This document shows, piece by piece, positions 1 to 64,000 of a DNA stretch of 64,000 bases. This DNA is from Thermococcus camini. Its GTDB lineage: Archaea; Methanobacteriota_B; Thermococci; Thermococcales; Thermococcaceae. The translations under genes and the position numbers were made by a program. Under the pieces are notes generated by a model, which worked only from the letters and a program-made list of their open reading frames with translations, did not search any database and was not told the origin of the DNA. Each line of letters starts with the position of its first letter. The first letter of the stretch is position 1. Location: NCBI RefSeq assembly GCF_904067545.1, contig NZ_LR881183.1, positions 872,277 to 936,276 of the forward strand, written 5' to 3'.

Positions 1-225
1 GTAGAGGTCTGGGTGATCCTTCAGCTTCCTCCGCAGCTCCTCGACCTTCTCGCGGACGAGTCTCAGCCGTTTCTCAGCCTCCCCAATCTCCCCCCTGTGC
101 AGGGCCTTTATCGTGTCCCCGCTCATCCTGACTATCTCCCTCGTCAGTCTCAACGCCTCCTCCCTGAGCGAATCCTTCTCATCGAGAACCTCTCTAATCT
201 CGGCTATTATTTTCTTCAGCTCCAT
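1..225 (-). CDS. Translin-like protein, N-terminal 75 residues (runs off window edge)
   Basis: Reverse-strand reading frame open from an ATG at 225 to the window edge, with a GGTGAG ribosome binding site just upstream. The visible part is a highly charged all-helical sequence starting MELKKIIAEIREVLDEKD, with later segments TREIVRMSGD and ALHRGEIGEAEK. That pattern resembles the first helices of archaeal translin-family proteins, which bind RNA or DNA; some archaeal copies are annotated as haloacid dehalogenases in error. The C-terminal two thirds lie outside the window, so the family call rests on the helical N-terminus only. The gene lies about 40 bases downstream of a GC-rich RNA locus on the same strand and may share its transcript. 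Confidence 0.6.
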   Translation of the reverse strand, partial: MELKKIIAEIREVLDEKDSLREEALRLTREIVRMSGDTIKALHRGEIGEAEKRLRLVREKVEELRRKLKDHPDLY

Positions 226-259
226 GATCTCACCGGAAGAAGTTCGACAAAGGGGTTAA

Positions 260-413
260 AAATGTGGGCTCGGCCCATCTCCATCCATCATCGGCGGCCG
301 GACGGCGTCCTCCGGCGGTCCGGAGGGCGAGCCCTGTCCGCCCGGCATCGTCGCACCCGCTCATCGCTGCCCGAACGCTCCCGGGACCGGGCCACCGGGC
401 GTCGTCGGATGCT
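260..413 (-). ncRNA. GC-rich structured RNA, probable two-unit H/ACA guide sRNA
   Basis: A very GC-rich block in an otherwise A+T-rich intergenic stretch, typical of structural RNA in hyperthermophiles. Read on the minus strand it has two tandem units. Unit 1 (401-335) is closed by a 7-bp stem CGCCCGG/CCGGGCG (395-401 with 339-345), followed after one base by ACA (337-335). Unit 2 (334-263) starts immediately and is closed by GGGCTCG/CGAGCCC (328-334 with 266-272), followed directly by ACA (265-263). Each unit is about 70 nt, the usual archaeal H/ACA size. Unit 1 has a kink-turn-like segment at 349-366 (CG-AUGA-GC, 4-nt loop, GC-GA-CG), a possible L7Ae site. The internal fold and target uridines are not settled. 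The T-run after the last ACA could be a terminator or the TATA box of the next gene. Confidence 0.55.
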
Positions 414-433
414 CGTACGAATTATTTTCGGGG

Positions 434-444
434 AAAATTTTAAG
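434..444 (-). promoter_or_regulatory. TATA box for the GC-rich RNA
   Basis: Minus-strand CTTAAAATTTT preceded by GAAACC. It lies about 26 bases upstream of the predicted 5' end of the RNA near 413, which is the archaeal TATA-to-start spacing, and supports independent transcription of the minus strand. Confidence 0.5.
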
Positions 445-495
445 GGTTTCGGGATAAATAACTGACAGGAATATTCGGCTCTCGAATTCATGCCG

Positions 496-508
496 AAAAG
501 TATATAAA
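496..508 (+). promoter_or_regulatory. TATA/BRE promoter of the S-adenosylmethionine synthetase gene
   Basis: GAAAAGTATATAAA is a near-consensus BRE plus TATA element. It would place transcription start near 530, leaving a short leader that contains the GAGGTGA ribosome binding site at 541-547. Confidence 0.75.
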
Positions 509-552
509 TGGATGCACAGACCCGACCATACAAACCCTGAGAGGTGACGCTC

Positions 553-1770
553 ATGGCTGAGAAGGTCAGGAACATAGTTGTTGAGGAGCTTATGAGGACC
601 CCCGTTGAGATGCAGAAGGTCGAGCTCGTTGAGAGGAAGGGAATAGGCCACCCTGACAGCATTGCTGACGGCATAGCCGAGGCCGTCAGCAGGGCGCTCA
701 GCAGGGAGTACGTGAAGAGGTACGGCATCATCCTCCACCACAACACCGACCAGGTGGAGGTCGTTGGTGGAAAGGCCTACCCGCGCTTCGGCGGCGGTGA
801 GGTCATCAAGCCGATATACATCCTTCTCTCCGGAAGGGCCGTTGAGATCGTTGACCGCGAGCTCTTCCCGGTTCACGAGGTTGCCATTAAAGCCGCCCGC
901 GAGTACCTCAAGAAGGCCGTCAGGCACCTCGACCTTGAGAACCACGTCGTCATCGACTCCCGCATCGGACAGGGCAGTGTGGACCTTGTCGGTGTCTTCA
1001 ACAAGGCCAAGGAAACCCCGATTCCGCTCGCCAACGACACCAGCTTTGGAGTCGGCTACGCTCCTCTCAGCGAGACCGAGAGGATTGTTTACGAGACCGA
1101 GAAGCTCCTCAACAGCGACGAGTTTAAGAAGAAGTACCCCGCCGTTGGTGAGGACATCAAGGTCATGGGCCTCAGGAAGGGCGATGAGATAGACATCACC
1201 ATCGCGGCCGCCATGGTGGACAGCGAGGTTGCCGGTCCGGACGAGTACATGGCCGTTAAGGAGGCCATCTACGAGGCTGCCAAGGGCGTCGCCGAGGCCC
1301 ACACCGAGAGGAAGGTCAACATCTACGTCAACACCGCCGACGACCCGGAGAAAGGCATCTACTACATAACCGTCACCGGAACCAGTGCGGAAGCTGGAGA
1401 CGACGGTAGCGTTGGAAGGGGCAACCGCGTTAACGGCCTCATCACCCCGAACAGGCACATGAGCATGGAGGCTGCTGCCGGAAAGAACCCTGTCAGCCAC
1501 GTTGGAAAGATATACAACCTCCTCTCGATGCTCATCGCCAGCGACATCGCCGAGCAGGTTGAGGGAGTGGAAGAGGTCTACGTCAGGATACTCAGCCAGA
1601 TAGGCAAGCCCATTGACGAGCCGCTCGTCGCGAGCGTTCAGGTTATCCCGAAGAAGGGCTACAGCCTCGAGACCATCCAGAAGCCGGCCTATGAGATAGC
1701 CGACGCCTGGCTCGCCGACATAACGAAGATACAGAAGATGATTCTCGACGACCAGCTCAACGTCTTCTGA
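553..1770 (+). CDS. mat: Archaeal-type S-adenosylmethionine synthetase
   Basis: Makes S-adenosylmethionine from methionine and ATP, the methyl donor for RNA, protein and lipid modification. The 405-residue product is the archaeal MAT type, distant in sequence from bacterial MetK. GHPDS (residues 32-36) belongs to the substrate-binding site, and a glycine-rich stretch [14 protein letters not shown] and the segment [11 protein letters not shown] follow later. I chose ATG 553 (MAEKVRN) over the in-frame GTG at 544 because that GTG is part of the ribosome binding site GAGGTGA; length and N-terminus then match Thermococcales homologues. It has a strong own promoter and a pyrimidine-rich, terminator-like stretch just after the stop. 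Confidence 0.96.
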
Positions 1771-1838
1771 TCCTTTTCTCTTTCAAAGTTTTCTAAGCCT
1801 GAGATCGGATCGGGAGTTTAAAAGTTTTGGAAGAAGCC

Positions 1839-2060
1839 TCAGACGGCAGGGTAGCCGCTCTGCTTGAGGACCCTTATGAGCTTCGCCTCTTCGAGGGCTA
1901 TGGCGACCTTCTCCTTCTTGACCTTCGCAAGCTGGGAAGCGGCGGCCTTCTTCTGGCGGGCCATCCTCACGAGGCGGGCCTCCTCAAGGGCGAGGAGCTC
2001 CTTCCTTTTCTTAACAACCTCAAGCCTCTTCTGAAGTAGGGTGGATTTCAACCTCTCCAT
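1839..2060 (-). CDS. Small charged coiled-coil protein, unknown function
   Basis: A 73-residue protein rich in Lys, Glu, Ala and Leu, starting MERLKSTLLQKRLEVV, with heptad-like spacing through nearly its whole length, so probably one long helix or a helical hairpin. No enzyme motif is visible. ATG 2060 is preferred to the upstream in-frame GTG at 2069 because the GTG lies in the ribosome binding site GGTGAT. The gene is divergent from the putative kinase gene at 2192, and its own TATA-like CTTATAAGG is near 2095. The biased composition and high charge fit a nucleic-acid or ribosome-associated protein, but that is inference. Confidence 0.7.
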   Translation of the reverse strand: MERLKSTLLQKRLEVVKKRKELLALEEARLVRMARQKKAAASQLAKVKKEKVAIALEEAKLIRVLKQSGYPAV

Positions 2061-2191
2061 AGATATCACCTAAACTCTTAGGCGCTCCCGGTCCTTATAA
2101 GGTTTTCGATAAATGCTACATGTACATTCGGCAATCGACGGAAGACAAGGATATAAGCCCCAGCGCGTATCTCGCACCCGGTGAAGCGTGG

Positions 2192-2740
2192 ATGATAATA
2201 GCGGTAACCGGAACGCCGGGAGTAGGTAAAACCACGGTTTCAAAGCTCCTCAGCGAGAAGCTTGGCTACGAGTACGTGAGCGTCAAAGACTTCGCCTTCG
2301 AGCGGGGTATCGGCGAGATGGTGGGCGAGGAGCTGGAGATAGATGTCGATGAACTGGCCGAAGCCATGTCACGGGAGTTTCACGGGAGGGATGTTGTGAT
2401 AGACGGCCACCTCAGCCACTTTGTACCGGCGGACGTCGTAATAGTCCTCCGTGCCAATCCCAAGCTCGTTGTTGGGAGACTGATGGAGCGGGGCTACTCG
2501 AGGGAGAAGCTCGCCGAGAACGTCGAGGCGGAGCTGGTGGATGTCATCCTGGTCGAGGCCCTCGAGGAAAACGAGAACGTTCTGGAGATTGACACGACTG
2601 GAAAGACTCCCGGCGAGGTTGTGGAGGAGATATCCGAACTCCTTGAAAGGGGAATTAAAAGGCGGTTCGGAATCGTTGACTGGAGCGGCGTGTATGACGA
2701 GGTGCTGCCATACCTGCGGCTGGGGAGTGGTCGGATGTGA
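2192..2740 (+). CDS. Putative adenylate kinase (Fap7/AK6-type P-loop kinase)
   Basis: A 182-residue P-loop NTPase. Walker A is GTPGVGKTT (residues 7-15), followed by a kinase lid-like region and a C-terminal segment [13 protein letters not shown]. The size and motif order match the archaeal homologues of the dual-function adenylate kinase / small-subunit ribosome biogenesis ATPase Fap7 (AK6). The start ATG 2192 follows a GGTGAAG ribosome binding site; the longer frame from 2120 has no family support. The last codons overlap the next start (ATGTGA), so the M48 peptidase gene downstream is translationally coupled. A role in maturing the small ribosomal subunit with Rps11 is known for the family but is not shown here. 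Confidence 0.85.
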
Positions 2741-3594
2741 GCGCTCTCCTATGGCTCAAGGTTATTCTCGTGATTGCGTTTGTTACGTGGCTCTTCTCCG
2801 CTGCGGGCTACTTTATCTTCGGGATTCCCGGCCTGATAGGGGCACAGGTTCTCTCTGTTGTGGTTCATTCCTGGATGTACATGTATGGTGATGAACTTGT
2901 GCTCAGGTGGTACAGGGCCCGGATTCTTCCCAGACGGGATTACGCATCCATCTACGAAATCGCCGAGCGCCTCGCCTCCCGCGCCGGGATCCCGACCCCG
3001 GACCTTGCCCTGATTCCAACGGGCACCCCAGACGTGTTTTCCACAGGAGGCAACCAGAAGCGGAGCGTTATCGTTCTCACCCACGGCATCCTCCACACCC
3101 TCGAGTCAGACGAGCTTGAGGCGGTCATGTCCCATGAGATCGCCCACATACTCTCCGGTGAAACCCCCATTCAGACCCTCACCGTCGTGATGGTGGGTTC
3201 GGTGGTGGGATTTGCTTACTGGCTGGACGCTCTCATCCATCCCGCGGACAGTGTCGGGAGGGGGGCTGGGGATTACAGGGGTGGCCTCATGCTCACTGCA
3301 CCCATTGCCGCGGGGATACTGCATTTTGTACTGGGTCGGGAGCTTGAGTACCGCGCGGACGCCATGGCGGCGGAGATAAGCGGCAGGCCCCTTTCCCTCG
3401 CCAGCGCCATGTTAAAAATGGAACGCGCAATCTCGTTCAGGCCGATGAAGTGCGGAAATCTAGCCGCCGCCCCCCTCTTCATCGTGAACCCGTACCGCGG
3501 GGAGTTTGCGGACCTAGTCTCCACCCACCCTCAAACGGGAAAGCGCGTCGAGAGGCTTATGAAGCTGGCGGAGGAGACAGGGGCGTACTCGTGA
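2737..3594 (+). CDS. htpX: HtpX-like M48 membrane metallopeptidase
   Basis: Membrane zinc endopeptidase of the HtpX/M48B family, used in quality control of membrane proteins. Two N-terminal hydrophobic segments (about residues 4-30 and 34-50) are followed by the catalytic HEIAH motif (133-137). More hydrophobic segments follow, then the third zinc ligand region [12 protein letters not shown] near residue 205. Length (285 residues) is normal for the family. The GTG start at 2737 overlaps the stop of the kinase gene upstream by four bases. The phosphoesterase gene follows after 12 bases, so the three are probably one operon, although their functions do not obviously belong together. Confidence 0.9.
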
Positions 3595-3606
3595 GGAGGT
3601 GGTAAC

Positions 3607-4263
3607 GTGAGGATCGTGGCCATCACGGACATCCACGGAAACCGGGGCAAGGTTGGAAAGCTCGTGGAGGTCCTTCGTGGGATGGACTTTGACATCCTGG
3701 CGGTGGCGGGAGACCTAACTCATTTTGGAGGTGCTGAGAGGGCCCGCGAGGTCCTGACCCCCCTACTGGAGCTGAAGAGGCCCGTGGTTGCGGTTCACGG
3801 CAACTGCGATGGGCAGGACGTTCCCTCGTTTCTGGAGGGGATAGGGATATGGGCCCACGACAGGCACGTTGAAATCGGGGGCGTTGGAATCGCCGGCATC
3901 GGAGGCTCAAACATAACACCGTTCCGCACGTTCTGGGAGCTCACGGAGGACGAAATTGAAGGAATTCTGGAGCGGAACTACCGCGACGGGGACGTGATAC
4001 TCTCCCACGTACCCCCGAAAGATACGAATGCAGACCGCGTTCATTCGGGCCTCCACGTGGGAAGTCCCGCACTGAGGGGGTTTATAGAGAGGAAAGAACC
4101 CCCGCTCGTTCTCACCGGCCACATCCACGAGGCGAGGAGCGTCGATAGAATCGGCGGAACAGTGATCGTGAACCCGGGTCCCCTCTTCAGGGGGTACTAC
4201 GCCGTTGTGGACTATGATGTGGAAAAGAAGAGGGTGGATGGTGTGGAGCTGGAGCGGCTTTAA
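3607..4263 (+). CDS. Calcineurin-like metallophosphoesterase
   Basis: A 218-residue metallophosphoesterase with the standard metal-binding blocks in order: DIHGN (residues 8-12), GDLTH (35-39), GNCD, then LSHVPP and TGHIHEAR near the C-terminus. Such enzymes hydrolyse phosphomono- or diesters with a two-metal centre; the substrate cannot be read from sequence. The GTG start follows GAGGTGGTAAC. It closes the kinase-HtpX-phosphoesterase run and converges on the aminotransferase gene, with only three bases between stops. Confidence 0.9.
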   Translation: MRIVAITDIHGNRGKVGKLVEVLRGMDFDILAVAGDLTHFGGAERAREVLTPLLELKRPVVAVHGNCDGQDVPSFLEGIGIWAHDRHVEIGGVGIAGIGGSNITPFRTFWELTEDEIEGILERNYRDGDVILSHVPPKDTNADRVHSGLHVGSPALRGFIERKEPPLVLTGHIHEARSVDRIGGTVIVNPGPLFRGYYAVVDYDVEKKRVDGVELERL

Positions 4264-4266
4264 GCC

Positions 4267-5436
4267 TCAGACCAGCCCTTTCTCCTTCAGAACTTTTTCC
4301 ATCCTGGCCATGGCCTCTTCAAGCTGCTCGTAGGCCGTCGCGTAGCTTATCCTGATATAGCCCTCGCCGGCGTTTCCGAATGCGCTTCCCGGAACAACCG
4401 CGACCCTTGCCTCCTTAAGCATCAGCTCGCTGAACTCCTTGCTGCTCAGACCTGTGTCCCTGATGCGCGGGAAGATGTAGAACGCTCCCTTGGGCTTAAC
4501 CGTCGGAAGTCCCATCTCGTTCAATCTCTTCCACACGAGGTTCCTCCTGCGGTCGTACTCCTGCCTCATCTCCTCGACGGCTTCCCAGCTGCGCTCGTCT
4601 TTCAGGGCCTTCGTCGCCGCGTACTGGGCGAAAGTAACGGGACAGGTGGCGTTGTACATCTGGAAGCGCGCCATTTTCTCAATTATCCAGGAGGGGGCCG
4701 CGACAAAGCCGAGGCGCCAGCCGGTCATGGCGAAGGTCTTGGAGAATCCGTTTATGGTTATCGTGCGCTCGAACATGCCGTCGAGAGAGGCTATGCTGTG
4801 GTTCTTGACGCCGTCGTAGACGAAGTGTTCGTAGACCTCGTCGCTGAAGACGATGAGGTCGTGCTCAACGGCGAAATCTGCTATCTCCTCGAGATCCTTC
4901 TTGGTGAGAACTGCTCCAGTCGGGTTGTTGGGGCTGTTGATGATGAGCGCGCGGGTCTTCTCGCTCACATGCTTCTCAAGGTCGTCCACGCTCAGCCTGA
5001 ATTCGTTCTCCTCGTAGGTCGGCACCTCAACGGGCTTTCCGCCCGCCAGAATGACGGCCGGGGCATAGCTGACGAACATCGGGCTCGGAATGAGGACCTC
5101 CTCGCCCTCCTTGAGGAACGCGGCGAGGCCCAGAATGAAAGCCTGGTTGGCGCCCACGAGGATCATTATCTCGCTCCTCGGGTCAGCCTCGATGCCGTTC
5201 TGCTTCCTGAGCTTCTCTGATACGGCCTCGCGGAGCATCATGATTCCCGCGTTCGGGCTATAGTGGGTCATTCCCCTGTCAAGGGCCTCCTTGGCATACT
5301 CCTTGATATGTTCGGGGGTATCGAAGTCCGGTTCGCCGATTCCGAGTGAGATGAGACCCTCAACGCCCTGGGCGAGGTCGAAGAGCTTCCTGATCTCAGA
5401 AGGATTGACGAGTTCCAGCCTGTCGCTCAGCGCCAT
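4267..5436 (-). CDS. PLP aminotransferase, aromatic/aspartate class (AroAT-like)
   Basis: Class I fold pyridoxal-phosphate aminotransferase of 389 residues. The PLP lysine is in the segment GFSKTFAMTGWR (about residue 233), and SPNNPTGAV and SDEVYEHF are typical substrate and cofactor sites. The sequence is very close, as I remember it, to the Pyrococcus horikoshii aromatic aminotransferase PH1371, including length. It transfers amino groups from aromatic amino acids to 2-oxoglutarate, giving 2-oxoacids that feed ferredoxin-dependent oxidoreductases. ATG 5436 is chosen because the upstream GTG/ATG at 5445-5440 form the ribosome binding site GGTGAT. TATA-like AAGTTATAAAC lies about 30 bases upstream. 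Substrate range may be broader than aromatic. Confidence 0.92.
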   Translation of the reverse strand: MALSDRLELVNPSEIRKLFDLAQGVEGLISLGIGEPDFDTPEHIKEYAKEALDRGMTHYSPNAGIMMLREAVSEKLRKQNGIEADPRSEIMILVGANQAFILGLAAFLKEGEEVLIPSPMFVSYAPAVILAGGKPVEVPTYEENEFRLSVDDLEKHVSEKTRALIINSPNNPTGAVLTKKDLEEIADFAVEHDLIVFSDEVYEHFVYDGVKNHSIASLDGMFERTITINGFSKTFAMTGWRLGFVAAPSWIIEKMARFQMYNATCPVTFAQYAATKALKDERSWEAVEEMRQEYDRRRNLVWKRLNEMGLPTVKPKGAFYIFPRIRDTGLSSKEFSELMLKEARVAVVPGSAFGNAGEGYIRISYATAYEQLEEAMARMEKVLKEKGLV

Positions 5437-5583
5437 AAGCATCACCGCTCTTCCTTAGGGACAATGTTTATAACTTTACCTCAACGAAAAGATGTTCATC
5501 GAAGTGCTGAAAATAGCATGAAAGAACCTAAAGGGTCATTGAGAGAGCAACTCTAACACAGATCCCATAAAGCTCGTGACGCC
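5437..5583. other. Intergenic spacer with the aminotransferase promoter
   Basis: Holds the minus-strand TATA element near 5465-5475 for the aminotransferase gene. The rest is A+T-rich and I see no gene or stable RNA in it. Confidence 0.5.
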
Positions 5584-6227
<644 letters not shown>

Positions 6228-6240
6228 TCAGCGTACTATA

Positions 6241-7854
6241 TTAACCTTTCCACACCGCGAACCCTTCAACCACCAGGACATCCAGTCCGGCCGTTTGGAA
6301 CGTTCTCAGCGCATCCTCAGGTGAGCAGACTATCGGCTCACCGTGCATGTTGAAGCTGGTATTTAGAATCGCGCCCAGGCCTGTCTCCCGCTCGAAGGCT
6401 TTGATTACCTTGTAGTAAACGGGGTTGATTTCCCTCCTCACAGCCTGCGGCCTCGTTGTACCGTCCACATGGACAACGGCGGGGGCAACTTCCCTGAACT
6501 CCTCGCTCGCCGTGTAGCTCATGGTCATGAACTCGTTTGGTCTTCCGCCAAGGTCTTCAAGGTATCCTTCGGCTTTCTCCCAGAGCAGCGAAGGTGCAAA
6601 TGGCTGGAAGACGTCGCGCTTTAAAGCCACGTTGAGCCTCTCCTTGATCCCCTCGTTCCTCGGGTCCCCCAAAATCGAGCGGTTGCCCAGGGCCCTCGGT
6701 CCGAACTCCATCGCCCCCTGGAAGAAGCCAACGAGCTTCCCATCAACGAGAGCATCTGCAACGAGGCTCGGGACATTATCTATCTCCTCAAACTCAACGC
6801 CCTCCCTCGCCAGGAACTCTTCAACCTCTTCCCTCCTGTAGGACGGGCCGAGGTAAACGTGCTCCAGTCTGGAGGGCCTCCACTTCCCGTCGAGCCTCTC
6901 GAACTGGGCCTTCACAAAAACCGCGGCGCCGAAGGCCAGACCGCCGTCGTCCATCGCCGGAAAGACCCACAGGTTATCGTCCCCGAAGATGTGCCTCAGC
7001 ACGGCGTTGGCCTTGACGTTCTGGGCAACTCCACCTGCGTAGGCAAGGGGAAAGCTCTTAGACCTCAGCCTCAACCCCAGCTCCTCCATCAGCTTCTCTA
7101 AGTGTGCCTGAGCACTCGCTGCTATCTCTATGGCCTTTTTCTGGAGCTTGCCCTCAAGCCTTCCCCTCTTCATCTGAAGGGCTATCTCTCTGGCGTGTCT
7201 GAGGGGGTAATCAAAGAGCTCTGCGAGCTTCCTCGTCGCTTCGACTCCAATTACTCCGAGATGGTTGTTGAAACTCAGCCCGCTGAGTTCTATTATTGAG
7301 CTAAGGTCGTAAGAGGGTTTCCCGTATGCGGCCAGGCTCATAACCTTGCCCTCGTGTCTCATCGGCTTGAATCCCAAAAGCTCGGTAACGGAGGCGTAGA
7401 AGTCGCCGAGGGAGTCGAGATAAGTACTCTGGGCTATCCTGATCATTTCGCCGTCTCTCGCAATATAAATTGAGGAGCTCAGCCCGTCTCCCGCGGCGTC
7501 TATGCTTACTGCGAGGGCATCACGCCATCCGGAGGTGTAGTAGGCACTCGCGGAGTGGGCCAGGTGATGCTCGACGAAGATGACTTTCTTCTTGAAGTCT
7601 GCTCCGAATATTCCCCTGAGGTTCTCCTCCAGCTCAAGCAGGCGTTTCTGCTTCCTGAATATGCCAGCGACCGCTATGGCTTCCACATCCTCCGGCGATG
7701 CCCCTGCCATTTCGAGGACTTTCGCCACGCTCATCCCTGGGAAGCCGCGGTACTTCTTGATCCTGTTCAGCCTCTCCTCATTTACCGCGAATATCCTTCC
7801 GCCGTCTATCAGCACCGCACCGGCGTCGTGACCGTCGTGGATTCCGAGTATCAT
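6241..7854 (-). CDS. NodU/CmcH-family carbamoyltransferase
   Basis: A 537-residue O-carbamoyltransferase of the NodU/TobZ type. The N-terminal ASKHA-fold half contains the Kae1-like metal site EHHLAHSASAYY (H96/H97, H100) and an adenylation region, and the C-terminal half has FGPRALGNRSILGDPR and ILNTSFNMHGEPIV, both hallmarks of the family. It transfers a carbamoyl group via carbamoyl-adenylate to a hydroxyl, usually on a sugar or secondary metabolite. No glycosyltransferase or antibiotic cluster is beside it, so the acceptor is unknown. It is distinct from the HypF maturation enzyme, which has extra zinc-finger and acylphosphatase domains. The gene stands alone between VapBC and a small secreted protein. 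Confidence 0.9.
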   Translation of the reverse strand: MILGIHDGHDAGAVLIDGGRIFAVNEERLNRIKKYRGFPGMSVAKVLEMAGASPEDVEAIAVAGIFRKQKRLLELEENLRGIFGADFKKKVIFVEHHLAHSASAYYTSGWRDALAVSIDAAGDGLSSSIYIARDGEMIRIAQSTYLDSLGDFYASVTELLGFKPMRHEGKVMSLAAYGKPSYDLSSIIELSGLSFNNHLGVIGVEATRKLAELFDYPLRHAREIALQMKRGRLEGKLQKKAIEIAASAQAHLEKLMEELGLRLRSKSFPLAYAGGVAQNVKANAVLRHIFGDDNLWVFPAMDDGGLAFGAAVFVKAQFERLDGKWRPSRLEHVYLGPSYRREEVEEFLAREGVEFEEIDNVPSLVADALVDGKLVGFFQGAMEFGPRALGNRSILGDPRNEGIKERLNVALKRDVFQPFAPSLLWEKAEGYLEDLGGRPNEFMTMSYTASEEFREVAPAVVHVDGTTRPQAVRREINPVYYKVIKAFERETGLGAILNTSFNMHGEPIVCSPEDALRTFQTAGLDVLVVEGFAVWKG

Positions 7855-7945
7855 GGTGGTTCGTTCGATGTTCGTTTTTTAAACGTTAGGGGAGGGAAGA
7901 ATTTAAAAATGCCGCTCGATGAATACATTTGAAGGAGGTGGAACC

Positions 7946-8341
7946 ATGAAGAGAGTTGCTGCACTCCTCGCGGTTTTGATGGTGGCTCTGGTTCCATTTG
8001 CCGGGGCCGCGGGCGCTACCACCTGGAGCTACAAGAACTTTATCAAGCAGTCCGTGGCCTGGTACTACCTCTACCAGGACAAGGAGAGGACCTTCAACGA
8101 GCTTTACAACCTCAGCGTTCAGATGAACGTCAGCAACGAGACCCTCACCCTCGCTCTTGAGCTCTACAACAACGCCACCGCCCAGTACGACCAGGCCCTC
8201 ACCTACGGCATCCCCAAGGACACCAGAACCCTCAGCTGGGTTGTCTTCAGCGTCCACATAAGGAAGGCATACATCTACGCCAGCCGGGCCGTTGACGTCC
8301 TCGAGCAGGCCCTCAAGGAGCTCGAATCCCAGAACGCCTGA
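7946..8341 (+). CDS. Small secreted helical protein, unknown
   Basis: A 131-residue protein with a clear signal peptide (MKRVAALLAVLMVALVPFAGA, about 21-25 residues), then a helical, Tyr-, Asn- and Leu-rich domain with several N-X-S/T sequons such as NLS, NVS and NAT. It has no known catalytic motif. ATG 7946 follows a strong GGAGGTGG site, and the frame extending upstream to 7919 only reads through that site. TATA-like AATTTAAAAATG lies at 7901-7912. Similar secreted helical proteins occur across Thermococcales; one with the same general build is encoded at 14657. Confidence 0.75.
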   Translation: MKRVAALLAVLMVALVPFAGAAGATTWSYKNFIKQSVAWYYLYQDKERTFNELYNLSVQMNVSNETLTLALELYNNATAQYDQALTYGIPKDTRTLSWVVFSVHIRKAYIYASRAVDVLEQALKELESQNA

Positions 8342-8397
8342 TCCTTCTTTTTGCTCCTTTTATGATAAAATCAGAAGAAAAATCTGGGGCTGGGGGC

Positions 8398-9846
8398 TCA
8401 GTAGGTTCTCGCGAACCTTGCTATGAACTTGGCCTCCCTGCCGCAGACGGGACACTTCTTGCCCTCAGGGGCTTTGGCCTTCTCCTCTGGGTAGGGCGTT
8501 CCGAGCATCTTGGCGTCGAGGGCTTCCTCCATCTCAAGACCGCAACTCTCCTCGCCACACCAGGGGATCTCAACAATGCCGCGTCTGTCTTCGAAGACAG
8601 CCTTGGCCTCCTCTATGGTCTCGACGCGCTTTATGTGGCTCTCAAGGAACTCCTCGGCGCGTTTGTGGAGGTTCTCGTGGATCGCGTCCAGGGTCTTTCT
8701 GACCTCCTCGACGATTCCCTCGCGCCCCACCACGAGCTTCTCAAGGGTGTCGCGCCTCGCAAGAACGGCCTTCCTGCCGGCAACGTCCCTCGGGCCGACC
8801 TCTATGCGAAGGGGAACTCCCTTGAGCTCCCAGTCGTAGAACTTCCTGCCTGGCCTTATGTCGCGCTCGTCGATGTGAACCCTTATTCCCGCTGCCCTCA
8901 GCTCCTCCGCTATCTCCCCCGCGTAGGCGAAGACGTCAGCCTCGGCGTCCTTCTTGGGAATCGGGACTATAACCACCTGTATCGGAGCTATTGTGGGAGG
9001 CAGAACCATTCCCCTGTCGTCTCCGTGTATGGCTATGACCGCCGCCAAAAGGCGCTCGCTCATTCCGAAGGTGGTCTGGTGGGCGTACTCGTGGTCCCCG
9101 CTCTCGGTCTCGTACTGGATGTTGTAGGCCTTCGCGAAGTTTTGTCTATAGTTGTGCATGGTTCCAATCTGGAGCGTCCTGCCGTCGGGCATCATGACCT
9201 CGGCGCCGAGGGAGTAGTAGGCGCCGGGGAACTTGTCCCAGTCAGGTCTCTTGGAGATTATGTACGGTATCGCAAGGAACCTCGCGAGGTTGTCGAATAT
9301 CTCGAGGTCCTCCTTTATCTGTCTCTCCGCGTCCTCAAAGCTGTCGTGGGCGGTGTGGGCCTCGAAGAACCTGCTTATCTCGCGGACGCGGATGAGGGGC
9401 CTTGTATGCTTCGTTTCGTAGCGGTAGGTGTTGACAATCTGGTAAACTTTGAAGGGAAGGTCCGCGTGAGAGCGTATCCAGAGCGAGAACATCGAGTACA
9501 TAGCGGTCTCGCTCGTTGGTCTGAGGATCAGCCTGATATCGAGCGGATCGTGGCCCGCGTGGGTAACCCAGAAGACCTCCCCCTCAAAGCCGGCTATGTG
9601 CTCGGCTTCCTTCTGGAACTCGGTTTCGGGGATGAGCGCCGGGAACAGAACCTCATCGTGGCCCGTTCTCTCCATCTCGGAGTGTATGAATCTCTCAATG
9701 CTCCTCATGATTTTCAACCCGTACGGGAGCCAGATGTTCATTCCCTTGACGGGATAACGCTTGTCCTGGATTCCAGCGGTCTCAATAAGCTCGTTGTACC
9801 ACTCACTGAACTCCTCGCTCCACTTCTTCCTCTCCACCTTACCCAT
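8398..9846 (-). CDS. proS: Prolyl-tRNA synthetase, archaeal/eukaryal type
   Basis: Class II aminoacyl-tRNA synthetase that charges tRNA-Pro. At 482 residues it is the short archaeal/eukaryal type lacking the bacterial editing insertion. Motif 2 and 3 regions are visible ([32 protein letters not shown]), followed by the anticodon-binding domain and the C-terminal zinc-binding domain typical of this type, ending with [18 protein letters not shown]. The ATG at 9846 follows GGTGGTGTAG. The gene is divergent from the hydroxyacid dehydrogenase gene, with TATA-like elements for both in the 120-base gap. Confidence 0.96.
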
Positions 9847-9970
9847 CTACACCACCTAAAGGGAGAAACCGGAAAAGTTTTTAAGTTTTCCCGGTGGCGG
9901 CTCGGATTTTTGACGAACCCATGCAAAAACCTTATTAGGGCCGTTTCGATAAGCATCTTAAGGTGATACC

Positions 9971-10972
9971 ATGAGGCCGAAGGTGGCCGTTCTCTTTAAG
10001 ATGAAGAGCAAGCCCGTTGAGGAACTCAAGAAGTACGCAGACGTCGAGTTCATCCTGTATCCAAGCGTCGATGAGCTCAAAGAAAGGATAGAAGAGTTTG
10101 ATGGCGTCATAATCTCCCCGCTGAACAGGTTTCCGCGCGAAGTCATCGAGAGGGCCGAGCGGTTAAAGGTGATAAGCTGTCATTCCGCCGGCTACGACCA
10201 CGTTGACGTTAAGGCCGCAACGGAGAGGGGAATATACGTCACCAAGGTTGCTGGTGTCCTGAGCGAGGCCGTTGCGGAATTTGCCGTTGGACTGACCATA
10301 GCGCTCCTCAGGAAGATAACCTACTCAGACAGGTTCATCCGTGCCGGGAAGTGGGACTCCCACAGAACCGTCTGGAGCGGATTCAGGGACATAGAAACGG
10401 TCTATGGAAAAAAGGCAGGAATTCTCGGAATGGGTGCCATAGGAAAGGCCATAGCGAGGAGAATGAAGGCCATGGGGACGGAGATACTCTACTGGTCCCG
10501 GTCAAGGAAGCCCGATATTGAAAAGGAAGTCGGAGCTATCTACAAGCCCCTTGAAGATGTTCTGCGGGAAAGCGATATCGTGATTCTGGCCCTGCCGTCC
10601 ACACCGGAGACGTACCACATCATCAACGAGGAGAGGCTGAAGCTCCTTGAAGGCAAATACCTCGTCAACATCGGGCGCGGGACGCTGGTAGACGAGAAGG
10701 CCCTCGTGAAGGCCCTCAAAGAGGGTAAACTAAAGGGCTACGCAACGGACGTCTTTGAAAACGAGCCAGTTCAGGAACACGAGCTGTTTAAGCACGAGTG
10801 GGAGACCGTTCTAACGCCTCACTACGCGGGTCTCTCAAAGGAGGCCATGGAGGATATGGGCTTCCAGGCGGTTAGAAACCTACTCGCCGTTCTCAGGGGG
10901 GAGGTCCCGGAGGCGCTCGTGAACCGTGAGGTGGTTGAGATACGCTCCCCAGAGGACGTTAAGATGCTTTAA
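9971..10972 (+). CDS. D-isomer-specific 2-hydroxyacid dehydrogenase
   Basis: A 333-residue NAD(P)-dependent D-2-hydroxyacid dehydrogenase. The Rossmann motif GMGAIG is at 153-158, and the catalytic triad is R236 (NIGRGTL), E265 (NEPVQ) and H284 (TPHYAG). Basic residues after the second strand (YWSRSRK, 174-180) favour NADP. The protein resembles glyoxylate/hydroxypyruvate reductases and phosphoglycerate dehydrogenase paralogues of Pyrococcus (I recall PH0520 as closest). The exact 2-oxoacid is not fixed. ATG 9971 follows AAGGTGATACC. The M42 peptidase gene starts 10 bases after its stop. Confidence 0.9.
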   Translation: MRPKVAVLFKMKSKPVEELKKYADVEFILYPSVDELKERIEEFDGVIISPLNRFPREVIERAERLKVISCHSAGYDHVDVKAATERGIYVTKVAGVLSEAVAEFAVGLTIALLRKITYSDRFIRAGKWDSHRTVWSGFRDIETVYGKKAGILGMGAIGKAIARRMKAMGTEILYWSRSRKPDIEKEVGAIYKPLEDVLRESDIVILALPSTPETYHIINEERLKLLEGKYLVNIGRGTLVDEKALVKALKEGKLKGYATDVFENEPVQEHELFKHEWETVLTPHYAGLSKEAMEDMGFQAVRNLLAVLRGEVPEALVNREVVEIRSPEDVKML

Positions 10973-10982
10973 GGTGGTCGTG

Positions 10983-11978
10983 ATGCTTGTTGAGGAGCTG
11001 AGGGAAATAACCGGGATCCCCGGTATTTCGGGCTACGAGGAAAGGATCCGGGAAAAGATAGCTGAGTGGCTTGAGCCATACGCCGACTATACGGTTGACA
11101 CCATTGGAAACCTCGTCGTTGAGCTCGGTGAGGGTGAGCTCAAGGGCATCTTCATGGCCCACATGGACGAGATAGGGCTCCTGATAACGGGTGTAAGGCC
11201 TGACGGAAAGCTTACCTTCAGGAAAATCGGTGGAATAGACGATAGGCTCCTCTACGGCAGGCACTTCGAGGTAATTACCGAAAACGGGAAGCTCGACGGC
11301 GTTATCGGGGCACTTCCGGTGCACCTGAACCTTGAAAGGAAGTTCGACACGGTCCCCTGGAGCAGGCTGGTCATAGACATCGGCGCCGAGAGCAGGGAGG
11401 AGGCGGAAGCCCTCGGCGTTAAGGTTCTCGACTACGCGGTCTTCAAGAAGCACTTCGCGGTTCTTAATAACCGCTATATTTCTACGCGCTCTCTGGACGA
11501 CCGTTTTGGAGTCGTTGCTCTGGTTGAGGCGATAAAGGATCTCGTTGACCACGACCTCGATGGAAAGTGGCTCTTCGCCTTCACCGTCCAGGAGGAGATA
11601 GGCCTCAAGGGAGCAAAGTTCTTGGCGGAGCACTACACCCCAAAGTACGCCTTTGCCGTCGATTCATTCGCCTGCTGCGGTGAGATAACCGGAGACGTAA
11701 GGCTCGGCGGGGGAGCGGTAATAAGGGCCGTAGATAACTCCGCGATTTACACGAGGAAGCTCGCTAGAAAGGTTGCCGAGATAGCGTCGAGGAACGGCAT
11801 CCCTCTCCAGGTGGGCGTTACTGGCGGCGGAACGGACGCGTCGGTCTTCCAGGACAGGAGCGAGGTCTTGGCTCTGAGCGTTCCGATAAGGTACATCCAC
11901 AGCGAGGTCGAGACCCTTCATCTGGCCGACCTTGAGGCGCTGATAAAGCTCATAGAGGCGATAACACTGGAGATGTAA
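10983..11978 (+). CDS. M42-family aminopeptidase (TET type)
   Basis: A 331-residue di-metal aminopeptidase that assembles as dodecameric tetrahedra in this family. Metal-site segments are MAHMDEIG (H60, D62), RSLDDRFG, VQEEIGLKGA and a C-terminal RYIHSEVE. It trims short peptides after proteasomal or protease digestion in the cytoplasm. From memory it corresponds to Pyrococcus TET1 (PH0519), a Glu/Asp-preferring enzyme that also neighbours the hydroxyacid dehydrogenase gene. Start ATG 10983 follows AAGGTGGTCGTG, and the longer frame overlapping the upstream gene is unlikely. Confidence 0.92.
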   Translation: MLVEELREITGIPGISGYEERIREKIAEWLEPYADYTVDTIGNLVVELGEGELKGIFMAHMDEIGLLITGVRPDGKLTFRKIGGIDDRLLYGRHFEVITENGKLDGVIGALPVHLNLERKFDTVPWSRLVIDIGAESREEAEALGVKVLDYAVFKKHFAVLNNRYISTRSLDDRFGVVALVEAIKDLVDHDLDGKWLFAFTVQEEIGLKGAKFLAEHYTPKYAFAVDSFACCGEITGDVRLGGGAVIRAVDNSAIYTRKLARKVAEIASRNGIPLQVGVTGGGTDASVFQDRSEVLALSVPIRYIHSEVETLHLADLEALIKLIEAITLEM

Positions 11979-12202
11979 GGTCTATGAGTCAGCTATGAGC
12001 AGAAAATGCGAAGAAGCTCGTAGGGGTGTTTAAGAAATGATCGCCTTTGGTAAGGTTCGCGCTCATTTGCCGTCAGGCACTCTTAAGGAAGCGAACAATG
12101 GAAAGGTTACAGGTGGGGGAAGGCCCCATCTCATGAGAAATCACGGTTGTATAAAAAGCTTTCCGCGAGCGCTTTCGAAGAAAGGGCTCTGGAGGTGATT
12201 CC
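11979..12202. other. Intergenic region with a promoter for the permease gene
   Basis: A 224-base gap. It has a TATA-like GTTGTATAAAAAGC at about 12145-12158 and the GGAGGTGAT ribosome binding site just before the TTG start at 12203. I see no open frame of gene quality and no convincing guide-RNA boxes. Confidence 0.4.
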
Positions 12203-12967
12203 TTGCTAAAATACATCGGCTACTTCGCAGTTGGAGTCTTTATCGGTATTTTGGCAGCGTTATTCGGCCTTGGAGGGGGTTTTCTGATAGTCCCCACGCT
12301 CAACTTCCTCGGCGTTGAGATACACCACGCCGTCGGAACTTCCAGCGCGGCCGTCGTCTTCACATCCCTCAGCTCGGCGATAGCCTACCACCGGCAGAGA
12401 AGAATACATTATAAGGCCGGCCTTCTCCTGGCCTCAACGGCTGTAATCGGGGCGTACATCGGCGCTTGGATGACTTCCTTTATAAGCGCCGGCCAGCTGA
12501 AAGTCATATTTGGCCTTGCCTTAATCGTTGTTGCAGCCAGGATATACCGGAAGAAGACGGCCGAGCCGAGCGAGGTTAGGCTTGAGGAAGTTGAGGTCAA
12601 CTACAAGCTCGTTCCATTCGGTGGCTTCTTCGCGGGAATATCCAGCGGTCTCCTCGGCGTTGGAGGGGGCATAATCAACGTACCTTTCCTGACGTACCTC
12701 GGCCTGCCGATACACTACGCGGTAGCAACTTCTAGCTTTGCGATAGTCTTCACCGCAACCGCCGGAGCGCTCAAGCACTACGCCATGGGCAACGTTGAAA
12801 CCCAGTGGCTGGTCCTCCTCGTTCCGGGGCTCATAATCGGCGCCCAGCTCGGCGCGAGGATAGCGAAGCGGACGAGGGCGTCTTCCCTGAAAAAGGCCTT
12901 CGCGGTCGTTATGGCCCTCCTTGCCCTGAGGATGATACTGAAGGGCCTCGGCCTTCCGGTTCCATGA
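12203..12967 (+). CDS. TauE/SafE-family membrane permease
   Basis: A 254-residue polytopic membrane protein of the TSUP (TauE/SafE) family, predicted to move sulfonates, sulfite/sulfoacetate or related organic anions. The two-fold repeated signature is clear: FGLGGGFLIVPTL with HAVGTSSAAVVFTS in the first half and GVGGGIINVPFL with YAVATSSFAIVFTA in the second. Translation starts at TTG 12203 behind an ideal GGAGGTGAT site. The C-terminus overlaps the convergent membrane-protein gene by about 59 bases. A paralogue is encoded at 13515. Confidence 0.9.
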   Translation: MLKYIGYFAVGVFIGILAALFGLGGGFLIVPTLNFLGVEIHHAVGTSSAAVVFTSLSSAIAYHRQRRIHYKAGLLLASTAVIGAYIGAWMTSFISAGQLKVIFGLALIVVAARIYRKKTAEPSEVRLEEVEVNYKLVPFGGFFAGISSGLLGVGGGIINVPFLTYLGLPIHYAVATSSFAIVFTATAGALKHYAMGNVETQWLVLLVPGLIIGAQLGARIAKRTRASSLKKAFAVVMALLALRMILKGLGLPVP

Positions 12968-13469
12968 GCTTCTCTTCTTTTCTTGCTTTTATGTATGCAG
13001 CCAGCAGGATTGCGGCAATTATTATCATCACCACCCATGCAACGGCTAGGGGACGATCGTAGGGGTAGTAGAGGTCGCCGGTGAGCGCGTAGGGCAGAGA
13101 AACGGGAAGGAGCATTATCGACAGGACAAAGCCAATGAGCCCTCCGATCACAAAAAGCACTATGTTCCCGCTTCCGTAGCCCATTTCGCCTCCGAGGGCA
13201 AGCTCAGCGCGATAACCGATTATAGTTGCTAAAACCACAATAACGGTAGCCAGAATAATGTTTGCGCAACCCAGTTTTTCGCGTTTCCACTCGTACAGGC
13301 CGTATGCAATCACCAGAAGCAATCCTCCGGCAGAAGAGCTGAGCCAGACCGAGAGATCCTTGTAGAAGCCGTAAGGAGCGTCCCAGTTGGCGAAGGCTAT
13401 CGAACCCGGCTGGGTGAGGACGAAGGCAAGTGTCACCATGAGCCAGAACCTGAGCTCTGCGGCCCTCAC
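12909..13469 (-). CDS. Polytopic membrane protein, unknown function
   Basis: A 186-residue protein with about five hydrophobic segments (residues roughly 8-26, 44-58, 69-87, 100-125, 141-161) and a charged, Lys/Glu-rich C-terminus. No known family motif is recognised. The GTG start at 13469 follows GGTGGTT. Its 3' end runs antisense into the end of the TauE-like gene, and its 5' end faces the second TauE-like gene, so it is sandwiched between two paralogous permeases on the opposite strand. The hydrophobic pattern and codon use fit a real gene, though the overlapping tail might be shorter in life. Confidence 0.7.
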   Translation of the reverse strand: MRAAELRFWLMVTLAFVLTQPGSIAFANWDAPYGFYKDLSVWLSSSAGGLLLVIAYGLYEWKREKLGCANIILATVIVVLATIIGYRAELALGGEMGYGSGNIVLFVIGGLIGFVLSIMLLPVSLPYALTGDLYYPYDRPLAVAWVVMIIIAAILLAAYIKARKEEKLMEPEGRGPSVSSSGQGGP

Positions 13470-13514
13470 ACAACCACCGGAGAATTTTTAATGCCATCCC
13501 TAAAAAGAGTTCCC

Positions 13515-14246
13515 ATGCTGGGTTACTTCCTCGATTTCCTCCTCGGCATCGGCATCGGTCTAATAGCCGGTCTCTTTGGGGTCGGCGGGGGATTCCTCAT
13601 AGTCCCTGCCCTCGTCTTCCTCGGTCTTCCCGTACACGTTGCAATAGGGACGAGTCTAGCCTGTATAGTCCTCAGCTCCCTCTCGGCAGCGGTAACTCAC
13701 ATCAGGAAGGAGGCGGTTTTATACCGGGTCGTCTTCCTTAAGGAGGCGTTCTCTGTCCCGGCGGCACTTCTGGGTGCTTACCTCTCCTCCCTGCTGCCGG
13801 AGAACTATCTTAAGGTTCTCTTCTCTGGGATTCTCCTTTACCTCGCTTTTCAGATGTGGCGGGGGAATGCGTCATCACATTCGAAACCGGGGGAACTCAA
13901 AACATCCCGCGTGTCCCTGGTTGGCGTCCTCTCTGGCCTTACCTCGGGCCTCTTGGGAATCAGCGGTGGGATTCTCAACGTGCCCCTCTTTCACTCCTAC
14001 GTTGGAATACCAATGCGCTACGCGGTCGGAACATCGAGCTTTGCCCTTTTCTTTACAGCACTGGCAGGTTCAATCGGACACTACCGCCTCGGACAGGTTG
14101 ACCTTCACACCGCACTGCTCTTGGCTCCTGGCCTCATAATCGGGGCCAGAATCGGTGCCCTTCTCGTCCACCGTCTCCATCCCGGGCACTTGAGGAGGGC
14201 TTTCTCCGCCATCCTCGTGATCGTTGCAATCAGAATGCTCCTGTGA
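13515..14246 (+). CDS. TauE/SafE-family membrane permease (second copy)
   Basis: A 243-residue TSUP-family permease, paralogous to the one at 12203. Repeat signatures are FGVGGGFLIVPAL with HVAIGTSLACIV in the first half and LGISGGILNVPLF with YAVGTSSFALFF in the second. ATG 13515 is preferred over ATG 13491 because a TATA-like GAATTTTTAATG sits at 13481-13492, which would put transcription start at or just before 13515, giving a leaderless message. The substrate is unknown. The paired copies may have different specificities. Confidence 0.87.
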   Translation: MLGYFLDFLLGIGIGLIAGLFGVGGGFLIVPALVFLGLPVHVAIGTSLACIVLSSLSAAVTHIRKEAVLYRVVFLKEAFSVPAALLGAYLSSLLPENYLKVLFSGILLYLAFQMWRGNASSHSKPGELKTSRVSLVGVLSGLTSGLLGISGGILNVPLFHSYVGIPMRYAVGTSSFALFFTALAGSIGHYRLGQVDLHTALLLAPGLIIGARIGALLVHRLHPGHLRRAFSAILVIVAIRMLL

Positions 14247-14313
14247 AGGTTCCACCGGAGATGCCTCTACGAAGATTTATTAGGTCCTCCCCCAAAATCC
14301 CCTGGGTGAGGAA

Positions 14314-14595
14314 ATGAGGGAGCTTTTCAAGAGGGTAAAGGAGGAGTTTGGAGTCGAGATAAGGAATGAAAACGACATGACGAACGCGTGGAAGCTCGTT
14401 GAGATGCTCAAGGAAAAGGGCTGGGTGGTGTACATCATCACCGCAAGGGGACGCGAGCAGGTCGATGCGTGGCACCCGAACTACGGGAGTTTGTACGCCC
14501 AGTTTGGCGAGATTCCGTATTTTACGAGCGTAGTTGAGGGTATATGCGTCACAGCCCTTCGTGTGGGGGAGCTTGAAGCCAATGGAACGCTCTGA
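14314..14595 (+). CDS. Small conserved-looking protein, unknown
   Basis: A 93-residue soluble protein (MRELFKRVKEEFGVEI...) with a central segment GWVVYIITARGREQVDAWHPN that looks like a strand-turn-helix core, and no cysteine cluster or known motif. The frame is preceded by TATA-like GATTTATTAGG near 14273 and a GGGTGAGGAA ribosome binding site directly before the ATG. I do not recognise the family. Confidence 0.65.
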   Translation: MRELFKRVKEEFGVEIRNENDMTNAWKLVEMLKEKGWVVYIITARGREQVDAWHPNYGSLYAQFGEIPYFTSVVEGICVTALRVGELEANGTL

Positions 14596-14656
14596 AACGT
14601 TCGTTTCGTCGGAGTCCTCAAATAGGTTTGGGGCGTAGCGTTCATTGGTGATGCCC

Positions 14657-15871
14657 ATGAAGGGGACGAAGGGCTTTGCACTGGCCCTGGCAATATTGCT
14701 GGTTGGAAGCGTGATACCTCTGGGACTGGCGGAAGCCGAGGGCACGAGCAACGCCACCGAGAGCTACACAGGAGTCCTCGACAACAGCACCAGGGAGATG
14801 GTGATAGCGGGTCAGCTGATTGACCAGCTTCAGAGGCTGAGCAGGTTCGCCGAAGATAAGATAGAGCCTATAAAGGACAGGCTACCCGAGAACTCGACTG
14901 TACTAACCCACTACGAGCTCGCTGAGGACTACAGGGAAAAGGCGGTGAGTGAATACGAGGCCGGCGACTACTACAGCTCGATACTCGACAGCCTCACAGC
15001 AATGCACCACTACAAGGTTGCCCTCTCGGCACTTAAGGAAGGCAGAGAAAAGGCTCAGGATGTAAGGGAACGCATCAAACTGGAAATCGAGCGTGCCAGA
15101 GAGTACTTCAGGTTCGTTGAGAAGACCATAAGGCTGGCGGAGAACCAGGGGATAGACGTGAGCAACCTCACCGCACTTTACAACGAGACCAAGGATGCCT
15201 ATAAAGTTGTACTGGATGACCTTAAGGCCGGAGACTACGAAAAGGCGAGGGCAGACTATGAAGTCGCCAAGGAGAAGAAGGCCCTTCTCGACAGAGAGCT
15301 GAGAAAGGTCCGCGAGGAGCTCGCCTATGCCAACGCCGATAAGATCGTCAAGGACTTCCTGATCAAGGGTGAGAAGGGAATGGAGATAGCTCAGAAGGCA
15401 ATCGAGGTCGGGGAGAAGAACAGCTACAACGTGACGGAGCTCCGGGAGAGGCTCGATGCCTTTTCGGAGGTTTACAGTCAGGTCAAGGCCCTCGCGGACG
15501 AGGGCAGGTGGGAGGACGCCCTCACAGTCATGAAAGACAACAGGGAAACAATAATTGAGTTCCACAGGGCTGTTGAGTTCGTACTCAGGAAGGTTCGCGA
15601 GAGGGAGCTCGATGAAAAGCTAAAGGACGTCCGCGCTTTCCTTATGGAGATGAACGGCAGGATCCAGAAGGATGCAAAGGCGCTCCGCGAGCTCAAGAGC
15701 AGGGGGGTCGACACCACCCGGGCAGAGATCCAGCTGAAAGTAGCTATCCAGGAGCTCAGGATAGGCGTCGAGCTTCTAAAAGCGAAGAAGCCCCTCCAGG
15801 CCAGGGCACACTTTGCAATAGCGCTGGAGGTGCTCCACAGGGTGGATGAGTTCATTCTAAGGCACTCCTGA
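14657..15871 (+). CDS. Secreted long coiled-coil protein
   Basis: A 404-residue protein with a signal peptide (MKGTKGFALALAILLVGSV...) and an almost entirely helical, highly charged body with repeated blocks of the form DYYSSILDSLTAMHHYK and DYEKARADYEVAKEKK. This looks like a set of helical-hairpin repeats on the outside of the membrane. There is no lipobox and no clear C-terminal anchor. ATG 14657 is chosen because the upstream TTG/GTG/ATG cluster at 14645-14653 forms the GGTGAT ribosome binding site. A membrane-anchored winged-helix protein is encoded 33 bases downstream on the same strand, suggesting a joint transcript and perhaps a sensing partnership. Confidence 0.8.
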   Translation: MKGTKGFALALAILLVGSVIPLGLAEAEGTSNATESYTGVLDNSTREMVIAGQLIDQLQRLSRFAEDKIEPIKDRLPENSTVLTHYELAEDYREKAVSEYEAGDYYSSILDSLTAMHHYKVALSALKEGREKAQDVRERIKLEIERAREYFRFVEKTIRLAENQGIDVSNLTALYNETKDAYKVVLDDLKAGDYEKARADYEVAKEKKALLDRELRKVREELAYANADKIVKDFLIKGEKGMEIAQKAIEVGEKNSYNVTELRERLDAFSEVYSQVKALADEGRWEDALTVMKDNRETIIEFHRAVEFVLRKVRERELDEKLKDVRAFLMEMNGRIQKDAKALRELKSRGVDTTRAEIQLKVAIQELRIGVELLKAKKPLQARAHFAIALEVLHRVDEFILRHS

Positions 15872-15904
15872 CCTTTCCTTTTTAGCTTAGGGAGGGATGC
15901 TTAA

Positions 15905-16741
15905 ATGAGACTCACAGTTGCGGCCCTCATGCTGATAACGCTCATCCTCTTGCCCAGGGTTAGTTCCTATACCGTTTCATCCCTGGTTTTGACGGTTTAC
16001 AATGACGGCTACACCAAGGTTGAATATGAAATCCTACCCTCGGAGTATTCATCCCAGGTTGAACTCCCCCTCCTCGGAGACCATTACGAGAACGTTATCG
16101 TCGAGGACGGGAACGGAAATCCCCTCAACTTCAGGCTTGAGAACGGAAGCCTTCTCATCTATTCCGGGAACGCTGAAGTAGTCAAGGTCTCCTACTACAC
16201 CCCCGACCTGACCGTGAAGCAGGGCATGGTGTGGACGCTTAACATTGCGACCAACGATTCCTTCACAGTTGTGCTGCCTGCAAACGCCATAGTGGTTGAC
16301 CTGAGCGACATACCCCTTGAGATAGCGGGGAACTCGATAACCATGCCCCCCGGAAACCAGAGCGTTTCCTACACGCTCAGCGGAAGAGGAGCCGGCAGCG
16401 AGGGTGGAGCGGGGAGCTCGGAGTATCTGCCAGTCCTGGGAGGCCTCGCGGTAGTCGGGGGCTCTGCCTACGCCCTATGGAGAAAGAAAAAGGGTCAGAG
16501 CTCAATGCCAAGCCGTGAGGAGTTCCAGGCCAGGCTTGGGAACCTCGACCTCAACGAGGAGGAGAGGCGTGCGCTGCTCTACCTCTTCGATAGGGGCGGA
16601 AAGGCCAGCCAGGCTGAGGTCAGGGAAGCGATAGGCCTGCCCAAAACCACCGCATGGAGGATGTTCAAGCGCCTTGAGAGGAAGGGTCTGGTGAAGGTTC
16701 TTAAGGGCAGGAAGGAAAACTGGGTGGAGCTGAGGCTTTAG
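15905..16741 (+). CDS. Membrane-anchored winged-helix transcriptional regulator
   Basis: A 278-residue protein with the order signal/anchor (1-20), external beta-rich domain (about 22-160), Gly/Ser linker, one transmembrane helix (174-192), positive stop-transfer WRKKKG, then a cytoplasmic winged helix-turn-helix (about 215-278; SQAEVREAIGLPKTTAWRMF as the recognition unit). This layout puts a DNA-binding domain inside and a sensor domain outside with no kinase between them, a one-component membrane regulator. Signal and target genes are unknown; the adjacent secreted coiled-coil gene is the obvious candidate partner. Confidence 0.85.
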   Translation: MRLTVAALMLITLILLPRVSSYTVSSLVLTVYNDGYTKVEYEILPSEYSSQVELPLLGDHYENVIVEDGNGNPLNFRLENGSLLIYSGNAEVVKVSYYTPDLTVKQGMVWTLNIATNDSFTVVLPANAIVVDLSDIPLEIAGNSITMPPGNQSVSYTLSGRGAGSEGGAGSSEYLPVLGGLAVVGGSAYALWRKKKGQSSMPSREEFQARLGNLDLNEEERRALLYLFDRGGKASQAEVREAIGLPKTTAWRMFKRLERKGLVKVLKGRKENWVELRL

Positions 16742-17001
16742 ACGGGTCTTTGTTTGGGACTTCCTTTTAATTTCAATCTTCGTTCCTGACGGGGGTGAAA
16801 TCCTCTAAGGCCTTGGGGCGTGATTAACGAAAGTTATTGACATGGTATAATACGTGGATTATAACTTTTTTATGAGTCGTAAAGTTGGCATTAAAGCCCA
16901 GTGGGGTATTCAATGAACATCTTGTCCTCCTCAAACCTAAACCCTGTTTTGAGAAGCCTTTCAAACATGCACCATCAACACGAAAAGGGGAGAAGAAAGA
17001 A
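16742..17001. other. Intergenic region, no gene seen
   Basis: A 260-base gap between the regulator gene and the convergent metG end. It is A+T-rich, with a partly palindromic ATAATACGTGGATTATAAC near 16848-16866. A short frame from 16901 has no ribosome binding site or composition support. Nothing else is recognised. Confidence 0.4.
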
Positions 17002-19230
17002 TCACATTATCCTTGAGCCGAGCTTTACCTCTTTGTCCGGCATCAGCAGAGCCACGTTCTCGCCGTCGTCAGCCGCTAAGAGCATTCCCTGGCTTTCCAC
17101 ACCGCGAAGCTTCTTGGGTTCGAGGTTCGCTATGATGACGACGTAGTGGTTGAGCAGCTCTTCCGGCTTGTAGTACTTCTTAAGCCCAGCAACGAGCTGC
17201 CTGACCTCGTCGCCAAGGTCAACCTTGACCACGTAGAGCCTGTCGGCGTTGGGGTGGTCCTTGACCTCGATTATCTTTCCGACCCTCAGGTCGAGCTTGG
17301 CAAAGTCATCAAAGCTTATGTACTCCACGCTTTCACCACCTTTCTCCTTTTTCTTCACTTTCCCCTTCTTCGAGGCCTTTCCGGCCTTTTCGGCTTTGGC
17401 CTCCAGCTCATCACCGTAGATGCTCTTAAGGATTGCCCTCGCTTCCTCCTCACTCTTGAAGCGCTCTAAAGCCACTTTCACGACATCGTCCCGCTTGTAG
17501 TATTTGTTGAGGAGCAGTCTCGCGCTCTCCGGATTGCCCCTGGCTATGTAGTTCACGATGAAGTAAATTATGTCCTCATCGCTCACCTTCTTGAACATCG
17601 GGGTGGCCTTTCTAACGCGGTGCCCGGCCGGAATCTCGGTGAACTCCCAGCGCTTGAGCTCCTCAAGGTTGAGGAGGTGCCATATCCTCTCGCCCGCATC
17701 TGGAAGGAACGGCTCAAGGAGGATCCCGAGGGCCTTGACTATCTGGAGGGAGATGTTTACCGTAGTGGCCGTCCTCACGCGGTCGGTTTTGGCGGTCTTC
17801 CACGGCTTCTGGTAGTCGAAGTAGCGGTTGCCGAAGATTGCCAGCTCCATGACCCTCTTCAACGCGTCCTTGAACTTGTACTGGGCTATCAGCTTTCCGG
17901 TCTCCTTAAAGGCCCTCTCAATCTCCTCGAAGGCCTGCCTGTCGAGCTCATCGAGCTCGCCTCTCTCCGGCACGGTTCCGTTGAAGTAGCGGTTGGCGAA
18001 GGTCATCGCCCTGTGGACGAAGTTTCCGAGGTTGTTTACCAGTTCTTCGTTTATCTTGCTCTTGAAATCTGCAAAGCTGAAGTCGCTATCGCGAGTTTCG
18101 GGCATTATCGCGGTGAGGTAGTAGCGGAGGTAATCTGCTGGAAACGCATCGAGGAACTCATGGACCCATATCGCCCAGTTCCTGCTGGTGGAGAACTTCT
18201 TGCCCTCAAGGTTGAGGTATTCATTTGCAGGGATGTCGTACGGCAGAAGCCACTCGGCCTCGACTTCCCCGTCCCTGTATTTGCCATACGCGAGGAGGAA
18301 GGCGGGCCAGAATATCGCGTGGAAGGGCACGTTGTCCTTGCCGATGAAGTGGATTACCTTAGTTTGGCCGTCGAGGTTGAGCCAAAACTTCTTCCACTCG
18401 TTTTCTCTGCTGAGCTTCTTCAGGTGCTCGATGGTGATCGAGATGTAGCCTATAGGCGCCTCAAACCAGACGTAGAGCACCTTTCCCTTAACGTCCTCAT
18501 CGTCGAGGGGGACCGGAATACCCCAGTCGAGGTCGCGCGTTATGGCCCTCTCCTCAAGGCCCTCCTTTATCCAGCCGAGGACAGTGTTCCTGACGTTTGG
18601 CTTCCAGTGTTCCTGGCTTTCGACCCAGGCCTTAAGCTTCTCTTCGAAGTCCTTCATCCTTATGTAGTAATGGGCTGAGTCCTTGAAGGTTATTGGATTA
18701 CCGCAGATGTTGCACCGCGGGTTAATGAGTATCTCCGGCGTAAGTGGGTGCCCGCAGACCTCACACTGGTCTCCCCTCTGGTTCTCGGCACCGCAGTAGG
18801 GGCAGGTGCCTATGACGTACCTGTCAGGCAGGAACATCTTGTCGTGCTCGCAGTAGGCCTGTTTCGTGACTTTCTTGACCAGGTGACCGTTTTCTAGTGC
18901 TTTTAAAAAGAACTCCTGGCTGATTCTATAGTGAACCGGAAGCTCGGTTCTGCCAAAGTAGTCGAAGCTTATCTTTGCCCTCTCGAAGGTCGTCTTTATG
19001 TGTTCGTGGAACTCATCGACGATTTCCCTGGCACTTCTTCCCTCTTTGAGAGCACGGAATGTTATCGGAGTCCCATGTTCATCGGTTCCACAGACGAAGA
19101 GCACTTCATCTCCCTTGAGCCTCAGGTAGCGAACGAAAATGTCCGCTGGTAAATACGCTCCTGCCAGGTGTCCCGCGTGAATCGGCCCGTTAGCGTAAGG
19201 GAGTGCAGATGTTACCATGTACCTGACCAT
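17002..19230 (-). CDS. metG: Methionyl-tRNA synthetase with fused C-terminal tRNA-binding domain
   Basis: Class I synthetase of 742 residues that charges initiator and elongator tRNA-Met. The HIGH-type motif is PYANGPIHAGH near the N-terminus. Zinc-knuckle cysteines follow (CPYCG, CEVCG, CNICG), and the KMSKS loop is the variant KFSTSRN. A Lys/Glu linker (GKASKKGKVKKKEKGG) joins an EMAP/Trbp111-like tRNA-binding domain of about 110 residues (DFAKLDLRVGKI..., ESQGMLLAADD). ATG 19230 is chosen because the upstream GTG at 19239 belongs to the GGTGG ribosome binding site. A TATA-like element lies near 19280. Confidence 0.96.
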   Translation of the reverse strand: MVRYMVTSALPYANGPIHAGHLAGAYLPADIFVRYLRLKGDEVLFVCGTDEHGTPITFRALKEGRSAREIVDEFHEHIKTTFERAKISFDYFGRTELPVHYRISQEFFLKALENGHLVKKVTKQAYCEHDKMFLPDRYVIGTCPYCGAENQRGDQCEVCGHPLTPEILINPRCNICGNPITFKDSAHYYIRMKDFEEKLKAWVESQEHWKPNVRNTVLGWIKEGLEERAITRDLDWGIPVPLDDEDVKGKVLYVWFEAPIGYISITIEHLKKLSRENEWKKFWLNLDGQTKVIHFIGKDNVPFHAIFWPAFLLAYGKYRDGEVEAEWLLPYDIPANEYLNLEGKKFSTSRNWAIWVHEFLDAFPADYLRYYLTAIMPETRDSDFSFADFKSKINEELVNNLGNFVHRAMTFANRYFNGTVPERGELDELDRQAFEEIERAFKETGKLIAQYKFKDALKRVMELAIFGNRYFDYQKPWKTAKTDRVRTATTVNISLQIVKALGILLEPFLPDAGERIWHLLNLEELKRWEFTEIPAGHRVRKATPMFKKVSDEDIIYFIVNYIARGNPESARLLLNKYYKRDDVVKVALERFKSEEEARAILKSIYGDELEAKAEKAGKASKKGKVKKKEKGGESVEYISFDDFAKLDLRVGKIIEVKDHPNADRLYVVKVDLGDEVRQLVAGLKKYYKPEELLNHYVVIIANLEPKKLRGVESQGMLLAADDGENVALLMPDKEVKLGSRIM

Positions 19231-19390
19231 TTTAACCACCGTCCCGGCAATGGGTTTAGGGCCTTATAAGGACTTCGCGTTAAAAACATTACGGTAGGTT
19301 ATTTTTAAATGGCCAAAATATGTTGAGTTATGCATATCCACGGACCAAAGGTTTTAGTTTGGATGGCATCCACGACCGGTGGTGAGCATC

Positions 19391-19738
19391 ATGAAAGCCA
19401 GAATCATCGAGCGCTTCAAATTCGAGGCGGCCCATGCCGTTGTAATCAACGGAAAGCCTGAAGAGATACACGGACATACGTTCAGGCTTGAAGTGGCGGT
19501 CGAAGGAGAGCTTAAGAGGGGCTACGTGATGGACTTTCTCGAGCTGAGGAGAATCGTGAACGAAATCATCGGGAAGCTTGACCACAGAAACTTAAATGTT
19601 CTCTTCGAGAACCCAACGACCGAGAACGTCGCCCTGTGGATAGCGGAGGAGATTGAAAAGAGGCTTCCCAGTGGCATAAGGCTCCAGAGGATAGTCCTCT
19701 GGGAGGGCGAGGAGAACGGGGTGGAGTTTGAGTTCTGA
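19391..19738 (+). CDS. 6-pyruvoyl-tetrahydropterin synthase-family enzyme lacking the usual cysteine
   Basis: A 115-residue T-fold enzyme of the PTPS/QueD family. Zinc ligands H15, H27 and H29 are visible in AAHAVVINGKPEEIHGHTF. Classical QueD and PTPS have a catalytic Cys shortly before the HGH motif; here that position is filled by Glu (E24/E25), as in the PTPS-III-like subgroup that makes 6-hydroxymethyl-dihydropterin. The enzyme may therefore serve pterin synthesis rather than the preQ0 step of archaeosine. ATG 19391 follows GGTGGTGAGC. TATA-like GGTTATTTTTAAATGG is at about 19297-19312. Confidence 0.82.
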   Translation: MKARIIERFKFEAAHAVVINGKPEEIHGHTFRLEVAVEGELKRGYVMDFLELRRIVNEIIGKLDHRNLNVLFENPTTENVALWIAEEIEKRLPSGIRLQRIVLWEGEENGVEFEF

Positions 19739-19772
19739 GAAACATTTTTATCCCCCAATGTGGAAGTTAGCA

Positions 19773-19958
19773 ATGGTGAACGGAATGTCCGAGGTTACTT
19801 CAGAACGGATGTTAAAGCTGTATTCTCATCTTTTCAAGGAGGCTCTTGAACTTAAGAAGCTTATCGAGGTGAAAAAAAAGGAAGTCAGACCCGGAATGTT
19901 TGGGAAGGGGAGCGCTGAGGAGTTCAAAAGGTATAGGCTTGAGGTGTACGAGCGGTGA
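19773..19958 (+). CDS. Putative antitoxin of a VapBC-type pair
   Basis: A small charged protein (61 residues from ATG 19773: MVNGMSEVTSERMLKLYSH) ending FKRYRLEVYER, overlapping the downstream PIN toxin start by four bases (GTGA). A TATA-like AACATTTTTATCC sits at 19741-19753, so transcription would begin close to 19773 and the message may be leaderless; an earlier in-frame ATG at 19758 is possible. I do not recognise a DNA-binding fold. The antitoxin call rests on size, charge and coupling to the toxin gene. Confidence 0.65.
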   Translation: MVNGMSEVTSERMLKLYSHLFKEALELKKLIEVKKKEVRPGMFGKGSAEEFKRYRLEVYER

Positions 19959-20428
19959 TTTTTATAGACTCAAGCGTTCTCTACAACTACCTTATCGAAA
20001 CCAGCCTTACCGAATACGCCGTTGATGTTCTTGAGTCTCGAGAGGGGAAACTAACTTCAGACACCGTCGTTGATGAGTTATTTTATGCACTCATCAGGAA
20101 GCTTGGTGAGAAGGAGTACAACGCAAGGTCAATCTGGAAAGTTAAGGAGCTTCTCAGGAACGACGCAGAGTTCAGGAGACGCGCTTCTGATGTCATATCG
20201 GACATCTTAGCACTTATTGACGCAAAAGATATTTTACTGGTTTCTGACTCCCGGGACTGGCTGACCGTTGCCACGTTCGTTCATGATTACTCCCTCCTTC
20301 CCCACGACGCCAGAATTCTCGCCACGGCCTTGGAATACAACTGTGACAAGCTTGCCGCCCTCGATGAGGACTTTGGAGCGGTAAAGGACATCATCAAGCT
20401 CGTTCCGAAGGGATTCTGGGAAGAGTAG
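19955..20428 (+). CDS. vapC: VapC-type PIN-domain ribonuclease toxin (second locus)
   Basis: A 157-residue PIN-domain protein with acidic site residues D5 (IFIDSSVL), E41 (VVDELFY), D118 (LPHDARIL) and D137/D139 (ALDEDFG). The GTG start overlaps the preceding small gene. As a VapC family member it is expected to be an endoribonuclease restrained by its partner. It lies about 140 bases upstream of a TnpB element. Its TAG stop is followed in the same frame by another 40 open codons before the insertion. Confidence 0.85.
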   Translation: MIFIDSSVLYNYLIETSLTEYAVDVLESREGKLTSDTVVDELFYALIRKLGEKEYNARSIWKVKELLRNDAEFRRRASDVISDILALIDAKDILLVSDSRDWLTVATFVHDYSLLPHDARILATALEYNCDKLAALDEDFGAVKDIIKLVPKGFWEE

Positions 20429-20548
20429 GAGGCAATATCTCTAATAGAAGGGTTTACTGAGAATGTGGAATTCGAAGAGTTCAAATGGGATGAGAAGACA
20501 CATTTTGCAGTCATCCGTACCTTTCATACATGCATATTTCGGAGTTGA
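20429..20548 (+). other. Possible gene remnant between VapC and the IS element
   Basis: In frame with the VapC stop the sequence stays open for about 40 codons and reads like protein (GFTENVEFEEFKWDEKTHFAV), ending in TGA at 20546-20548, just left of the IS. On the other side of the IS a frame ending at a TAG at 22084-22086 ([15 protein letters not shown]) is also protein-like. The two could be pieces of one gene broken by the insertion. I recognise no family, and no start codon with a good ribosome binding site is seen. Confidence 0.3.
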
Positions 20549-20565
20549 CTTTTTTCTTTTGCAAG

Positions 20566-20585
20566 CCTCGCCCTTTAGGGCGGGG
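20566..20585 (+). repeat. Left-end IS hairpin
   Basis: Perfect or wobble-paired stem CCTCGCCCT/AGGGCGGGG around a two-base loop. The distal arm is identical to that of the right-end hairpin. Confidence 0.75.
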
Positions 20586-20662
20586 TACAGTGTTCGAGAA
20601 TTTGGCTCTTGAGCAGGAAAGCAACACTTTTTTAAAGCATAAAACCCATACCATACTTTGAA

Positions 20663-21967
20663 ATGAAGCGTTCAGTAACGGTTAAACTTCAACCATCAAA
20701 GGCGCAGGAGAAAATCCTCTTTGAGTTAGCTTACGCTTCAGCAGTAATTTGGAACAAGCTCAACTACCGAAGGCTCAAGCAATTCAGGGAATTCGGCAAA
20801 ATCGACTTTAACGGGACGGAAAAGGAAGCATACCACGAGTTCAAAAACTGGATTGGTGGCTCAACAGTTCAACAGTTGGCCAGAAAGAACGCTGGAAGCT
20901 GGAGGAGTTTCTTTTCCCTCAACAAGAAGAAAAAGAAGGAAGAACTTCCAGAATGGTTCAAGCCAAGACCGCCCAAATTCGTTAGGGAAGAGAACGGCAG
21001 AAAAATCTTTGCAATTCCATTAAGGAACGACCAGTATCGGATTAAGGGAAACGTTATTGAATTGAGGAGACTTGGTAAGTTCGGAATACTCAAAATCCAG
21101 TTCAAGGGGAGAATTTACCTCAAGGGAAAGCAGGGGAGGTTGGAAATAACTTACGACCCGGTAAAGCGGAAGTGGTACGCTCACATCAGCTTCTCCAAAG
21201 TTGAGGAGAAACTTGAGGGCGAGGAATGGGTTGCACTCCCGAGAACGCCAAAAGGAAGCCTTTCCGCGGGGATTGACTTGGGAGTGAACAATTTGATGAC
21301 CGTTTATGTGGAGAACGGGGAAAGCTTCCTCGTGAATGGGAGGCCATTGAAGTCAATAGCATTCTACTGGCAAAGAAAAATAGCAGATTACCAGTCCAAA
21401 CTCAATAAGAGTGGGGCGAAAACGAGCAGGAAGCTTAAGAGAATGCACGAGAAGGCGAAACTTCGGGCGAAGCATTACATTAACACGGCAGTAAGAGGGG
21501 CTGTCAGAAGGCTTTATGATTTGGGAGTTTCTAAGATTGTCGTCGGTTATCCCAAGGGTATCGCCAGAAACTCTGAGAAGGGAAAGAAACAGAATTTCAT
21601 TCTCTCTCACGTGTGGCGGTTTAATTATGTCATTAAGAGACTCAAAGAAGTGGCCGAGGAGTATGGTATTGTTGTTGAAGTCGTTGATGAGGCTTTCACT
21701 TCAAAAACTTGTCCCCTCTGCGGCCAACGCCACTCTGACGGGCGGATTTTTAGGGGTTTGTTTAAGTGCCACAGAGAGGGCGTTGTTATGAATGCTGACC
21801 TTGTGGGAGCTTTTAATATTTTGAGGAAGGTTAAAGCTATAACCCCGAGCCTGCCTGCTCTGGCGGGTAGGGGTAACTGGCTCAAGACCGGGCCAGAGGG
21901 GTTCGAAGAACCCTTTTCAAGGGTTGCCCTGATGAGAACTCCTCAAACCTCCCCACCTTTAGGTTAG
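20663..21967 (+). CDS. tnpB: TnpB RNA-guided nuclease
   Basis: A 434-residue TnpB. The RuvC site residues are present: D205 (GIDLGVNN), E343 (VVDEAFTSKTC) and D379 (MNADLVGAFN). The zinc region has CPLCG (C350, C353) and then FKCHREG, where only C369 and H370 are seen rather than a second CxxC; from memory this is common in Thermococcales TnpB. An N-terminal helix-turn-helix-like and wedge region precedes. The tail overlaps the right-end RNA. TATA-like TTTTTTAAAGC is near 20628. TnpB proteins cut DNA next to a short motif using an omega RNA from the element's right end. All catalytic residues are intact. Confidence 0.93.
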   Translation: MKRSVTVKLQPSKAQEKILFELAYASAVIWNKLNYRRLKQFREFGKIDFNGTEKEAYHEFKNWIGGSTVQQLARKNAGSWRSFFSLNKKKKKEELPEWFKPRPPKFVREENGRKIFAIPLRNDQYRIKGNVIELRRLGKFGILKIQFKGRIYLKGKQGRLEITYDPVKRKWYAHISFSKVEEKLEGEEWVALPRTPKGSLSAGIDLGVNNLMTVYVENGESFLVNGRPLKSIAFYWQRKIADYQSKLNKSGAKTSRKLKRMHEKAKLRAKHYINTAVRGAVRRLYDLGVSKIVVGYPKGIARNSEKGKKQNFILSHVWRFNYVIKRLKEVAEEYGIVVEVVDEAFTSKTCPLCGQRHSDGRIFRGLFKCHREGVVMNADLVGAFNILRKVKAITPSLPALAGRGNWLKTGPEGFEEPFSRVALMRTPQTSPPLG

Positions 21968-22015
21968 GGGGTTCTCCAGTGAAACCCCCGCCCTTCAGGG
22001 CGGGGAGGAGGTCAG
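21850..22015 (+). ncRNA. Candidate omega (right-end) RNA of the TnpB element
   Basis: The 3' part of tnpB and the following bases, through the right-end hairpin (21986-22005), hold several G+C-rich inverted segments such as CTGCTCTGGCGGGTAGGGG. By family knowledge the omega RNA is processed from this part of the tnpB transcript, with the guide being the host sequence just beyond the element. Here the guide would begin near GTCAGCACCG or just after it. The 5' boundary is uncertain. Confidence 0.45.
21986..22005 (+). repeat. Right-end IS hairpin
   Basis: Stem CCCCGCCCT/AGGGCGGGG with a TC loop. It matches the left-end hairpin except for one base in the proximal arm and the loop, and marks the end of the element and of the omega RNA scaffold. 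Confidence 0.75.
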
Positions 22016-22083
22016 CACCGGGTGGTATGGCGAACCCCCAATGATAATATTCCACAGCTGAAAAAGAAGCTTGAAACACTAAT

Positions 22084-22557
22084 TTAGTTCCCCTTCGCCT
22101 TAACTTCCCTCACGCTCTCTGTGAGCGCCATTCCGTTGGTTCCTTTCTCGAAGGAGAGGCCATCAGGCAGCGACACCTTCACCGGCACGGTCCTTTCCTT
22201 CTCCTCGCTCGGAGACCAGCTTATCAAATCGCCCCTCTCAACGTCGAGCGTTTTTATCAGTCCCAGGGGCCCTTCTATTATGTACTTGGCCGGATCTTTT
22301 GGAGAGTAAAGCCGCCATTTCCGGGCGGTTTTGAAATCAACCACCCGTCTCGCTGAATCGAGCCAGATGACGTCGATATCGCTCAGCATGAAGAACATGT
22401 GAATAGAAGCGTTAGCCTTCGTCTCGGCGGGAAGAACGAAGACCAGAGCGTAGTTGATGTTTCTAACCAGCATTAATCCTCTAAAGCGCTTAAAGAAGCT
22501 GTCCGCCAACTTGACAGGCCCATGCCATATTCGCTCCTTGGTCTCGTTGATGAGCAT
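22084..22557 (-). CDS. DUF192-family protein
   Basis: A 157-residue protein of the DUF192 family. Typical segments are [22 protein letters not shown], then [16 protein letters not shown] and [17 protein letters not shown]. The biochemical role of the family is unknown. ATG 22557 is chosen: the upstream extension has no homology-like content, and a TATA-like AAAAACTTATC lies about 30 bases before it. The gene follows korC on the same strand and overlaps nothing if this start is right. Confidence 0.85.
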
Positions 22558-22606
22558 GGTAAGAAATGAGGGGCGCGGGTTGATAAGTTTTTGGGAAAAT
22601 AAAATG

Positions 22607-23167
22607 TCAAAGTTCACCTGACTTGGCCTTCTCCCCAAGTTCGAAGCCCTTCCTCAATGCCCTCAGGTTTATCTCCTCCGTTCCCTTCGGCACAGCGTCC
22701 AAAACGGCCTTCTCTATGGCCTCCCTGCTCACGACGCCGGTCCATGCCGTCAGGATTCCGAGGGTGAGAATGTTCATCGTGAGGCTTAAACCGGTGGTTT
22801 CCTCGGCTATCTCCGTGAGCGGTAGCGAGACCACCTCAAGCCCCTTCTCAAACTCGATGTCCCTGTGTGGAATGAGCTCCTCCTCGACTATTATCCTGGC
22901 ACCCTTCCTGACGGTGTGGAGGTACTTGTTGTAGGCCTCCTGGGAGAAAAAGACGGCGCAGTCAGGATTGAGGGTCTTGGGGTAGTCTATGGGCTCGTCG
23001 CTGATGACTACCTCTGCCTTGCTCGCCCCGCCCCTCGATTCCGGCCCGTAGGCCTGCGTCTGGACGGCGTAGAGGTTCTCGTAAACGGCCGCTGCCCTGC
23101 CAAGGATGACACTGGCGAGGATAACTCCCTGACCGCCGAAGCCGCTGAAGAGTATCTCCTTCCTCAT
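22607..23167 (-). CDS. korC: 2-oxoacid:ferredoxin oxidoreductase, gamma subunit (second set)
   Basis: Gamma subunit of a heteromeric 2-oxoacid:ferredoxin oxidoreductase, about 186 residues, with the fold signature [17 protein letters not shown], then [17 protein letters not shown] and [15 protein letters not shown] 23167 overlaps the stop of korB by four bases (ATGA), marking translational coupling in the order A-B-C. The complex oxidises a 2-oxoacid with CoA to an acyl-CoA, CO2 and reduced ferredoxin in the cytoplasm. It is the last kor gene of the operon. Confidence 0.92.
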
Positions 23168-24009
23168 TCCTCCCACCCCATCATCTTCTTGGCACGCTTC
23201 TTGTAGGCTTCGTACTCCCTCACGAGACCGGGCCTGTCCCTGTCGGCGAATTCACCTATGACGATCTTGCCCTCGAGCTCCTCTGGAGACATTTTCTTGG
23301 CCTTCGCGAGCGGGACGGTTATCTTCTGGTACCAGCGGAGAAGTTCCGGAGCGGTCTTCATCCTGTTCCTCCTTCCGAAGCTTATCGGGCACGGCGAGAG
23401 GAACTCGACGAGTGTGAAGCCCTCCTTCTGGAGAGCCTTCTTTATACTGTTGATTCCCTGGAGGTAGTTGAAGACACTCCATCTCGCCACGTAGTTGGCT
23501 CCGGCAGAGACTGCCAAGTCAGCTATGTCGAAGGGGTTCTCGAACTGGCCGTACGGCGCTGTGGTTCCGCGCAGACCCTTCAGAGCTGTTGGCGCTACCT
23601 GTCCACCTGTCATTCCATAGGTGAAGTTGTTGATGAGTATCACCGTAACGTCAAGGTTTCTCCTGATGGCGTGAATGAAGTGATTCCCACCGATGGCTGC
23701 GGCATCTCCGTCGCCCATGAAGGCGATTATCTTGAGGTCCGGATTGGCGAGCTTTATGCCGGTGGCAAACGCTAAAGCCCTTCCGTGGGTCGTGTGCAGG
23801 CCGTCGAAGTTGACGAATCCCGGAACGCGGGAGGAACAGCCGATTCCGCTGACCCAGACTATCTCGTCCGGGTTCAGCTTTAAGTCATCTATCGCTCGGA
23901 GCGTGTACTGTAAAGCTGAGCCTATTCCACAGCCCGGGCAGAATATCGTGGGGAGCATGTCCTTTCTCAGGTACTTGTCGCGAATATCGTAAGCGGATTT
24001 CAGGTACAT
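23164..24009 (-). CDS. korB: 2-oxoacid:ferredoxin oxidoreductase, beta subunit (second set)
   Basis: A 281-residue thiamine-diphosphate and [4Fe-4S] subunit. The cluster cysteines are in FCPGCGIGS, GIGCSSR and, further on, LSPCPISFGRR; the ThDP-Mg motif is MGDGDAAAIGGNHF...NNFTYGMTGG. It abuts korA (stop and start one base apart) and overlaps korC. With its alpha and gamma partners it forms the second of two complete A-B-C sets in this operon. Substrate preference between the two sets cannot be read from sequence. Confidence 0.93.
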   Translation of the reverse strand: MYLKSAYDIRDKYLRKDMLPTIFCPGCGIGSALQYTLRAIDDLKLNPDEIVWVSGIGCSSRVPGFVNFDGLHTTHGRALAFATGIKLANPDLKIIAFMGDGDAAAIGGNHFIHAIRRNLDVTVILINNFTYGMTGGQVAPTALKGLRGTTAPYGQFENPFDIADLAVSAGANYVARWSVFNYLQGINSIKKALQKEGFTLVEFLSPCPISFGRRNRMKTAPELLRWYQKITVPLAKAKKMSPEELEGKIVIGEFADRDRPGLVREYEAYKKRAKKMMGWEE

Positions 24010-25158
24010 TCAGCCCACCACCCTCTCGACTATCTCCATCGGAGTGTGAACCTCGCCGCCTATCTTCGCTATCAGCTCGACCTCAGCTTTCCCGTTCGCC
24101 CCTTCCTTGACGAGGTGGTAGAGCTGTCCGAGGTTCATCTCCGGGACGTATATCCTCTTCACCTGCTCGGCAAGCTCCTCAATCATCTCGAAGTCAAAGG
24201 GCCATATCGTGTTGAGCTTCAGCAGACCGGCTTTAACGCCCCTCTCGCGGAGAATCTTGACGGCCCTTACCGCCGAGCGGGAAACGATGCCGGTGCTTAT
24301 TATCGCCACCTCGGCATCATCGAGCTCAAAGGCGTCGTAGGTTATGATGTCCATCTTGTTGCGCTCCAGCTTTTCGATTATTCTTCGTATGAGCTTCTCG
24401 TGAACCTCTGCATCTACCGTCTTGGGCCTTCCGCGCTCGTCGTGCGTCAAACCTGTAACGTAGGTTCTGTACCCCCTTCCGAATATCGGCATCGGCGGCA
24501 CGCCGTCACCGTGTATGTCACCGAACGGGAACTTCGCCTCCTCCTCGTTGGCGGGGAGCTTCCTCTCGACCAGCTCGATTTCCCCAGGCAGGGGAATGTA
24601 AACTCTCTCGCGCATGTGGGCTATCTCGGCGTCGGTGAGAAGAACGACCGGAGTCCTGTACTTCTCGGCCAGATTGAAGGCCCTTATCGTCAGGTCAAAG
24701 GCCTCCTGGACGGTTGAGGGACTGAGGACTATGAGCGAATGGTCGCCGTGAGTTCCCCAAATGGCCTGCATTATGTCGCCCTGCGCCGCCAAAGTTGGCT
24801 GGCCCGTCGACGGACCGCCGCGCTGGACGTCCACGACAACGACCGGGGTTTCAGTCATTATCGCGTAGCCGAGGTTCTCCTGCATGAGGCTGAACCCTGG
24901 CCCGCTAGTTGCAGTCATGGCCTTCGCCCCGGCCCAGGAGGCGCCTATTATCGCCGCCATGCTGGCCAGCTCGTCTTCCATCTGTATGCTTACCCCATCA
25001 ACGAGGGGCATGTAGAGCGCCATCGCCTCGAATATCTCGCTTGCGGGCGTTATCGGATAGCCAGCGTAGAAGCGACAGCCGGCTAAAATAGCGGCCCTCG
25101 CTATGGCCTCGTCGCCCTGAATGAAGTCGCTCTTACCAACAGGGAAAGGGTACCTCAT
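24010..25158 (-). CDS. korA: 2-oxoacid:ferredoxin oxidoreductase, alpha subunit (second set)
   Basis: A 382-residue alpha subunit carrying the pyrimidine-binding domain (ARAAILAGCRFYAGYPITPASE), the central MQENLGYAIMTETPVVVVDVQRGGP and the GTHGDHSLIVLSP segment. ATG 25158 is chosen because it overlaps the stop of korC at 25155-25157 (ATGA), with GGAGG seven bases upstream; the ATG at 25164 is too close to that site. The set A-B-C starting here lacks its own delta (ferredoxin-like) subunit and may share KorD from the first set. Confidence 0.92.
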   Translation of the reverse strand: MRYPFPVGKSDFIQGDEAIARAAILAGCRFYAGYPITPASEIFEAMALYMPLVDGVSIQMEDELASMAAIIGASWAGAKAMTATSGPGFSLMQENLGYAIMTETPVVVVDVQRGGPSTGQPTLAAQGDIMQAIWGTHGDHSLIVLSPSTVQEAFDLTIRAFNLAEKYRTPVVLLTDAEIAHMRERVYIPLPGEIELVERKLPANEEEAKFPFGDIHGDGVPPMPIFGRGYRTYVTGLTHDERGRPKTVDAEVHEKLIRRIIEKLERNKMDIITYDAFELDDAEVAIISTGIVSRSAVRAVKILRERGVKAGLLKLNTIWPFDFEMIEELAEQVKRIYVPEMNLGQLYHLVKEGANGKAEVELIAKIGGEVHTPMEIVERVVG

Positions 25159-25667
25159 CTGCATCCCTCCTCATAGCCAACCCTGAAGGCTTTGATGTTT
25201 ATCTCCTCCGTTCCCCTGGGAACCCTCCTCCTTATGGCCTCCTCGACGCTTTCCTTCTTCACAACGCCGGTTTTCGCCACGAAGTAACCTAAAGCCACCA
25301 TGTTGACAGTGAGTGCCAGACCTGTGTTCTCCTCAGCCAGGCGCGTGAATGGGGCACCGATGTAGTCCCTATCGGGCTTAACCAGGTCGGTGTCTATAAT
25401 CAGCAGTCCATCCTTTCTCAGCTCGTCCTTCACCGTGTCGTAGCCGAGCTGGGCGAGTGCGACGAGAACGTCCGCCTCGGTGACTATGACGTCGTAAATC
25501 GGCTCCCTGGATATTATTACGTCCGCTATGGAGTGGCCGCCCCTGCTTGCGGAGCTGTAGTCCTGGGTCTGGACGACGTTCAGCCCCTCTATGGCGGCGG
25601 CCTCGCCGAGTATGACACCGGCTAGAACAACGCCCTGGCCTCCTATGCCTGCAAACCTAACCTGCAT
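25155..25667 (-). CDS. korC: 2-oxoacid:ferredoxin oxidoreductase, gamma subunit (first set)
   Basis: A 170-residue gamma subunit with FAGIGGQGVVLAGVILG, YSSASRGGHSIADVIIS and a C-terminal PRGTEEINIKAFRVGY. In the D-A-B-C order of the first kor set it should follow korB directly, but here it is separated from it by the MNT and HEPN genes. It starts three bases after the HEPN stop, with its ribosome binding site GGGGGTG inside the end of the HEPN gene, so it depends on translation through that pair. Confidence 0.92.
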   Translation of the reverse strand: MQVRFAGIGGQGVVLAGVILGEAAAIEGLNVVQTQDYSSASRGGHSIADVIISREPIYDVIVTEADVLVALAQLGYDTVKDELRKDGLLIIDTDLVKPDRDYIGAPFTRLAEENTGLALTVNMVALGYFVAKTGVVKKESVEEAIRRRVPRGTEEINIKAFRVGYEEGCR

Positions 25668-25670
25668 ACG

Positions 25671-26051
25671 TCACACCCCCAAGTCGAGGTATTTCTTTGT
25701 GAACTCCAAAAACTCACGTGCGGACTTTAAGACGTCACTGGCCTCTTTTTCGGTGTATTCAACGAACACATCGTAATCCGCTGTGTGCCTCATGTTCAGG
25801 GCCTTTGAGTAGGCGGTAAAAAGTCTCGCCGGCATCTCTCCGCTTTTAACGAACTCCTTCCCAAGCTGGGCGTGGACACCGGCGTGGCTTTTTGGAGCAA
25901 TCCCCTTTGAGAGAAGCAGTGCCCTGGCACAGTAGAACATCGAGTAATAGGCACTCGATACGGCAAACCCGTAGTGACCGTTTGAAATCAGCTCTTCTGA
26001 AGCTTTAAGCCGCTCCTCGGCTTTTCTGATCAGGGCGTCTATCTCTTTCAT
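25671..26051 (-). CDS. HEPN-domain protein, partner of the MNT nucleotidyltransferase
   Basis: A 126-residue helical HEPN protein. The typical core FAVSSAYYSMFYCARALLLSKG and the C-terminal NMRHTADYDVF are clear, matching the COG1895-type HEPN proteins that accompany minimal nucleotidyltransferases. The RNase motif R-x4-6-H of toxic HEPN proteins is not obvious, so toxicity is unproven. Its ATG overlaps the MNT stop (ATGA). It sits between korB and korC, a location unrelated to its usual defence or toxin-antitoxin setting. Confidence 0.87.
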   Translation of the reverse strand: MKEIDALIRKAEERLKASEELISNGHYGFAVSSAYYSMFYCARALLLSKGIAPKSHAGVHAQLGKEFVKSGEMPARLFTAYSKALNMRHTADYDVFVEYTEKEASDVLKSAREFLEFTKKYLDLGV

Positions 26052-26323
26052 ACTGCGACCCCCTCCTTCAGTGCGCTCATGTAGATGCTGTCCCTTCTTG
26101 AGTGAGGCACTATCATAACCGAAACTCCAAGTTCAATGGTTAGCTCTGCGCTGAGCTTTCCAACGATGTCCCAGTCCTCTGGATTGACCCTATCAAGAAC
26201 TACCATAACGTCAAGGTCGCTCTCCTCATTCCAGTCTCCCCTCGCCCTTGAGCCGAAGATTATCACTTCCTTTACCCTCTCACCGAAGGCTTCCCTGATT
26301 TTTCTGCCAATTACCTCAAACAT
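26048..26323 (-). CDS. MNT-domain minimal nucleotidyltransferase
   Basis: A 91-residue nucleotidyltransferase with the full G-S-x10-D-x-D active site in GSRARGDWNEESDLDVMVV. MNT proteins paired with HEPN proteins act as antitoxins by AMPylating the partner. ATG 26323 follows GGTGAGG and lies inside the last codons of korB (eight-base overlap), so translation is coupled to korB. An upstream in-frame GTG at 26332 is part of the ribosome binding site. Confidence 0.88.
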   Translation of the reverse strand: MFEVIGRKIREAFGERVKEVIIFGSRARGDWNEESDLDVMVVLDRVNPEDWDIVGKLSAELTIELGVSVMIVPHSRRDSIYMSALKEGVAV

Positions 26324-27179
26324 CCCCCTCACCCTTAAGGCCGAAGTGCTCCTGAACCTCGTCTATGAGCTTGTTAAGCTCCGTGGTGAACTCCGGCCTC
26401 TCCCTGTTGACTATCTCCCCTATGACGAACTTGCCCTCAAGCTCCTCCGGGCTCATGTTCTTAGCTTTGCTGACCGGGACCGAGTTCTTGAGGAACCACC
26501 TGAGCATCTCTGCCGGCTCCTTCATCCTGTTCCTCCTTCCGTACTGGACTGGACACTGGGAGATGACCTCAACGAGCGAGAAGCCCTTAACAGTTAGGGC
26601 CTTCTTTATGCTCTCGATGAGCTGGTAAACGTGGGCAGTTGTCCACCTTGCCACGTAGCTCGCCCCTGCAGAAGCGACGGTCTCGGAAATCTGGAGCGGG
26701 TGCTCTATGTTCCTGTACGGACTGGTGGTTGTTTTAGCGCCGAAAGGTGTCGTTGGGGCCACCTGCCCGCCCGTCATTCCGTAGATGAAGTTGTTCACGA
26801 GTATCACGGTTATGTCGATGTTTCTTCTTGCCGCATGCAGGAGGTGATTTCCGCCTATGCTGGCTAAATCACCGTCGCCGCTTATGACGACGACCTTCTT
26901 GTCCGGCAAACCGACCTTGACGCCGGTGGCAAAGGCTATCGCCCTTCCATGGGTGGTGTGGAGGGTATCGGCAAGGAAGTACGGCGAGGCTATCCAGGCG
27001 GAGCAGCCTATTCCGCTGACGACTACTAAATCCTTTGGGTCAAGCTTGAGCTGGTCTATCGCATTTGCAAAGGCGTTGAGGACCGTTCCACCGCCGCAGC
27101 CGGGACAGAGGGCCGTTGGTAAGGCCTCCTTGCGGAGATACTTGACCATCGGGTAGGTGGAGTATATCTTCTTCGCCAT
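26316..27179 (-). CDS. korB: 2-oxoacid:ferredoxin oxidoreductase, beta subunit (first set)
   Basis: A 287-residue ThDP/[4Fe-4S] subunit with LCPGCGGGT, GIGCSAW and SQCPVQYGRRNRM for the cluster, and SGDGDLASIGGNHL...NNFIYGMTGG for the cofactor. It overlaps korA by one base and the MNT gene by eight. It is clearly paralogous to the beta subunit at 23164; motif-by-motif agreement indicates an old duplication of the whole A-B-C set. Confidence 0.93.
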   Translation of the reverse strand: MAKKIYSTYPMVKYLRKEALPTALCPGCGGGTVLNAFANAIDQLKLDPKDLVVVSGIGCSAWIASPYFLADTLHTTHGRAIAFATGVKVGLPDKKVVVISGDGDLASIGGNHLLHAARRNIDITVILVNNFIYGMTGGQVAPTTPFGAKTTTSPYRNIEHPLQISETVASAGASYVARWTTAHVYQLIESIKKALTVKGFSLVEVISQCPVQYGRRNRMKEPAEMLRWFLKNSVPVSKAKNMSPEELEGKFVIGEIVNRERPEFTTELNKLIDEVQEHFGLKGEGDV

Positions 27180-28369
27180 CAGGCAACACCCCTTATCTCG
27201 CGGAGGATTTCCTCAACAGTCAATGGAACACCGCCGATTTTGTTCACACCTTTGAGGAGAACGTCGTCGTTGACGTAGCGCTCGACCTCTATTATCATCT
27301 GCCCGAGGTTCATCTCTGGAACCAAAATCGCTCTAACGCGCTTTCCGAGTTCCCTCATTTTCTCTCCCGGGAACGGGTGGACTGTCTTCGGCACGAAGAG
27401 GCCGACCTTTATTCCCTCTTCTCTTGCCTTAAGAACCGCTCCGAGGGCTGGTCTCGCGGTAACACCCCAGCCGACTATGAGGATTTCCGCATCTTCTGTG
27501 AAGTGCTCATCATAGCTTTCGTAAACCTCGCGGTTCTTCTCGATCTTGCGGTGGATTCTCCTCACGAGTTTATCGTGAACCTCTGGCGTGTAAACGTCCC
27601 TCAGGCCGGTTTCCTTGTGGGTCGAACCGGTGACGTGGGTGAAGTAGCCGTGGCCGAAGAGCGGCATCGGAGGAACGCCGTCACCGTGAGGGTCGCCGAA
27701 GGGGAGCTTAGCCTCTTCCTCGTTCTCCGGAAGCTTGCGATAGGTTATCTCAACCTCAGAAACGTCCGGAATCTTTATCTGCTCCCTTGTGTGAGCTAAA
27801 ACGCCATCGAAGAGCACCACAACGGGGGTTCTCAGCTTCTCGGCGATGTTAAATGCCCTTATCGTCTCCCAGAAGGCGTCCTGTCCGCTCGTCGGAGAAA
27901 CGGCAACGATTGGGTGGTCCCCGTGCGTTCCCCACCTGGCCTGGAAGAAGTCGCCCTGCGCTCCCTTGGTCGCCTGTCCGGTTGATGGGCCGCTCCTCTG
28001 AACATCGACAAGGACGAGCGGGGTCTCGGTCATTACTGCATAACCAAGGTTCTCCTGCATAAGGCTGAACCCGGGGCCAGCTGTTGCTGTCATGACCTTG
28101 AAGCCCGTCCAGGAGGCGCCTATCATAGCCGCTATGCTTCCAATCTCGTCCTCCATCTGGAGGTAGTAGCCACCGAGCTTTGGCAGTTCTCGAGCCATGG
28201 TTTCGGCTATCTCGCTGGAGGGGGTTATCGGATAACCCGCGTAGAAACGGCAGCCTGCGAAGAGAGCGCCGTAAGCTAATGCCTCGTTGCCTTGCATGAA
28301 GTAGTTGCCGGGTTTGTAGAGCTTTCTAAGGAGCCTGACTTGCTCAGGCTCGTCACCACGGATGATCAT
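27179..28369 (-). CDS. korA: 2-oxoacid:ferredoxin oxidoreductase, alpha subunit (first set)
   Basis: A 396-residue alpha subunit with YGALFAGCRFYAGYPITPSS, LMQENLGYAVMTETPLVLVD and RWGTHGDHPIVAVSP. ATG 28369 follows GGTGGTGACTC. It begins three bases after korD and is probably the main catalytic partner of KorD. From memory, Pyrococcus furiosus carries the same D-A-B-C, A-B-C gene order (PF1767-PF1773), so the MNT-HEPN pair is the part that differs. Confidence 0.93.
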   Translation of the reverse strand: MIIRGDEPEQVRLLRKLYKPGNYFMQGNEALAYGALFAGCRFYAGYPITPSSEIAETMARELPKLGGYYLQMEDEIGSIAAMIGASWTGFKVMTATAGPGFSLMQENLGYAVMTETPLVLVDVQRSGPSTGQATKGAQGDFFQARWGTHGDHPIVAVSPTSGQDAFWETIRAFNIAEKLRTPVVVLFDGVLAHTREQIKIPDVSEVEITYRKLPENEEEAKLPFGDPHGDGVPPMPLFGHGYFTHVTGSTHKETGLRDVYTPEVHDKLVRRIHRKIEKNREVYESYDEHFTEDAEILIVGWGVTARPALGAVLKAREEGIKVGLFVPKTVHPFPGEKMRELGKRVRAILVPEMNLGQMIIEVERYVNDDVLLKGVNKIGGVPLTVEEILREIRGVA

Positions 28370-28372
28370 GAG

Positions 28373-28645
28373 TCACCACCTTACCGCTATCGCGAAGTCC
28401 GGGCAGAGGAGCTCGCAGAGCTTGCACTTGACGCACTTTTCCGCATTGACGGGGACCGGGTAGTGGACACCCTTTTCGCTGAGCTCCTTGCTCCACTCAA
28501 ACACTTTTCTCGGGCACATTTCAACGCAAACACCGCAGCCCTTGCAGAGAAAAGTGTCGACGTCGATTTCAACAACACCTTCCGCCTTGCCGGTAACGAG
28601 GTAGTTCTCCTTCACGACAAAGGTTTTCCCTTCGACAGCTGCCAT
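28373..28645 (-). CDS. korD: 2-oxoacid:ferredoxin oxidoreductase, delta (ferredoxin-like) subunit
   Basis: A 90-residue two-[4Fe-4S] ferredoxin-type subunit: CKGCGVCVEMCPRKVF and CVKCKLCELLCPDFA hold eight cysteines in two CxxCxxCxxxCP groups. It passes electrons from the ThDP subunit to ferredoxin. ATG 28645 is chosen over 28690 because GTG/ATG at 28654-28649 form the GGTGAT ribosome binding site. It is the first gene of the seven-subunit operon. Confidence 0.92.
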   Translation of the reverse strand: MAAVEGKTFVVKENYLVTGKAEGVVEIDVDTFLCKGCGVCVEMCPRKVFEWSKELSEKGVHYPVPVNAEKCVKCKLCELLCPDFAIAVRW

Positions 28646-28688
28646 AAGCATCACCCACGATTTGCTAAGCCCTTTTACGTTTGTCAAC

Positions 28689-28755
28689 ATTTAAAGCTTT
28701 CGTGGGTGCCCATAAATGGGCATCAAAGAATCACGGGGGGCGTTATAAGTATAAC
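28689..28755 (-). promoter_or_regulatory. korD operon promoter with two inverted repeats upstream
   Basis: Minus-strand TATA AAGCTTTAAATG lies at 28688-28699. Directly upstream is a perfect 7+2+7 inverted repeat TGCCCATAAATGGGCA (28707-28722), and further up a 6+2+6 repeat GTTATAAGTATAAC (28742-28755). The first abuts the BRE/TATA region, a position suited to a regulator of the operon. No regulator is assigned. Confidence 0.5.
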
Positions 28756-28795
28756 GAAAAGAGGGTATGAAAACTCTTTCAAAAACGAAATACAT

Positions 28796-29770
28796 TCACC
28801 ACGTCAGCAGCTGCCAGTCGAGGAGGCCGTTCTCAACTATATACCCCCACCTCTCGCGGCACTCCAGCTTGAGGTTCTCGATGTGGGTTAAATCCTGCGT
28901 TGCCGAGAACTTCTTTATTGCCCTTCCTATGGTCCGGTCGTAGTCCGTGAGGCAGTTATGTGGCCCGCGCTTCGAGCCAGCTCCCACCGGGTCGCTCAGG
29001 ATTCTCTTGTTGGGGAAGCGCTTCTTCGCCCATATTAGGACTTCAACCGCGCTCCAGAGCCAGGGCGGGCGATACTCATTCTTCTCCCAGAGTCTCTCGT
29101 AGAGGGTCCCCTTCTGGATATCGGTGATGTTTATCGAGAAGGTGTCGGTGTAGGGCTCGGCTTTGATTATGCTCTCCTTCGCGTCCTCTATGCCGTCGCG
29201 TTCGCTCAGGAAAATCGGCTTCAGCAGGAGGTATGTTTTGACCTTTGCCCCGGCTTCGTGTGTAATCTCGGCCGCTTTAACGAAGTCCTCGAAGGTGTTC
29301 CCCTTGTTGATTGAGACATCGGCTATATCGTCGTTGGCCGTTTCAAGACCTATGGCAACTTCGAAGTGCTTATCCGGGACGATCTCTGCCAGCTCCTTAA
29401 CGGCCTCGTATCTCACGAGTTCGCTCCTGCTCTCTACCACGATTTCCTCGACGTTTTCCATCCCAGCTAAAAGCTCGAAGATTCTCCTCCGGGTTTCGGG
29501 CTTCAGCTCACCGTTGTCGAGGAAAGAGCCGGAGGTGAACATTCTCACCGCGAAAGGACCATTCTTGCCTTCGATTTTTTTAAGGGCCTCCTTAACGTAG
29601 TCCACTATGGCGTCCTGGCTCCACCTGACCCTAGGTGCCGCGGTGGGGTAGGCGCACATGTAACAGGCCTGGTTGATCCTGAAGCGGTAGCAGCCGATGG
29701 TCGGAAGGATTATGAAAAGTGCCGTTCCGGGTCTGCCGGCGACATTGTCCTCGCTCGTCCAGTATGTCAT
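28796..29770 (-). CDS. Archaeosine biosynthesis radical SAM enzyme RaSEA
   Basis: A 324-residue radical SAM protein with the C-x8-C-x2-C cluster motif in GCYRFRINQACYMCAYP, then MFTSGSFLDNGE, VESRSELV and IGLETANDDIA typical of TIM-barrel radical SAM enzymes. It fits the TIGR01210 family, shown to act with ArcS to convert lysine-preQ0 tRNA to archaeosine (G+) at position 15. ATG 29770 follows GGTGAGAGA; the longer frame upstream has no support. TgtA, which starts the same modification, is encoded at 62205. Confidence 0.88.
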   Translation of the reverse strand: MTYWTSEDNVAGRPGTALFIILPTIGCYRFRINQACYMCAYPTAAPRVRWSQDAIVDYVKEALKKIEGKNGPFAVRMFTSGSFLDNGELKPETRRRIFELLAGMENVEEIVVESRSELVRYEAVKELAEIVPDKHFEVAIGLETANDDIADVSINKGNTFEDFVKAAEITHEAGAKVKTYLLLKPIFLSERDGIEDAKESIIKAEPYTDTFSINITDIQKGTLYERLWEKNEYRPPWLWSAVEVLIWAKKRFPNKRILSDPVGAGSKRGPHNCLTDYDRTIGRAIKKFSATQDLTHIENLKLECRERWGYIVENGLLDWQLLTW

Positions 29771-29860
29771 TCTCTCACCTAAGCCTCGCTGGGAGTTAGG
29801 GTTTTTAAAGGTGAGGGAAGTTTTAAATTGATCGGCACCGAGGGTTTTAATGGTGAGAAA

Positions 29861-30076
29861 ATGGAGGACGTTGAGAAAATCATAGCCCGTCACAAGACTG
29901 ACGATCCCCTTTGGCTTGAGATTCAACTCGCCCTTCTTTTGGGCAAGATTGTCAAGGAAGAAGCACTGAGAAGGGCTAAGGGAATAATGAAAACCTCCAA
30001 ATCCTGGCAGAAGCTGGAGGCGGAAATGTATGATGGGCCTTTCTTGGATTGGAAAAACTCTTTTGAGGGCACCTGA
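29861..30076 (+). CDS. Small helical protein, unknown
   Basis: A 71-residue charged helical protein (MEDVEKIIARHKTDDP...). It starts at ATG 29861 behind GGTGAGAAA, with TATA-like GTTTTAAATTG at 29820-29830. SurE follows after 22 bases, so they may be cotranscribed. I do not recognise a family. Confidence 0.6.
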   Translation: MEDVEKIIARHKTDDPLWLEIQLALLLGKIVKEEALRRAKGIMKTSKSWQKLEAEMYDGPFLDWKNSFEGT

Positions 30077-30098
30077 CTATTCTCCAGAAGGTGGTTGA

Positions 30099-30881
30099 AT
30101 GGTCAAAATCCTCCTCATCAACGACGACGGCATCTACTCCAACGGCCTGCGCGCGGCGGTGAAGGCCCTGAGCGAGCTCGGCGAGGTGTATGTGGTTGCA
30201 CCTCTCTTCCAGAGGAGCGCGAGCGGAAGGGCAATGACTCTCCACAGGCCAATAAGGGCCAAGCGCTTCCACATTCCAGGCGCGAAGGTGGCCTACGGCA
30301 TAGATGGAACGCCGACAGACTGCGTTGTGTTCTCAATAGCGCGCTTCGGGAACTTTGACCTGGCAGTTAGCGGGATAAACCTCGGCGAGAACCTCAGCAC
30401 GGAGATAACGGTTTCTGGAACAGCCTCGGCCGCCATAGAAGCCTCCACCCATGGGATTCCAAGTATAGCTATAAGCCTCGAAGTGGAGTGGAAGAGAACG
30501 CTTGGGGAAGGTGAAGGAATAGACTTTTCCGTTGCGTCCCGTTTTCTGGGGAGGATAGCCAGGGCGGTTCTTGAGAAAGGCCTGCCAAAGGGTGTGGACA
30601 TGCTCAACGTGAACGTGCCGGGCGATGCAACGCCTGAGACAGAAATAGCAATAACGAGACTCGCGAGGAAGCGCTACTGCCCAACGGTTGAAGAGCGCAT
30701 AGACCCCAAGGGCAACCCCTACTACTGGATCGTGGGCAAACTTGTTCGGGACTTCGAGCCGGGAACGGATTCCTATGCGCTGAAGGTGGAGAGAAAGGTG
30801 AGCGTCACGCCGGTGAACATTGACATGACGGCGAAGGTGGATTTTGAAGAACTCAGAAACGTCCTTTTTGGCAATACATAG
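30099..30881 (+). CDS. surE: 5'-nucleotidase SurE
   Basis: A 260-residue SurE-family nucleotidase / acid phosphatase. The metal site INDDGIYSNG opens the protein, followed by VVAPLFQRSASG, the dimer and substrate loop VSGINLGENLS, and SGTASAAIEA. It removes phosphate from nucleoside monophosphates. ATG 30099 follows AGGTGGTTGA. Length and motifs are normal for archaea. The next gene downstream has different base composition and its own promoter. Confidence 0.94.
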   Translation: MVKILLINDDGIYSNGLRAAVKALSELGEVYVVAPLFQRSASGRAMTLHRPIRAKRFHIPGAKVAYGIDGTPTDCVVFSIARFGNFDLAVSGINLGENLSTEITVSGTASAAIEASTHGIPSIAISLEVEWKRTLGEGEGIDFSVASRFLGRIARAVLEKGLPKGVDMLNVNVPGDATPETEIAITRLARKRYCPTVEERIDPKGNPYYWIVGKLVRDFEPGTDSYALKVERKVSVTPVNIDMTAKVDFEELRNVLFGNT

Positions 30882-30944
30882 ATGCATGGATGTGCTCTTT
30901 ATTTCTGAAAAACAGAAGAGTAATTGTCCTTTTAGAATAAGTGA

Positions 30945-30960
30945 TCAAAAAACTTTTTAA
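30945..30960 (+). promoter_or_regulatory. TATA element of the C39-like peptidase gene
   Basis: AAAAAACTTTTTAAGA about 40 bases before ATG 30994, with a GGTGGTCC ribosome binding site at 30983-30990. This shows that the ATG at 30994, not a codon inside the shortened frame, is the intended start. Confidence 0.5.
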
Positions 30961-30993
30961 GATGTTTTACTATACGACTTATGGTGGTCCATA

Positions 30994-32320
30994 ATGTACC
31001 GGCTGAGTACCCGTATGTTGGTGTTTTTTTGCGGTTTTGGTTTTGAGTAGCTTCGCGGGAGCTTTGAGTTTGGTTCCCCCAAAGGGCCACGACGGCTTTG
31101 TAACGCCAGAGGAAGCAATGCTCGTTGCCCAGAGGCACCTTCAGTGGGCGTCTTCAAACGTTCCGAACTTTGAAGACTGGAAGAACTCGAAACTTTCTCA
31201 GCCTGTGGTGTATTACTTCCCCAACGGAACCAAGAGCGCCTACGAGTTCACCGTGCTGGTGAACGGTAAGCCCGATGGATTCATACTCGTGGCGGCTCAG
31301 AGGTATATGCCCCCGGTTCTTGAGTTCAGCAAAGGTGAAACGCCAAGTAAGAGGCTGAAAAGAGTCGGCATGGCTAGAGTCAGAGGATTCTCAGTAGGGA
31401 AACACAGACTACTTTATTACGGTGCATTGAGCTACAGCGTAGAGTTGGGGAATGGAAAGGCCATGAACGTTTACGGAAAGGTTTCTTCAGTCCCCAAAAC
31501 TGTCAAACTCTCATTCTCTCCAAAACATGTGGCGAATATATGGAGAGCCCTTGAGACTTCATCAGCAAGTGAACCTACGATCGGGATTCTATCAGATGAC
31601 ATATACACCAAAATTATACCCAATGTTCCAATATGGACTGAGATGGATCCATACTTTGGAGACCCGAAAAATTTGTCAAAGAGTTATCCGAAGAACGTTG
31701 GGCCAGATGGAGATCCATGGGATGCATGGGATGGGTGCACTCCCATTGCTGCCGCACAGATTATAGCATACCATGAGCATCCAGAAATCTATGAAAACGG
31801 TTATTACACTCAGGAATACAAGGAGTACATGACGTCTTTGGTTGACATCCTCCACCACACCATGGGGACGTTTGATACAAAAGACAAGAAGGGATGGACT
31901 TGGTGGTGTGGATATCCCGGTTCCGATGCGTGTGATGGCATTGAGTCCTTTGCAAGTGAATATCAGAGATTAAAGGATCAGGGGATAGTTTCATGGTCTC
32001 TTGTAAACAACTATGATGCGCAACCCACTTGCACATTAGGATTGTGCTCTTGGTTTGGTTATATAGAGGCAGATGATGTAATTAATGAAGTTGACAACAA
32101 CCGTCCTATCCTCCTTCAACTTCACAATGGCGGAAGCGCAACGGATGGACAAGGGCCTTACGGAGACCATAGTGTGGTTATAACAGGGTACGTGGGGAAT
32201 TCTAACACAGTGGATTATCTGGTCATTCACAGCGGTTGGGATATGTATGAGCACTATCTTGCATGGGGCAACTGGGGCTCGCATACTCACCTTGTAAAAA
32301 TAATCCCTGAAAAGAGGTGA
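30994..32320 (+). CDS. Secreted C39-like cysteine peptidase, frame interrupted at a T7 run
   Basis: The long frame (31037-32320) encodes a papain-like peptidase of the C39_2 type: the nucleophile Cys codon is at about 31736 in DGCTPIAAAQII, His in GDHSVVITGY and an acid/Asn region in VIHSGWD. That frame has no proper start. The good start, ATG 30994 with GGTGGT upstream, reads MYRLSTRMLVFF and then meets a stop unless one T is dropped from the T7 run at 31024-31030. Dropping it joins the frames and gives a normal signal peptide (RMLVFFAVLVLSSFAGALS). So the gene has an indel, a sequencing error or slippage. Codon use is more A/T-rich than neighbours, suggesting transfer. Two related membrane proteins follow. 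Confidence 0.78.
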
Positions 32321-32324
32321 TCCC

Positions 32325-32798
32325 ATGAAACTCCCAAGAATCCTCATTCCTTTTTTTGCTTTTGTGTGGGAATTAATACTTCCCTTCAAAATTCCTGTAG
32401 GATACTATATTAAAGGCGGAATGGTCTGGTTCGAGAACTGGACTGGCCCCGCCGGGAGGCCCTACGTCTGTTGGACGAAGTACTCTCCTTCTCCGATCTT
32501 CATTGTTCTGGTTCTTCTTCCTGCGCTCGTGCTCCTGGTTTCATATATTTTCCACAGGGAGTCATCACTTAGAAATCTTGGCCTTTCCATGTTGTTTTCA
32601 CTATTGGCTGCGACCATAGCACCGGTTTTCATGCTTGACCCCTCCATCAATTCTATTCTAATCATGCTCGTTTCCTTGAGCAGTGGAATCACCCTAGGGA
32701 AAGACATTGGGGATAGGGCAATTCTCGCCTTTGGAGGATTTTTACCGGGGCTGGTGGTTATATTCGTAATATCTGCTCAATTCTACGGTGCGTGCTAG
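32325..32798 (+). CDS. Four-helix membrane protein with FENWTG motif, copy 1
   Basis: A 157-residue membrane protein starting four bases after the peptidase gene, behind AGGTGATCCC. It has an N-terminal hydrophobic segment, an external-looking loop GGMVWFENWTGPAGRPYVCWTKYSPS, and three further membrane segments. The loop and the membrane helices are shared with the next gene, so they are tandem paralogues. No known family is recognised. Close linkage to a secreted peptidase suggests the two act together at the cell surface. Confidence 0.75.
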   Translation: MKLPRILIPFFAFVWELILPFKIPVGYYIKGGMVWFENWTGPAGRPYVCWTKYSPSPIFIVLVLLPALVLLVSYIFHRESSLRNLGLSMLFSLLAATIAPVFMLDPSINSILIMLVSLSSGITLGKDIGDRAILAFGGFLPGLVVIFVISAQFYGAC

Positions 32799-32860
32799 AG
32801 ATACCCAATGGGGGAAGTCCGTGAAAGCAGGTGATGTAAAGTTCCCAAGGGGGTGAATTA

Positions 32861-33352
32861 ATGAGCCCTAAAGAATTCATTCCGCATATCCTTTCCATTA
32901 TCTTTGCAACGGCCTGGGAGCTTGTACTTGCCTATAGCAGCCGGACCATCGGTGGGTATTACGTTGAGAAAGGCACGATTTTCTTTGAGAACTGGACGGG
33001 TGGAGCCGGAAGACCCTGCGTTTCCTGGATCAGATACTCCCCATCAGTGAAGTTCTTTCTACTGGTCCTGCTTCCGGCACTCGTCCTTCTCGTCCTGTAC
33101 CTCCGGTTCAGAGAGCCAGCATTGAAGAGATTGGCACTCTCAACGGGAGTACCTCTTCTGTCGGTGATTGTCGTCTACTTTAAAACCACTGGGCCGGGTG
33201 TTTTGTTTGTTCTGGTCCTTGTCTCGGCCCTGGTCGGCGGAGGATTTGGGAGGGACTGGCGGGAAAAAGTGCTACTCAGTATTGCGGGCTTTCTACCAGG
33301 TCTTATAGTAGGTATGACAATAGCGGCTGAACTCACGGTCGTATGGTGTTAA
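32861..33352 (+). CDS. Four-helix membrane protein with FENWTG motif, copy 2
   Basis: A 163-residue paralogue of the preceding protein: the loop reads GTIFFENWTGGAGRPCVSWIRYSPS, followed by the shared LLPALVLLV helix and a C-terminal AGFLPGLIVG. ATG 32861 follows AGGGGGTGAATTA. Conserved residues FENWTG, AGRP, W and YSPS between the copies mark the functional part. Function unknown. Confidence 0.75.
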   Translation: MSPKEFIPHILSIIFATAWELVLAYSSRTIGGYYVEKGTIFFENWTGGAGRPCVSWIRYSPSVKFFLLVLLPALVLLVLYLRFREPALKRLALSTGVPLLSVIVVYFKTTGPGVLFVLVLVSALVGGGFGRDWREKVLLSIAGFLPGLIVGMTIAAELTVVWC

Positions 33353-33388
33353 TGGGTGGTGGTTGAACCATAAAGCTCCGCTCCACCC

Positions 33389-33563
33389 TTTATTGTAGGT
33401 GGAATGGTGTTTCTCTCCACTGGAGTTTCTGAACAAGCCAGTGCCCTGAAAACTCCCCTCGCTTGGTATCTCAACGGGGCTTCCGGTTCTGTTGGCAATT
33501 TTTGAGGTGAGCTATACCGTGAAGCGCCATCGAACCATTAAGAAAAAGCTGAGGCTCTTCTGA
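33389..33563 (+). pseudogene. Decayed third copy of the FENWTG membrane protein family
   Basis: Two pieces in different frames resemble the two intact copies. FIVGGMVFLSTGVSE matches the YYIKGGMVWFENW region, and LPVLLAIFEVSYTVKRHRTIKKK (ending at TGA 33561-33563) matches LPALVLLVSYIFHRESSLRN. No single frame spans them and no start is found, so this is a remnant. The remaining bases to 33633 hold nothing I recognise. Confidence 0.5.
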
Positions 33564-33633
33564 GCGATTGCCCTCTTAGAAAGTGGAAACATAGTAGAGT
33601 GGCTAAACGGGGAAAAGCAAAAAAGATTGGCCG

Positions 33634-34536
33634 CTACTCCCCGAAAATCCTCTCCACGAACCACTTCTCGTCGAAGGGCCTTAGGTCGTCGTAGCCCTGT
33701 CCAACGCCAACGAAGAGTATCGGCGCGCCAATCGCGTGGCTTATGCTCAAGGCCGCACCGCCCCTTGCGTCCGCGTCGAGTTTCGTGAGGATTACCCCGT
33801 CTATCTTTACGGCCTCATTGAACTGCTTTGCCTGCTCCACCACCGAGTTGCCTGCTAAGCTGTCGCCGACGAATATCACCAGATCGGGATTGGTTACGCG
33901 CGCTATCTTCTTCATCTCGTCCATCAGGTTCCTGTTCAGCTCGTTCCTTCCGGCGGTGTCTATGAGGACGACGTCAATGTTTCTGGCCTTGGCGTGCTGG
34001 ATTGCATCGTAAGCAACAGCCGCCGGGTCGGCGCCGTAGGAGTGTTTTATGACCTTAACGCCAACCCTCTTCGCGTGCTCCTCAACCTGCTCTATCGCTC
34101 CAGCCCTGAAGGTGTCGCTCGCGGCTATGACGACTCCGAGGCCGTTCTTCTTGAGCCAGTGGGCGAGCTTGGCTATGGTCGTCGTCTTTCCGGAGCCGTT
34201 GAAGCCCACGAAGGCTATGACGAAGGGCTTCTCCCCCTTTGACCTGATAAGCTCGATGAGGTCTATCCTTTTCTCCGGCGTGAGAACTTCCAGAACGGCC
34301 TCTCTAACGGCGTTTTCAACGATGGCCTTCTTGTTGGTTCCTATTTTTACCTTCTGGCCGACGAGTTTCTCCTTTATCCTCTCTTTGAGCTCCTCAACGG
34401 TTTCGAGGGCGACGTCCGCCTCGAGAAGCTCTATCTCCAGATCCCAGAGGGCGTTTTCCACGTCCTTCTCACTTATTTCAGTCTGTGAAACCCTTTCCAC
34501 GAATGAGCCTAACTTCTCCTTGAGCTTTCCCAGCAT
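33634..34536 (-). CDS. ftsY: Signal recognition particle receptor FtsY
   Basis: A 300-residue SRP-family GTPase: N domain (helical, 1-100), then G domain with P-loop [10 protein letters not shown] (111-120), [28 protein letters not shown] and [12 protein letters not shown]. It docks SRP-ribosome complexes at the membrane. The short N-terminus without a long acidic A domain is normal for Thermococcales. ATG 34536 follows AGGTGGTAAAG. The A+T-rich ATTATATATGCC just upstream is its likely TATA. Confidence 0.95.
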
Positions 34537-34586
34537 CTTTACCACCTGATGAGCGAGAGACTTAGGCATATATAATTATTATGAAT

Positions 34587-34646
34587 GCCCTCGGCGATAG
34601 CTGGTGTCATCACACCTCAGACCCGAAGCCACTCGTCATCGGGCGG
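34587..34646 (-). ncRNA. C/D box guide sRNA, dual guide, predicted 23S rRNA targets
   Basis: On the minus strand from 34644: GCCC, box C-like CCGATGA (34642-34636, the two elements overlap), a 15-nt guide, box D' CTGA (34620-34617), GGT, perfect box C' GTGATGA (34613-34607), a 12-nt guide CACCAGCTATCG, box D variant CCGA (34594-34591), then GGGC, which pairs with GCCC as the terminal stem. The D guide is complementary to GATAGCTGGT, and the D' guide (its ten bases next to the box) to ACCCGAAGCC. As I remember 23S rRNA, both lie in domain II less than 100 nt apart, the first exactly conserved and the second nearly. A TATA box sits 25 bases upstream. Boxes C and D depart slightly from consensus. 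Confidence 0.75.
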
Positions 34647-34662
34647 GAGTGTCTCCTCCCGG

Positions 34663-34676
34663 GGGTTTATAAACCA
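34663..34676 (-). promoter_or_regulatory. TATA box of the C/D box sRNA
   Basis: GGTTTATAAACC, about 25 bases upstream of the predicted RNA 5' end near 34646 on the minus strand. Archaeal spacing is correct for an independent sRNA transcript. Confidence 0.6.
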
Positions 34677-34687
34677 CACGTGCCCGT

Positions 34688-35137
34688 TCAGTACCTCCTG
34701 ACGTAGGTCTTGCTCTCAACTATTCGCCCGCTCTCCAGACGCATCACATCGACCCTTTCAAAGCCGACGGTTTCCCTCTTGTATGCGATTAGGTAGTCAA
34801 TGAAGTCCTTGATTCTGTAGCGCGTTATCGAATCCTTCACGTACTTGTGTTCGTACAGCAGAATGAGCTTGTCCCTGTGCTCTTCCAGCCACTCCCGGAG
34901 CTTTTCCCTCTCTGCCTTCGAGCGCGAGAGGGGGTTGATTATCAGGTACACATCGAAGTCGTCGCTCTCAAACGGTGGGCCTATGTAGATGTCACCGTTC
35001 ACCTGGAATGGAATGTATTCGGCAAGCACGCGCCTGCCGTCCCTGCTCCAGGCATTGATGTATATTCTCGCAAGTCTCTTCCCGTCTCCCGTTATTAAAA
35101 CGGCTCCCGAGTCCAGTTCGGCTATTTTCTTCAGCAT
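34688..35137 (-). CDS. Conserved-looking soluble protein, unknown
   Basis: A 149-residue protein with an N-terminal beta-rich part (GAVLITGDGKRLARIYINAW, then RRVLAEYIPFQVNGDIYIG) and a charged helical C-terminus. No catalytic motif is recognised. ATG 35137 is chosen over the upstream GTG/ATG pair at 35146-35141, which lies in the GTGATG ribosome binding site. It is divergent from the BmpA gene, with TATA-like elements for each direction in the gap. Confidence 0.68.
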   Translation of the reverse strand: MLKKIAELDSGAVLITGDGKRLARIYINAWSRDGRRVLAEYIPFQVNGDIYIGPPFESDDFDVYLIINPLSRSKAEREKLREWLEEHRDKLILLYEHKYVKDSITRYRIKDFIDYLIAYKRETVGFERVDVMRLESGRIVESKTYVRRY

Positions 35138-35206
35138 GGTCATCACAAAAAACTTTTATCAGGTGGTTAAAATTCTTTCTCAAATTTTCGGTTCTTTTAT
35201 GACCGC

Positions 35207-35218
35207 AAACTATATATT
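35207..35218 (+). promoter_or_regulatory. TATA promoter of the nucleoside ABC importer operon
   Basis: AAACTATATATTCC with an A-rich BRE, about 50 bases before the lipoprotein ATG. A GGGGTG ribosome binding site precedes the start. Confidence 0.6.
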
Positions 35219-35259
35219 CCGTCCGGAGTTATACCTTTGAAAACTCGTGGGGTGTTAAC

Positions 35260-36489
35260 ATGAAGAAATGGCTGAGCCTGTTTTTAATAGGCCTTATGGC
35301 CCTTAGCGTCGTGGCCAGTGGCTGTATATCCCCCGGTGGAGAGGAGTCCACTAAAGGCGCCATTGCCATCGTCTATGATGTCGGCGGAAGGGGTGACCTG
35401 AGCTTCAACGACATGGCGTACCTCGGTGCCAGCAAGGCGGCGAAGGACTTCAACCTCGACCTCGTTGAGCTCCAGAGCAACAGCGAGGACGACTACGTTA
35501 AAAACCTCGAAACCCTTGCCGCCCAGAAGAAGTACCTCGTTATCATAGCCGTCGGCTTCATGATGACCGACGCCGTTAAGCAGGTCGCGGACGAGTATCC
35601 CGACCAGAAGTTCGCCATTATCGATGGTTACATTCCTGACAAGGACAACGTCATGAGCATCCTCTTCAAGGAGAACGAGGGTTCGGCCCTTGCCGGTGCA
35701 CTCGCTGGCCTCATAGCGGCCAACGACGGCAAGGACAAGGTCGGCATCGTTCTCGGAATGGAGATACCGGTTCTCTACAAGTTCGAAGCAGGCTACCGCT
35801 TTGGTGTTAAGTGGGCCGAGGACTACTACAAGCAGAAGGAGGGCAAGGACGTTACCATAGACGTCCTCTACCAGTACACCGGAAGCTTCGGCGACGCCGC
35901 CAAGGGTAAGGCCGCGGCCAGGGCCCAGCTCGCCCAGGGTGCCTGGGTCATCTACCAGGTCGCCGGCGGAACCGGGCTCGGTGTCTTTGACGCGGTTGGA
36001 GAGGTCCTCGACTCCCAGGGTAAGAAGATGGGTCCGCCGTTCGCTATCGGTGTTGACTCCGCCCAGGACTGGATCAAGCCAGGCGTTATCATAGCCAGCA
36101 TGATGAAGCGCGTTGACGTCGGTGTTTACAAAGCCGTTGAGGCTGCGGTTAACGGCGACTTCAGGGGAGGAATAGTCGAGCTCGGCCTCAAAGAGGGCGG
36201 TGTCGGCATAAGCACCGTGGACGACGTTATGGCCATGTTCGACTCACTTCCTGAGGACACTCAGAAGCAGAAGCTCAAGGACCTCGGCTTCAACAGCAGG
36301 GACGAGCTCAAGAAGTATCTCGAGGACACCAGGGCCCAGGTTCCCAACTGGATATGGGAAGCCGTGAACGATCTTGCGGGCAAGATCAAGACCGGTACCA
36401 TCAAGGTTCCGGCTCCCATGGACAAAGACGGAATTATAGAAGTTAGGAACGCCAAGACCTGGCAGGAAATGATGGAACTCGCCAAGTGA
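35260..36489 (+). CDS. BmpA-family nucleoside-binding lipoprotein
   Basis: Solute-binding component of an ABC importer, 409 residues. The signal peptide MKKWLSLFLIGLMALSVVAS is followed by a cysteine in SGCIS, a lipobox-like anchor, and the mature part has the BMP/Med fold (AIVYDVGGRGDLSFNDMAY, AIIDGY, VGVYKAVE). BMP proteins bind purine nucleosides. The extra C-terminal helical region (about 330-409) is longer than in bacteria. A pyrimidine-rich, T-rich stretch between this gene and the ATPase could attenuate transcription, giving more binding protein than transporter. Confidence 0.92.
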   Translation: MKKWLSLFLIGLMALSVVASGCISPGGEESTKGAIAIVYDVGGRGDLSFNDMAYLGASKAAKDFNLDLVELQSNSEDDYVKNLETLAAQKKYLVIIAVGFMMTDAVKQVADEYPDQKFAIIDGYIPDKDNVMSILFKENEGSALAGALAGLIAANDGKDKVGIVLGMEIPVLYKFEAGYRFGVKWAEDYYKQKEGKDVTIDVLYQYTGSFGDAAKGKAAARAQLAQGAWVIYQVAGGTGLGVFDAVGEVLDSQGKKMGPPFAIGVDSAQDWIKPGVIIASMMKRVDVGVYKAVEAAVNGDFRGGIVELGLKEGGVGISTVDDVMAMFDSLPEDTQKQKLKDLGFNSRDELKKYLEDTRAQVPNWIWEAVNDLAGKIKTGTIKVPAPMDKDGIIEVRNAKTWQEMMELAK

Positions 36490-36532
36490 CCCTTTTGATT
36501 TTCTTTTCTCTACTTTCAAAGGGGGTGCGGCA

Positions 36533-38071
36533 ATGGAGAGAACACCAATAATCGAGATGAAGGGAATCGTCAAGGTCTATCCTGACGGCACAAAGGCCCT
36601 CAAAGGCGTTGATCTTACGGTTAATAAAGGCGAGATTTTGGGTCTCCTCGGTGAGAACGGCGCCGGAAAGACCACCCTCATGAAGATCCTCTTCGGGATG
36701 CTCCATCCCACGTCAGGTAAAATTCTCATCAGGGGCGAAGAGGTTCGCTTTAAGAGCCCCTCCGATGCCATCGCCCACGGCATCGGTATGGTTCACCAGC
36801 ACTTCACGCTCGTTGAAGTTTTCGATGCCCTCCACAACATAATCCTGGGCATGGAGGGCCACGGGGCGTTTTCTAAGATAGACGTTGACAGGGCTAGGGA
36901 AAGGCTCCAGAAGCTCATGGACGACCTGAACTTCCAGGTGCCCCTTGAAATTCCCGTCGAGGACCTCCCCGTTGGTGTTCAGCAGAGAATAGAGATCCTC
37001 AAGATGCTCTACCGCGACGTTGATGTCCTCATCCTCGATGAGCCCACGGCGGTTCTCACGCCCATAGAGGTCGAGGAGCTGTTCCGCGTCCTGAGGCAGC
37101 TCAAGGCAGAGGGCAAGACCATCATCTTCATCAGTCACAAGCTCAACGAGGTTATCGAGCTGACAGACCGCGTCACCGTCATCAGGAAGGGCGAGGTCAT
37201 CGGAACGGTCAACACGAGCGAGGCAACGCCCCAGCTCCTTGCCAAGATGATGGTCGGCAGGGATGTTGTTCTTAAGGTAGAGAAGCCGCCAAAGGAGCCC
37301 GGTGAGCCGATTCTGCGCGTCGAGAACCTCAAGGTGATAGGTGACCGTGGCGAGATTGCTGTCAACGGCCTCTCGTTCGATGTCCGCGCCGGCGAGATAT
37401 TTGGAATAGCGGGCGTCGAGGGCAACGGCCAGACCGAGCTGATTGAGGCGATTTCCGGTCTCCGGAAGGTGGAGGGCGGCAGAATATATCTTCAGGGCAA
37501 GGACATCACGGGCAAGGGACCAAGGGAGCTCTACGACCTTGGAATGGCGCACATACCTGAGGATAGAACCCACATGGGCCTCATCCTGGACATGACTGTA
37601 ACTGAAAACTCCGTCCTCGGCCTCCACTGGCACCCCAGGTTCCAGCGCTTCAAGGGCGTTATAAACTGGAGCAAGGCCAGAGAACACGCCAGGTCGCTTA
37701 TAGAGCAGTTTGACATCTCCGCCCCGGGTACCGAGGCACCGGTTAAATCCCTCAGCGGTGGAAATCAGCAGAAGCTCATCGTTGCAAGGGAGGTCAGCAA
37801 GGAGCCCATATTCATCATCGCGGCCCAGCCGACGCGCGGTGTCGATGTCGCCTCGACGGAGTACATAAGGAACTACCTCGTCAAGCTCAGAAACGAGGGC
37901 AAGGCCGTCCTTCTGGTCTCGGCCGATCTGGACGAGGTTATTCAGCTCAGCGACAGGATGGGAATCATCTACGAGGGCGAGTTCATGGGCATTGTGAAGC
38001 CCGAGGAAGTGAACACGGAAGAGATAGGAATGATGATGGGGGGAATACGCTATGAAGAAATCAGGAAGTGA
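36533..38071 (+). CDS. Nucleoside ABC importer, double ATPase subunit
   Basis: A 512-residue protein with two ABC domains. The first has an intact Walker A (GENGAGKTTL), QHFTLVEV loop and LILDEPTAVLTP Walker B. The second has the degenerate GVEGNGQTEL Walker A and signature LSGGNQQK with IIAAQPTRG, as usual for RbsA/NupA-type ATPases. ATG 36533 follows GGGGTGCGGCA. It overlaps the first permease gene by 20 bases. Confidence 0.94.
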   Translation: MERTPIIEMKGIVKVYPDGTKALKGVDLTVNKGEILGLLGENGAGKTTLMKILFGMLHPTSGKILIRGEEVRFKSPSDAIAHGIGMVHQHFTLVEVFDALHNIILGMEGHGAFSKIDVDRARERLQKLMDDLNFQVPLEIPVEDLPVGVQQRIEILKMLYRDVDVLILDEPTAVLTPIEVEELFRVLRQLKAEGKTIIFISHKLNEVIELTDRVTVIRKGEVIGTVNTSEATPQLLAKMMVGRDVVLKVEKPPKEPGEPILRVENLKVIGDRGEIAVNGLSFDVRAGEIFGIAGVEGNGQTELIEAISGLRKVEGGRIYLQGKDITGKGPRELYDLGMAHIPEDRTHMGLILDMTVTENSVLGLHWHPRFQRFKGVINWSKAREHARSLIEQFDISAPGTEAPVKSLSGGNQQKLIVAREVSKEPIFIIAAQPTRGVDVASTEYIRNYLVKLRNEGKAVLLVSADLDEVIQLSDRMGIIYEGEFMGIVKPEEVNTEEIGMMMGGIRYEEIRK

Positions 38072-39101
38072 GTCCCTGAAGTCAATAAACCTTCGCCCCT
38101 TCGTTGAGAGCCTCATAGCCATACTCGTGGGTTTCATCATCGGTGCGATAGTCCTCCTGGCCTTCGGCTACAACCCGTGGTCCGCGTACTACTGGCTCTT
38201 CCAGGGTGCCCTTGGATCCACGTACGGAATAGCGTCCACGCTCAAGTACGCGACCCCGATAATGCTCACGGCGCTCACCTTTGCGATTGGTACCAGAACC
38301 GGAATCTTCAACATAGGTGCAGAAGGCTCCTTCTACTTCGGAGCCATAGCGGCGGTGATATTCACCAACGTCTGGAACAACATGCTCTTCGGCCTCGTCA
38401 TGGGTATGCTCCTCGGAGCACTCTGGGCCTTGCCTGCGGCGGTTCTCAAGGTCTACCGCGGCGTTCACGAGGTCATCTCAACAATCATGCTCAACTGGAT
38501 TGGCTGGTTCTTCGTTCTCTGGCTCATAGTTGGCCCCTACGCCAACCCCAACGACCCCAACAAGACCATCAGGATACCAGTTGATGCCAGGCTTCCCATC
38601 CTCGGCTACGGACTTTCGATAGCGGTAGTCATCGCGGTCGTTGCCGCGGTGCTCACCTACTTCCTGCTCTGGCACACCACTATGGGATTTGGCATGCGTG
38701 CCAGCGGAATAAACCAGAAAGCCGCACGCTACGCGGGAATGAATCCAAAGATGGCGGTCATGTGGTCTTTCCTCATCGGTGGTCTCCTCAGCGGCCTCGG
38801 CGGTGCCATGAAGATCATGGGAGAGGGACCGGGCTACGCCATCAGCCAGGGCGGTGCGAACATATACGGCTTCGGTTTCGACGGAATAGGCGTTGCCCTC
38901 GTCGGAAGGAACCACCCGCTGGGCATAATCCTGTCGGCAATATTCTTTGGAATGCTCCGCGCTGGAACGGCGCTAATGCAGGCTCAGGCCCACGTCCCGC
39001 TGGAGATCATCAAGGTCATCCAGGGAATCATCGTCATAACCGTCGCCATCCCGAGCCTGTACGACCTGGTTAAGAAAGCAATCCACAGGGGGGCTGCCTG
39101 A
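38052..39101 (+). CDS. Nucleoside ABC importer, permease 1
   Basis: A 349-residue permease of the BPD_transp_2 (branched/ribose-type) family with about 8-10 membrane segments. The typical loop is ASGINQKAARYAGMNPKMAV, and NIGAEGSFYFGAIAAV is in the middle of the membrane part. It pairs with the following permease to form the channel for nucleosides bound by the BmpA-type lipoprotein. Its start lies within the ATPase gene and its end overlaps the next ATG by one base. Confidence 0.93.
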   Translation: MKKSGSESLKSINLRPFVESLIAILVGFIIGAIVLLAFGYNPWSAYYWLFQGALGSTYGIASTLKYATPIMLTALTFAIGTRTGIFNIGAEGSFYFGAIAAVIFTNVWNNMLFGLVMGMLLGALWALPAAVLKVYRGVHEVISTIMLNWIGWFFVLWLIVGPYANPNDPNKTIRIPVDARLPILGYGLSIAVVIAVVAAVLTYFLLWHTTMGFGMRASGINQKAARYAGMNPKMAVMWSFLIGGLLSGLGGAMKIMGEGPGYAISQGGANIYGFGFDGIGVALVGRNHPLGIILSAIFFGMLRAGTALMQAQAHVPLEIIKVIQGIIVITVAIPSLYDLVKKAIHRGAA

Positions 39102-39994
39102 TGGACGTTGGATCCGTGCTCTCCATCCTGATAACCTCCCTAATGGCCATGGTGCCCATAGTGCTCACTAGCGTTGGTGCCGCGTGGAGCGAGCGTGCCG
39201 GTGTGGTCAGCATCGGCTACGAGGGTGTACTCCTGATGAGCGCCTTCTTCGGCGCGATATTCGCCGAACTGACCAGCAACGCGGTTATGGGACTGCTTGG
39301 CGGCGTTTTCATCGGAATACTCCTCGGCATGCTGCACGGCGTCCTCACCGTCTACCTAAAGGGGGACCACGTTATCCCCGGTATAGGCATCAACCTGCTC
39401 GCCATGGGTGTCGTTCCCTTCGGTATCCTCGCCTACTGGGGAACCGCCGGCCAGCACCAGCTCCCGCACGATGCCCAGATGTGGCACTGGAAGACGCCCT
39501 ACGGTGAGCTCAGTCCGATGGTTCTGGTGACCATCCTCATCGCGCTGGTCACCTGGTGGGTGCTCTTCAAGACCCCACTCGGCCTCCGCGTGCGCTCCGT
39601 CGGTGAGAACCCGGAGGCGGCAGACGCGCTGGGCATAAACGTCGAGAAATACAGGTTCTGGTCAACGGTCTATGGGCACGCCCTGGCCGGCCTCGGTGGG
39701 GCATTCATGAGCGTTGACTGGCTCGGCCTCGTGCACAAGACCATGTCCGGAGGCAGGGGTTTCATAGCCCTCGCCAACATGGTCTTCAGTGGCTGGAACC
39801 CGCTCGTCTCCCTCATCGGCGGCTGGCTCTTCGGATTCTTCGACGCCCTTGCCGCGTGGCTCGCCCCGAAGCACATAATCCCTGGGCAGTTCATCCTGAT
39901 GCTGCCCTACATAATGACCCTCATCATCGTGGCGGGGATAATAGGCAAGGCCAGACCGCCGAAGTGGGACGGAAGGCCCTACAAGAGGGAGTGA
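39101..39994 (+). CDS. Nucleoside ABC importer, permease 2
   Basis: A 297-residue BPD_transp_2 permease: SIGYEGVLLMSAFFGA, SVGENPEAADALGINVEKYRF and KHIIPGQFILMLPYIMTL mark the family. It completes the four-gene cluster binding protein, ATPase, permease, permease. The stop is followed by a T-rich stretch (TTTCTTTTCTCTGCTTTTTA) that likely terminates the operon. Confidence 0.93.
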   Translation: MDVGSVLSILITSLMAMVPIVLTSVGAAWSERAGVVSIGYEGVLLMSAFFGAIFAELTSNAVMGLLGGVFIGILLGMLHGVLTVYLKGDHVIPGIGINLLAMGVVPFGILAYWGTAGQHQLPHDAQMWHWKTPYGELSPMVLVTILIALVTWWVLFKTPLGLRVRSVGENPEAADALGINVEKYRFWSTVYGHALAGLGGAFMSVDWLGLVHKTMSGGRGFIALANMVFSGWNPLVSLIGGWLFGFFDALAAWLAPKHIIPGQFILMLPYIMTLIIVAGIIGKARPPKWDGRPYKRE

Positions 39995-40020
39995 CCATTT
40001 CTTTTCTCTGCTTTTTATCT
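39995..40020 (+). terminator. T-rich terminator after the nucleoside importer operon
   Basis: Pyrimidine-rich stretch with CTTTTC and CTTTTTATC directly after the last stop codon. Archaeal RNA polymerase terminates at such oligo-T runs without a hairpin. Confidence 0.5.
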
Positions 40021-40069
40021 GCCTCCACGATGGCAAAATACTGGCCACAGTGGGGAAAAGAAGAGTGAA

Positions 40070-41062
40070 TCATTTCTTGAGTATAACCCCGAGGGCGACA
40101 CCAAGGACGATACCAACGACCAGGGAGAGCGCCACGTATCTTCCCACGTCGTCCCTCCGGGCCGGCGGGGTTTCTCCCGGCCTTCCGCCGAGGGCCTTAA
40201 GAATAGCCGCGCTGTTCTCGATTAGAACCTCCGTGTAGGGCCTGTCGCTCCAGAAGACCGTTATCTCTGCCAGCGGCTTTCCGCTCTTGGCGGCGAGCTC
40301 CTTTGCGGCATCCTTCATCTGGTCCGGGCTGTCCCTGGCGTAGACTACGAGGTCAGTTCCTTCGGCGGTTCCAAGGAGCTCGTCGATGCCTATGGCTGGA
40401 ACCTCCTCCTCTGGCTTTATTGAGGCAATTGCCCGTATCCCAAGCCACTCGATGGCGTACTCGTCGGGCGGCATCTGGATGACGGCGGTTTTATTGTCCT
40501 CAACCAGCGCCCTGTATGCCTCCACTATCGTCCCAACCCTGCTCTCGAAGTCCTTGTAACTCGACCTGTAAAGCCCGGCCCCCGAGGGGTTGACCCTCTC
40601 GAGCGCCTTTTCTGTGGCTCTCGCTATGGCCAGGGCATTGGTCGGGTCCAGCCAGACGCCGTGCGGGTTGTCCTTATCGTTGTACCAGTATTCGGGGAGA
40701 TAGCGGAAGCCCTCGCGCTTGTAGTCATCGAGGAAAAGTGCCTCCCCCGTTATCGTACCCTCATCAATCAGCTCGGCTATCTTCTTCTCTACCGGGAGAT
40801 GGCCGCCGGTGGTTACTATCACGTCGGCTTTCCTCAGGAGTTCGATCTGGCTCGCGGTTAGCTGGTACTCGTGGGGGTCGGCTCCTGGTGGAATGAGGTA
40901 GACGACCTCAACGGAGTCTCCGAAGGCGTCCTGAACTATCGAAGCAATCGGGGCTATGCTTGTAACTACGAGGGGTTTCTCTGAGGAGGCTCCGGCGAAG
41001 GGGATGAGCCCTGCCGCCGCGGTTAGTAAGATGAATGTGATAATCAATCCTCTCGCCCTCAT
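40070..41062 (-). CDS. Membrane-anchored ZnuA-like metal-binding protein, transporter genes absent
   Basis: A 330-residue cluster A-I solute-binding protein with a signal peptide, two expected metal-ligand segments (GADPHEYQLT and NPHGVWLDPTNA), and a C-terminal transmembrane helix (YVALSLVVGIVLGVALGVIL) ending KK. The third ligand, normally His in a segment before the C-lobe, is not present: the site reads IQMPPDEYAIEWLG. No ABC permease or ATPase for metals is adjacent. It may hand metal to a distant transporter or sense or store it. ATG 41062 has a TATA-like element upstream near 41085. Confidence 0.85.
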   Translation of the reverse strand: MRARGLIITFILLTAAAGLIPFAGASSEKPLVVTSIAPIASIVQDAFGDSVEVVYLIPPGADPHEYQLTASQIELLRKADVIVTTGGHLPVEKKIAELIDEGTITGEALFLDDYKREGFRYLPEYWYNDKDNPHGVWLDPTNALAIARATEKALERVNPSGAGLYRSSYKDFESRVGTIVEAYRALVEDNKTAVIQMPPDEYAIEWLGIRAIASIKPEEEVPAIGIDELLGTAEGTDLVVYARDSPDQMKDAAKELAAKSGKPLAEITVFWSDRPYTEVLIENSAAILKALGGRPGETPPARRDDVGRYVALSLVVGIVLGVALGVILKK

Positions 41063-41153
41063 TTTCGGTCACCCGAACTCTTTTTAATGGCCGGCTTTAA
41101 AAAGCCCTCGGAAACTTTAAATACCCCTAGCCGAAATACCACCGGGTGTCGTG

Positions 41154-42944
41154 ATGGAGCGACTGTGGGCTTTAATAATCCTCACGCTCTTCATCGGAGC
41201 GGCCGCACCGCAGGTGACCGGCTACGATGTGACCGGAAAGGTGAGCGTCGAGATAAGTCCCAACTCGGAGCTGCTGAGCGTGGTTTACTACCTTGCCTTT
41301 GGACGGAGCGACCCCTTTGTCATAGACCGTGGCGGTTATCTCGATGAGGTTGATTCGTACTTTGCCCCCTACAGGAACCACCGCGCGGTTCAGATGCTTC
41401 GAGAACACCTTGAAAAGGCCGCTTCCATCTCGGAGAGGGACCTTAGACTGTTCTACACAGAATACTACCTCCTTCTCTGCACAGAACCTCCTGAGCTCCA
41501 GCCCTGGGGGAACATCGACGACCCCTGGACCCTCGACTTCATCGAGGCCCTTAGGGACTTCGCCAGGGAGAGCGACTTCATGGCCTTTTACAGAACCCAT
41601 CAGAATTACTACCGAGAAGACCTCGGGATATACACGAACGCGCTCTCGCTCCTGCCACCGGACGAGTTCCTGAGCAGGTACACCGACGTTTCTAACGTTC
41701 GCTTCGAGTTCCTGCACCCGTTCCTGGTGGCAATACACGGCCACAGCTTCAACCCCGTCAGGGACGGCGTCCAGATATACGGGGCCGGGGGAATGGTGCC
41801 GCTCGTGAGACGCGACCCCCAGAGGACGGCCTGGAGCTACAAGACCGCTAGAGACACGATGTTCGGCCTGCCCCTCAACAGGGACTACGTGAACAACACG
41901 GGCCTCGACGAGCTTATCTACCTGGGCTTCGTCTACCACGAGCTGGGCCACGACATTACTCTGCCGGGCCTCTACGCCAACTACGGCGACACCTACTCGC
42001 TGGCCTACCTGGAGGAGGCCATTGAGGAGGACATGCCCTACCTCGCGCGCTACGACATTCACTTCTGGGACCGGACGGGAATGATATACGAGGGCTTCGC
42101 CGACGGCTGGCTGGACTTCGCGCTCTCCAACGTGGACCCTGACTACGCAGCTCTGGCGGTGTGGCTCCAGAGGGCCTGGGGCGAGTTCTGGATAGACGAG
42201 GTGCTCCAGCTCTACGGCAAGTACGCGGCAATGAGCGTCGGGAACTCCGTCCCCATTGACGACTACGTGGACGAGATGCTCGTTGACCTGAGAACCATGA
42301 TTCCCCCTGAGAATGCCGGGAAGATCTACAGCGAGCGCGTCCCGGTGACCCCGCTGAGGGCCTTCGACAGGGGCGCCGTTACAGGAAAAGTCGTGGTGGT
42401 CTACGGAACGCAAAACCCAGACCCAAAGGGAACGGAATACGACAGAGAAACCGCTGAACTCATAGCCGAGAACCTCAGGATCTTCTACTCCCAGTGGAAC
42501 GGGACGGTGGAGGTTTCGATCAAGGCGGACGTGAACGTCACCGACGAGGACCTGGGGTCGAACTTGGTGCTGGTTGGAGGGCCTTACTCAAACTCGCTCG
42601 TCGATGAGCTGGACGAGGACTTTCCGCTCCGCTTCGTGCCCGTGGGAGACGGCCACTGGGTCCTCGAGAAGAATCCTGGCCAGGAGGTTTACTCCTACGT
42701 TCTAACGGAGAACGATGAAGACCCAGTTATCGCGGGGGAGCTTGGGAACATCACGGGAACCGCCGTAATAATGGCTGTGATGAACCCCTACAACCCTGGA
42801 AACTACATCGTCTGGGTGGCGGGAGAGAACAGGAACCTGACGGCCCTCTTCCAGAACCCGACCTACTACCTGAGCAGCTACGAAATATGGAGTGAAAAGG
42901 GAATAGAAATTGGCTTCTACGTTCAGCCGCTGGCGTCTCCGTGA
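41154..42944 (+). CDS. Secreted zinc metallopeptidase-like protein (DUF4932 type)
   Basis: A 596-residue protein with a signal peptide (MERLWALIILTLFIGAAAP), a large external domain and the metallopeptidase motif HELGH in GFVYHELGHDITLPG, followed by EGFADGW as a likely third-ligand segment. A C-terminal domain of about 180 residues with LVLVGGPYSNSLVDEL and a terminal AGENRNLTALF resembles surface-protein domains of Thermococcales that end in a strand-rich module. Substrates are probably external proteins. ATG 41154 follows GGGTGTCGTG; a TATA-like ACTTTAAATACC is at 41113-41124. The last 22 bases overlap the convergent small gene. Confidence 0.83.
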   Translation: MERLWALIILTLFIGAAAPQVTGYDVTGKVSVEISPNSELLSVVYYLAFGRSDPFVIDRGGYLDEVDSYFAPYRNHRAVQMLREHLEKAASISERDLRLFYTEYYLLLCTEPPELQPWGNIDDPWTLDFIEALRDFARESDFMAFYRTHQNYYREDLGIYTNALSLLPPDEFLSRYTDVSNVRFEFLHPFLVAIHGHSFNPVRDGVQIYGAGGMVPLVRRDPQRTAWSYKTARDTMFGLPLNRDYVNNTGLDELIYLGFVYHELGHDITLPGLYANYGDTYSLAYLEEAIEEDMPYLARYDIHFWDRTGMIYEGFADGWLDFALSNVDPDYAALAVWLQRAWGEFWIDEVLQLYGKYAAMSVGNSVPIDDYVDEMLVDLRTMIPPENAGKIYSERVPVTPLRAFDRGAVTGKVVVVYGTQNPDPKGTEYDRETAELIAENLRIFYSQWNGTVEVSIKADVNVTDEDLGSNLVLVGGPYSNSLVDELDEDFPLRFVPVGDGHWVLEKNPGQEVYSYVLTENDEDPVIAGELGNITGTAVIMAVMNPYNPGNYIVWVAGENRNLTALFQNPTYYLSSYEIWSEKGIEIGFYVQPLASP

Positions 42945-43243
42945 GGGGATTTCTCCCCGCCCTTTCCGTTTCCGTTGCTCTTGATGTGGGGTTTGCCGAT
43001 GGCTATCGTGAACCCCTTGAAGCTGTCGTCCTTTCTGTTGAACTCTATCGCCAGCGGAAGCCCGTTGTCCTCGTTGAAGACTATGCGCACTATTCTCGCC
43101 CGCGAGTGGTCGTTCAGGTAGCCCTCCTTGAGGTCGTCGTAGTTATCGAGCACCTCATCTATGCTATCGCTGTGCATATCGTAGATTTCCCTAGCGTAAA
43201 CGCTGTGGTTCCTGATTTCCTGAACCTTCTTTTCCCGGTCCAA
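42923..43243 (-). CDS. Small acidic protein, unknown
   Basis: A 106-residue soluble protein with charged helices (MDREKKVQEIRNHSVY...), a beta segment ARIVRIVFNEDNGLPLAIEF and a disordered Gly/Lys-rich tail. Its 3' end overlaps the end of the secreted peptidase gene on the other strand. It lies 12 bases after the phosphoribosyltransferase gene on the same strand, suggesting a joint transcript. No known family recognised. Confidence 0.65.
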   Translation of the reverse strand: MDREKKVQEIRNHSVYAREIYDMHSDSIDEVLDNYDDLKEGYLNDHSRARIVRIVFNEDNGLPLAIEFNRKDDSFKGFTIAIGKPHIKSNGNGKGGEKSPHGDASG

Positions 43244-43255
43244 GCTATCACACCC

Positions 43256-43903
43256 TCAGGCTTTGCGCCAGGCTCCCTCGCGGAACTTAAAAACTTTCCT
43301 GCGCTCTGCCATTCTGAGTGCTTCCTCAAGCTTGCCCTTCGGGACTTCCATCCCGTGGAGCTCCTTGAAAAGGTCGATGATTTCATCGGTGGTTAGAGCT
43401 TCCTTCTCCTCGAAGAGGTTGCCAACGAGGTTTATCATGTCCTCAACGAAGTTCCACGGGAAGACTATCCACGCCCAATCGATCTCCTCACCGTAGTAGT
43501 CGGGCTTGAAGCGCGAACCCCTGATGGTGAGGAGCGTTGCAACCTTTATCTCGGCCGGTTCCTTGCCCTCGATGTAGTTCTTAGCTAGGGTTAGGCTCTC
43601 ACCAGTGTCGCTGATGTCGTCGACGATGAGAACCTTCTTGCCGCTCAGGTCGTAGCTGGTGCCGTACTTGAGCCTTGCCTTCCCGTCCGGGGTCGCTGTA
43701 ACGCCCCAGTGCTCGACCTTGAGGCTGACCAGGTCCTTGATGCCGAGGTAGTCGCAGTAGAGCCTCGCTGCAACCCAGCCCCCTCTGGCGAGCCCGACCA
43801 CGACATCGGGCTTCCAGCCGTCTTCGAGAATCTTCCAGGCGCCTTCCTTTGCCCACCTTTCTATGTCGTCCCAAGAAGCGAGATAAGCCGGAAACTTCTT
43901 CAT
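43256..43903 (-). CDS. Purine phosphoribosyltransferase (Gpt/XGPRT-like)
   Basis: A 215-residue type I phosphoribosyltransferase. The PRPP loop is VLIVDDISDTGESL (91-104), and VVGLARGGWVAARLYCDYLG (36-55) and EHWGVTATPDGKARLKYG precede it. It probably salvages xanthine/guanine or hypoxanthine to nucleotides. The C-terminal 60 residues form an extra helical domain. It is in keeping with the nucleoside importer 4 kb away, though not linked to it. Confidence 0.85.
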   Translation of the reverse strand: MKKFPAYLASWDDIERWAKEGAWKILEDGWKPDVVVGLARGGWVAARLYCDYLGIKDLVSLKVEHWGVTATPDGKARLKYGTSYDLSGKKVLIVDDISDTGESLTLAKNYIEGKEPAEIKVATLLTIRGSRFKPDYYGEEIDWAWIVFPWNFVEDMINLVGNLFEEKEALTTDEIIDLFKELHGMEVPKGKLEEALRMAERRKVFKFREGAWRKA

Positions 43904-43992
43904 TGGATTTCCCTTAATTGAGCGGAGGGAAGGGTGTATTTAAGTGTTTTGCTCCAGGGCGTTGATTGGGGGATGATAAAAAAGGCTGGAAA

Positions 43993-45423
43993 TCAGACCT
44001 TAACTCTCTTCCAAACCGTTCCCCGCGGGGTGTCCTCGAGCTGAACACCCATCTCCCTGAGCTGGGCCCTTATCATGTCGGCCAAAGCAAAGTTGCGCTC
44101 CTTCCTGAGCTGGGCGCGGACGTCGATGAGGAGCTGAATTAGCTTTTCTTCCTCACCCGCCCTCTGCTCCCTGAAGTAGTCCTCGAAGATGCCGAAGACC
44201 TCGCTTACGATCCTGAAGAACTCCAGCGCCTTGCGGAGGATGCTCTCCTTCGGCTTTTCTGCTTTCGTTAGATACCTGTTGACCGCGTTGCTTGCCTCGA
44301 ACACCGCCTTTAACGCTTCGGCGGTGTTGAAGTCGTCGTCCATAGCACTGTAGAACTTCTCCCTCGCGTTTCTTATGGCCTCGTAGGCCTCGAACTCTTC
44401 CTGACCCCACTTGAATGCTATATCTGCCCTCTCCATGGCCACGCGGATGTTCTCGAGGGTGTTGTAGAGCCTCTCGAGGTTGTTCTTGGCGTGCTCCATG
44501 CCCTCCTCGGTGTAGTCAAGCGGTGAGCGGTAGTGCCTCTGGAGGATGAAGAGCCTTATGACCTCGGGGTCGTAGCGCTCCAGCATTTCCCTTATAGTCA
44601 CGAAGTTGCCGAGACTCTTGCTCATTTTCTCCCCGTTCACCATCAGGAAGCCGGTATGGAGCCAGTACCTGACCCACTCGTGCCCCGTGCAGGCCTCGGT
44701 CTGGGCTATCTCGTTCTCGTGGTGCGGGAAGATGAGGTCGTTGCCGCCGCCGTGGATGTCAAAGCTCTCCCCGAGGTACTTGGTGCTCATCGTGGAGCAC
44801 TCTATGTGCCAGCCGGGCCTTCCCTCGCCCCACGGTGAAGACCATTTAGGCTCTCCCGGCTTGGCCTTCTTCCAGAGGGCGAAGTCCTCGGGGTTCCTCT
44901 TGCCCTCGCCGGGCTCAACTCTTGCACCCTTCCTGAGCTCTTCAAGCTTTATCCCGCTGAGCTTTCCGTACTCCCTGAACCTCTGAACCTCGAAGTAAAC
45001 GCCGTCAGAGCCTTCGTAGGCGTAGCCCTTCTCCTGGAGCTTCCTCACGAACTCTATAATGTCGTCCATGTGCTCGGTGACGCGCGGATAGACGTCGGCG
45101 GGCTTGACCTTCAGGGCCTTCATGTCCTCAAGGAAGAGGTGGAGGAACCTCTCGGCAAGCTTCCTTGGATCCTCTCCGGTTTCATTCGCCCTGCGGATAA
45201 TTTTATCGTCGATGTCGGTGAAGTTCATAACCATGAGAACGCTGTAGCCGTGGTGCTCAAGGTATCTTCGGATAACGTCGAAGGCCACGTAGGTTCTGGC
45301 GTGGCCGAGGTGAGTGTAATCGTAAACCGTTGGCCCACAGACGTACATCCTGACCTCCCCGTCTCTCAAAGGCCTGAACTCCTCCTTCTGCTTTGTCAGG
45401 GTGTTGTACACTCTTATAGCCAT
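43993..45423 (-). CDS. cysS: Cysteinyl-tRNA synthetase
   Basis: Class I synthetase of 476 residues. The HIGH motif is THLGHARTY, KMSKS is in GEKMSKSLGNF, and zinc-ligand segments are CGPTVYDY, HIECSTMS and HGGGNDLIFPHHENE. The DALR-type C-terminal helix bundle follows. It charges tRNA-Cys. ATG 45423 follows GGTGGTGAGAAA; TATA-like CCTAATAAAAGGG is about 35 bases upstream. Confidence 0.96.
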   Translation of the reverse strand: MAIRVYNTLTKQKEEFRPLRDGEVRMYVCGPTVYDYTHLGHARTYVAFDVIRRYLEHHGYSVLMVMNFTDIDDKIIRRANETGEDPRKLAERFLHLFLEDMKALKVKPADVYPRVTEHMDDIIEFVRKLQEKGYAYEGSDGVYFEVQRFREYGKLSGIKLEELRKGARVEPGEGKRNPEDFALWKKAKPGEPKWSSPWGEGRPGWHIECSTMSTKYLGESFDIHGGGNDLIFPHHENEIAQTEACTGHEWVRYWLHTGFLMVNGEKMSKSLGNFVTIREMLERYDPEVIRLFILQRHYRSPLDYTEEGMEHAKNNLERLYNTLENIRVAMERADIAFKWGQEEFEAYEAIRNAREKFYSAMDDDFNTAEALKAVFEASNAVNRYLTKAEKPKESILRKALEFFRIVSEVFGIFEDYFREQRAGEEEKLIQLLIDVRAQLRKERNFALADMIRAQLREMGVQLEDTPRGTVWKRVKV

Positions 45424-45604
45424 TTTCTCACCACCGGGGGAACTTCGCGAAGCCCTTTTATTAGGTTATCGCCTTCATTATGGCCAGATTTGTGTACGCG
45501 GCCCGCTCTTTTTTTGGAAGTCTGGATGTGTGTGCACGGCCACCGGCAAAAGCTTAAAAAGTAACCCTCTCAATCCGGGGTAGAGCAGGAAAAAGGAGGT
45601 TACG

Positions 45605-46624
45605 ATGATGAAGGTTCAGAAGGGAGACGTCATAAGGCTTCACTACACCGGAAAGGTCAAGGAGACCGGCGAGGTCTTTGACACCACCTACGAGGAGGTT
45701 GCCAAGGAAGCCGGAATCTACAACGAGAACGGTATTTACGGCCCGGTTCCGATAGCCGTCGGCGCCGGTCACGTCCTCGGCGGCCTCGATGAGCAGCTTG
45801 AGGGCCTCGAGGTCGGGAAGAAGTACGAGATAATCGTTCCACCCGAGAAGGGTTTTGGAAAGCGCGACCCCAAGCTCATAAAGACCTTCACCCTCGGTCA
45901 GTTCAGGAGGCAGGGCATCTACCCGTTCCCGGGAATGCCGGTTGAGATAGAGACCGAGAGCGGCAGGAAGCTCAAGGGCCGCGTCCTCACCGTCAGCGGC
46001 GGCCGCGTGAGGGTTGATTTCAACCACCCCTACGCCGGCAAGCACCTCATCTACGAGGCAGAGGTTGTTGAGAAGATTGAGGATCCGATAGAGAAGGTCA
46101 AGGCCCTGATAGAGCTCCGCATGCCGATGGTGGATACCGAGAAGGTCATCATCGAGGTCGGTGAGAAGGACGTCACCGTGGACTTCAGCAACGCCGGACT
46201 TGACAGGAACACCCTCGTCCTCGGCGAGATACTCCTCGAGAGCGACCTCAAGTTCATCGGCTACGAGGAGGTCAACTTCAAGCCTGGTGTTGACGAGCTC
46301 CTCAAGCCGCCCGAGGAGAAGGGTGAGGAAGTTGTGGAGCTCGAGGAAGAGGTCAGCGAGCCCCTCGTTGAGAAGACCGAGGAGAATGAAGAGGCCGAAG
46401 AAAAGGAGAAGGGAGAGGCAAAGGAGACAGAGGAACCCTCCAGTGAGAATGCTGAGGAGGCAGAGACGGCCGAGAAGAAGACCAAGAAGAAGACCACCAG
46501 GAAGAGCACCTCCAGAAAGAGCACCAAGGGCAGGAAGACCCGGAGAACGACGACCAGGAAGACCACCAGCAAGAAGAAGACCAAGGCTGCCGAGGAGAAG
46601 AAGGGCGAGTCCAAGGAGGAGTGA
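45605..46624 (+). CDS. FKBP-type peptidyl-prolyl isomerase with acidic-basic C-terminal tail
   Basis: A 339-residue protein. Residues 1-235 are the long archaeal FKBP: PPIase fold (VIRLHYTGKVKETGEVFDTT, GGLDEQLEGLEVGKK) with the inserted-in-flap chaperone domain (TLGQFRRQGIYPFPGMPV..., RVRVDFNHPYAGKHL) and a C-terminal domain. Residues 236-290 are Glu-rich, and 291-328 are almost only Lys, Thr, Arg and Ser, like an H1-type histone tail, then KAAEEKKGESKEE. Classical thermococcal FKBPs of about 28 kDa lack such a tail as far as I recall. It assists folding at proline bonds; the tail may bind nucleic acid or ribosomes. The start follows AAAGGAGGTTACG. Confidence 0.93.
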   Translation: MMKVQKGDVIRLHYTGKVKETGEVFDTTYEEVAKEAGIYNENGIYGPVPIAVGAGHVLGGLDEQLEGLEVGKKYEIIVPPEKGFGKRDPKLIKTFTLGQFRRQGIYPFPGMPVEIETESGRKLKGRVLTVSGGRVRVDFNHPYAGKHLIYEAEVVEKIEDPIEKVKALIELRMPMVDTEKVIIEVGEKDVTVDFSNAGLDRNTLVLGEILLESDLKFIGYEEVNFKPGVDELLKPPEEKGEEVVELEEEVSEPLVEKTEENEEAEEKEKGEAKETEEPSSENAEEAETAEKKTKKKTTRKSTSRKSTKGRKTRRTTTRKTTSKKKTKAAEEKKGESKEE

Positions 46625-46657
46625 AAAGCTTTTATTCTTCTCCCCCAACTTTTCTCC

Positions 46658-47260
46658 ATGAAATTCAGACGCAACCCGTACGTTCTCTACGCACTCTCGA
46701 TACCATTTATCCTCGCAGTCCGCTACAGCGGCGGCGGGCTCTTCCTCTGGGCAGGTTACAACGTCCTGTTCTACTTTGTCCTCCCCCTGATCCTGGCGTA
46801 TGCCCTCGGCTTCGAGCGGCGGGAGCTGGGAGTTCAGAAGGGCAGGCTTTCCGAGTACAGGTGGGCCCTCTTCCTTTTCATCGCCACAATTCCGCTGAGC
46901 CTCTACGGCACGACTATTCCGTCGATGAAGGCGTACTACCCTATATTCAAATACTCGGGACCGCTTGATTTCATCGTCAAGGAGCTGGCCGTTGGAGCCA
47001 TAATGTTCGCCCACGAGGCGTTTTACAGGGGAATAATACTCTTCCCCCTTGCAAAGAGGAACGAGTGGCTCGGAATTCTGGCACAGGATGTTCCCTACGC
47101 CCTCGTCCACTTTGGAAAGCCAGGCATAGAGGTTCCCTATTCGTTCGTGGCGGGGATAGTCTTCGCCAATCTCGACCTTCGGGCCGGGAGCTTTCTCCCC
47201 AGCTTCCTCCTTCACTGGCTCGGCTCGGTGCTCTTCGACGTCCTGTGTGTCCTCCTGTAG
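46658..47260 (+). CDS. CPBP-type intramembrane metalloprotease
   Basis: A 200-residue polytopic membrane protein of the CAAX/CPBP family. Motif 1 is AHEAFYRGIIL (one of the two usual glutamates is replaced by His-Glu), motif 2 DVPYALVHFGKP and motif 3 HWLGSVLFDVL. Such proteins cleave membrane or prenylated substrates, or process peptides. A CTTTTATTCTTC stretch before the ATG may serve as TATA; no strong ribosome binding site is seen, so the message may be leaderless. Confidence 0.82.
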   Translation: MKFRRNPYVLYALSIPFILAVRYSGGGLFLWAGYNVLFYFVLPLILAYALGFERRELGVQKGRLSEYRWALFLFIATIPLSLYGTTIPSMKAYYPIFKYSGPLDFIVKELAVGAIMFAHEAFYRGIILFPLAKRNEWLGILAQDVPYALVHFGKPGIEVPYSFVAGIVFANLDLRAGSFLPSFLLHWLGSVLFDVLCVLL

Positions 47261-47305
47261 GTTGGAGGGCGAAATGGCTATTAGGGATGGGTCCCAAGAA
47301 ACCTT

Positions 47306-48058
47306 ATGCTCGGCGCCGAAGTGTACCTGAAGGGCCGGTACTGGGAGGTTGACCTCCTGCGCGGTATCGGAATAATGATGATGGTGGTCTCAAACTTTGT
47401 CACAGACCTCTGGCTCTTTCTCAACTACTCCGGGCACCGTACGTTCTGGTTTTCCTTCGCGATTGCCACCGCCTCGATATTCGTCTTCACATCGGGCCTC
47501 TCATTCAGGATAAGCTATTCCCGAGCGGTAAAGAGAAACCCCCAACCCTACCGGAAGTATTTCCGGCGCTTTCTCAAGCTCTTTGGCCTTGGTATGCTCA
47601 TAACCCTCGTCACCTCAATTCTCCCGGGCGAAATGACGATTCACTTTGGAATCCTCCACTTCCTCGGCGTGGCCACCCTGCTGGCTGTTCCTTTCTATCG
47701 CTTTGGTAGGAAGAACGTCTTTTGGGCCTTCTTTTTCCTCTTCGGCCACCTCCTGGTAAGGAACCTCCACGACGGCCTCTGGCTCCTCCCCCTGGGCATC
47801 ACGCCAGAGAATTACTTCGCCCCCGATTACTTCCCGATTTTCCCCTGGTTTGGGGTGCACCTCCTGGGAATGGCCGCGGGGAGTGTTTTCTACCCTGGAG
47901 GAACAAGAAAAATGCACCTTTCCCTGCCGCAGAGTCCCGCGATCCACTTCATAACCTTCGCGGGCAGGCACACCCTGGCAATCTACCTGCTCCACCAGCC
48001 GGTTCTCGTGGGCCTGCTGAGGCTTATCCACGGACCTATTTCGGGGCTTCCAATCTAA
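47306..48058 (+). CDS. DUF1624/acyltransferase-type membrane protein
   Basis: A 250-residue membrane protein with seven to eight hydrophobic segments. The N-terminal YWEVDLLRGIGIMMMVVSNF is the usual opening of the DUF1624 / heparan-alpha-glucosaminide acetyltransferase-like group, and GRHTLAIYLLHQPVLVG near the end is also typical. It may acylate a membrane or surface glycan, but the donor and acceptor are unknown. The start is uncertain: ATG 47306 has no clear ribosome binding site, and GTG 47321 is possible. Confidence 0.8.
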   Translation: MLGAEVYLKGRYWEVDLLRGIGIMMMVVSNFVTDLWLFLNYSGHRTFWFSFAIATASIFVFTSGLSFRISYSRAVKRNPQPYRKYFRRFLKLFGLGMLITLVTSILPGEMTIHFGILHFLGVATLLAVPFYRFGRKNVFWAFFFLFGHLLVRNLHDGLWLLPLGITPENYFAPDYFPIFPWFGVHLLGMAAGSVFYPGGTRKMHLSLPQSPAIHFITFAGRHTLAIYLLHQPVLVGLLRLIHGPISGLPI

Positions 48059-48096
48059 CCGGAAAATTTAAAAGGCTTATTCCAACTTCAAATCGT

Positions 48097-48723
48097 ATGA
48101 GAGTGGAAATCAGAGCCGTGCCAGAAGATAACGACCCAAAGGAGTGCATAAAGAAGGTCGCACTGGAGGCCCTCGTGGACGAGGCGACAAGGGACGAGAG
48201 CGATTTCGTGGGAAAGCTCTTCTCACCGGGCCTGGGCTACCGGCTTAGGGAATGTGCCAGGCCGAAGGCAGAGGTCGAGTTCTCCCTCGGGAGATGGGCG
48301 GTCGCGAATGGCAGGGCCGATTACCTCGGCTTCGTTGAGGGCCTGCTCTGCCTCCTAGCGTGGATCGACGGGAGGTTCAGAGGCGCGCAGGAGATAGCCA
48401 ACATCACCGGCGTGAAGCTCTCTGGTAGGGTTAGGGGCGGCATGCTCGTTCACGAGTTCGGCACTAGGGATGGGGCGGCCTTTGAGGTTAAGGACGGCTC
48501 GCTAGTTGCGGTTGGAGACGGCGACAGAAGGGAAGTCCAGGTCAGCGAGGTGCGGAAGGAGATAAGGGACTTTCTCCTCGGACCGTTTCCGTGGGATATG
48601 GAAGAGCTGTGGGAAAGATACTCCTCCGCGGGGCTGGGGAGGGAGTTCCTGCGCAATACGGCCCCAGTCAGGCTTCTCCTCAAGGTGGTCGGCTATGGAG
48701 GTAAACTGGAAGTTCGGGACTGA
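48097..48723 (+). CDS. Soluble protein, unknown, coupled to the next gene
   Basis: A 208-residue protein starting MRVEIRAVPEDNDPKE at ATG 48097, with TATA-like AAAATTTAAAAGG at 48063-48075, so possibly leaderless or short-leader. Mixed alpha/beta with segments HEFGTRDGAAFEVKDGSLV and LLGPFPWDMEELW. Its last 29 bases overlap the next gene in another frame, implying a two-gene unit. No family recognised. Confidence 0.7.
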   Translation: MRVEIRAVPEDNDPKECIKKVALEALVDEATRDESDFVGKLFSPGLGYRLRECARPKAEVEFSLGRWAVANGRADYLGFVEGLLCLLAWIDGRFRGAQEIANITGVKLSGRVRGGMLVHEFGTRDGAAFEVKDGSLVAVGDGDRREVQVSEVRKEIRDFLLGPFPWDMEELWERYSSAGLGREFLRNTAPVRLLLKVVGYGGKLEVRD

Positions 48724-49831
48724 CAGGGAAGCGCTCCTTTATAATCTCAAGGAACTTATGGAGAGCGGGGACATGGAATATTACCGCTCATCGATTCTAC
48801 AGGATAAGGACTACCTCGTGATTAGCAGAGAAGTCCCCATCTTCTCGGCAGACTGCAGCATTCTGAGTGCCATCGAGGAGCTGGCGGCCTTCAATTTCTC
48901 CCTCCTTGGAATTAGCGGCCCTGTCGAACCGATCGAACTCCGGACGGGGCGCGTTGATGATTCACCATACCTCGGCGCCCTCACAGGGGGAAACCTCGAG
49001 CCGTTCTTCGACGAGCACCCCCTGCTTGGTCTCGGCTCCTACGACCCCTTCATAGACCTTCACCTCGCCTCAGACGGTGAAAGAATCCACGTCCTCTCGC
49101 TGGAATGGTACGGCCCGCACCAGTGGGTGTACGATGAGGTTCCGGTTGATGAGTGGTTCGACGGCACGGTTAGATTCATCGCGATGGCAGTCAGGGACAT
49201 GGAGGCGATGAGGGAAACCCTCCTCCGCTTCGGCTACTCAAACTACCCTAGGACCCTCGGCCGGGCCAAAGCTCTACTGCGCCTCCTGCTCGACGCCCAC
49301 CCGATCGACATCGACGCCTTGCCTCCCGCTTACGCCCCGTGGGAGGTGGAAGAAATCTCCCGGCTCACCTCCATGCTTCTGGCCAGGAACAACGTTGATG
49401 GTGCGCTGGCGGTAATCTCGACCCTCAGGAATCCAAACCATTTCCTCACGGCGGTCTTTGAGATAGGCTCCGACGTGCCTTTCAACGTGGTGGAGGAGTT
49501 TTACCGTCACCTTCCAGCCAGTTATGGGGAGAAGGCACTGGCCCATCTAGTTTACAGGATTACCTGGGGAGGACTCTACGACAGCGGACTGGAACTGGCC
49601 AGGGAGCTTGGAAGCGATGAGGCGTACCATTCCGCCGCCATAGCGCTGGTTCACTCCGGACTGCACGAGGCCGCTCTGAGAACGGCGGAAAGAATCGAAA
49701 ACCGGTGGCGCAGGGGAGAGGTTCTCCTCAAAATCTATCTCGAGCGGCCGGAGCTGGCCGGGGAAATAAAGGAGAAGGCGCCGGAGCACGTGAGGGTCTT
49801 CATCGAGGAGAGGGAGAAAGGAGAACCCTGA
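48695..49831 (+). CDS. Large soluble protein with helical repeats, unknown
   Basis: A 378-residue protein. The N-terminal half is mixed alpha/beta (SADCSILSAIEELAAFNFS, HVLSLEWYGPHQWVYDEVP), and the C-terminal half consists of short helical repeats such as GLYDSGLELARELGSDEAYHS, resembling TPR/ARM-type scaffolds. It overlaps the gene before it by 29 bases and converges on ThiDN with a 32-base overlap. Probably a partner-binding protein. No family recognised. Confidence 0.7.
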   Translation: MEVNWKFGTDREALLYNLKELMESGDMEYYRSSILQDKDYLVISREVPIFSADCSILSAIEELAAFNFSLLGISGPVEPIELRTGRVDDSPYLGALTGGNLEPFFDEHPLLGLGSYDPFIDLHLASDGERIHVLSLEWYGPHQWVYDEVPVDEWFDGTVRFIAMAVRDMEAMRETLLRFGYSNYPRTLGRAKALLRLLLDAHPIDIDALPPAYAPWEVEEISRLTSMLLARNNVDGALAVISTLRNPNHFLTAVFEIGSDVPFNVVEEFYRHLPASYGEKALAHLVYRITWGGLYDSGLELARELGSDEAYHSAAIALVHSGLHEAALRTAERIENRWRRGEVLLKIYLERPELAGEIKEKAPEHVRVFIEEREKGEP

Positions 49832-51095
49832 CCCTCTCCACCACCTCCCGCGCGTCCCTTCCGAAGACCAGAACCATCGGCTCCTTGCCCCAGTCGCCAA
49901 GGTGATATATCACGTCGGGCCTTTTTTCTGCCCTTCTTACGGCAGTCTCTATTCCCCACTCCATCGTTCCCCTCTCGGCTCTCTTTACATCCTCCGGCTC
50001 CTCCCGCCTGTTGTAGAAGGAAACCGCTAGGCCGAGCTTTTTGGCCCGCTCTATCAGCCCTTCCGAATAGCGCAGGTTCAGGACGGCTCTAACCTCTGGA
50101 TAGAACTCTCGCATCTTAAGCAAAGCCCTCCTCAGGTGGTCGCTGGCGTTCAATTCGACCGGCCCGACGGGCTTTATCGTTTTTTCGTAGCGGACGATTC
50201 TGCCCTTCACCGCGAAGACCTCTCCAAGGGGAGTTGTTAGGGCGAAGTTGGTTCCCACCTCGGGAACGTGGGGGTTAAGTCTTTCACCAAGCTTCACGAG
50301 CTCTTCAACGGCCTTTTCAAGCTCCTCCCTTGCTCTAAAGCGGTGGGCATCCCTCTGGAGCTCCCAGAGTGGATTGACGGCCCTCGCTTCGGCTTTTGAG
50401 AACCGTATGGAGTTTTCGACGAAGCGCTTGGCCCTTTCTACAGCTTTAGGAAGCTCAAGGCCCTTCGTCAGAAAAGCGGCCAAAGCCGAGGAGAAGGCAC
50501 AGCCCGTTCCGTGGGTGAAGCTATCAACTTTTCTTCCCTTAAATTCGAAGAACTCCCCGTTCCAGTGGAGGAGGTCGGTTAGGTCCAGGTGCCCGCCTTT
50601 GACTATCACCGCCTCTGCTCCAAGCTCCTCGGCGATGGCCTTTGCTGATTCCTTCATGTCCTCGAGGGAGTGGATTTTAAGACCGCTTAGAGCTTCGGCC
50701 TCCGGGACGTTTGGGGTAACTATTGAGCCCTTCACGAGGACCTTGAGCGACTCGAGGTCGTCAATGAGCCTCTCACCGGTGCTCGAAGCCATCACCGGAT
50801 CGAAGACCCTCTTTAAGTCCTCCGTCTCCTTGGCGACGACCTTGGCTATCTCCCCGCTCCCAAGCATGCCCACTTTGACTGCCTTAATATCGAAGTGCCC
50901 CCTAACGGCCCGTATCTCCTCCCTCACGACCTCCGCTGGAAGGGAAAAATAGCCGGAAACCTTCTCGGGGTTCTGGTAGGTAACCGAAGTGAGAACCGGG
51001 AGCGGGTGCTCCCCTAAAGCCGAGACCGTCTCGATGTCCGCTTTTAGACCCGCTCCACCGCCGGTGTCGAGGCCGGCTACAATCAAAACGGCCAT
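49800..51095 (-). CDS. thiD: ThiD-ThiN fusion: HMP/HMP-P kinase and thiamine phosphate synthase
   Basis: A 431-residue bifunctional enzyme. Residues 1-255 are ThiD, which phosphorylates hydroxymethylpyrimidine (phosphate) to the diphosphate (IVAGLDTGGGAGLKADI, VIVKGGHLD, THGTGCAFSSALA). Residues about 260-431 are ThiN, the archaeal thiamine phosphate synthase that replaces ThiE (LGERLNPHVPEVGTNFAL, GPVELNASDHLRRAL). It would join the pyrimidine made by ThiC to the thiazole made by Thi4. It starts four bases after thi4 on the same strand. The 3' end overlaps the convergent unknown gene by 32 bases. Confidence 0.94.
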   Translation of the reverse strand: MAVLIVAGLDTGGGAGLKADIETVSALGEHPLPVLTSVTYQNPEKVSGYFSLPAEVVREEIRAVRGHFDIKAVKVGMLGSGEIAKVVAKETEDLKRVFDPVMASSTGERLIDDLESLKVLVKGSIVTPNVPEAEALSGLKIHSLEDMKESAKAIAEELGAEAVIVKGGHLDLTDLLHWNGEFFEFKGRKVDSFTHGTGCAFSSALAAFLTKGLELPKAVERAKRFVENSIRFSKAEARAVNPLWELQRDAHRFRAREELEKAVEELVKLGERLNPHVPEVGTNFALTTPLGEVFAVKGRIVRYEKTIKPVGPVELNASDHLRRALLKMREFYPEVRAVLNLRYSEGLIERAKKLGLAVSFYNRREEPEDVKRAERGTMEWGIETAVRRAEKRPDVIYHLGDWGKEPMVLVFGRDAREVVERVRVLLSPSPR

Positions 51096-51099
51096 TCCA

Positions 51100-51852
51100 T
51101 CACCTCAGCTTTTCGAGAATTTCGAAGGCCGCTTTCCTCCCGCTGAGGAACATTCCGCCGAATATCGGTCCCATTCTCGGCGCTCCGGCTATCGCGTTCG
51201 CGGCCATTCCGGTGACGTAGAGACCTAGGAAGATTTCCCTCGTATGCTCAACGGTCAGCTCTTCCCCCTTCTCTGCCCACATCGGGCCCTCCCCGGGAAC
51301 CTCAATGAGGCCCCTCTTAACGAGGTGCTGACTTATCTGCGCACCGTGACCCGTTGAATCGATTACAAACTTCGCCTCGACGGTGAGCGGGTCCACGTGG
51401 AGGCCCGTCATGAGAACCGGCGTCCAGTTGATCACTATCCCGGCCACGCGGTCGTTTTTAACCACTAAGTCCTCGACCTCGACCATGTTGAATATCTTTA
51501 CCCCGGCCTTCACCGCCTTGCTCGCTATCGTCGTTGCCGTCTCGATTGCATCTGCCACGTAGAGGCCTTTTCCGAAGGGCTTGTACGTTATCCCGAACTC
51601 GTCGAGGATTTCCCTCGCTTCCTCCTGCACGACTATTTTGTTGAAGCCCATCGCGCCGCCCCAGATTCCGCCGCCGATTGAGAGCTTCTTCTCGAATATC
51701 GCGACCTTCGCCCCGTTCTTGGCGAGGTAATAACCTGCCACCATTCCGGAGGGGCCTGCACCTACTATCGCTACATCAAGGCTTAAGCTCTCGAGAAGCT
51801 CCCCCGTGTAGGCCTCGATTATCGCCCTGCTTATCTCCATCTCCCTAAGCAT
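51100..51852 (-). CDS. thi4: Thi4-family thiazole synthase
   Basis: A 250-residue FAD/NAD-fold enzyme (DVAIVGAGPSGMVAGYYLA; EKKLSIGGGIWGGA) that makes the ADP-thiazole precursor of thiamine from NAD and glycine. Where the yeast suicide enzyme has its sulfur-donating Cys, this protein has His (MTGLHVDPLTVEA), as in archaeal catalytic Thi4 that uses free sulfide. ATG 51852 follows GGTGGTTGCG; the GTG at 51861 lies in that site. Divergent from thiC, with overlapping promoters. Confidence 0.93.
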   Translation of the reverse strand: MLREMEISRAIIEAYTGELLESLSLDVAIVGAGPSGMVAGYYLAKNGAKVAIFEKKLSIGGGIWGGAMGFNKIVVQEEAREILDEFGITYKPFGKGLYVADAIETATTIASKAVKAGVKIFNMVEVEDLVVKNDRVAGIVINWTPVLMTGLHVDPLTVEAKFVIDSTGHGAQISQHLVKRGLIEVPGEGPMWAEKGEELTVEHTREIFLGLYVTGMAANAIAGAPRMGPIFGGMFLSGRKAAFEILEKLR

Positions 51853-51946
51853 CGCAACCACCCAAAACCTTTTAAGCCGCGGTAAAAACTAAGTTTTGAA
51901 ATTTAAAAACTTTGTTATAAACGGGTTTTAAAACCGGGTGATGGGA
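51853..51946. promoter_or_regulatory. Divergent thi4/thiC promoter region with palindromes
   Basis: About 95 A+T-rich bases. The thiC TATA is near 51898-51910 (TTGAAATTTAAAAAC), and thi4 has TATA-like sites on the other strand (for example CTTAAAAGG near 51867-51875). Two palindromes are visible: AAAACTAAGTTTT (51885-51897) and GGTTTTAAAACC (51924-51935). They could bind a shared regulator, but A+T-rich palindromes arise easily. I see no TPP riboswitch. Confidence 0.45.
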
Positions 51947-53236
51947 ATGACCCAGCTTGAGGAAGCAAAGCGGGGCGTAATCACGGAGGAGATGAAGTTC
52001 ATCGCCGAGAGGGAAGGTATAGACCCCGAAAAGCTCAGGAGGAGCGTGGCCAAAGGACACACCGTCATCTTCCGCAACGTCCGCCACGACTGGGTGAAGC
52101 CGGTAGCTGTCGGGGAAGCTGTCCGCGTTAAAATCAACGCCAACATCGGCACCTCCCGCGACATTATAGACGTCGAGGCCGAGATAGAGAAGGCTAAGGT
52201 GGCCATAAGATACGGGGCAGACACCATAATGGACCTCTCCACCGGCGGTGACCTCGATGAAATAAGAAAGCGCATAATGCACGCCGTTGATGTGCCAATC
52301 GGCACCGTTCCAATCTACCAGGCCGCCGAGGAGATGCTAGCAAAGGGGAAGGCCATCATCGAGATGACCGAGGACGACATGTGGAGGGCCGTTGAGAAGC
52401 ACTTCAAAGATGGAGTTGATTACACCACTATTCACGTTGGAGTAACCAGGGAAGTCGTCGAGAAGATGAAGCGGGTAAAGAGAGTTGTCGGCATGGTCTC
52501 GCGCGGAGGAACATTTTTGGCGGCATGGATACTTCACTGGGGCGAGGAGAACCCCTTCTACAGGGACTACGACTACCTCCTTGATCTGGCCAAGGAGTAC
52601 GACGTCGTTCTCAGCCTCGGCGACGGGTTAAGACCGGGTGGACTTCCAGATGCCGGCGATGAGCTTCAAATAGCGGAACTCTACACCCTCGGGAGGCTCG
52701 TGAAGCACGCGAGGGAAGCCGGCGTTCAGACGATGGTCGAGGGGCCGGGCCACGTCCCGATTGACCAGATTCCGGCCCAGGTGAAGCTCGCCAAGGTTGC
52801 AACGGACAACGCGCCCTTCTACGTCCTCGGCCCGCTCGTCACGGATATCTTCCCGGGCTACGACCACATCACGGCGGCCATAGGCGGGGCGATAGCCGCT
52901 TTAAACGGCGCGGACTTCCTCTGCTACGTAACGCCGGCGGAGCACCTTGGACTGCCAACGGTGGAGCACGTGAGGGAGGGCGTGATTGCAGCAAGGATAG
53001 CAGCCCATGCGGTAAACCTGACGCGCTTCGAGGCGGACTTCAGGAAGGACTACCTCATGAGCGTCGCGAGGGGCAGGCTCGACTGGGCAAAGCAGTTCGA
53101 GCTGAGCGGGGACAGGGACAGGTTCATCGAGATAAGGAAGGAGAGGCCTACAAAGACCGAGGCCTGCTCGATGTGCGGTGACCTCTGCGCGATAAAGCTC
53201 ATCAACGACATGCTGAGGAAGGGTGAGGCCGAGTGA
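51947..53236 (+). CDS. thiC: Phosphomethylpyrimidine synthase ThiC
   Basis: A 429-residue radical SAM enzyme that rearranges aminoimidazole ribotide (AIR) to HMP phosphate. Barrel segments include DTIMDLSTGGDLDEIRKRI, MVSRGGTFLAAW, LSLGDGLRPGG, EGPGHVPIDQIP and FLCYVTPAEHLGLP, and the C-terminal cluster motif CSMCGDLCAIK (CxxCxxxxC). ATG 51947 is chosen because the GTG/ATG at 51938/51941 are in the GGTGATGGG site. It overlaps purC by four bases; AIR is the branch point between the two pathways. Confidence 0.96.
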   Translation: MTQLEEAKRGVITEEMKFIAEREGIDPEKLRRSVAKGHTVIFRNVRHDWVKPVAVGEAVRVKINANIGTSRDIIDVEAEIEKAKVAIRYGADTIMDLSTGGDLDEIRKRIMHAVDVPIGTVPIYQAAEEMLAKGKAIIEMTEDDMWRAVEKHFKDGVDYTTIHVGVTREVVEKMKRVKRVVGMVSRGGTFLAAWILHWGEENPFYRDYDYLLDLAKEYDVVLSLGDGLRPGGLPDAGDELQIAELYTLGRLVKHAREAGVQTMVEGPGHVPIDQIPAQVKLAKVATDNAPFYVLGPLVTDIFPGYDHITAAIGGAIAALNGADFLCYVTPAEHLGLPTVEHVREGVIAARIAAHAVNLTRFEADFRKDYLMSVARGRLDWAKQFELSGDRDRFIEIRKERPTKTEACSMCGDLCAIKLINDMLRKGEAE

Positions 53237-53892
53237 GGCTCATCTACCGCGGCAAAACGAAGGACGTTTACGAGGATGGCCCGTATCTAGTCTTTTACTT
53301 CAAGGACTCCCTGCTGGGCGAAGACGGCAGAGAGGACACGGGTGGCAACGAGGTGATAGGCGAGAGACCAGGCAAGGGGAGTGCAGTTCTCGGGCAGACG
53401 GAGTTCTTCTTCAGCCTGCTGGAAAGGAACGGGATAAGGACCCACTTCGTCGAGCGGATTGACGAGCGGAGGGCGCGCTTTCTGAAGGCAGAGAGGATTC
53501 CGCTGGAGACTATATACCGCTTTAAGGCTTACGGAAGCTTCCTCAGGAGATACAGAGGCTGGGTGAAGTCCCTCCAAGAGCTGGGAATAGTTGAGTTCAC
53601 CCTCAAGGACGACTCGCTCGGCGACCCCCTCATAACCGAAGAAGCAATATCACGGCTCGGTATAGCGAGCGAAGGGGAGCTGGAGAAAATGAAGGAGGTA
53701 ACGAAAAGGGTCGCCGAAATCCTGGAGGAGTTCTTCTCCGCAAAGGGGCTTGAGCTAATAGACTTCAAGCTGGAGTTCGGCAGGCTGAATGGAGAGCTTC
53801 TGGTGATAGACGAGCTCAGCGGCGACACGATGCGCGTTATGAAGGGTGGAAGGCTTTTGAGCCAGGAAGAGCTCCTGGAGGTGGTAGAATGA
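53233..53892 (+). CDS. purC: SAICAR synthetase PurC
   Basis: Phosphoribosylaminoimidazole-succinocarboxamide synthase, 219 residues. It starts with YRGKTKDVYEDG and has the nucleotide- and substrate-binding segments GKGSAVLGQTEFFF and LELIDFKLEFGRLNGELLVIDELSGDTMR. The start is GTG 53233, overlapping the thiC stop. It acts in the purine pathway just after AIR is carboxylated, so its pairing with thiC ties both uses of AIR to one transcript. It overlaps purP by four bases. Confidence 0.95.
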   Translation: MRLIYRGKTKDVYEDGPYLVFYFKDSLLGEDGREDTGGNEVIGERPGKGSAVLGQTEFFFSLLERNGIRTHFVERIDERRARFLKAERIPLETIYRFKAYGSFLRRYRGWVKSLQELGIVEFTLKDDSLGDPLITEEAISRLGIASEGELEKMKEVTKRVAEILEEFFSAKGLELIDFKLEFGRLNGELLVIDELSGDTMRVMKGGRLLSQEELLEVVE

Positions 53893-54821
53893 TAATCTCC
53901 ACCATAGCTTCCCATTCCTCACTTCAGATACTCCTGGGGGCAAAGAGAGAGGGCTTCAGAACGAGGCTCTACGTCAAACCGGGCAGAAAGGCTTTCTATT
54001 CCTCCATCCCGCTTGTCGATGAAATCGTCGTAACGGAAAACATGAGGGAAGTACTCGGTGATGACGGCATCATCGTACCCCACGGCTCTTTCGTGGCATA
54101 CCTTGGCATAGAGGCCATCGAGAAAGCAAGGGCTAAGTTCTTCGGCAACAAGCGTTTCCTCAAGTGGGAGACGACCTTTGAACTGCAGGATAAGGCCCTC
54201 GACGAGGCAGGGATTCCGATGGTTGAAGTCATCGAGCCCGAAGAGGCTAAGCCAGACGAGCTTTACTTTGTCCGCCTTGAGGGACCGAGGGGCGGAAGCG
54301 GGCACTTCTTGGCTTACGGTTATGAACTGGAGGAGAAGACCAAAGGCCTGAGCGAACCCTACAGGATTGAACGCTTCACAGACGGCGTTTACCTCTACGT
54401 CCACTTCTTCTATTCGCCGATTTCAAACCGTTTGGAGCTCTTTGGCGTTGATGAGCGCCTGGTCATCGCGGACGCAAACAAGAGGCGGCCCTTCAGGACC
54501 CTCCCATACACCATAGCAGGAAACAAGGCCGTAGCGCTGAGAGAGTCGCTCATTCCAGTGCTCTACGATTACGGATTGGCCTTCGTCGAGGCCATGGAGG
54601 AGCTTGAACCTCCCGGCATCATAGGTCCCTTCGCCCTCCACTTCGCCTACAATGGTGAATTCCGCTGCATAGGCTTCGCCTCGCGCATAGACGGCGGCAG
54701 CAATGCCAAACACTGGTACTCGGCCCTCTACTGGGAGAGGTCGATGCTCATGGGCGAGAGGATAGCGCGCGAGATTAAGTTCGCCCTCGAGGAGGACCGC
54801 CTTAAGGAGGTGGTAACTTGA
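53889..54821 (+). CDS. purP: FAICAR synthetase PurP (formate-dependent)
   Basis: A 310-residue archaeal ATP-grasp enzyme that formylates AICAR with formate and ATP, replacing the bacterial PurH transformylase. Family segments are TIASHSSLQILLGAKREGF, VPHGSFVAYLG, FLKWETTFELQ, GPRGGSGHFLAYGYE and FASRIDGGSNA. Archaea often carry PurP paralogues of uncertain function. Here the immediate neighbour PurO supports a true purine role. ATG overlaps the purC stop. Confidence 0.92.
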   Translation: MIISTIASHSSLQILLGAKREGFRTRLYVKPGRKAFYSSIPLVDEIVVTENMREVLGDDGIIVPHGSFVAYLGIEAIEKARAKFFGNKRFLKWETTFELQDKALDEAGIPMVEVIEPEEAKPDELYFVRLEGPRGGSGHFLAYGYELEEKTKGLSEPYRIERFTDGVYLYVHFFYSPISNRLELFGVDERLVIADANKRRPFRTLPYTIAGNKAVALRESLIPVLYDYGLAFVEAMEELEPPGIIGPFALHFAYNGEFRCIGFASRIDGGSNAKHWYSALYWERSMLMGERIAREIKFALEEDRLKEVVT

Positions 54822-55408
54822 CGTACACGGGTAGAACTCTGGGAATTGGCCTGATGAACGGCGAGCCCTTCGCCTTTTATTTGCTCTGCTCCCGCTCCTT
54901 CCCGAAGAGAAAGGCCATCTTTAAAGGGAGGGCAGTTTACATCGAGAACATGACGGAGACGGACAACCCCTACGTCAGCTACCCCGTGGTGAGGCTCCTC
55001 GATGACTATGCCGTCGTCACCAACGGCCTCCAGACGGACTTTATCGCTCAAACCCTTGAGTGGGAGAGCCCGAGGAAAGCCCTGGTTCATGTCCTGGATG
55101 CACTCGACTACGAGCGCGATTCCTACTCAACTCCGAGAATAGCTGGGATAGTTGAACACGGAAACGGTAAGGGCTGGCTGGGCTTCGCCGGCAGGGATGA
55201 GTTCTGGGTCAAATCGCTGGAGCTTAAAGATGGGAAGGCCTTCGTAACGGCAACCTACAACCTTAGCTTTGCTGAACTTGACTTTCCAGCCTTTGAGAGC
55301 GCTGAGGAGCTTGCCGAGAAGGCCATAGAGTTGCCCTTCGAGAAGAAGGTTCTGGCGATTGGGGTCGCGGCGGAGAAAAAGGGGTGGGGGCTGGCAGTCA
55401 GCCCCTAA
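54818..55408 (+). CDS. purO: IMP cyclohydrolase PurO (archaeal)
   Basis: A 196-residue archaeal IMP cyclohydrolase that closes FAICAR to IMP, the last step of purine synthesis. It opens with GRTLGIGLMNGEPFAFYLLCSRSFP, and RAVYIENMTETDNPYVSYP and YERDSYSTPRIAGIV follow. The TTG start at 54818 overlaps the purP stop (TTGA), behind GGTGGTAAC. It ends the thiC-purC-purP-purO run, and its 3' end overlaps the convergent symporter gene by 11 bases. Confidence 0.93.
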   Translation: MTYTGRTLGIGLMNGEPFAFYLLCSRSFPKRKAIFKGRAVYIENMTETDNPYVSYPVVRLLDDYAVVTNGLQTDFIAQTLEWESPRKALVHVLDALDYERDSYSTPRIAGIVEHGNGKGWLGFAGRDEFWVKSLELKDGKAFVTATYNLSFAELDFPAFESAEELAEKAIELPFEKKVLAIGVAAEKKGWGLAVSP

Positions 55409-56850
55409 CCGAAAAGGCCTCCTCCAGCTCCCCCTCAAGCGGCTCTGCCCTGGTGGCGAGGCTCACGAGCACCATCACCACGGCCGACACCAGCGCCCCG
55501 CTGACGTAGATGTACTCCCAGTACTGGAAGGACACGACACCGGTTATTCCGAGCACCGCGGTCAGGGAACCTGCTGCCATACCCGCCAGAGCGCCCTCTT
55601 TCGTGGCCCGTCTCCAGTAAATGCCGAGCACGAGGGGTATGAAGACGCCGGAGGTATACACGTCGTAGGAGTATATCAGCAGCTCCACGATTCCCTGGAT
55701 GGTGAGCGCCGCTGCCAGGGACAGCAGGCCGATGGCGACAGTGGTTATCACCGAAAGGTTCAGCAGCTTCTTTTCGTCGGCTTCGGGATTGATGAAGCTG
55801 GCGTATATGTCCCTCACCACGTGGGATGTTGCCGCTGATAGTAGGGAATCGGCGGTGCTCATCACCGCGGCCAGAACGGCCGCCACGAAGATTGCCCCCA
55901 CGCCGTTCCCGAAAACTGTGATGACCAGCGCGGGCACGGCGGTCTTCGGTGAGTTTATTATTGACTCCGGGTTGCCTGAGAGAGCTATAGCGAGCATGCC
56001 TGCAAGTGCCGGCAGGAAAGAGAGTGCCATAAGCAGAGCACCGGCGTATATCGCGCCCCTCCTTGCTGTCTTCTCGTCCTTCGCTGCGAACAGCCTCTGA
56101 TAAAAGTCCTGGCCAATGAGGGTGTACATTACCGTGGCCAGGAGCGTCAGGGCCAGGAGAGATACTCCCAGCGAGGTGAGGCTGAAGTAGCTTGAGGCCG
56201 GCTGGGGAAGGCCTTGGATGCCCTCCAGTGCACCCCTCAGACCGGTTATTCCCCCCACCTTTATGAGGCCGAGAACCACGGCCACGAAGATTCCAACGCT
56301 TCCGATGATTACCTGAACGAAATCCGTAAGTGCCACCGCCCACAGTCCTGAAAAGGCAGTGTAGGCTATGAAGACCAGCGTCGCAAGCACCGCTCCAGCC
56401 GTGCCGGGCAGTCCAATCGCCTCGAAGATCGCCGAGGCTGCCCAGACCTGTGCCCCCAGTATGCCAACGAGCGCCAGGAGCGACAGCAGGGCGGCGAGTA
56501 AACGGATGGTCTTGCTCCTATAACGCATCTCCAGAACGTCCGGCACGGTGTAAAGTGCCAGCGTGCGCATGGGCCTTGCAAGGGTCAGACCGAGAACCAG
56601 AAGCCCCAGGCCACAGGCGAAGCCGTACCAAATTCCACCTAACCCATACGTTGCTCCCCAGCTAGCTCCGCCCAGGATGAAAGCCACCACCATAGTGAGT
56701 GGCTGCAAGGGTTCCTACGCTGAGTCCCAGTCCCAGCCTTCTTCCGGCAAGCAGGAAGTCGACCGAGGTTCTGATATACTTCCGCGCGTACGCTGATATC
56801 GCTAGCATCGCTCCCATGTAAACCGCTATTGTCGTCCATATCACGTCCAT
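55398..56850 (-). pseudogene. Sodium/solute symporter (SSS family), single-base frameshift near the N-terminus
   Basis: Two frames make one normal SSS protein of about 480 residues. The first frame starts at ATG 56850 (MDVIWTTIAVYMGAML...) and runs to TLAATHYGGG. The second continues from FILGGASWGATYGLGG to the end, with SADSLLSAATSHVVRDIY as a typical sodium-site helix. The shift lies at or beside AAA 56680-56682 (TTT on the coding strand): with one T fewer the frames join. Either the gene is broken in this strain or the base is a sequencing error. Prolyl oligopeptidase is encoded divergently next to it, so proline or a small peptide product is a possible substrate (inference). A start from ATG 56708 would lack the first helices. 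Confidence 0.82.
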
Positions 56851-57036
56851 TTCCGACACCTCGATGCGACGGTCGAGAAAGATCCCGTCCCAATATAACT
56901 TTTTTCCATGAAATCATGTAACAATGGCGAAATGGACAACTTACTTGCGGCTATTTCTGTCGTTCTGACACATTACAGTTCGAGTTTCACCGATACCCTT
57001 ATTAGCGTTAAGGCTGTCATCTTAATGGTGGTTTTC

Positions 57037-58887
57037 ATGGAAGACACTCACGCATGGATGGAGAACCTCGAAGATGAGCGGGTTATCAGGCTCGTTGAGG
57101 AGGAGAACAAGCGCTTCAGGGAGTTCATTGGGGAGCTGAGCGATGAACTGTTCCCGGAGGTATGGGAGTACTATTCGATGCCGGCCCTCTACGGCGCAAA
57201 GCTCACCGATAAGGGCACCATAGCGATGTACAAGGAGAGGGAAAGACAGCTCATCAGATGGCTCGGTGGAGAGGTCATAGTCGACTCCACGGCCCTTGAG
57301 GAGGAGCTCAACGACGAGGTTCTGCTCCAGGGCTTCACAGCCGATGAAAAGGGAAGGTTCCTGGCTTACAGCTTCTCGATAGGTGGGGCAGACGAGGGGA
57401 TAACGAGAATCGTAGACCTCAAAACCGGAAGGCTCGTCGACGAGATGAAGCCCTCGGTCTGGAACGTGACCTTTCTTGGGGACGGCTACTACTTTTCCCG
57501 CTTCTACCGGCACGGTGAAACGCCCGATGGCGTTAAGGCTCCAGCGGTGAGGCTCTTCTGGAAGGACGGCAGTGGAGAGAGAATGGTCTTCGGGGAGGGT
57601 CTCGGCTCCGGCTACTTCATCTCGCTGAGGAAGAGCACCGACGGAAAGACTGCGATGGTAACCGTGACCTTCGGCTGGAACAGGGCGGAGATATACGTCG
57701 GGCCGATTGAGGAGCCGGGAATGTGGAAGAAGGCCTATTCGGCGGAGGTGCCTGCGGAGCCGATTGACGTGATCGACGGAAAGCTCTACGTCCTCACGAG
57801 GGAAGGAAAGGGCCTCGGAAAGGTTATAACGGTAGAAGACGGCGAAGTTACCGAGATCATCCCTGAAGGGGAATTCCCGCTGGAGTGGGCGATCATCGTG
57901 GACGGCAAAATCCTCACCGGCAGGCTCGTCCACGCGAGCCACCGGCTTGAGGTCTACTCGCTCGATGGAGAAAAGCTTGACGAAGTAACTTTTGACCTCC
58001 CGGGAAGCGTCTATCCACTCGACACCGACGGGAAGAGAGCTTTACTCCGCTACGAGAGCTTCACGGTTCCGTACAGGCTCTACGGGTTTGACGGGAAGCT
58101 CAACCTCATAGAGGGGCAAGAAGTTGAAGGGGACTTCAGGGTCGAGGAGGACTTTGCCGTCTCCAAAGACGGGACGAGGGTTCACTACTTCCTCGTTAAG
58201 GGAACCAGAGATGAGAAGAAGGCGTGGGTCTTCGGCTACGGCGGCTTCAACATTTCACTGACGCCCCGCTTCTTTCCTCAAGCGATACCCTTCATAAAGC
58301 GCGGCGGAACCTTCGCCATGGCCAACCTCCGCGGCGGTTCCGAGTACGGCGAGGAGTGGCACAGGGCAGGAATGAGGGAGAACAAAGGGAACGTCTTCGA
58401 TGACTTCATAGCGGTTCTCGGCAAGCTCAAGGCAGAAGGCTATAGAGTTGCCGCATGGGGCAGGAGCAACGGTGGGCTTCTGGTCTCGGCAACGCTCGTC
58501 CAGCGGCCGGACGTGATGGACGCGGCGCTGATAGGCTATCCCGTCATAGATATGATGCGCTTCCACAAGCTCTACATCGGAAGCGTCTGGATTCCCGAGT
58601 ACGGAAACCCCGACGACCCAGAGGACAGGGAGTTTCTGCTGAAGTACAGTCCCTACCACAACGTGAAAAAGCAAAAGTATCCGCCGACGCTCATCTACAC
58701 CGGTCTCCACGACGACCGCGTGCATCCCGCCCATGCTCTTAAGTTCTTTGCCAGGATGAAGGAAGTCAGTAAAGATGTTTACCTCCGCGTGGAGACGAAG
58801 AGCGGCCACATGGGTGCCTCGCCGGAAACGAGGGCGAGGGAGCTGACCGACCTCGTGGCCTTTGTGGTTAAGATGCTGTGGCTCTAA
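57037..58887 (+). CDS. Prolyl oligopeptidase
   Basis: A 616-residue S9A serine peptidase cutting after proline in short peptides in the cytoplasm. The N-terminus MEDTHAWMENLEDERV matches Pyrococcus furiosus POP, then the beta-propeller, then the hydrolase with catalytic Ser477 (WGRSNGGLL), Asp in HDDRVHPAHA and His in SGHMGAS. ATG 57037 follows GGTGGTTTTC; the in-frame extension to 56908 is not part of the family. It probably degrades proline-rich peptides for fermentation, together with the divergent symporter. Confidence 0.96.
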   Translation: MEDTHAWMENLEDERVIRLVEEENKRFREFIGELSDELFPEVWEYYSMPALYGAKLTDKGTIAMYKERERQLIRWLGGEVIVDSTALEEELNDEVLLQGFTADEKGRFLAYSFSIGGADEGITRIVDLKTGRLVDEMKPSVWNVTFLGDGYYFSRFYRHGETPDGVKAPAVRLFWKDGSGERMVFGEGLGSGYFISLRKSTDGKTAMVTVTFGWNRAEIYVGPIEEPGMWKKAYSAEVPAEPIDVIDGKLYVLTREGKGLGKVITVEDGEVTEIIPEGEFPLEWAIIVDGKILTGRLVHASHRLEVYSLDGEKLDEVTFDLPGSVYPLDTDGKRALLRYESFTVPYRLYGFDGKLNLIEGQEVEGDFRVEEDFAVSKDGTRVHYFLVKGTRDEKKAWVFGYGGFNISLTPRFFPQAIPFIKRGGTFAMANLRGGSEYGEEWHRAGMRENKGNVFDDFIAVLGKLKAEGYRVAAWGRSNGGLLVSATLVQRPDVMDAALIGYPVIDMMRFHKLYIGSVWIPEYGNPDDPEDREFLLKYSPYHNVKKQKYPPTLIYTGLHDDRVHPAHALKFFARMKEVSKDVYLRVETKSGHMGASPETRARELTDLVAFVVKMLWL

Positions 58888-58952
58888 CATCTTTTTTCTT
58901 TTCCACCAAAAAATGTCCGCTGAACTTCGTTCTTCGGGGGACCGTGCCTCGA

Positions 58953-58967
58953 AAAGTTCTTATATTT
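58953..58967 (+). promoter_or_regulatory. TATA promoter of the KaiC-like ATPase gene
   Basis: GAAAAGTTCTTATATTTGG with a BRE-like AAAAG, about 35 bases before the ATG at 58997. Confidence 0.5.
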
Positions 58968-58996
58968 GGGGCGATAACTAACGTTTGGGGTAGACC

Positions 58997-59701
58997 ATGG
59001 ATATATCAAAAATCTCAACGGGAATCCCTGGCCTGGACTCCATGCTTCAGGGAGGGCTTATACCCGGCAGAGTCTATCTTGTCAAAGGGGCTCCTGGAAC
59101 CGGTAAGACCACCCTAGCCATGCACTTTGCAATGGCAGGCGTTGCCAATGGTGAAAACGTCCTCTACGTTACCCTGGAGGAGCCCGCCGAAAACCTGAAG
59201 GTGGATATGACCCGTATGGGCTTTAATCTCCGCGATCCGCGGTTTACTCTCATCGATGCGACCCCTACGGCAGAGCGCTACGTACTGATAAGCGACTTCT
59301 TTGAGGAGTTCGCGGCGAACATCGAGAAAATGGCGGACGCCATCAAACGCCAGTTCCAGGAGAGACGTTATACCAGAATAGTCATAGACCCCATCACAAT
59401 GCTCAAGATGACCGCAACGAAAGAGACGGAGTACCGCAAGGCGTTCCTGAGCTTCGTTAAAAGCATGATACGGTTAAAAACCACAGTTCTGCTCACCTCC
59501 GAACTGGAAAGGACGGATATAGAGGAGTACCTTGTGAACGGGGTTATCGAGCTTAAAGTGTTTGAAGTGGGCGGCAGGCTCTCGAGGGGAATACGGATAA
59601 CCAAGCTCAGAGGTAGTGGTTTCGACGACGCAATCCGACAGTACGAGATAACCGACCATGGTATGGTCGTGTATCACGACCGTATGGTATCTCTGCCGTG
59701 A
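58997..59701 (+). CDS. Single-domain KaiC-like RecA-fold ATPase
   Basis: A 234-residue ATPase with one RecA core: ISTGIPGLDSMLQGGLIPG, Walker A GAPGTGKTT (31-39), catalytic Glu in VTLEEPAEN and Walker B RIVIDPITML. Such single-domain KaiC relatives are numerous in Thermococcales; some act in signalling or in assembling the archaellum and chemotaxis machinery, and most are unassigned. The gene has its own promoter. A frameshifted small gene follows about 70 bases later. Confidence 0.87.
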   Translation: MDISKISTGIPGLDSMLQGGLIPGRVYLVKGAPGTGKTTLAMHFAMAGVANGENVLYVTLEEPAENLKVDMTRMGFNLRDPRFTLIDATPTAERYVLISDFFEEFAANIEKMADAIKRQFQERRYTRIVIDPITMLKMTATKETEYRKAFLSFVKSMIRLKTTVLLTSELERTDIEEYLVNGVIELKVFEVGGRLSRGIRITKLRGSGFDDAIRQYEITDHGMVVYHDRMVSLP

Positions 59702-59772
59702 GCATTAAAAGCCACCGCCTGTCGATTAAACATCCGCTTTAATCATTTCGAAAGCTATTTCTGGTGGCAAGC

Positions 59773-60062
59773 GTGCAGGAGGATATTGGGGCGCTGAGGG
59801 GGCCATAGAGGAGTTCAACAGACCTCACGGAAGCGAGGCCACGGCGAGGGTGCTGGAGGTTCGGGGGGACGAGATCATCATCGAGTTCTCCGGTTCCTTC
59901 TGTGCTACATGCGGGCTGTACGACTACTTCGACGACATAAAGTGGGAGGCTATGGACCTCGGCCTGAAAATCGAGCCCGTGGATGTTTTGGAGGCCGATG
60001 AAGACGAGTTCGAGCGTGGCAGGTATGTAGTGAGGTACAGGATTGGAAAATCCCCTCCTTAG
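59773..60062 (+). pseudogene. Small CxxC protein, frame broken at a G5 run
   Basis: GTG 59773 behind GGTGGCAAGC reads MQEDIGALRG and then hits TAG. One base in, the other frame continues IEEFNRPHGSEATARV, EIIIEFSGSFCATCGLYDYFDD and on to the stop at 60062. The G run at 59798-59802 has five Gs; six would join the frames into a protein of about 96 residues with a single CxxC (CATC). From GTG 59850 a 70-residue part could still be made. A real mutation or sequencing error are both possible. No family recognised; CATC suggests metal or redox. Confidence 0.65.
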
Positions 60063-60106
60063 AACTCCCGGATAAAGATTAAAAGCCCCCCACCGGAATC
60101 CCCAAC

Positions 60107-61156
60107 ATGAACCCGCTCATCTCTGGTCTCGTCGTCATCTTCCTCTGGGACGGCTACTTCTTCTTCAATTACATAACTAGCCTTTTCAGGAATTACAGAA
60201 TTATGGAATGGAAGCCCAGGGTCTCCATAATAATCCCCGCCTACAACGAAGGGGAGAGAGTTCTCAGGGCCATAAAGTCGGCCCTTGCCCAGGATTACCG
60301 GGACTTTGAAGTCATAGTGGTCGACGATGGAAGCGAGGACAACACTTTTGAGATCGCTTCCTCGGTCAAGAGCGCCAGGTTGAAGGTTTACAGGGTGGAA
60401 CACGGAGGAAAGGCCAAAGCTTTAAACTTCGGCCTCTCGAAGGCTTCCGGCGAGGTTATAGTAACGACCGACGCCGACAGTTATCTTGAACCTGATGCCG
60501 TGGGAGAGCTGGTGAGACGCTTCTACTCCGATGAAGTCCTCGGCGTTGGCGGCCAGGTCCGCGTCGCCGGAAGCTCTTTTCTTGAGATGGTGCAGGACGC
60601 CGAGCACCTCAGGATAGCGATGTTCCGCAGGGCAAAGGAGCTGGACGACCTGAGCCTAGCTCCGGGCCCGATAGCGGCCTTCCGCAGGGGGGCCCTTGAG
60701 AGGATAGGCGGCTTCGTTGAGGATATAGTTGAGGACTACGCCACGACGAAGGCCGTTAAGGAGTTTGGGAAGGTTGTTTACGCTCCCCGCGCGAGGGTCT
60801 GGACTGAGATGCCAAAGAGCCCAAGGATCCTTTGGAGACAGAGAAAGCGCTGGTTTCTCGGCGACCTGAAGAACCTCGGCGGCGGTTTCACCAAGGACCT
60901 GGCCTTTCTGCTCCTCTCCGATGTTGTGGCGTTTTTCGATGTGATCGTTCCTCCTCTTCTCCTCATCACCGGACAGCTTGAGCTCTTCGCCCTGTGGTGG
61001 TTCTTCGAGACCTTCACGATGCTTTTACCGACTCTCTTCGAGGGCGGTAGGCTGATAAACGCGCTCCTGTTTCCGGTTATAGTCTGGTTCTGGGCGGCCT
61101 TTTACCTAGCGCTCCACGTTTACGGCTATCTCTCGGTGCTCCTCCGGAATGCATGA
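60107..61156 (+). CDS. Membrane glycosyltransferase, family 2
   Basis: A 349-residue processive-type GT2 enzyme: one N-terminal membrane helix (about 5-24), then the GT-A domain with VSIIIPAYNEGERV (39-52), VVDDGSEDN (71-79), DxD metal motif TTDADS (120-125), GPIAAFRRGALERIGGF, and the WRQRKRW (QxxRW-like) motif, followed by three C-terminal membrane helices. It would add sugars to a lipid or make a surface polysaccharide. No other glycan genes are close. ATG 60107 lies just after a likely TATA/TSS (GATTAAAAGC), so it may be leaderless. Confidence 0.9.
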   Translation: MNPLISGLVVIFLWDGYFFFNYITSLFRNYRIMEWKPRVSIIIPAYNEGERVLRAIKSALAQDYRDFEVIVVDDGSEDNTFEIASSVKSARLKVYRVEHGGKAKALNFGLSKASGEVIVTTDADSYLEPDAVGELVRRFYSDEVLGVGGQVRVAGSSFLEMVQDAEHLRIAMFRRAKELDDLSLAPGPIAAFRRGALERIGGFVEDIVEDYATTKAVKEFGKVVYAPRARVWTEMPKSPRILWRQRKRWFLGDLKNLGGGFTKDLAFLLLSDVVAFFDVIVPPLLLITGQLELFALWWFFETFTMLLPTLFEGGRLINALLFPVIVWFWAAFYLALHVYGYLSVLLRNA

Positions 61157-61201
61157 GGCAATATGAGGCGAAACCCTTTTAAATGCTCACTTCAGTACTC
61201 C

Positions 61202-61239
61202 ATAGACTATATAGATTATGGGGCAACAAATAGACTATA
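61202..61239 (+). repeat. Direct repeats in the leader of the phosphate permease gene
   Basis: ATAGACTATA occurs twice, at 61202-61211 and 61230-61239, 28 bases apart, downstream of the TATA-like CTTTTAAATG (61174-61183). A repeated site between promoter and start codon could bind a regulator, for example one sensing phosphate, but this is inference. Confidence 0.4.
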
Positions 61240-61248
61240 GTGATAACG

Positions 61249-62163
61249 ATGATAATCCCGACGGCTCTCTTCATGGCGTGGGCGATAGGTGCGAACGACA
61301 GTGCAAAGGCCGTTGGAACTGCCGTTGGCTCAGGGGTTATCAGCTTCAAACGGGCCGTGCTGCTCATAGGTATCTTCACAACGCTCGGCGTTATCATCGG
61401 TGGTTCCAGCGTTTCTGGAACGGTCAGCGGACTGGCCGAGGGAATGTCCGCGGTTGAGGTCGGTCTCGTCCTCTTCAGCGCCGCCTCCGCTGTAACCCTC
61501 GCGAGCCTCTGGGGAAGGCCAATCTCAACGACCCAGTCCATAATAGGCGGCCTCGTTGGGGCTTCCCTTGCCCTTGGACTGCCAGTCGACTGGTGGACCG
61601 TTGGAAAAATAGCCTCGGCGTGGGTTCTCTCACCGATCGTCGCCGCGCTCTTCGCGGTGGCCGTCTACCGTCTCTATAAGCCCATGGTGAGGAGGATAAA
61701 ATGCCTAAGAAACCTTGAACTGACCCAGAAGTGGCTCGTCTTCACGGCGGCGGCTTTTTCAGCCTTCAACCTTGGTGCCAACGAGCTCTCCAACGTCGCC
61801 GGACTGATGGAGAGCCTGGGAATCAACGGCCCCTTCAGACTGGTTCTGGCCATTACCCTCGCCCTGGGAGCGCTGACATTCAGCTACGAGGTGATGATGA
61901 CGGTCGGAAGGGACATCTCACCCCTCGGGCCAACGTCGGCCTTTTCAAGCCAGTTCGGTGCATCTTTAGCAGTGAGCGCGGCCAACCTCATCGGCCTGCC
62001 CGTCAGCTCGGGCCAGGCCATAGTGGGAGCCATAAGTGGCCTCGGACTCTACAAGGGTGAGCATGTGAACATCAAACTCCTCGTGGGAATCGTGAAGGGC
62101 TGGGTAATAGCCCCGGTTTTTGCGGGAACCATAGCGTACCTTCTCATCACGTTCTTAGCTTAG
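61249..62163 (+). CDS. PiT-family phosphate permease
   Basis: A 304-residue inorganic phosphate transporter with two inverted halves: GANDSAKAVGTAVGSG at the start and GANELSNVAGLMES in the second half. About ten membrane segments. ATG 61249 (MIIPTALF) follows AGTGATAACG; the GTG at 61240 lies in that site. It moves phosphate with sodium or protons. No PhoU-like gene is adjacent, unlike many bacterial PiT operons. Confidence 0.91.
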   Translation: MIIPTALFMAWAIGANDSAKAVGTAVGSGVISFKRAVLLIGIFTTLGVIIGGSSVSGTVSGLAEGMSAVEVGLVLFSAASAVTLASLWGRPISTTQSIIGGLVGASLALGLPVDWWTVGKIASAWVLSPIVAALFAVAVYRLYKPMVRRIKCLRNLELTQKWLVFTAAAFSAFNLGANELSNVAGLMESLGINGPFRLVLAITLALGALTFSYEVMMTVGRDISPLGPTSAFSSQFGASLAVSAANLIGLPVSSGQAIVGAISGLGLYKGEHVNIKLLVGIVKGWVIAPVFAGTIAYLLITFLA

Positions 62164-62204
62164 GCTTTTAAACCCCCCGCCGAAGGTCTCAGAGGTGTTG
62201 AGAG

Positions 62205-63947
62205 ATGGTCGAGTTTAAGTTTGAGGTAAAGGCGAGAGACGCCGCGGGAAGGATTGGGAAGTTGACCGTTAACGGAAAAACGATAGAGACTCCAGCTATA
62301 ATGCCGGTCATCAACCCGAAGCAGCTTATAGTGACGCCAAGGGAACTCAAGGAAATGGGCTTTGGAATGATAATCACCAACTCCTACATCATCTACAAGA
62401 CGCCCGAACTCAGGGAGAATGCCCTTGAGCTTGGAATCCACGGGCTCCTCGATTACGACGGTATCATCGAGGTCGATTCAGGCTCCTTCCAGCTCATGCG
62501 CTACGGCGGCGTGGACGTTACGAACAGGGAGATTATCGAGTTCCAGGAGAGGATAGGCGTCGATATAGGCACCTTCCTCGACATTCCGACCCCACCGGAT
62601 GCACCGAGAGAGAAGGCCGAGGAGGACCTCAGGGTGACCCTTGAAAGGGCAAAGGAAGCCGAGGAAGTCAAGAACATCGCGATGAACGCGGCAGTTCAGG
62701 GATCCACCTATCCAGACCTGAGAACCTATGCCGCCAAAAAGCTCAGCGAGATGGACTTTGAGATTCATCCCATCGGCGCTGTAGTTCCGCTCATGGAGAG
62801 CTACCGATATAAAGACCTTGTTGATGTCGTTATTGCTTCAAAGCAGGGGCTCAGGCCCGACAGGCCGGTTCATCTGTTCGGCGCAGGTCACCCGATGATT
62901 TTTGCTTTAGCGGTCGCTATGGGGATTGACCTCTTCGATTCCGCGAGCTACGCCCTCTACGCGAAGGACGACCGCTACCTGACGCCCGAAGGCACCAAAA
63001 GGCTGGAAGAGCTCGAATACTTTCCCTGCTCCTGTCCGGTGTGCTCACGCTACACGCCTCAAGAGCTTCGCGAGATGCCGAAGGAAGAGAGGACGAGGCT
63101 TCTGGCTCTCCACAACCTCTGGGTAATCCGCGAGGAGCTCAACCGGGTCAAGCAGGCGATAAAGGAGGGAACCCTCTGGGAGCTCGTGGACGAGAGAGCT
63201 CGCTCACACCCGAAGCTTTACGCTGCTTACAAGAGACTGCTGGAGTACAGGGACTACCTCGAAAAGAACGAGCCGGTGACCAAGGCGAGTGCCTTCTTCA
63301 AGGTGAGCGAGGAAGCTATGAGCTGGCCGATCGCCCAGCGCGCTAAGGAGAGGGCAGAGCGCGTTAAGAGCAAGTTCCCTGAGACAATAGAACACCCTAT
63401 ATTCGGAGAGATACCTAGGTACCTCGGCTTAACCTACCCCTTCGCCCAGAGCGAGGGCGAGGAAGAATTCACCATAACCAAGCCCGCCAGGGGAGAAGCA
63501 AGGAGCTATGTTATGGCCATAGCGGAATACCAGTTCGGAGAAGGGGCCGGCGAGGCGTTCAGAGATGCCTTCGTCGAGCTGTCAAGAAAGACCGGAATGC
63601 CGAGGCAGATAAAGGCCAATGGCAAGCACCTTGCGACCTTTAGAGCGGAGGACGGTCTGTTAACCCTCGGCATCGAGGGTGCCAGAAGGCTACGTGAGAT
63701 ACTGCCGTTCCCGAGGATGCGCGTTGTGGTCAACGAAGATGCAGACCCCTTCGCACGGAAGGGCAAGAACGTCTTCGCCAAGTTCGTGGTCGATGCAGAC
63801 CCGGATATAAGGCCCTACGACGAGGTTCTGGTGGTAAACGAGCGCGATGAGCTTCTCGCGACCGGACAGACCCTTCTCAACGGCGAGGAACTGAAGGTCT
63901 TCCAGAGCGGTTTAGCCGTGAAGGTTCGCAGGGGCGTTGAGAAGTAG
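62205..63947 (+). CDS. tgtA: Archaeosine tRNA-guanine transglycosylase
   Basis: A 580-residue enzyme that swaps G15 of tRNA for preQ0, the first committed step of archaeosine. Catalytic-domain segments are IEVDSGSFQLMRYGGV (D91), LFGAGHPMIF and IDLFDSASYALYA (second Asp). Zinc ligands are in FPCSCPVCSRYTPQE. The C-terminal domains end in a PUA module (FPRMRVVVNEDADPFARKGKN..., ELKVFQSGLAVKVRRG). Start ATG 62205 follows AGGTGTTGAGAG. Confidence 0.96.
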   Translation: MVEFKFEVKARDAAGRIGKLTVNGKTIETPAIMPVINPKQLIVTPRELKEMGFGMIITNSYIIYKTPELRENALELGIHGLLDYDGIIEVDSGSFQLMRYGGVDVTNREIIEFQERIGVDIGTFLDIPTPPDAPREKAEEDLRVTLERAKEAEEVKNIAMNAAVQGSTYPDLRTYAAKKLSEMDFEIHPIGAVVPLMESYRYKDLVDVVIASKQGLRPDRPVHLFGAGHPMIFALAVAMGIDLFDSASYALYAKDDRYLTPEGTKRLEELEYFPCSCPVCSRYTPQELREMPKEERTRLLALHNLWVIREELNRVKQAIKEGTLWELVDERARSHPKLYAAYKRLLEYRDYLEKNEPVTKASAFFKVSEEAMSWPIAQRAKERAERVKSKFPETIEHPIFGEIPRYLGLTYPFAQSEGEEEFTITKPARGEARSYVMAIAEYQFGEGAGEAFRDAFVELSRKTGMPRQIKANGKHLATFRAEDGLLTLGIEGARRLREILPFPRMRVVVNEDADPFARKGKNVFAKFVVDADPDIRPYDEVLVVNERDELLATGQTLLNGEELKVFQSGLAVKVRRGVEK

Positions 63948-63949
63948 AA

Positions 63950-63960
63950 AATTTTATAAC
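63950..63960 (+). promoter_or_regulatory. TATA box of the tRNA gene
   Basis: AAAATTTTATAA about 30 bases before the tRNA 5' end, directly after the tgtA stop codon. The spacing fits archaeal transcription starting near 63982. Confidence 0.55.
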
Positions 63961-63985
63961 GTCCCTCTCTTCTCCTATTTCGGGC

Positions 63986-64000
63986 GGGCCCGTGGTCTAG
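63986..64000 (+). tRNA. tRNA, first 15 bases only (window edge)
   Basis: GGGCCCGTGGTCTAG matches a tRNA 5' acceptor strand GGGCCCG, T8, and D-arm start GGTCTAG. It has its own TATA box upstream. The anticodon is outside the window, so the amino acid is unknown; I recall tRNA-Val of related species starting this way. Confidence 0.75.

Follow-up and report, generated by a model that had tools for sequence, protein, structure and literature searches.

The window analysed here is a 64,000-nt stretch (positions 872277-936276) of the one-contig, 2.02-Mb genome of Thermococcus camini, in which one 23S rRNA gene was found (contig positions 1705463-1708491, minus strand). Comparison of the window with Rfam placed a member of the C/D-box sRNA family sR28 (RF01136) on the minus strand at window positions 34589..34643, aligned without gaps to the entire model (1-55 of 55), with a score of 56.8 bits as against a gathering score of 39 and an E-value of 5.9e-12. 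The other match above cut-off is the H/ACA sRNA HgcE (Pab105; RF00060, 64.6 bits) at positions 247-372, likewise on the minus strand.

Read along the minus strand, the locus comprises a TATA box, TTTATAAA (34666..34673), as the predicted sRNA promoter, the 5′ strand of a terminal stem, GCCC (34641..34644), box C, ATGACGA (34633..34639, as placed by the Rfam alignment), a 12-nt D′ guide (34621..34632), box D′, CTGA (34617..34620), box C′, GTGATGA (34607..34613), a 12-nt D guide (34595..34606), box D, CCGA (34591..34594), and the 3′ strand of the stem, GGGC (34587..34590). The two stem strands, identified from the sequence and from comparison of loci within g1 (one of the numbered genera, g1-g6, into which the 94 Thermococcaceae genomes compared were grouped), can form four base pairs. 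The boxes ATGACGA/CCGA and GTGATGA/CTGA have the bases that a k-turn and a k-loop require, the C at position 3n of box D being matched by a C at 3b of box C, and the length of both guides falls within the 10-12 nt that PMC3608112 gives as the rule for the distance between the C/D and C′/D′ motifs of archaeal dual-guide sRNAs. A preliminary description had already read the minus strand as a dual-guide C/D-box sRNA with these boxes and a 4-bp terminal stem, and the Rfam match bears this out: a real guide RNA and both of its rRNA targets had been named from the letters alone, without tools.

Downstream on the same strand lies ftsY, encoding the SRP receptor GTPase (33634..34569; Pfam SRP54 and SRP54_N), whose true start is likely the ATG at 34535, and upstream lies an ORF for a 152-aa protein lacking a Pfam match (34688..35146, also minus); both are conserved neighbours of the sRNA. 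The stretch from the TATA box to the predicted sR28 start contains an inverted repeat, CGGGAG...CTCCCG (34645-34662), and a similar one is found only in some relatives. We conclude that the locus is a C/D-box sRNA of an already known family, of which it is an ordinary, conserved member; that it constitutes a stand-alone sR28 gene, with a predicted role in guiding methylation of two bases of 23S rRNA, we regard as highly probable.

Pairing of the two guides with 23S rRNA

Alignment of the guides to the genome's own 23S rRNA had been proposed in the preliminary description, with the lack of any run of at least nine pairs as the outcome that would speak against it. The D guide forms 11 contiguous Watson-Crick pairs with 23S positions 920-930, and the D′ guide 10 contiguous Watson-Crick pairs with positions 788-797 plus a G-U pair at 798; against the antisense strand of the same gene, used as a control, the longest runs were 7 and 7. 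The N+5 rule selects A924 for the D guide and G792 for the D′ guide, both of which are paired, and which an alignment of 23S sequences equates with E. coli A804 and G674. These are the bases named beforehand (the second A of GATA and the G of ACCCG), and the stated fit to E. coli segments also proved accurate, GATAGCTGGT being exact and ACCCGAAGCC differing by one base. The claim that the targets lie less than 100 nt apart was wrong, as A924 and G792 are separated by 132 nt (130 by E. coli numbering).

A single guide match is, on its own, weak evidence. When the 12-nt guides were shuffled 200,000 times, a run of at least 10 in the own 23S arose in 0.8% of cases for the D guide and 1.4% for the D′ guide, and 11 of the 1153 CTGA/CCGA boxes in the window are accompanied by a guide match of 10 or more to 23S, two of these being the boxes of sR28 itself. 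Such frequencies, and the departure of both box C and box D from consensus, might be taken to indicate a chance look-alike or a decayed pseudogene. We assign this a negligible probability: the element scores 56.8 bits and is present in 82 genomes, its guides are conserved above its spacer and flanks, and its box departures match each other in what is the commonest form of the family. Two matches within one well-built element, the Rfam E-value and the conservation in 82 genomes together argue that sR28 is not the product of chance, in keeping with the earlier judgement that two such guides would be improbable by coincidence.

Both target segments were followed across the family. A 251-nt 23S segment was located in 62 of the 94 Thermococcaceae genomes and, after exclusion of one weak match (G063), 61 were read, of which 59 are from genomes that also carry sR28. 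In all 59, standard base pairing at the 788 site extends over positions 3-11 of the D′ guide, and at the 920 site over positions 2-11 of the D guide. Opposite D′ guide position 8, the rRNA has G in all 36 g1 genomes and, among the other 23, A in 22 and G in one; in the guide itself, the g1 genomes have either C (24 genomes) or T (12), and only T is found in the 23 from other genera. C is thus found in 24 of the 37 genomes with an rRNA G and in none of the 22 with an rRNA A, a distribution following the rRNA base such that guide base 8 always pairs. For specialists, the target pair of sR28, with its D′ site backed by guide-target covariation, should be of use.

The D′ guide has a second candidate site. 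In a scan of duplex energies, which takes no account of the N+5 rule, the best site in the own 23S was 703-713 (-23.2 kcal/mol, versus -20.6 kcal/mol at the 788 site), where guide positions 2-12 form 10 Watson-Crick pairs and one G-U pair and G706 is the N+5 base. G792 may, in consequence of this pairing potential, not be the sole D′ target, and on energy alone G706 would even be the main one. However, 20 of the 59 genomes have a mismatch at the 703 site between guide positions 3 and 11 (at position 11 in 12 g1 genomes and at position 6 in eight of g3), none has one there at the 788 site, and guide base 8 tracks the A or G of the 788 site, whereas the 703 site stays G in the genera read. We therefore consider G706 improbable as the main target and rejected 703-713 in that capacity, since it is not conserved, while keeping it as a possible second target: the conserved D′ target is the 788 site, with G706 at most an additional one.

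In our reading of the Rfam archaeal LSU structure, C789 pairs with G929, C790 with G928 and G792 with C926, while 920-925 lie opposite 793-795 in an internal loop. These pairs place the two sR28 targets on opposite strands of one 23S helix. We take yeast 25S Gm805 (snR39b) to be the counterpart of G792; a literature search found no paper on this correspondence. A literature search for sR28 in Pyrococcus returned one paper, which uses a different numbering, and both targets may have been listed before (e.g. in snoRNAdb).

Conservation, loss and genomic context of sR28

RF01136 matches with E-values up to 0.001 were obtained in 89 of the 94 Thermococcaceae genomes, and in 78 of these the match exceeds the cut-off. 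Counting four further copies that fall just below it and have all boxes and guides, sR28 itself is present in 82 genomes; of the remaining 12, seven have weak matches only (~20-23 bits) and five have none. Weaker second matches to the family also occur, and the seven that were read all carry other guides. In all 82 copies the guides are 12 and 12 nt long, and the D′-C′ gap is 3 nt in 79 and 4 nt in three, the latter being left out of the gapless set for their spacing. Over the 79 gapless copies, mean information amounts to 1.90 bits in the D guide (invariant at 11 of its 12 positions) and 1.58 bits in the D′ guide, as compared with 0.59 bits in the D′-C′ spacer, 0.34 bits upstream and 0.50 bits downstream, so that spacer and flanks are not conserved.

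Given that 12 of the 94 genomes have no recognisable sR28, and that six of these are at least 90% complete, the sRNA is dispensable. In two of them (G014 and G034, one contig each and 99% complete), ftsY and the 152-aa ORF adjoin each other with no C/D element in between, and their 23S rRNA retains both target segments. These are natural losses of sR28 between unchanged flanking genes, and the two complete genomes offer themselves as natural controls for the role of the predicted methylations. By exact pattern, the D guide was found nowhere else in either genome apart from 23S itself. A search of the 12 sR28-less genomes for a replacement D-site guide gave as its sole exact match the 23S of G034, in antisense, and none of the looser matches resembled a C/D element. 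Candidate guides to the D′ site were about as numerous in these genomes as the matches of a backwards control. In a further genome without sR28 (G093), CRISPR repeats (CRISPR-DR6, four matches; L208 1180-1411) adjoin ftsY.

Outside the family, no sR28 was found in the 21 non-Thermococcaceae genomes of a 115-genome search of the phylum. The pattern of the C′-D half occurs in 24 records among genome contigs, 15 of them Thermococcales by title and nine others (seven bacterial, one Sigynarchaeota, one Pyrodictium); these nine have no sR28 match, and no full C/D element was visible in the flanks inspected. In the Pyrodictium contig (L167 2813-2834) the C′-D half resembles that of sR28, the other half not being clear. 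The genome of Sulfolobus acidocaldarius, included as a control and far outside the Thermococcaceae, matches RF01136 above cut-off.

With some loci clipped by contig ends or by flanks of 1-1.5 kb, the 152-aa ORF lies upstream of sR28 in 51 of 51 g1 genomes with the sRNA, and ftsY lies downstream in 47 of the 51, in 12 of 13 in g4 and in three of seven in g5. In g3, neither gene is found beside sR28 in any of nine genomes, and both guides are retained. The presence of a TATA-like box goes along with the spacing to the upstream ORF: where the ORF ends at least 30 nt before box C, one is located 27-38 nt upstream of box C in 24 of 26 g1 loci (by the rule used, two have none), as compared with one of nine loci with a gap of 0-29 nt and none of the 16 overlapping loci. 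In these 16 of 51 (e.g. G018, G021), the stop codon of the ORF falls in box C (9), C′ (6) or D′ (1). The TATA box at 34673-34666, which the preliminary description had put at the right distance, occupies the same place as in the 24 wide-gap loci. The sR28 gene hence looks like a stand-alone unit in the T. camini window, and in some relatives the sRNA is probably processed from mRNA, which fits the range of arrangements of archaeal C/D sRNA genes reviewed in PMC7994747.

The recurrent position of sR28 just upstream of ftsY, together with the caution in PMC4247193 that cis elements may be among predicted snoRNAs, could also suggest a cis-acting, L7Ae-binding k-turn that regulates ftsY or the upstream gene and is no guide RNA. 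Yet the conserved letters are those of the rRNA-matching guides, which the g3 copies keep in the company of neither neighbour, and box D is separated from ftsY by a stretch with a TATA-like sequence, ATTATATAT, from which the ftsY transcript should start beyond sR28. We hold such a cis regulator to be very improbable, and read the element as a guide RNA.

Covariation within the k-turn

Among the 82 copies of sR28, the fifth position of box C and the second of box D (3b and 3n of the k-turn) combine as C/C in 45, T/T in 19 and A/T in 13, with C/T (4) and C/A (1) being rarer; T. camini, with C and C, has the commonest form. A wider set of C/D sRNAs, sR28 included, was collected from 12 genomes by a strict pattern that omits box C forms such as TGAAGA. 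In this set TGATGA is accompanied by CTGA in 124 of 125 cases and by CCGA in one, and TGACGA (n = 44) by CCGA in 25, CTGA in 16 and CGGA in three (Fisher's p = 1.5e-19, with orthologues repeated across genomes and cases hence not independent), while a backwards control pattern had no match in the 12 genomes. Mapped onto an ftsY tree of 61 genomes, five and six separate changes at the two positions reduce to seven joint ones. The two positions covary, and in T. camini the unusual CCGA of box D goes with a likewise unusual box C, ATGACGA; the joint change at one k-turn pair is a reason to keep CCGA boxes in annotation. At the C′/D′ motif, the 3b.3n combinations among 169 sRNAs were T.T (97), G.C (22), G.T (14), A.G (10), A.T (8), C.C (7), T.C (7), A.A (2) and C.T (2). 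A limited literature search found no description of 3b:3n covariation, and we claim no priority.

According to PMC5689011, the 3b:3n pair of archaeal box C/D motifs is strongly U:U and three elements set ion-induced folding, and PMC4382518 states that C at 3b without G at 3n favours folding in metal ions alone. In the T. camini k-turn, C:G at -1b:-1n and C at 3b both favour ion folding and G:C at 4b:4n opposes it, making the prediction for sR28 a mixed one. We offer only as speculation, with the odds clearly against it, that 3b:3n in Thermococcaceae does not remain U.U but switches jointly (U.U, C.C, A-U, G-C, G.U, A.G, and likewise at C′/D′), which would compensate box departures, and that a C.C sR28 could pre-fold without L7Ae, alter the order of RNP assembly and act as a self-folding 23S clamp as well as a methylation guide.

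Predicted function and comparison with known systems

Archaeal C/D sRNAs as a class bind L7Ae, Nop5 and fibrillarin. From the sequence, we infer that a small RNA is made at the sR28 locus and that its two target bases are methylated. The TATA promoter would direct transcription from a point near 34643, ~25 nt further downstream, where the 5′ strand of the stem lies; the RNA would fold into a C/D k-turn and a C′/D′ k-loop and be expected to assemble with the three proteins, its two 12-nt guides would pair with the two 23S segments, and ribose methylation by fibrillarin would fall on A924 through the D guide and on G792 through the D′ guide. PMC7758197 names GEO GSE153501 as the deposit of RiboMeth-seq data for Pyrococcus furiosus.

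The closest known system is the Rfam family itself: RF01136 sR28 has the same guides, boxes and spacing over its full length, the T. camini boxes ATGACGA and CCGA each having one C for a U of the consensus (AUGAUGA, CUGA). In Thermococcus kodakarensis, 54 C/D sRNAs were verified as transcripts (PMC4247193), and 21 of 24 circular C/D sRNAs can form a terminal stem of at least three pairs (PMC9014305), to which the four pairs of T. camini sR28 compare. The 'sR28' of PMC9014305 carries the alias Tko-sR26, so that its read numbers are not transferable to an sR28 of the RF01136 type.

With one target on each strand of the 23S helix, simultaneous binding may hold these strands close to each other during 23S folding. 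The main role of sR28 could then be that of a chaperone whose guides clamp the helix, with methylation secondary or absent at one site, as the same geometry has been proposed to serve chaperoning in Nanoarchaeum equitans sR15 and sR17 (PMC4644070). We consider this conceivable but unlikely, given that the spacing and the N+5 pairing are as in working methylation guides and that G014 and G034 manage without sR28; the two roles are not mutually exclusive, and methylation guidance remains our preferred reading. The N. equitans targets are in 16S rRNA, on strands hundreds of nucleotides apart, and those of sR28 in 23S rRNA, 132 nt apart. What the two organisms have in common, with no shared descent claimed, is an sRNA with one guide fitting each strand of a single rRNA helix.
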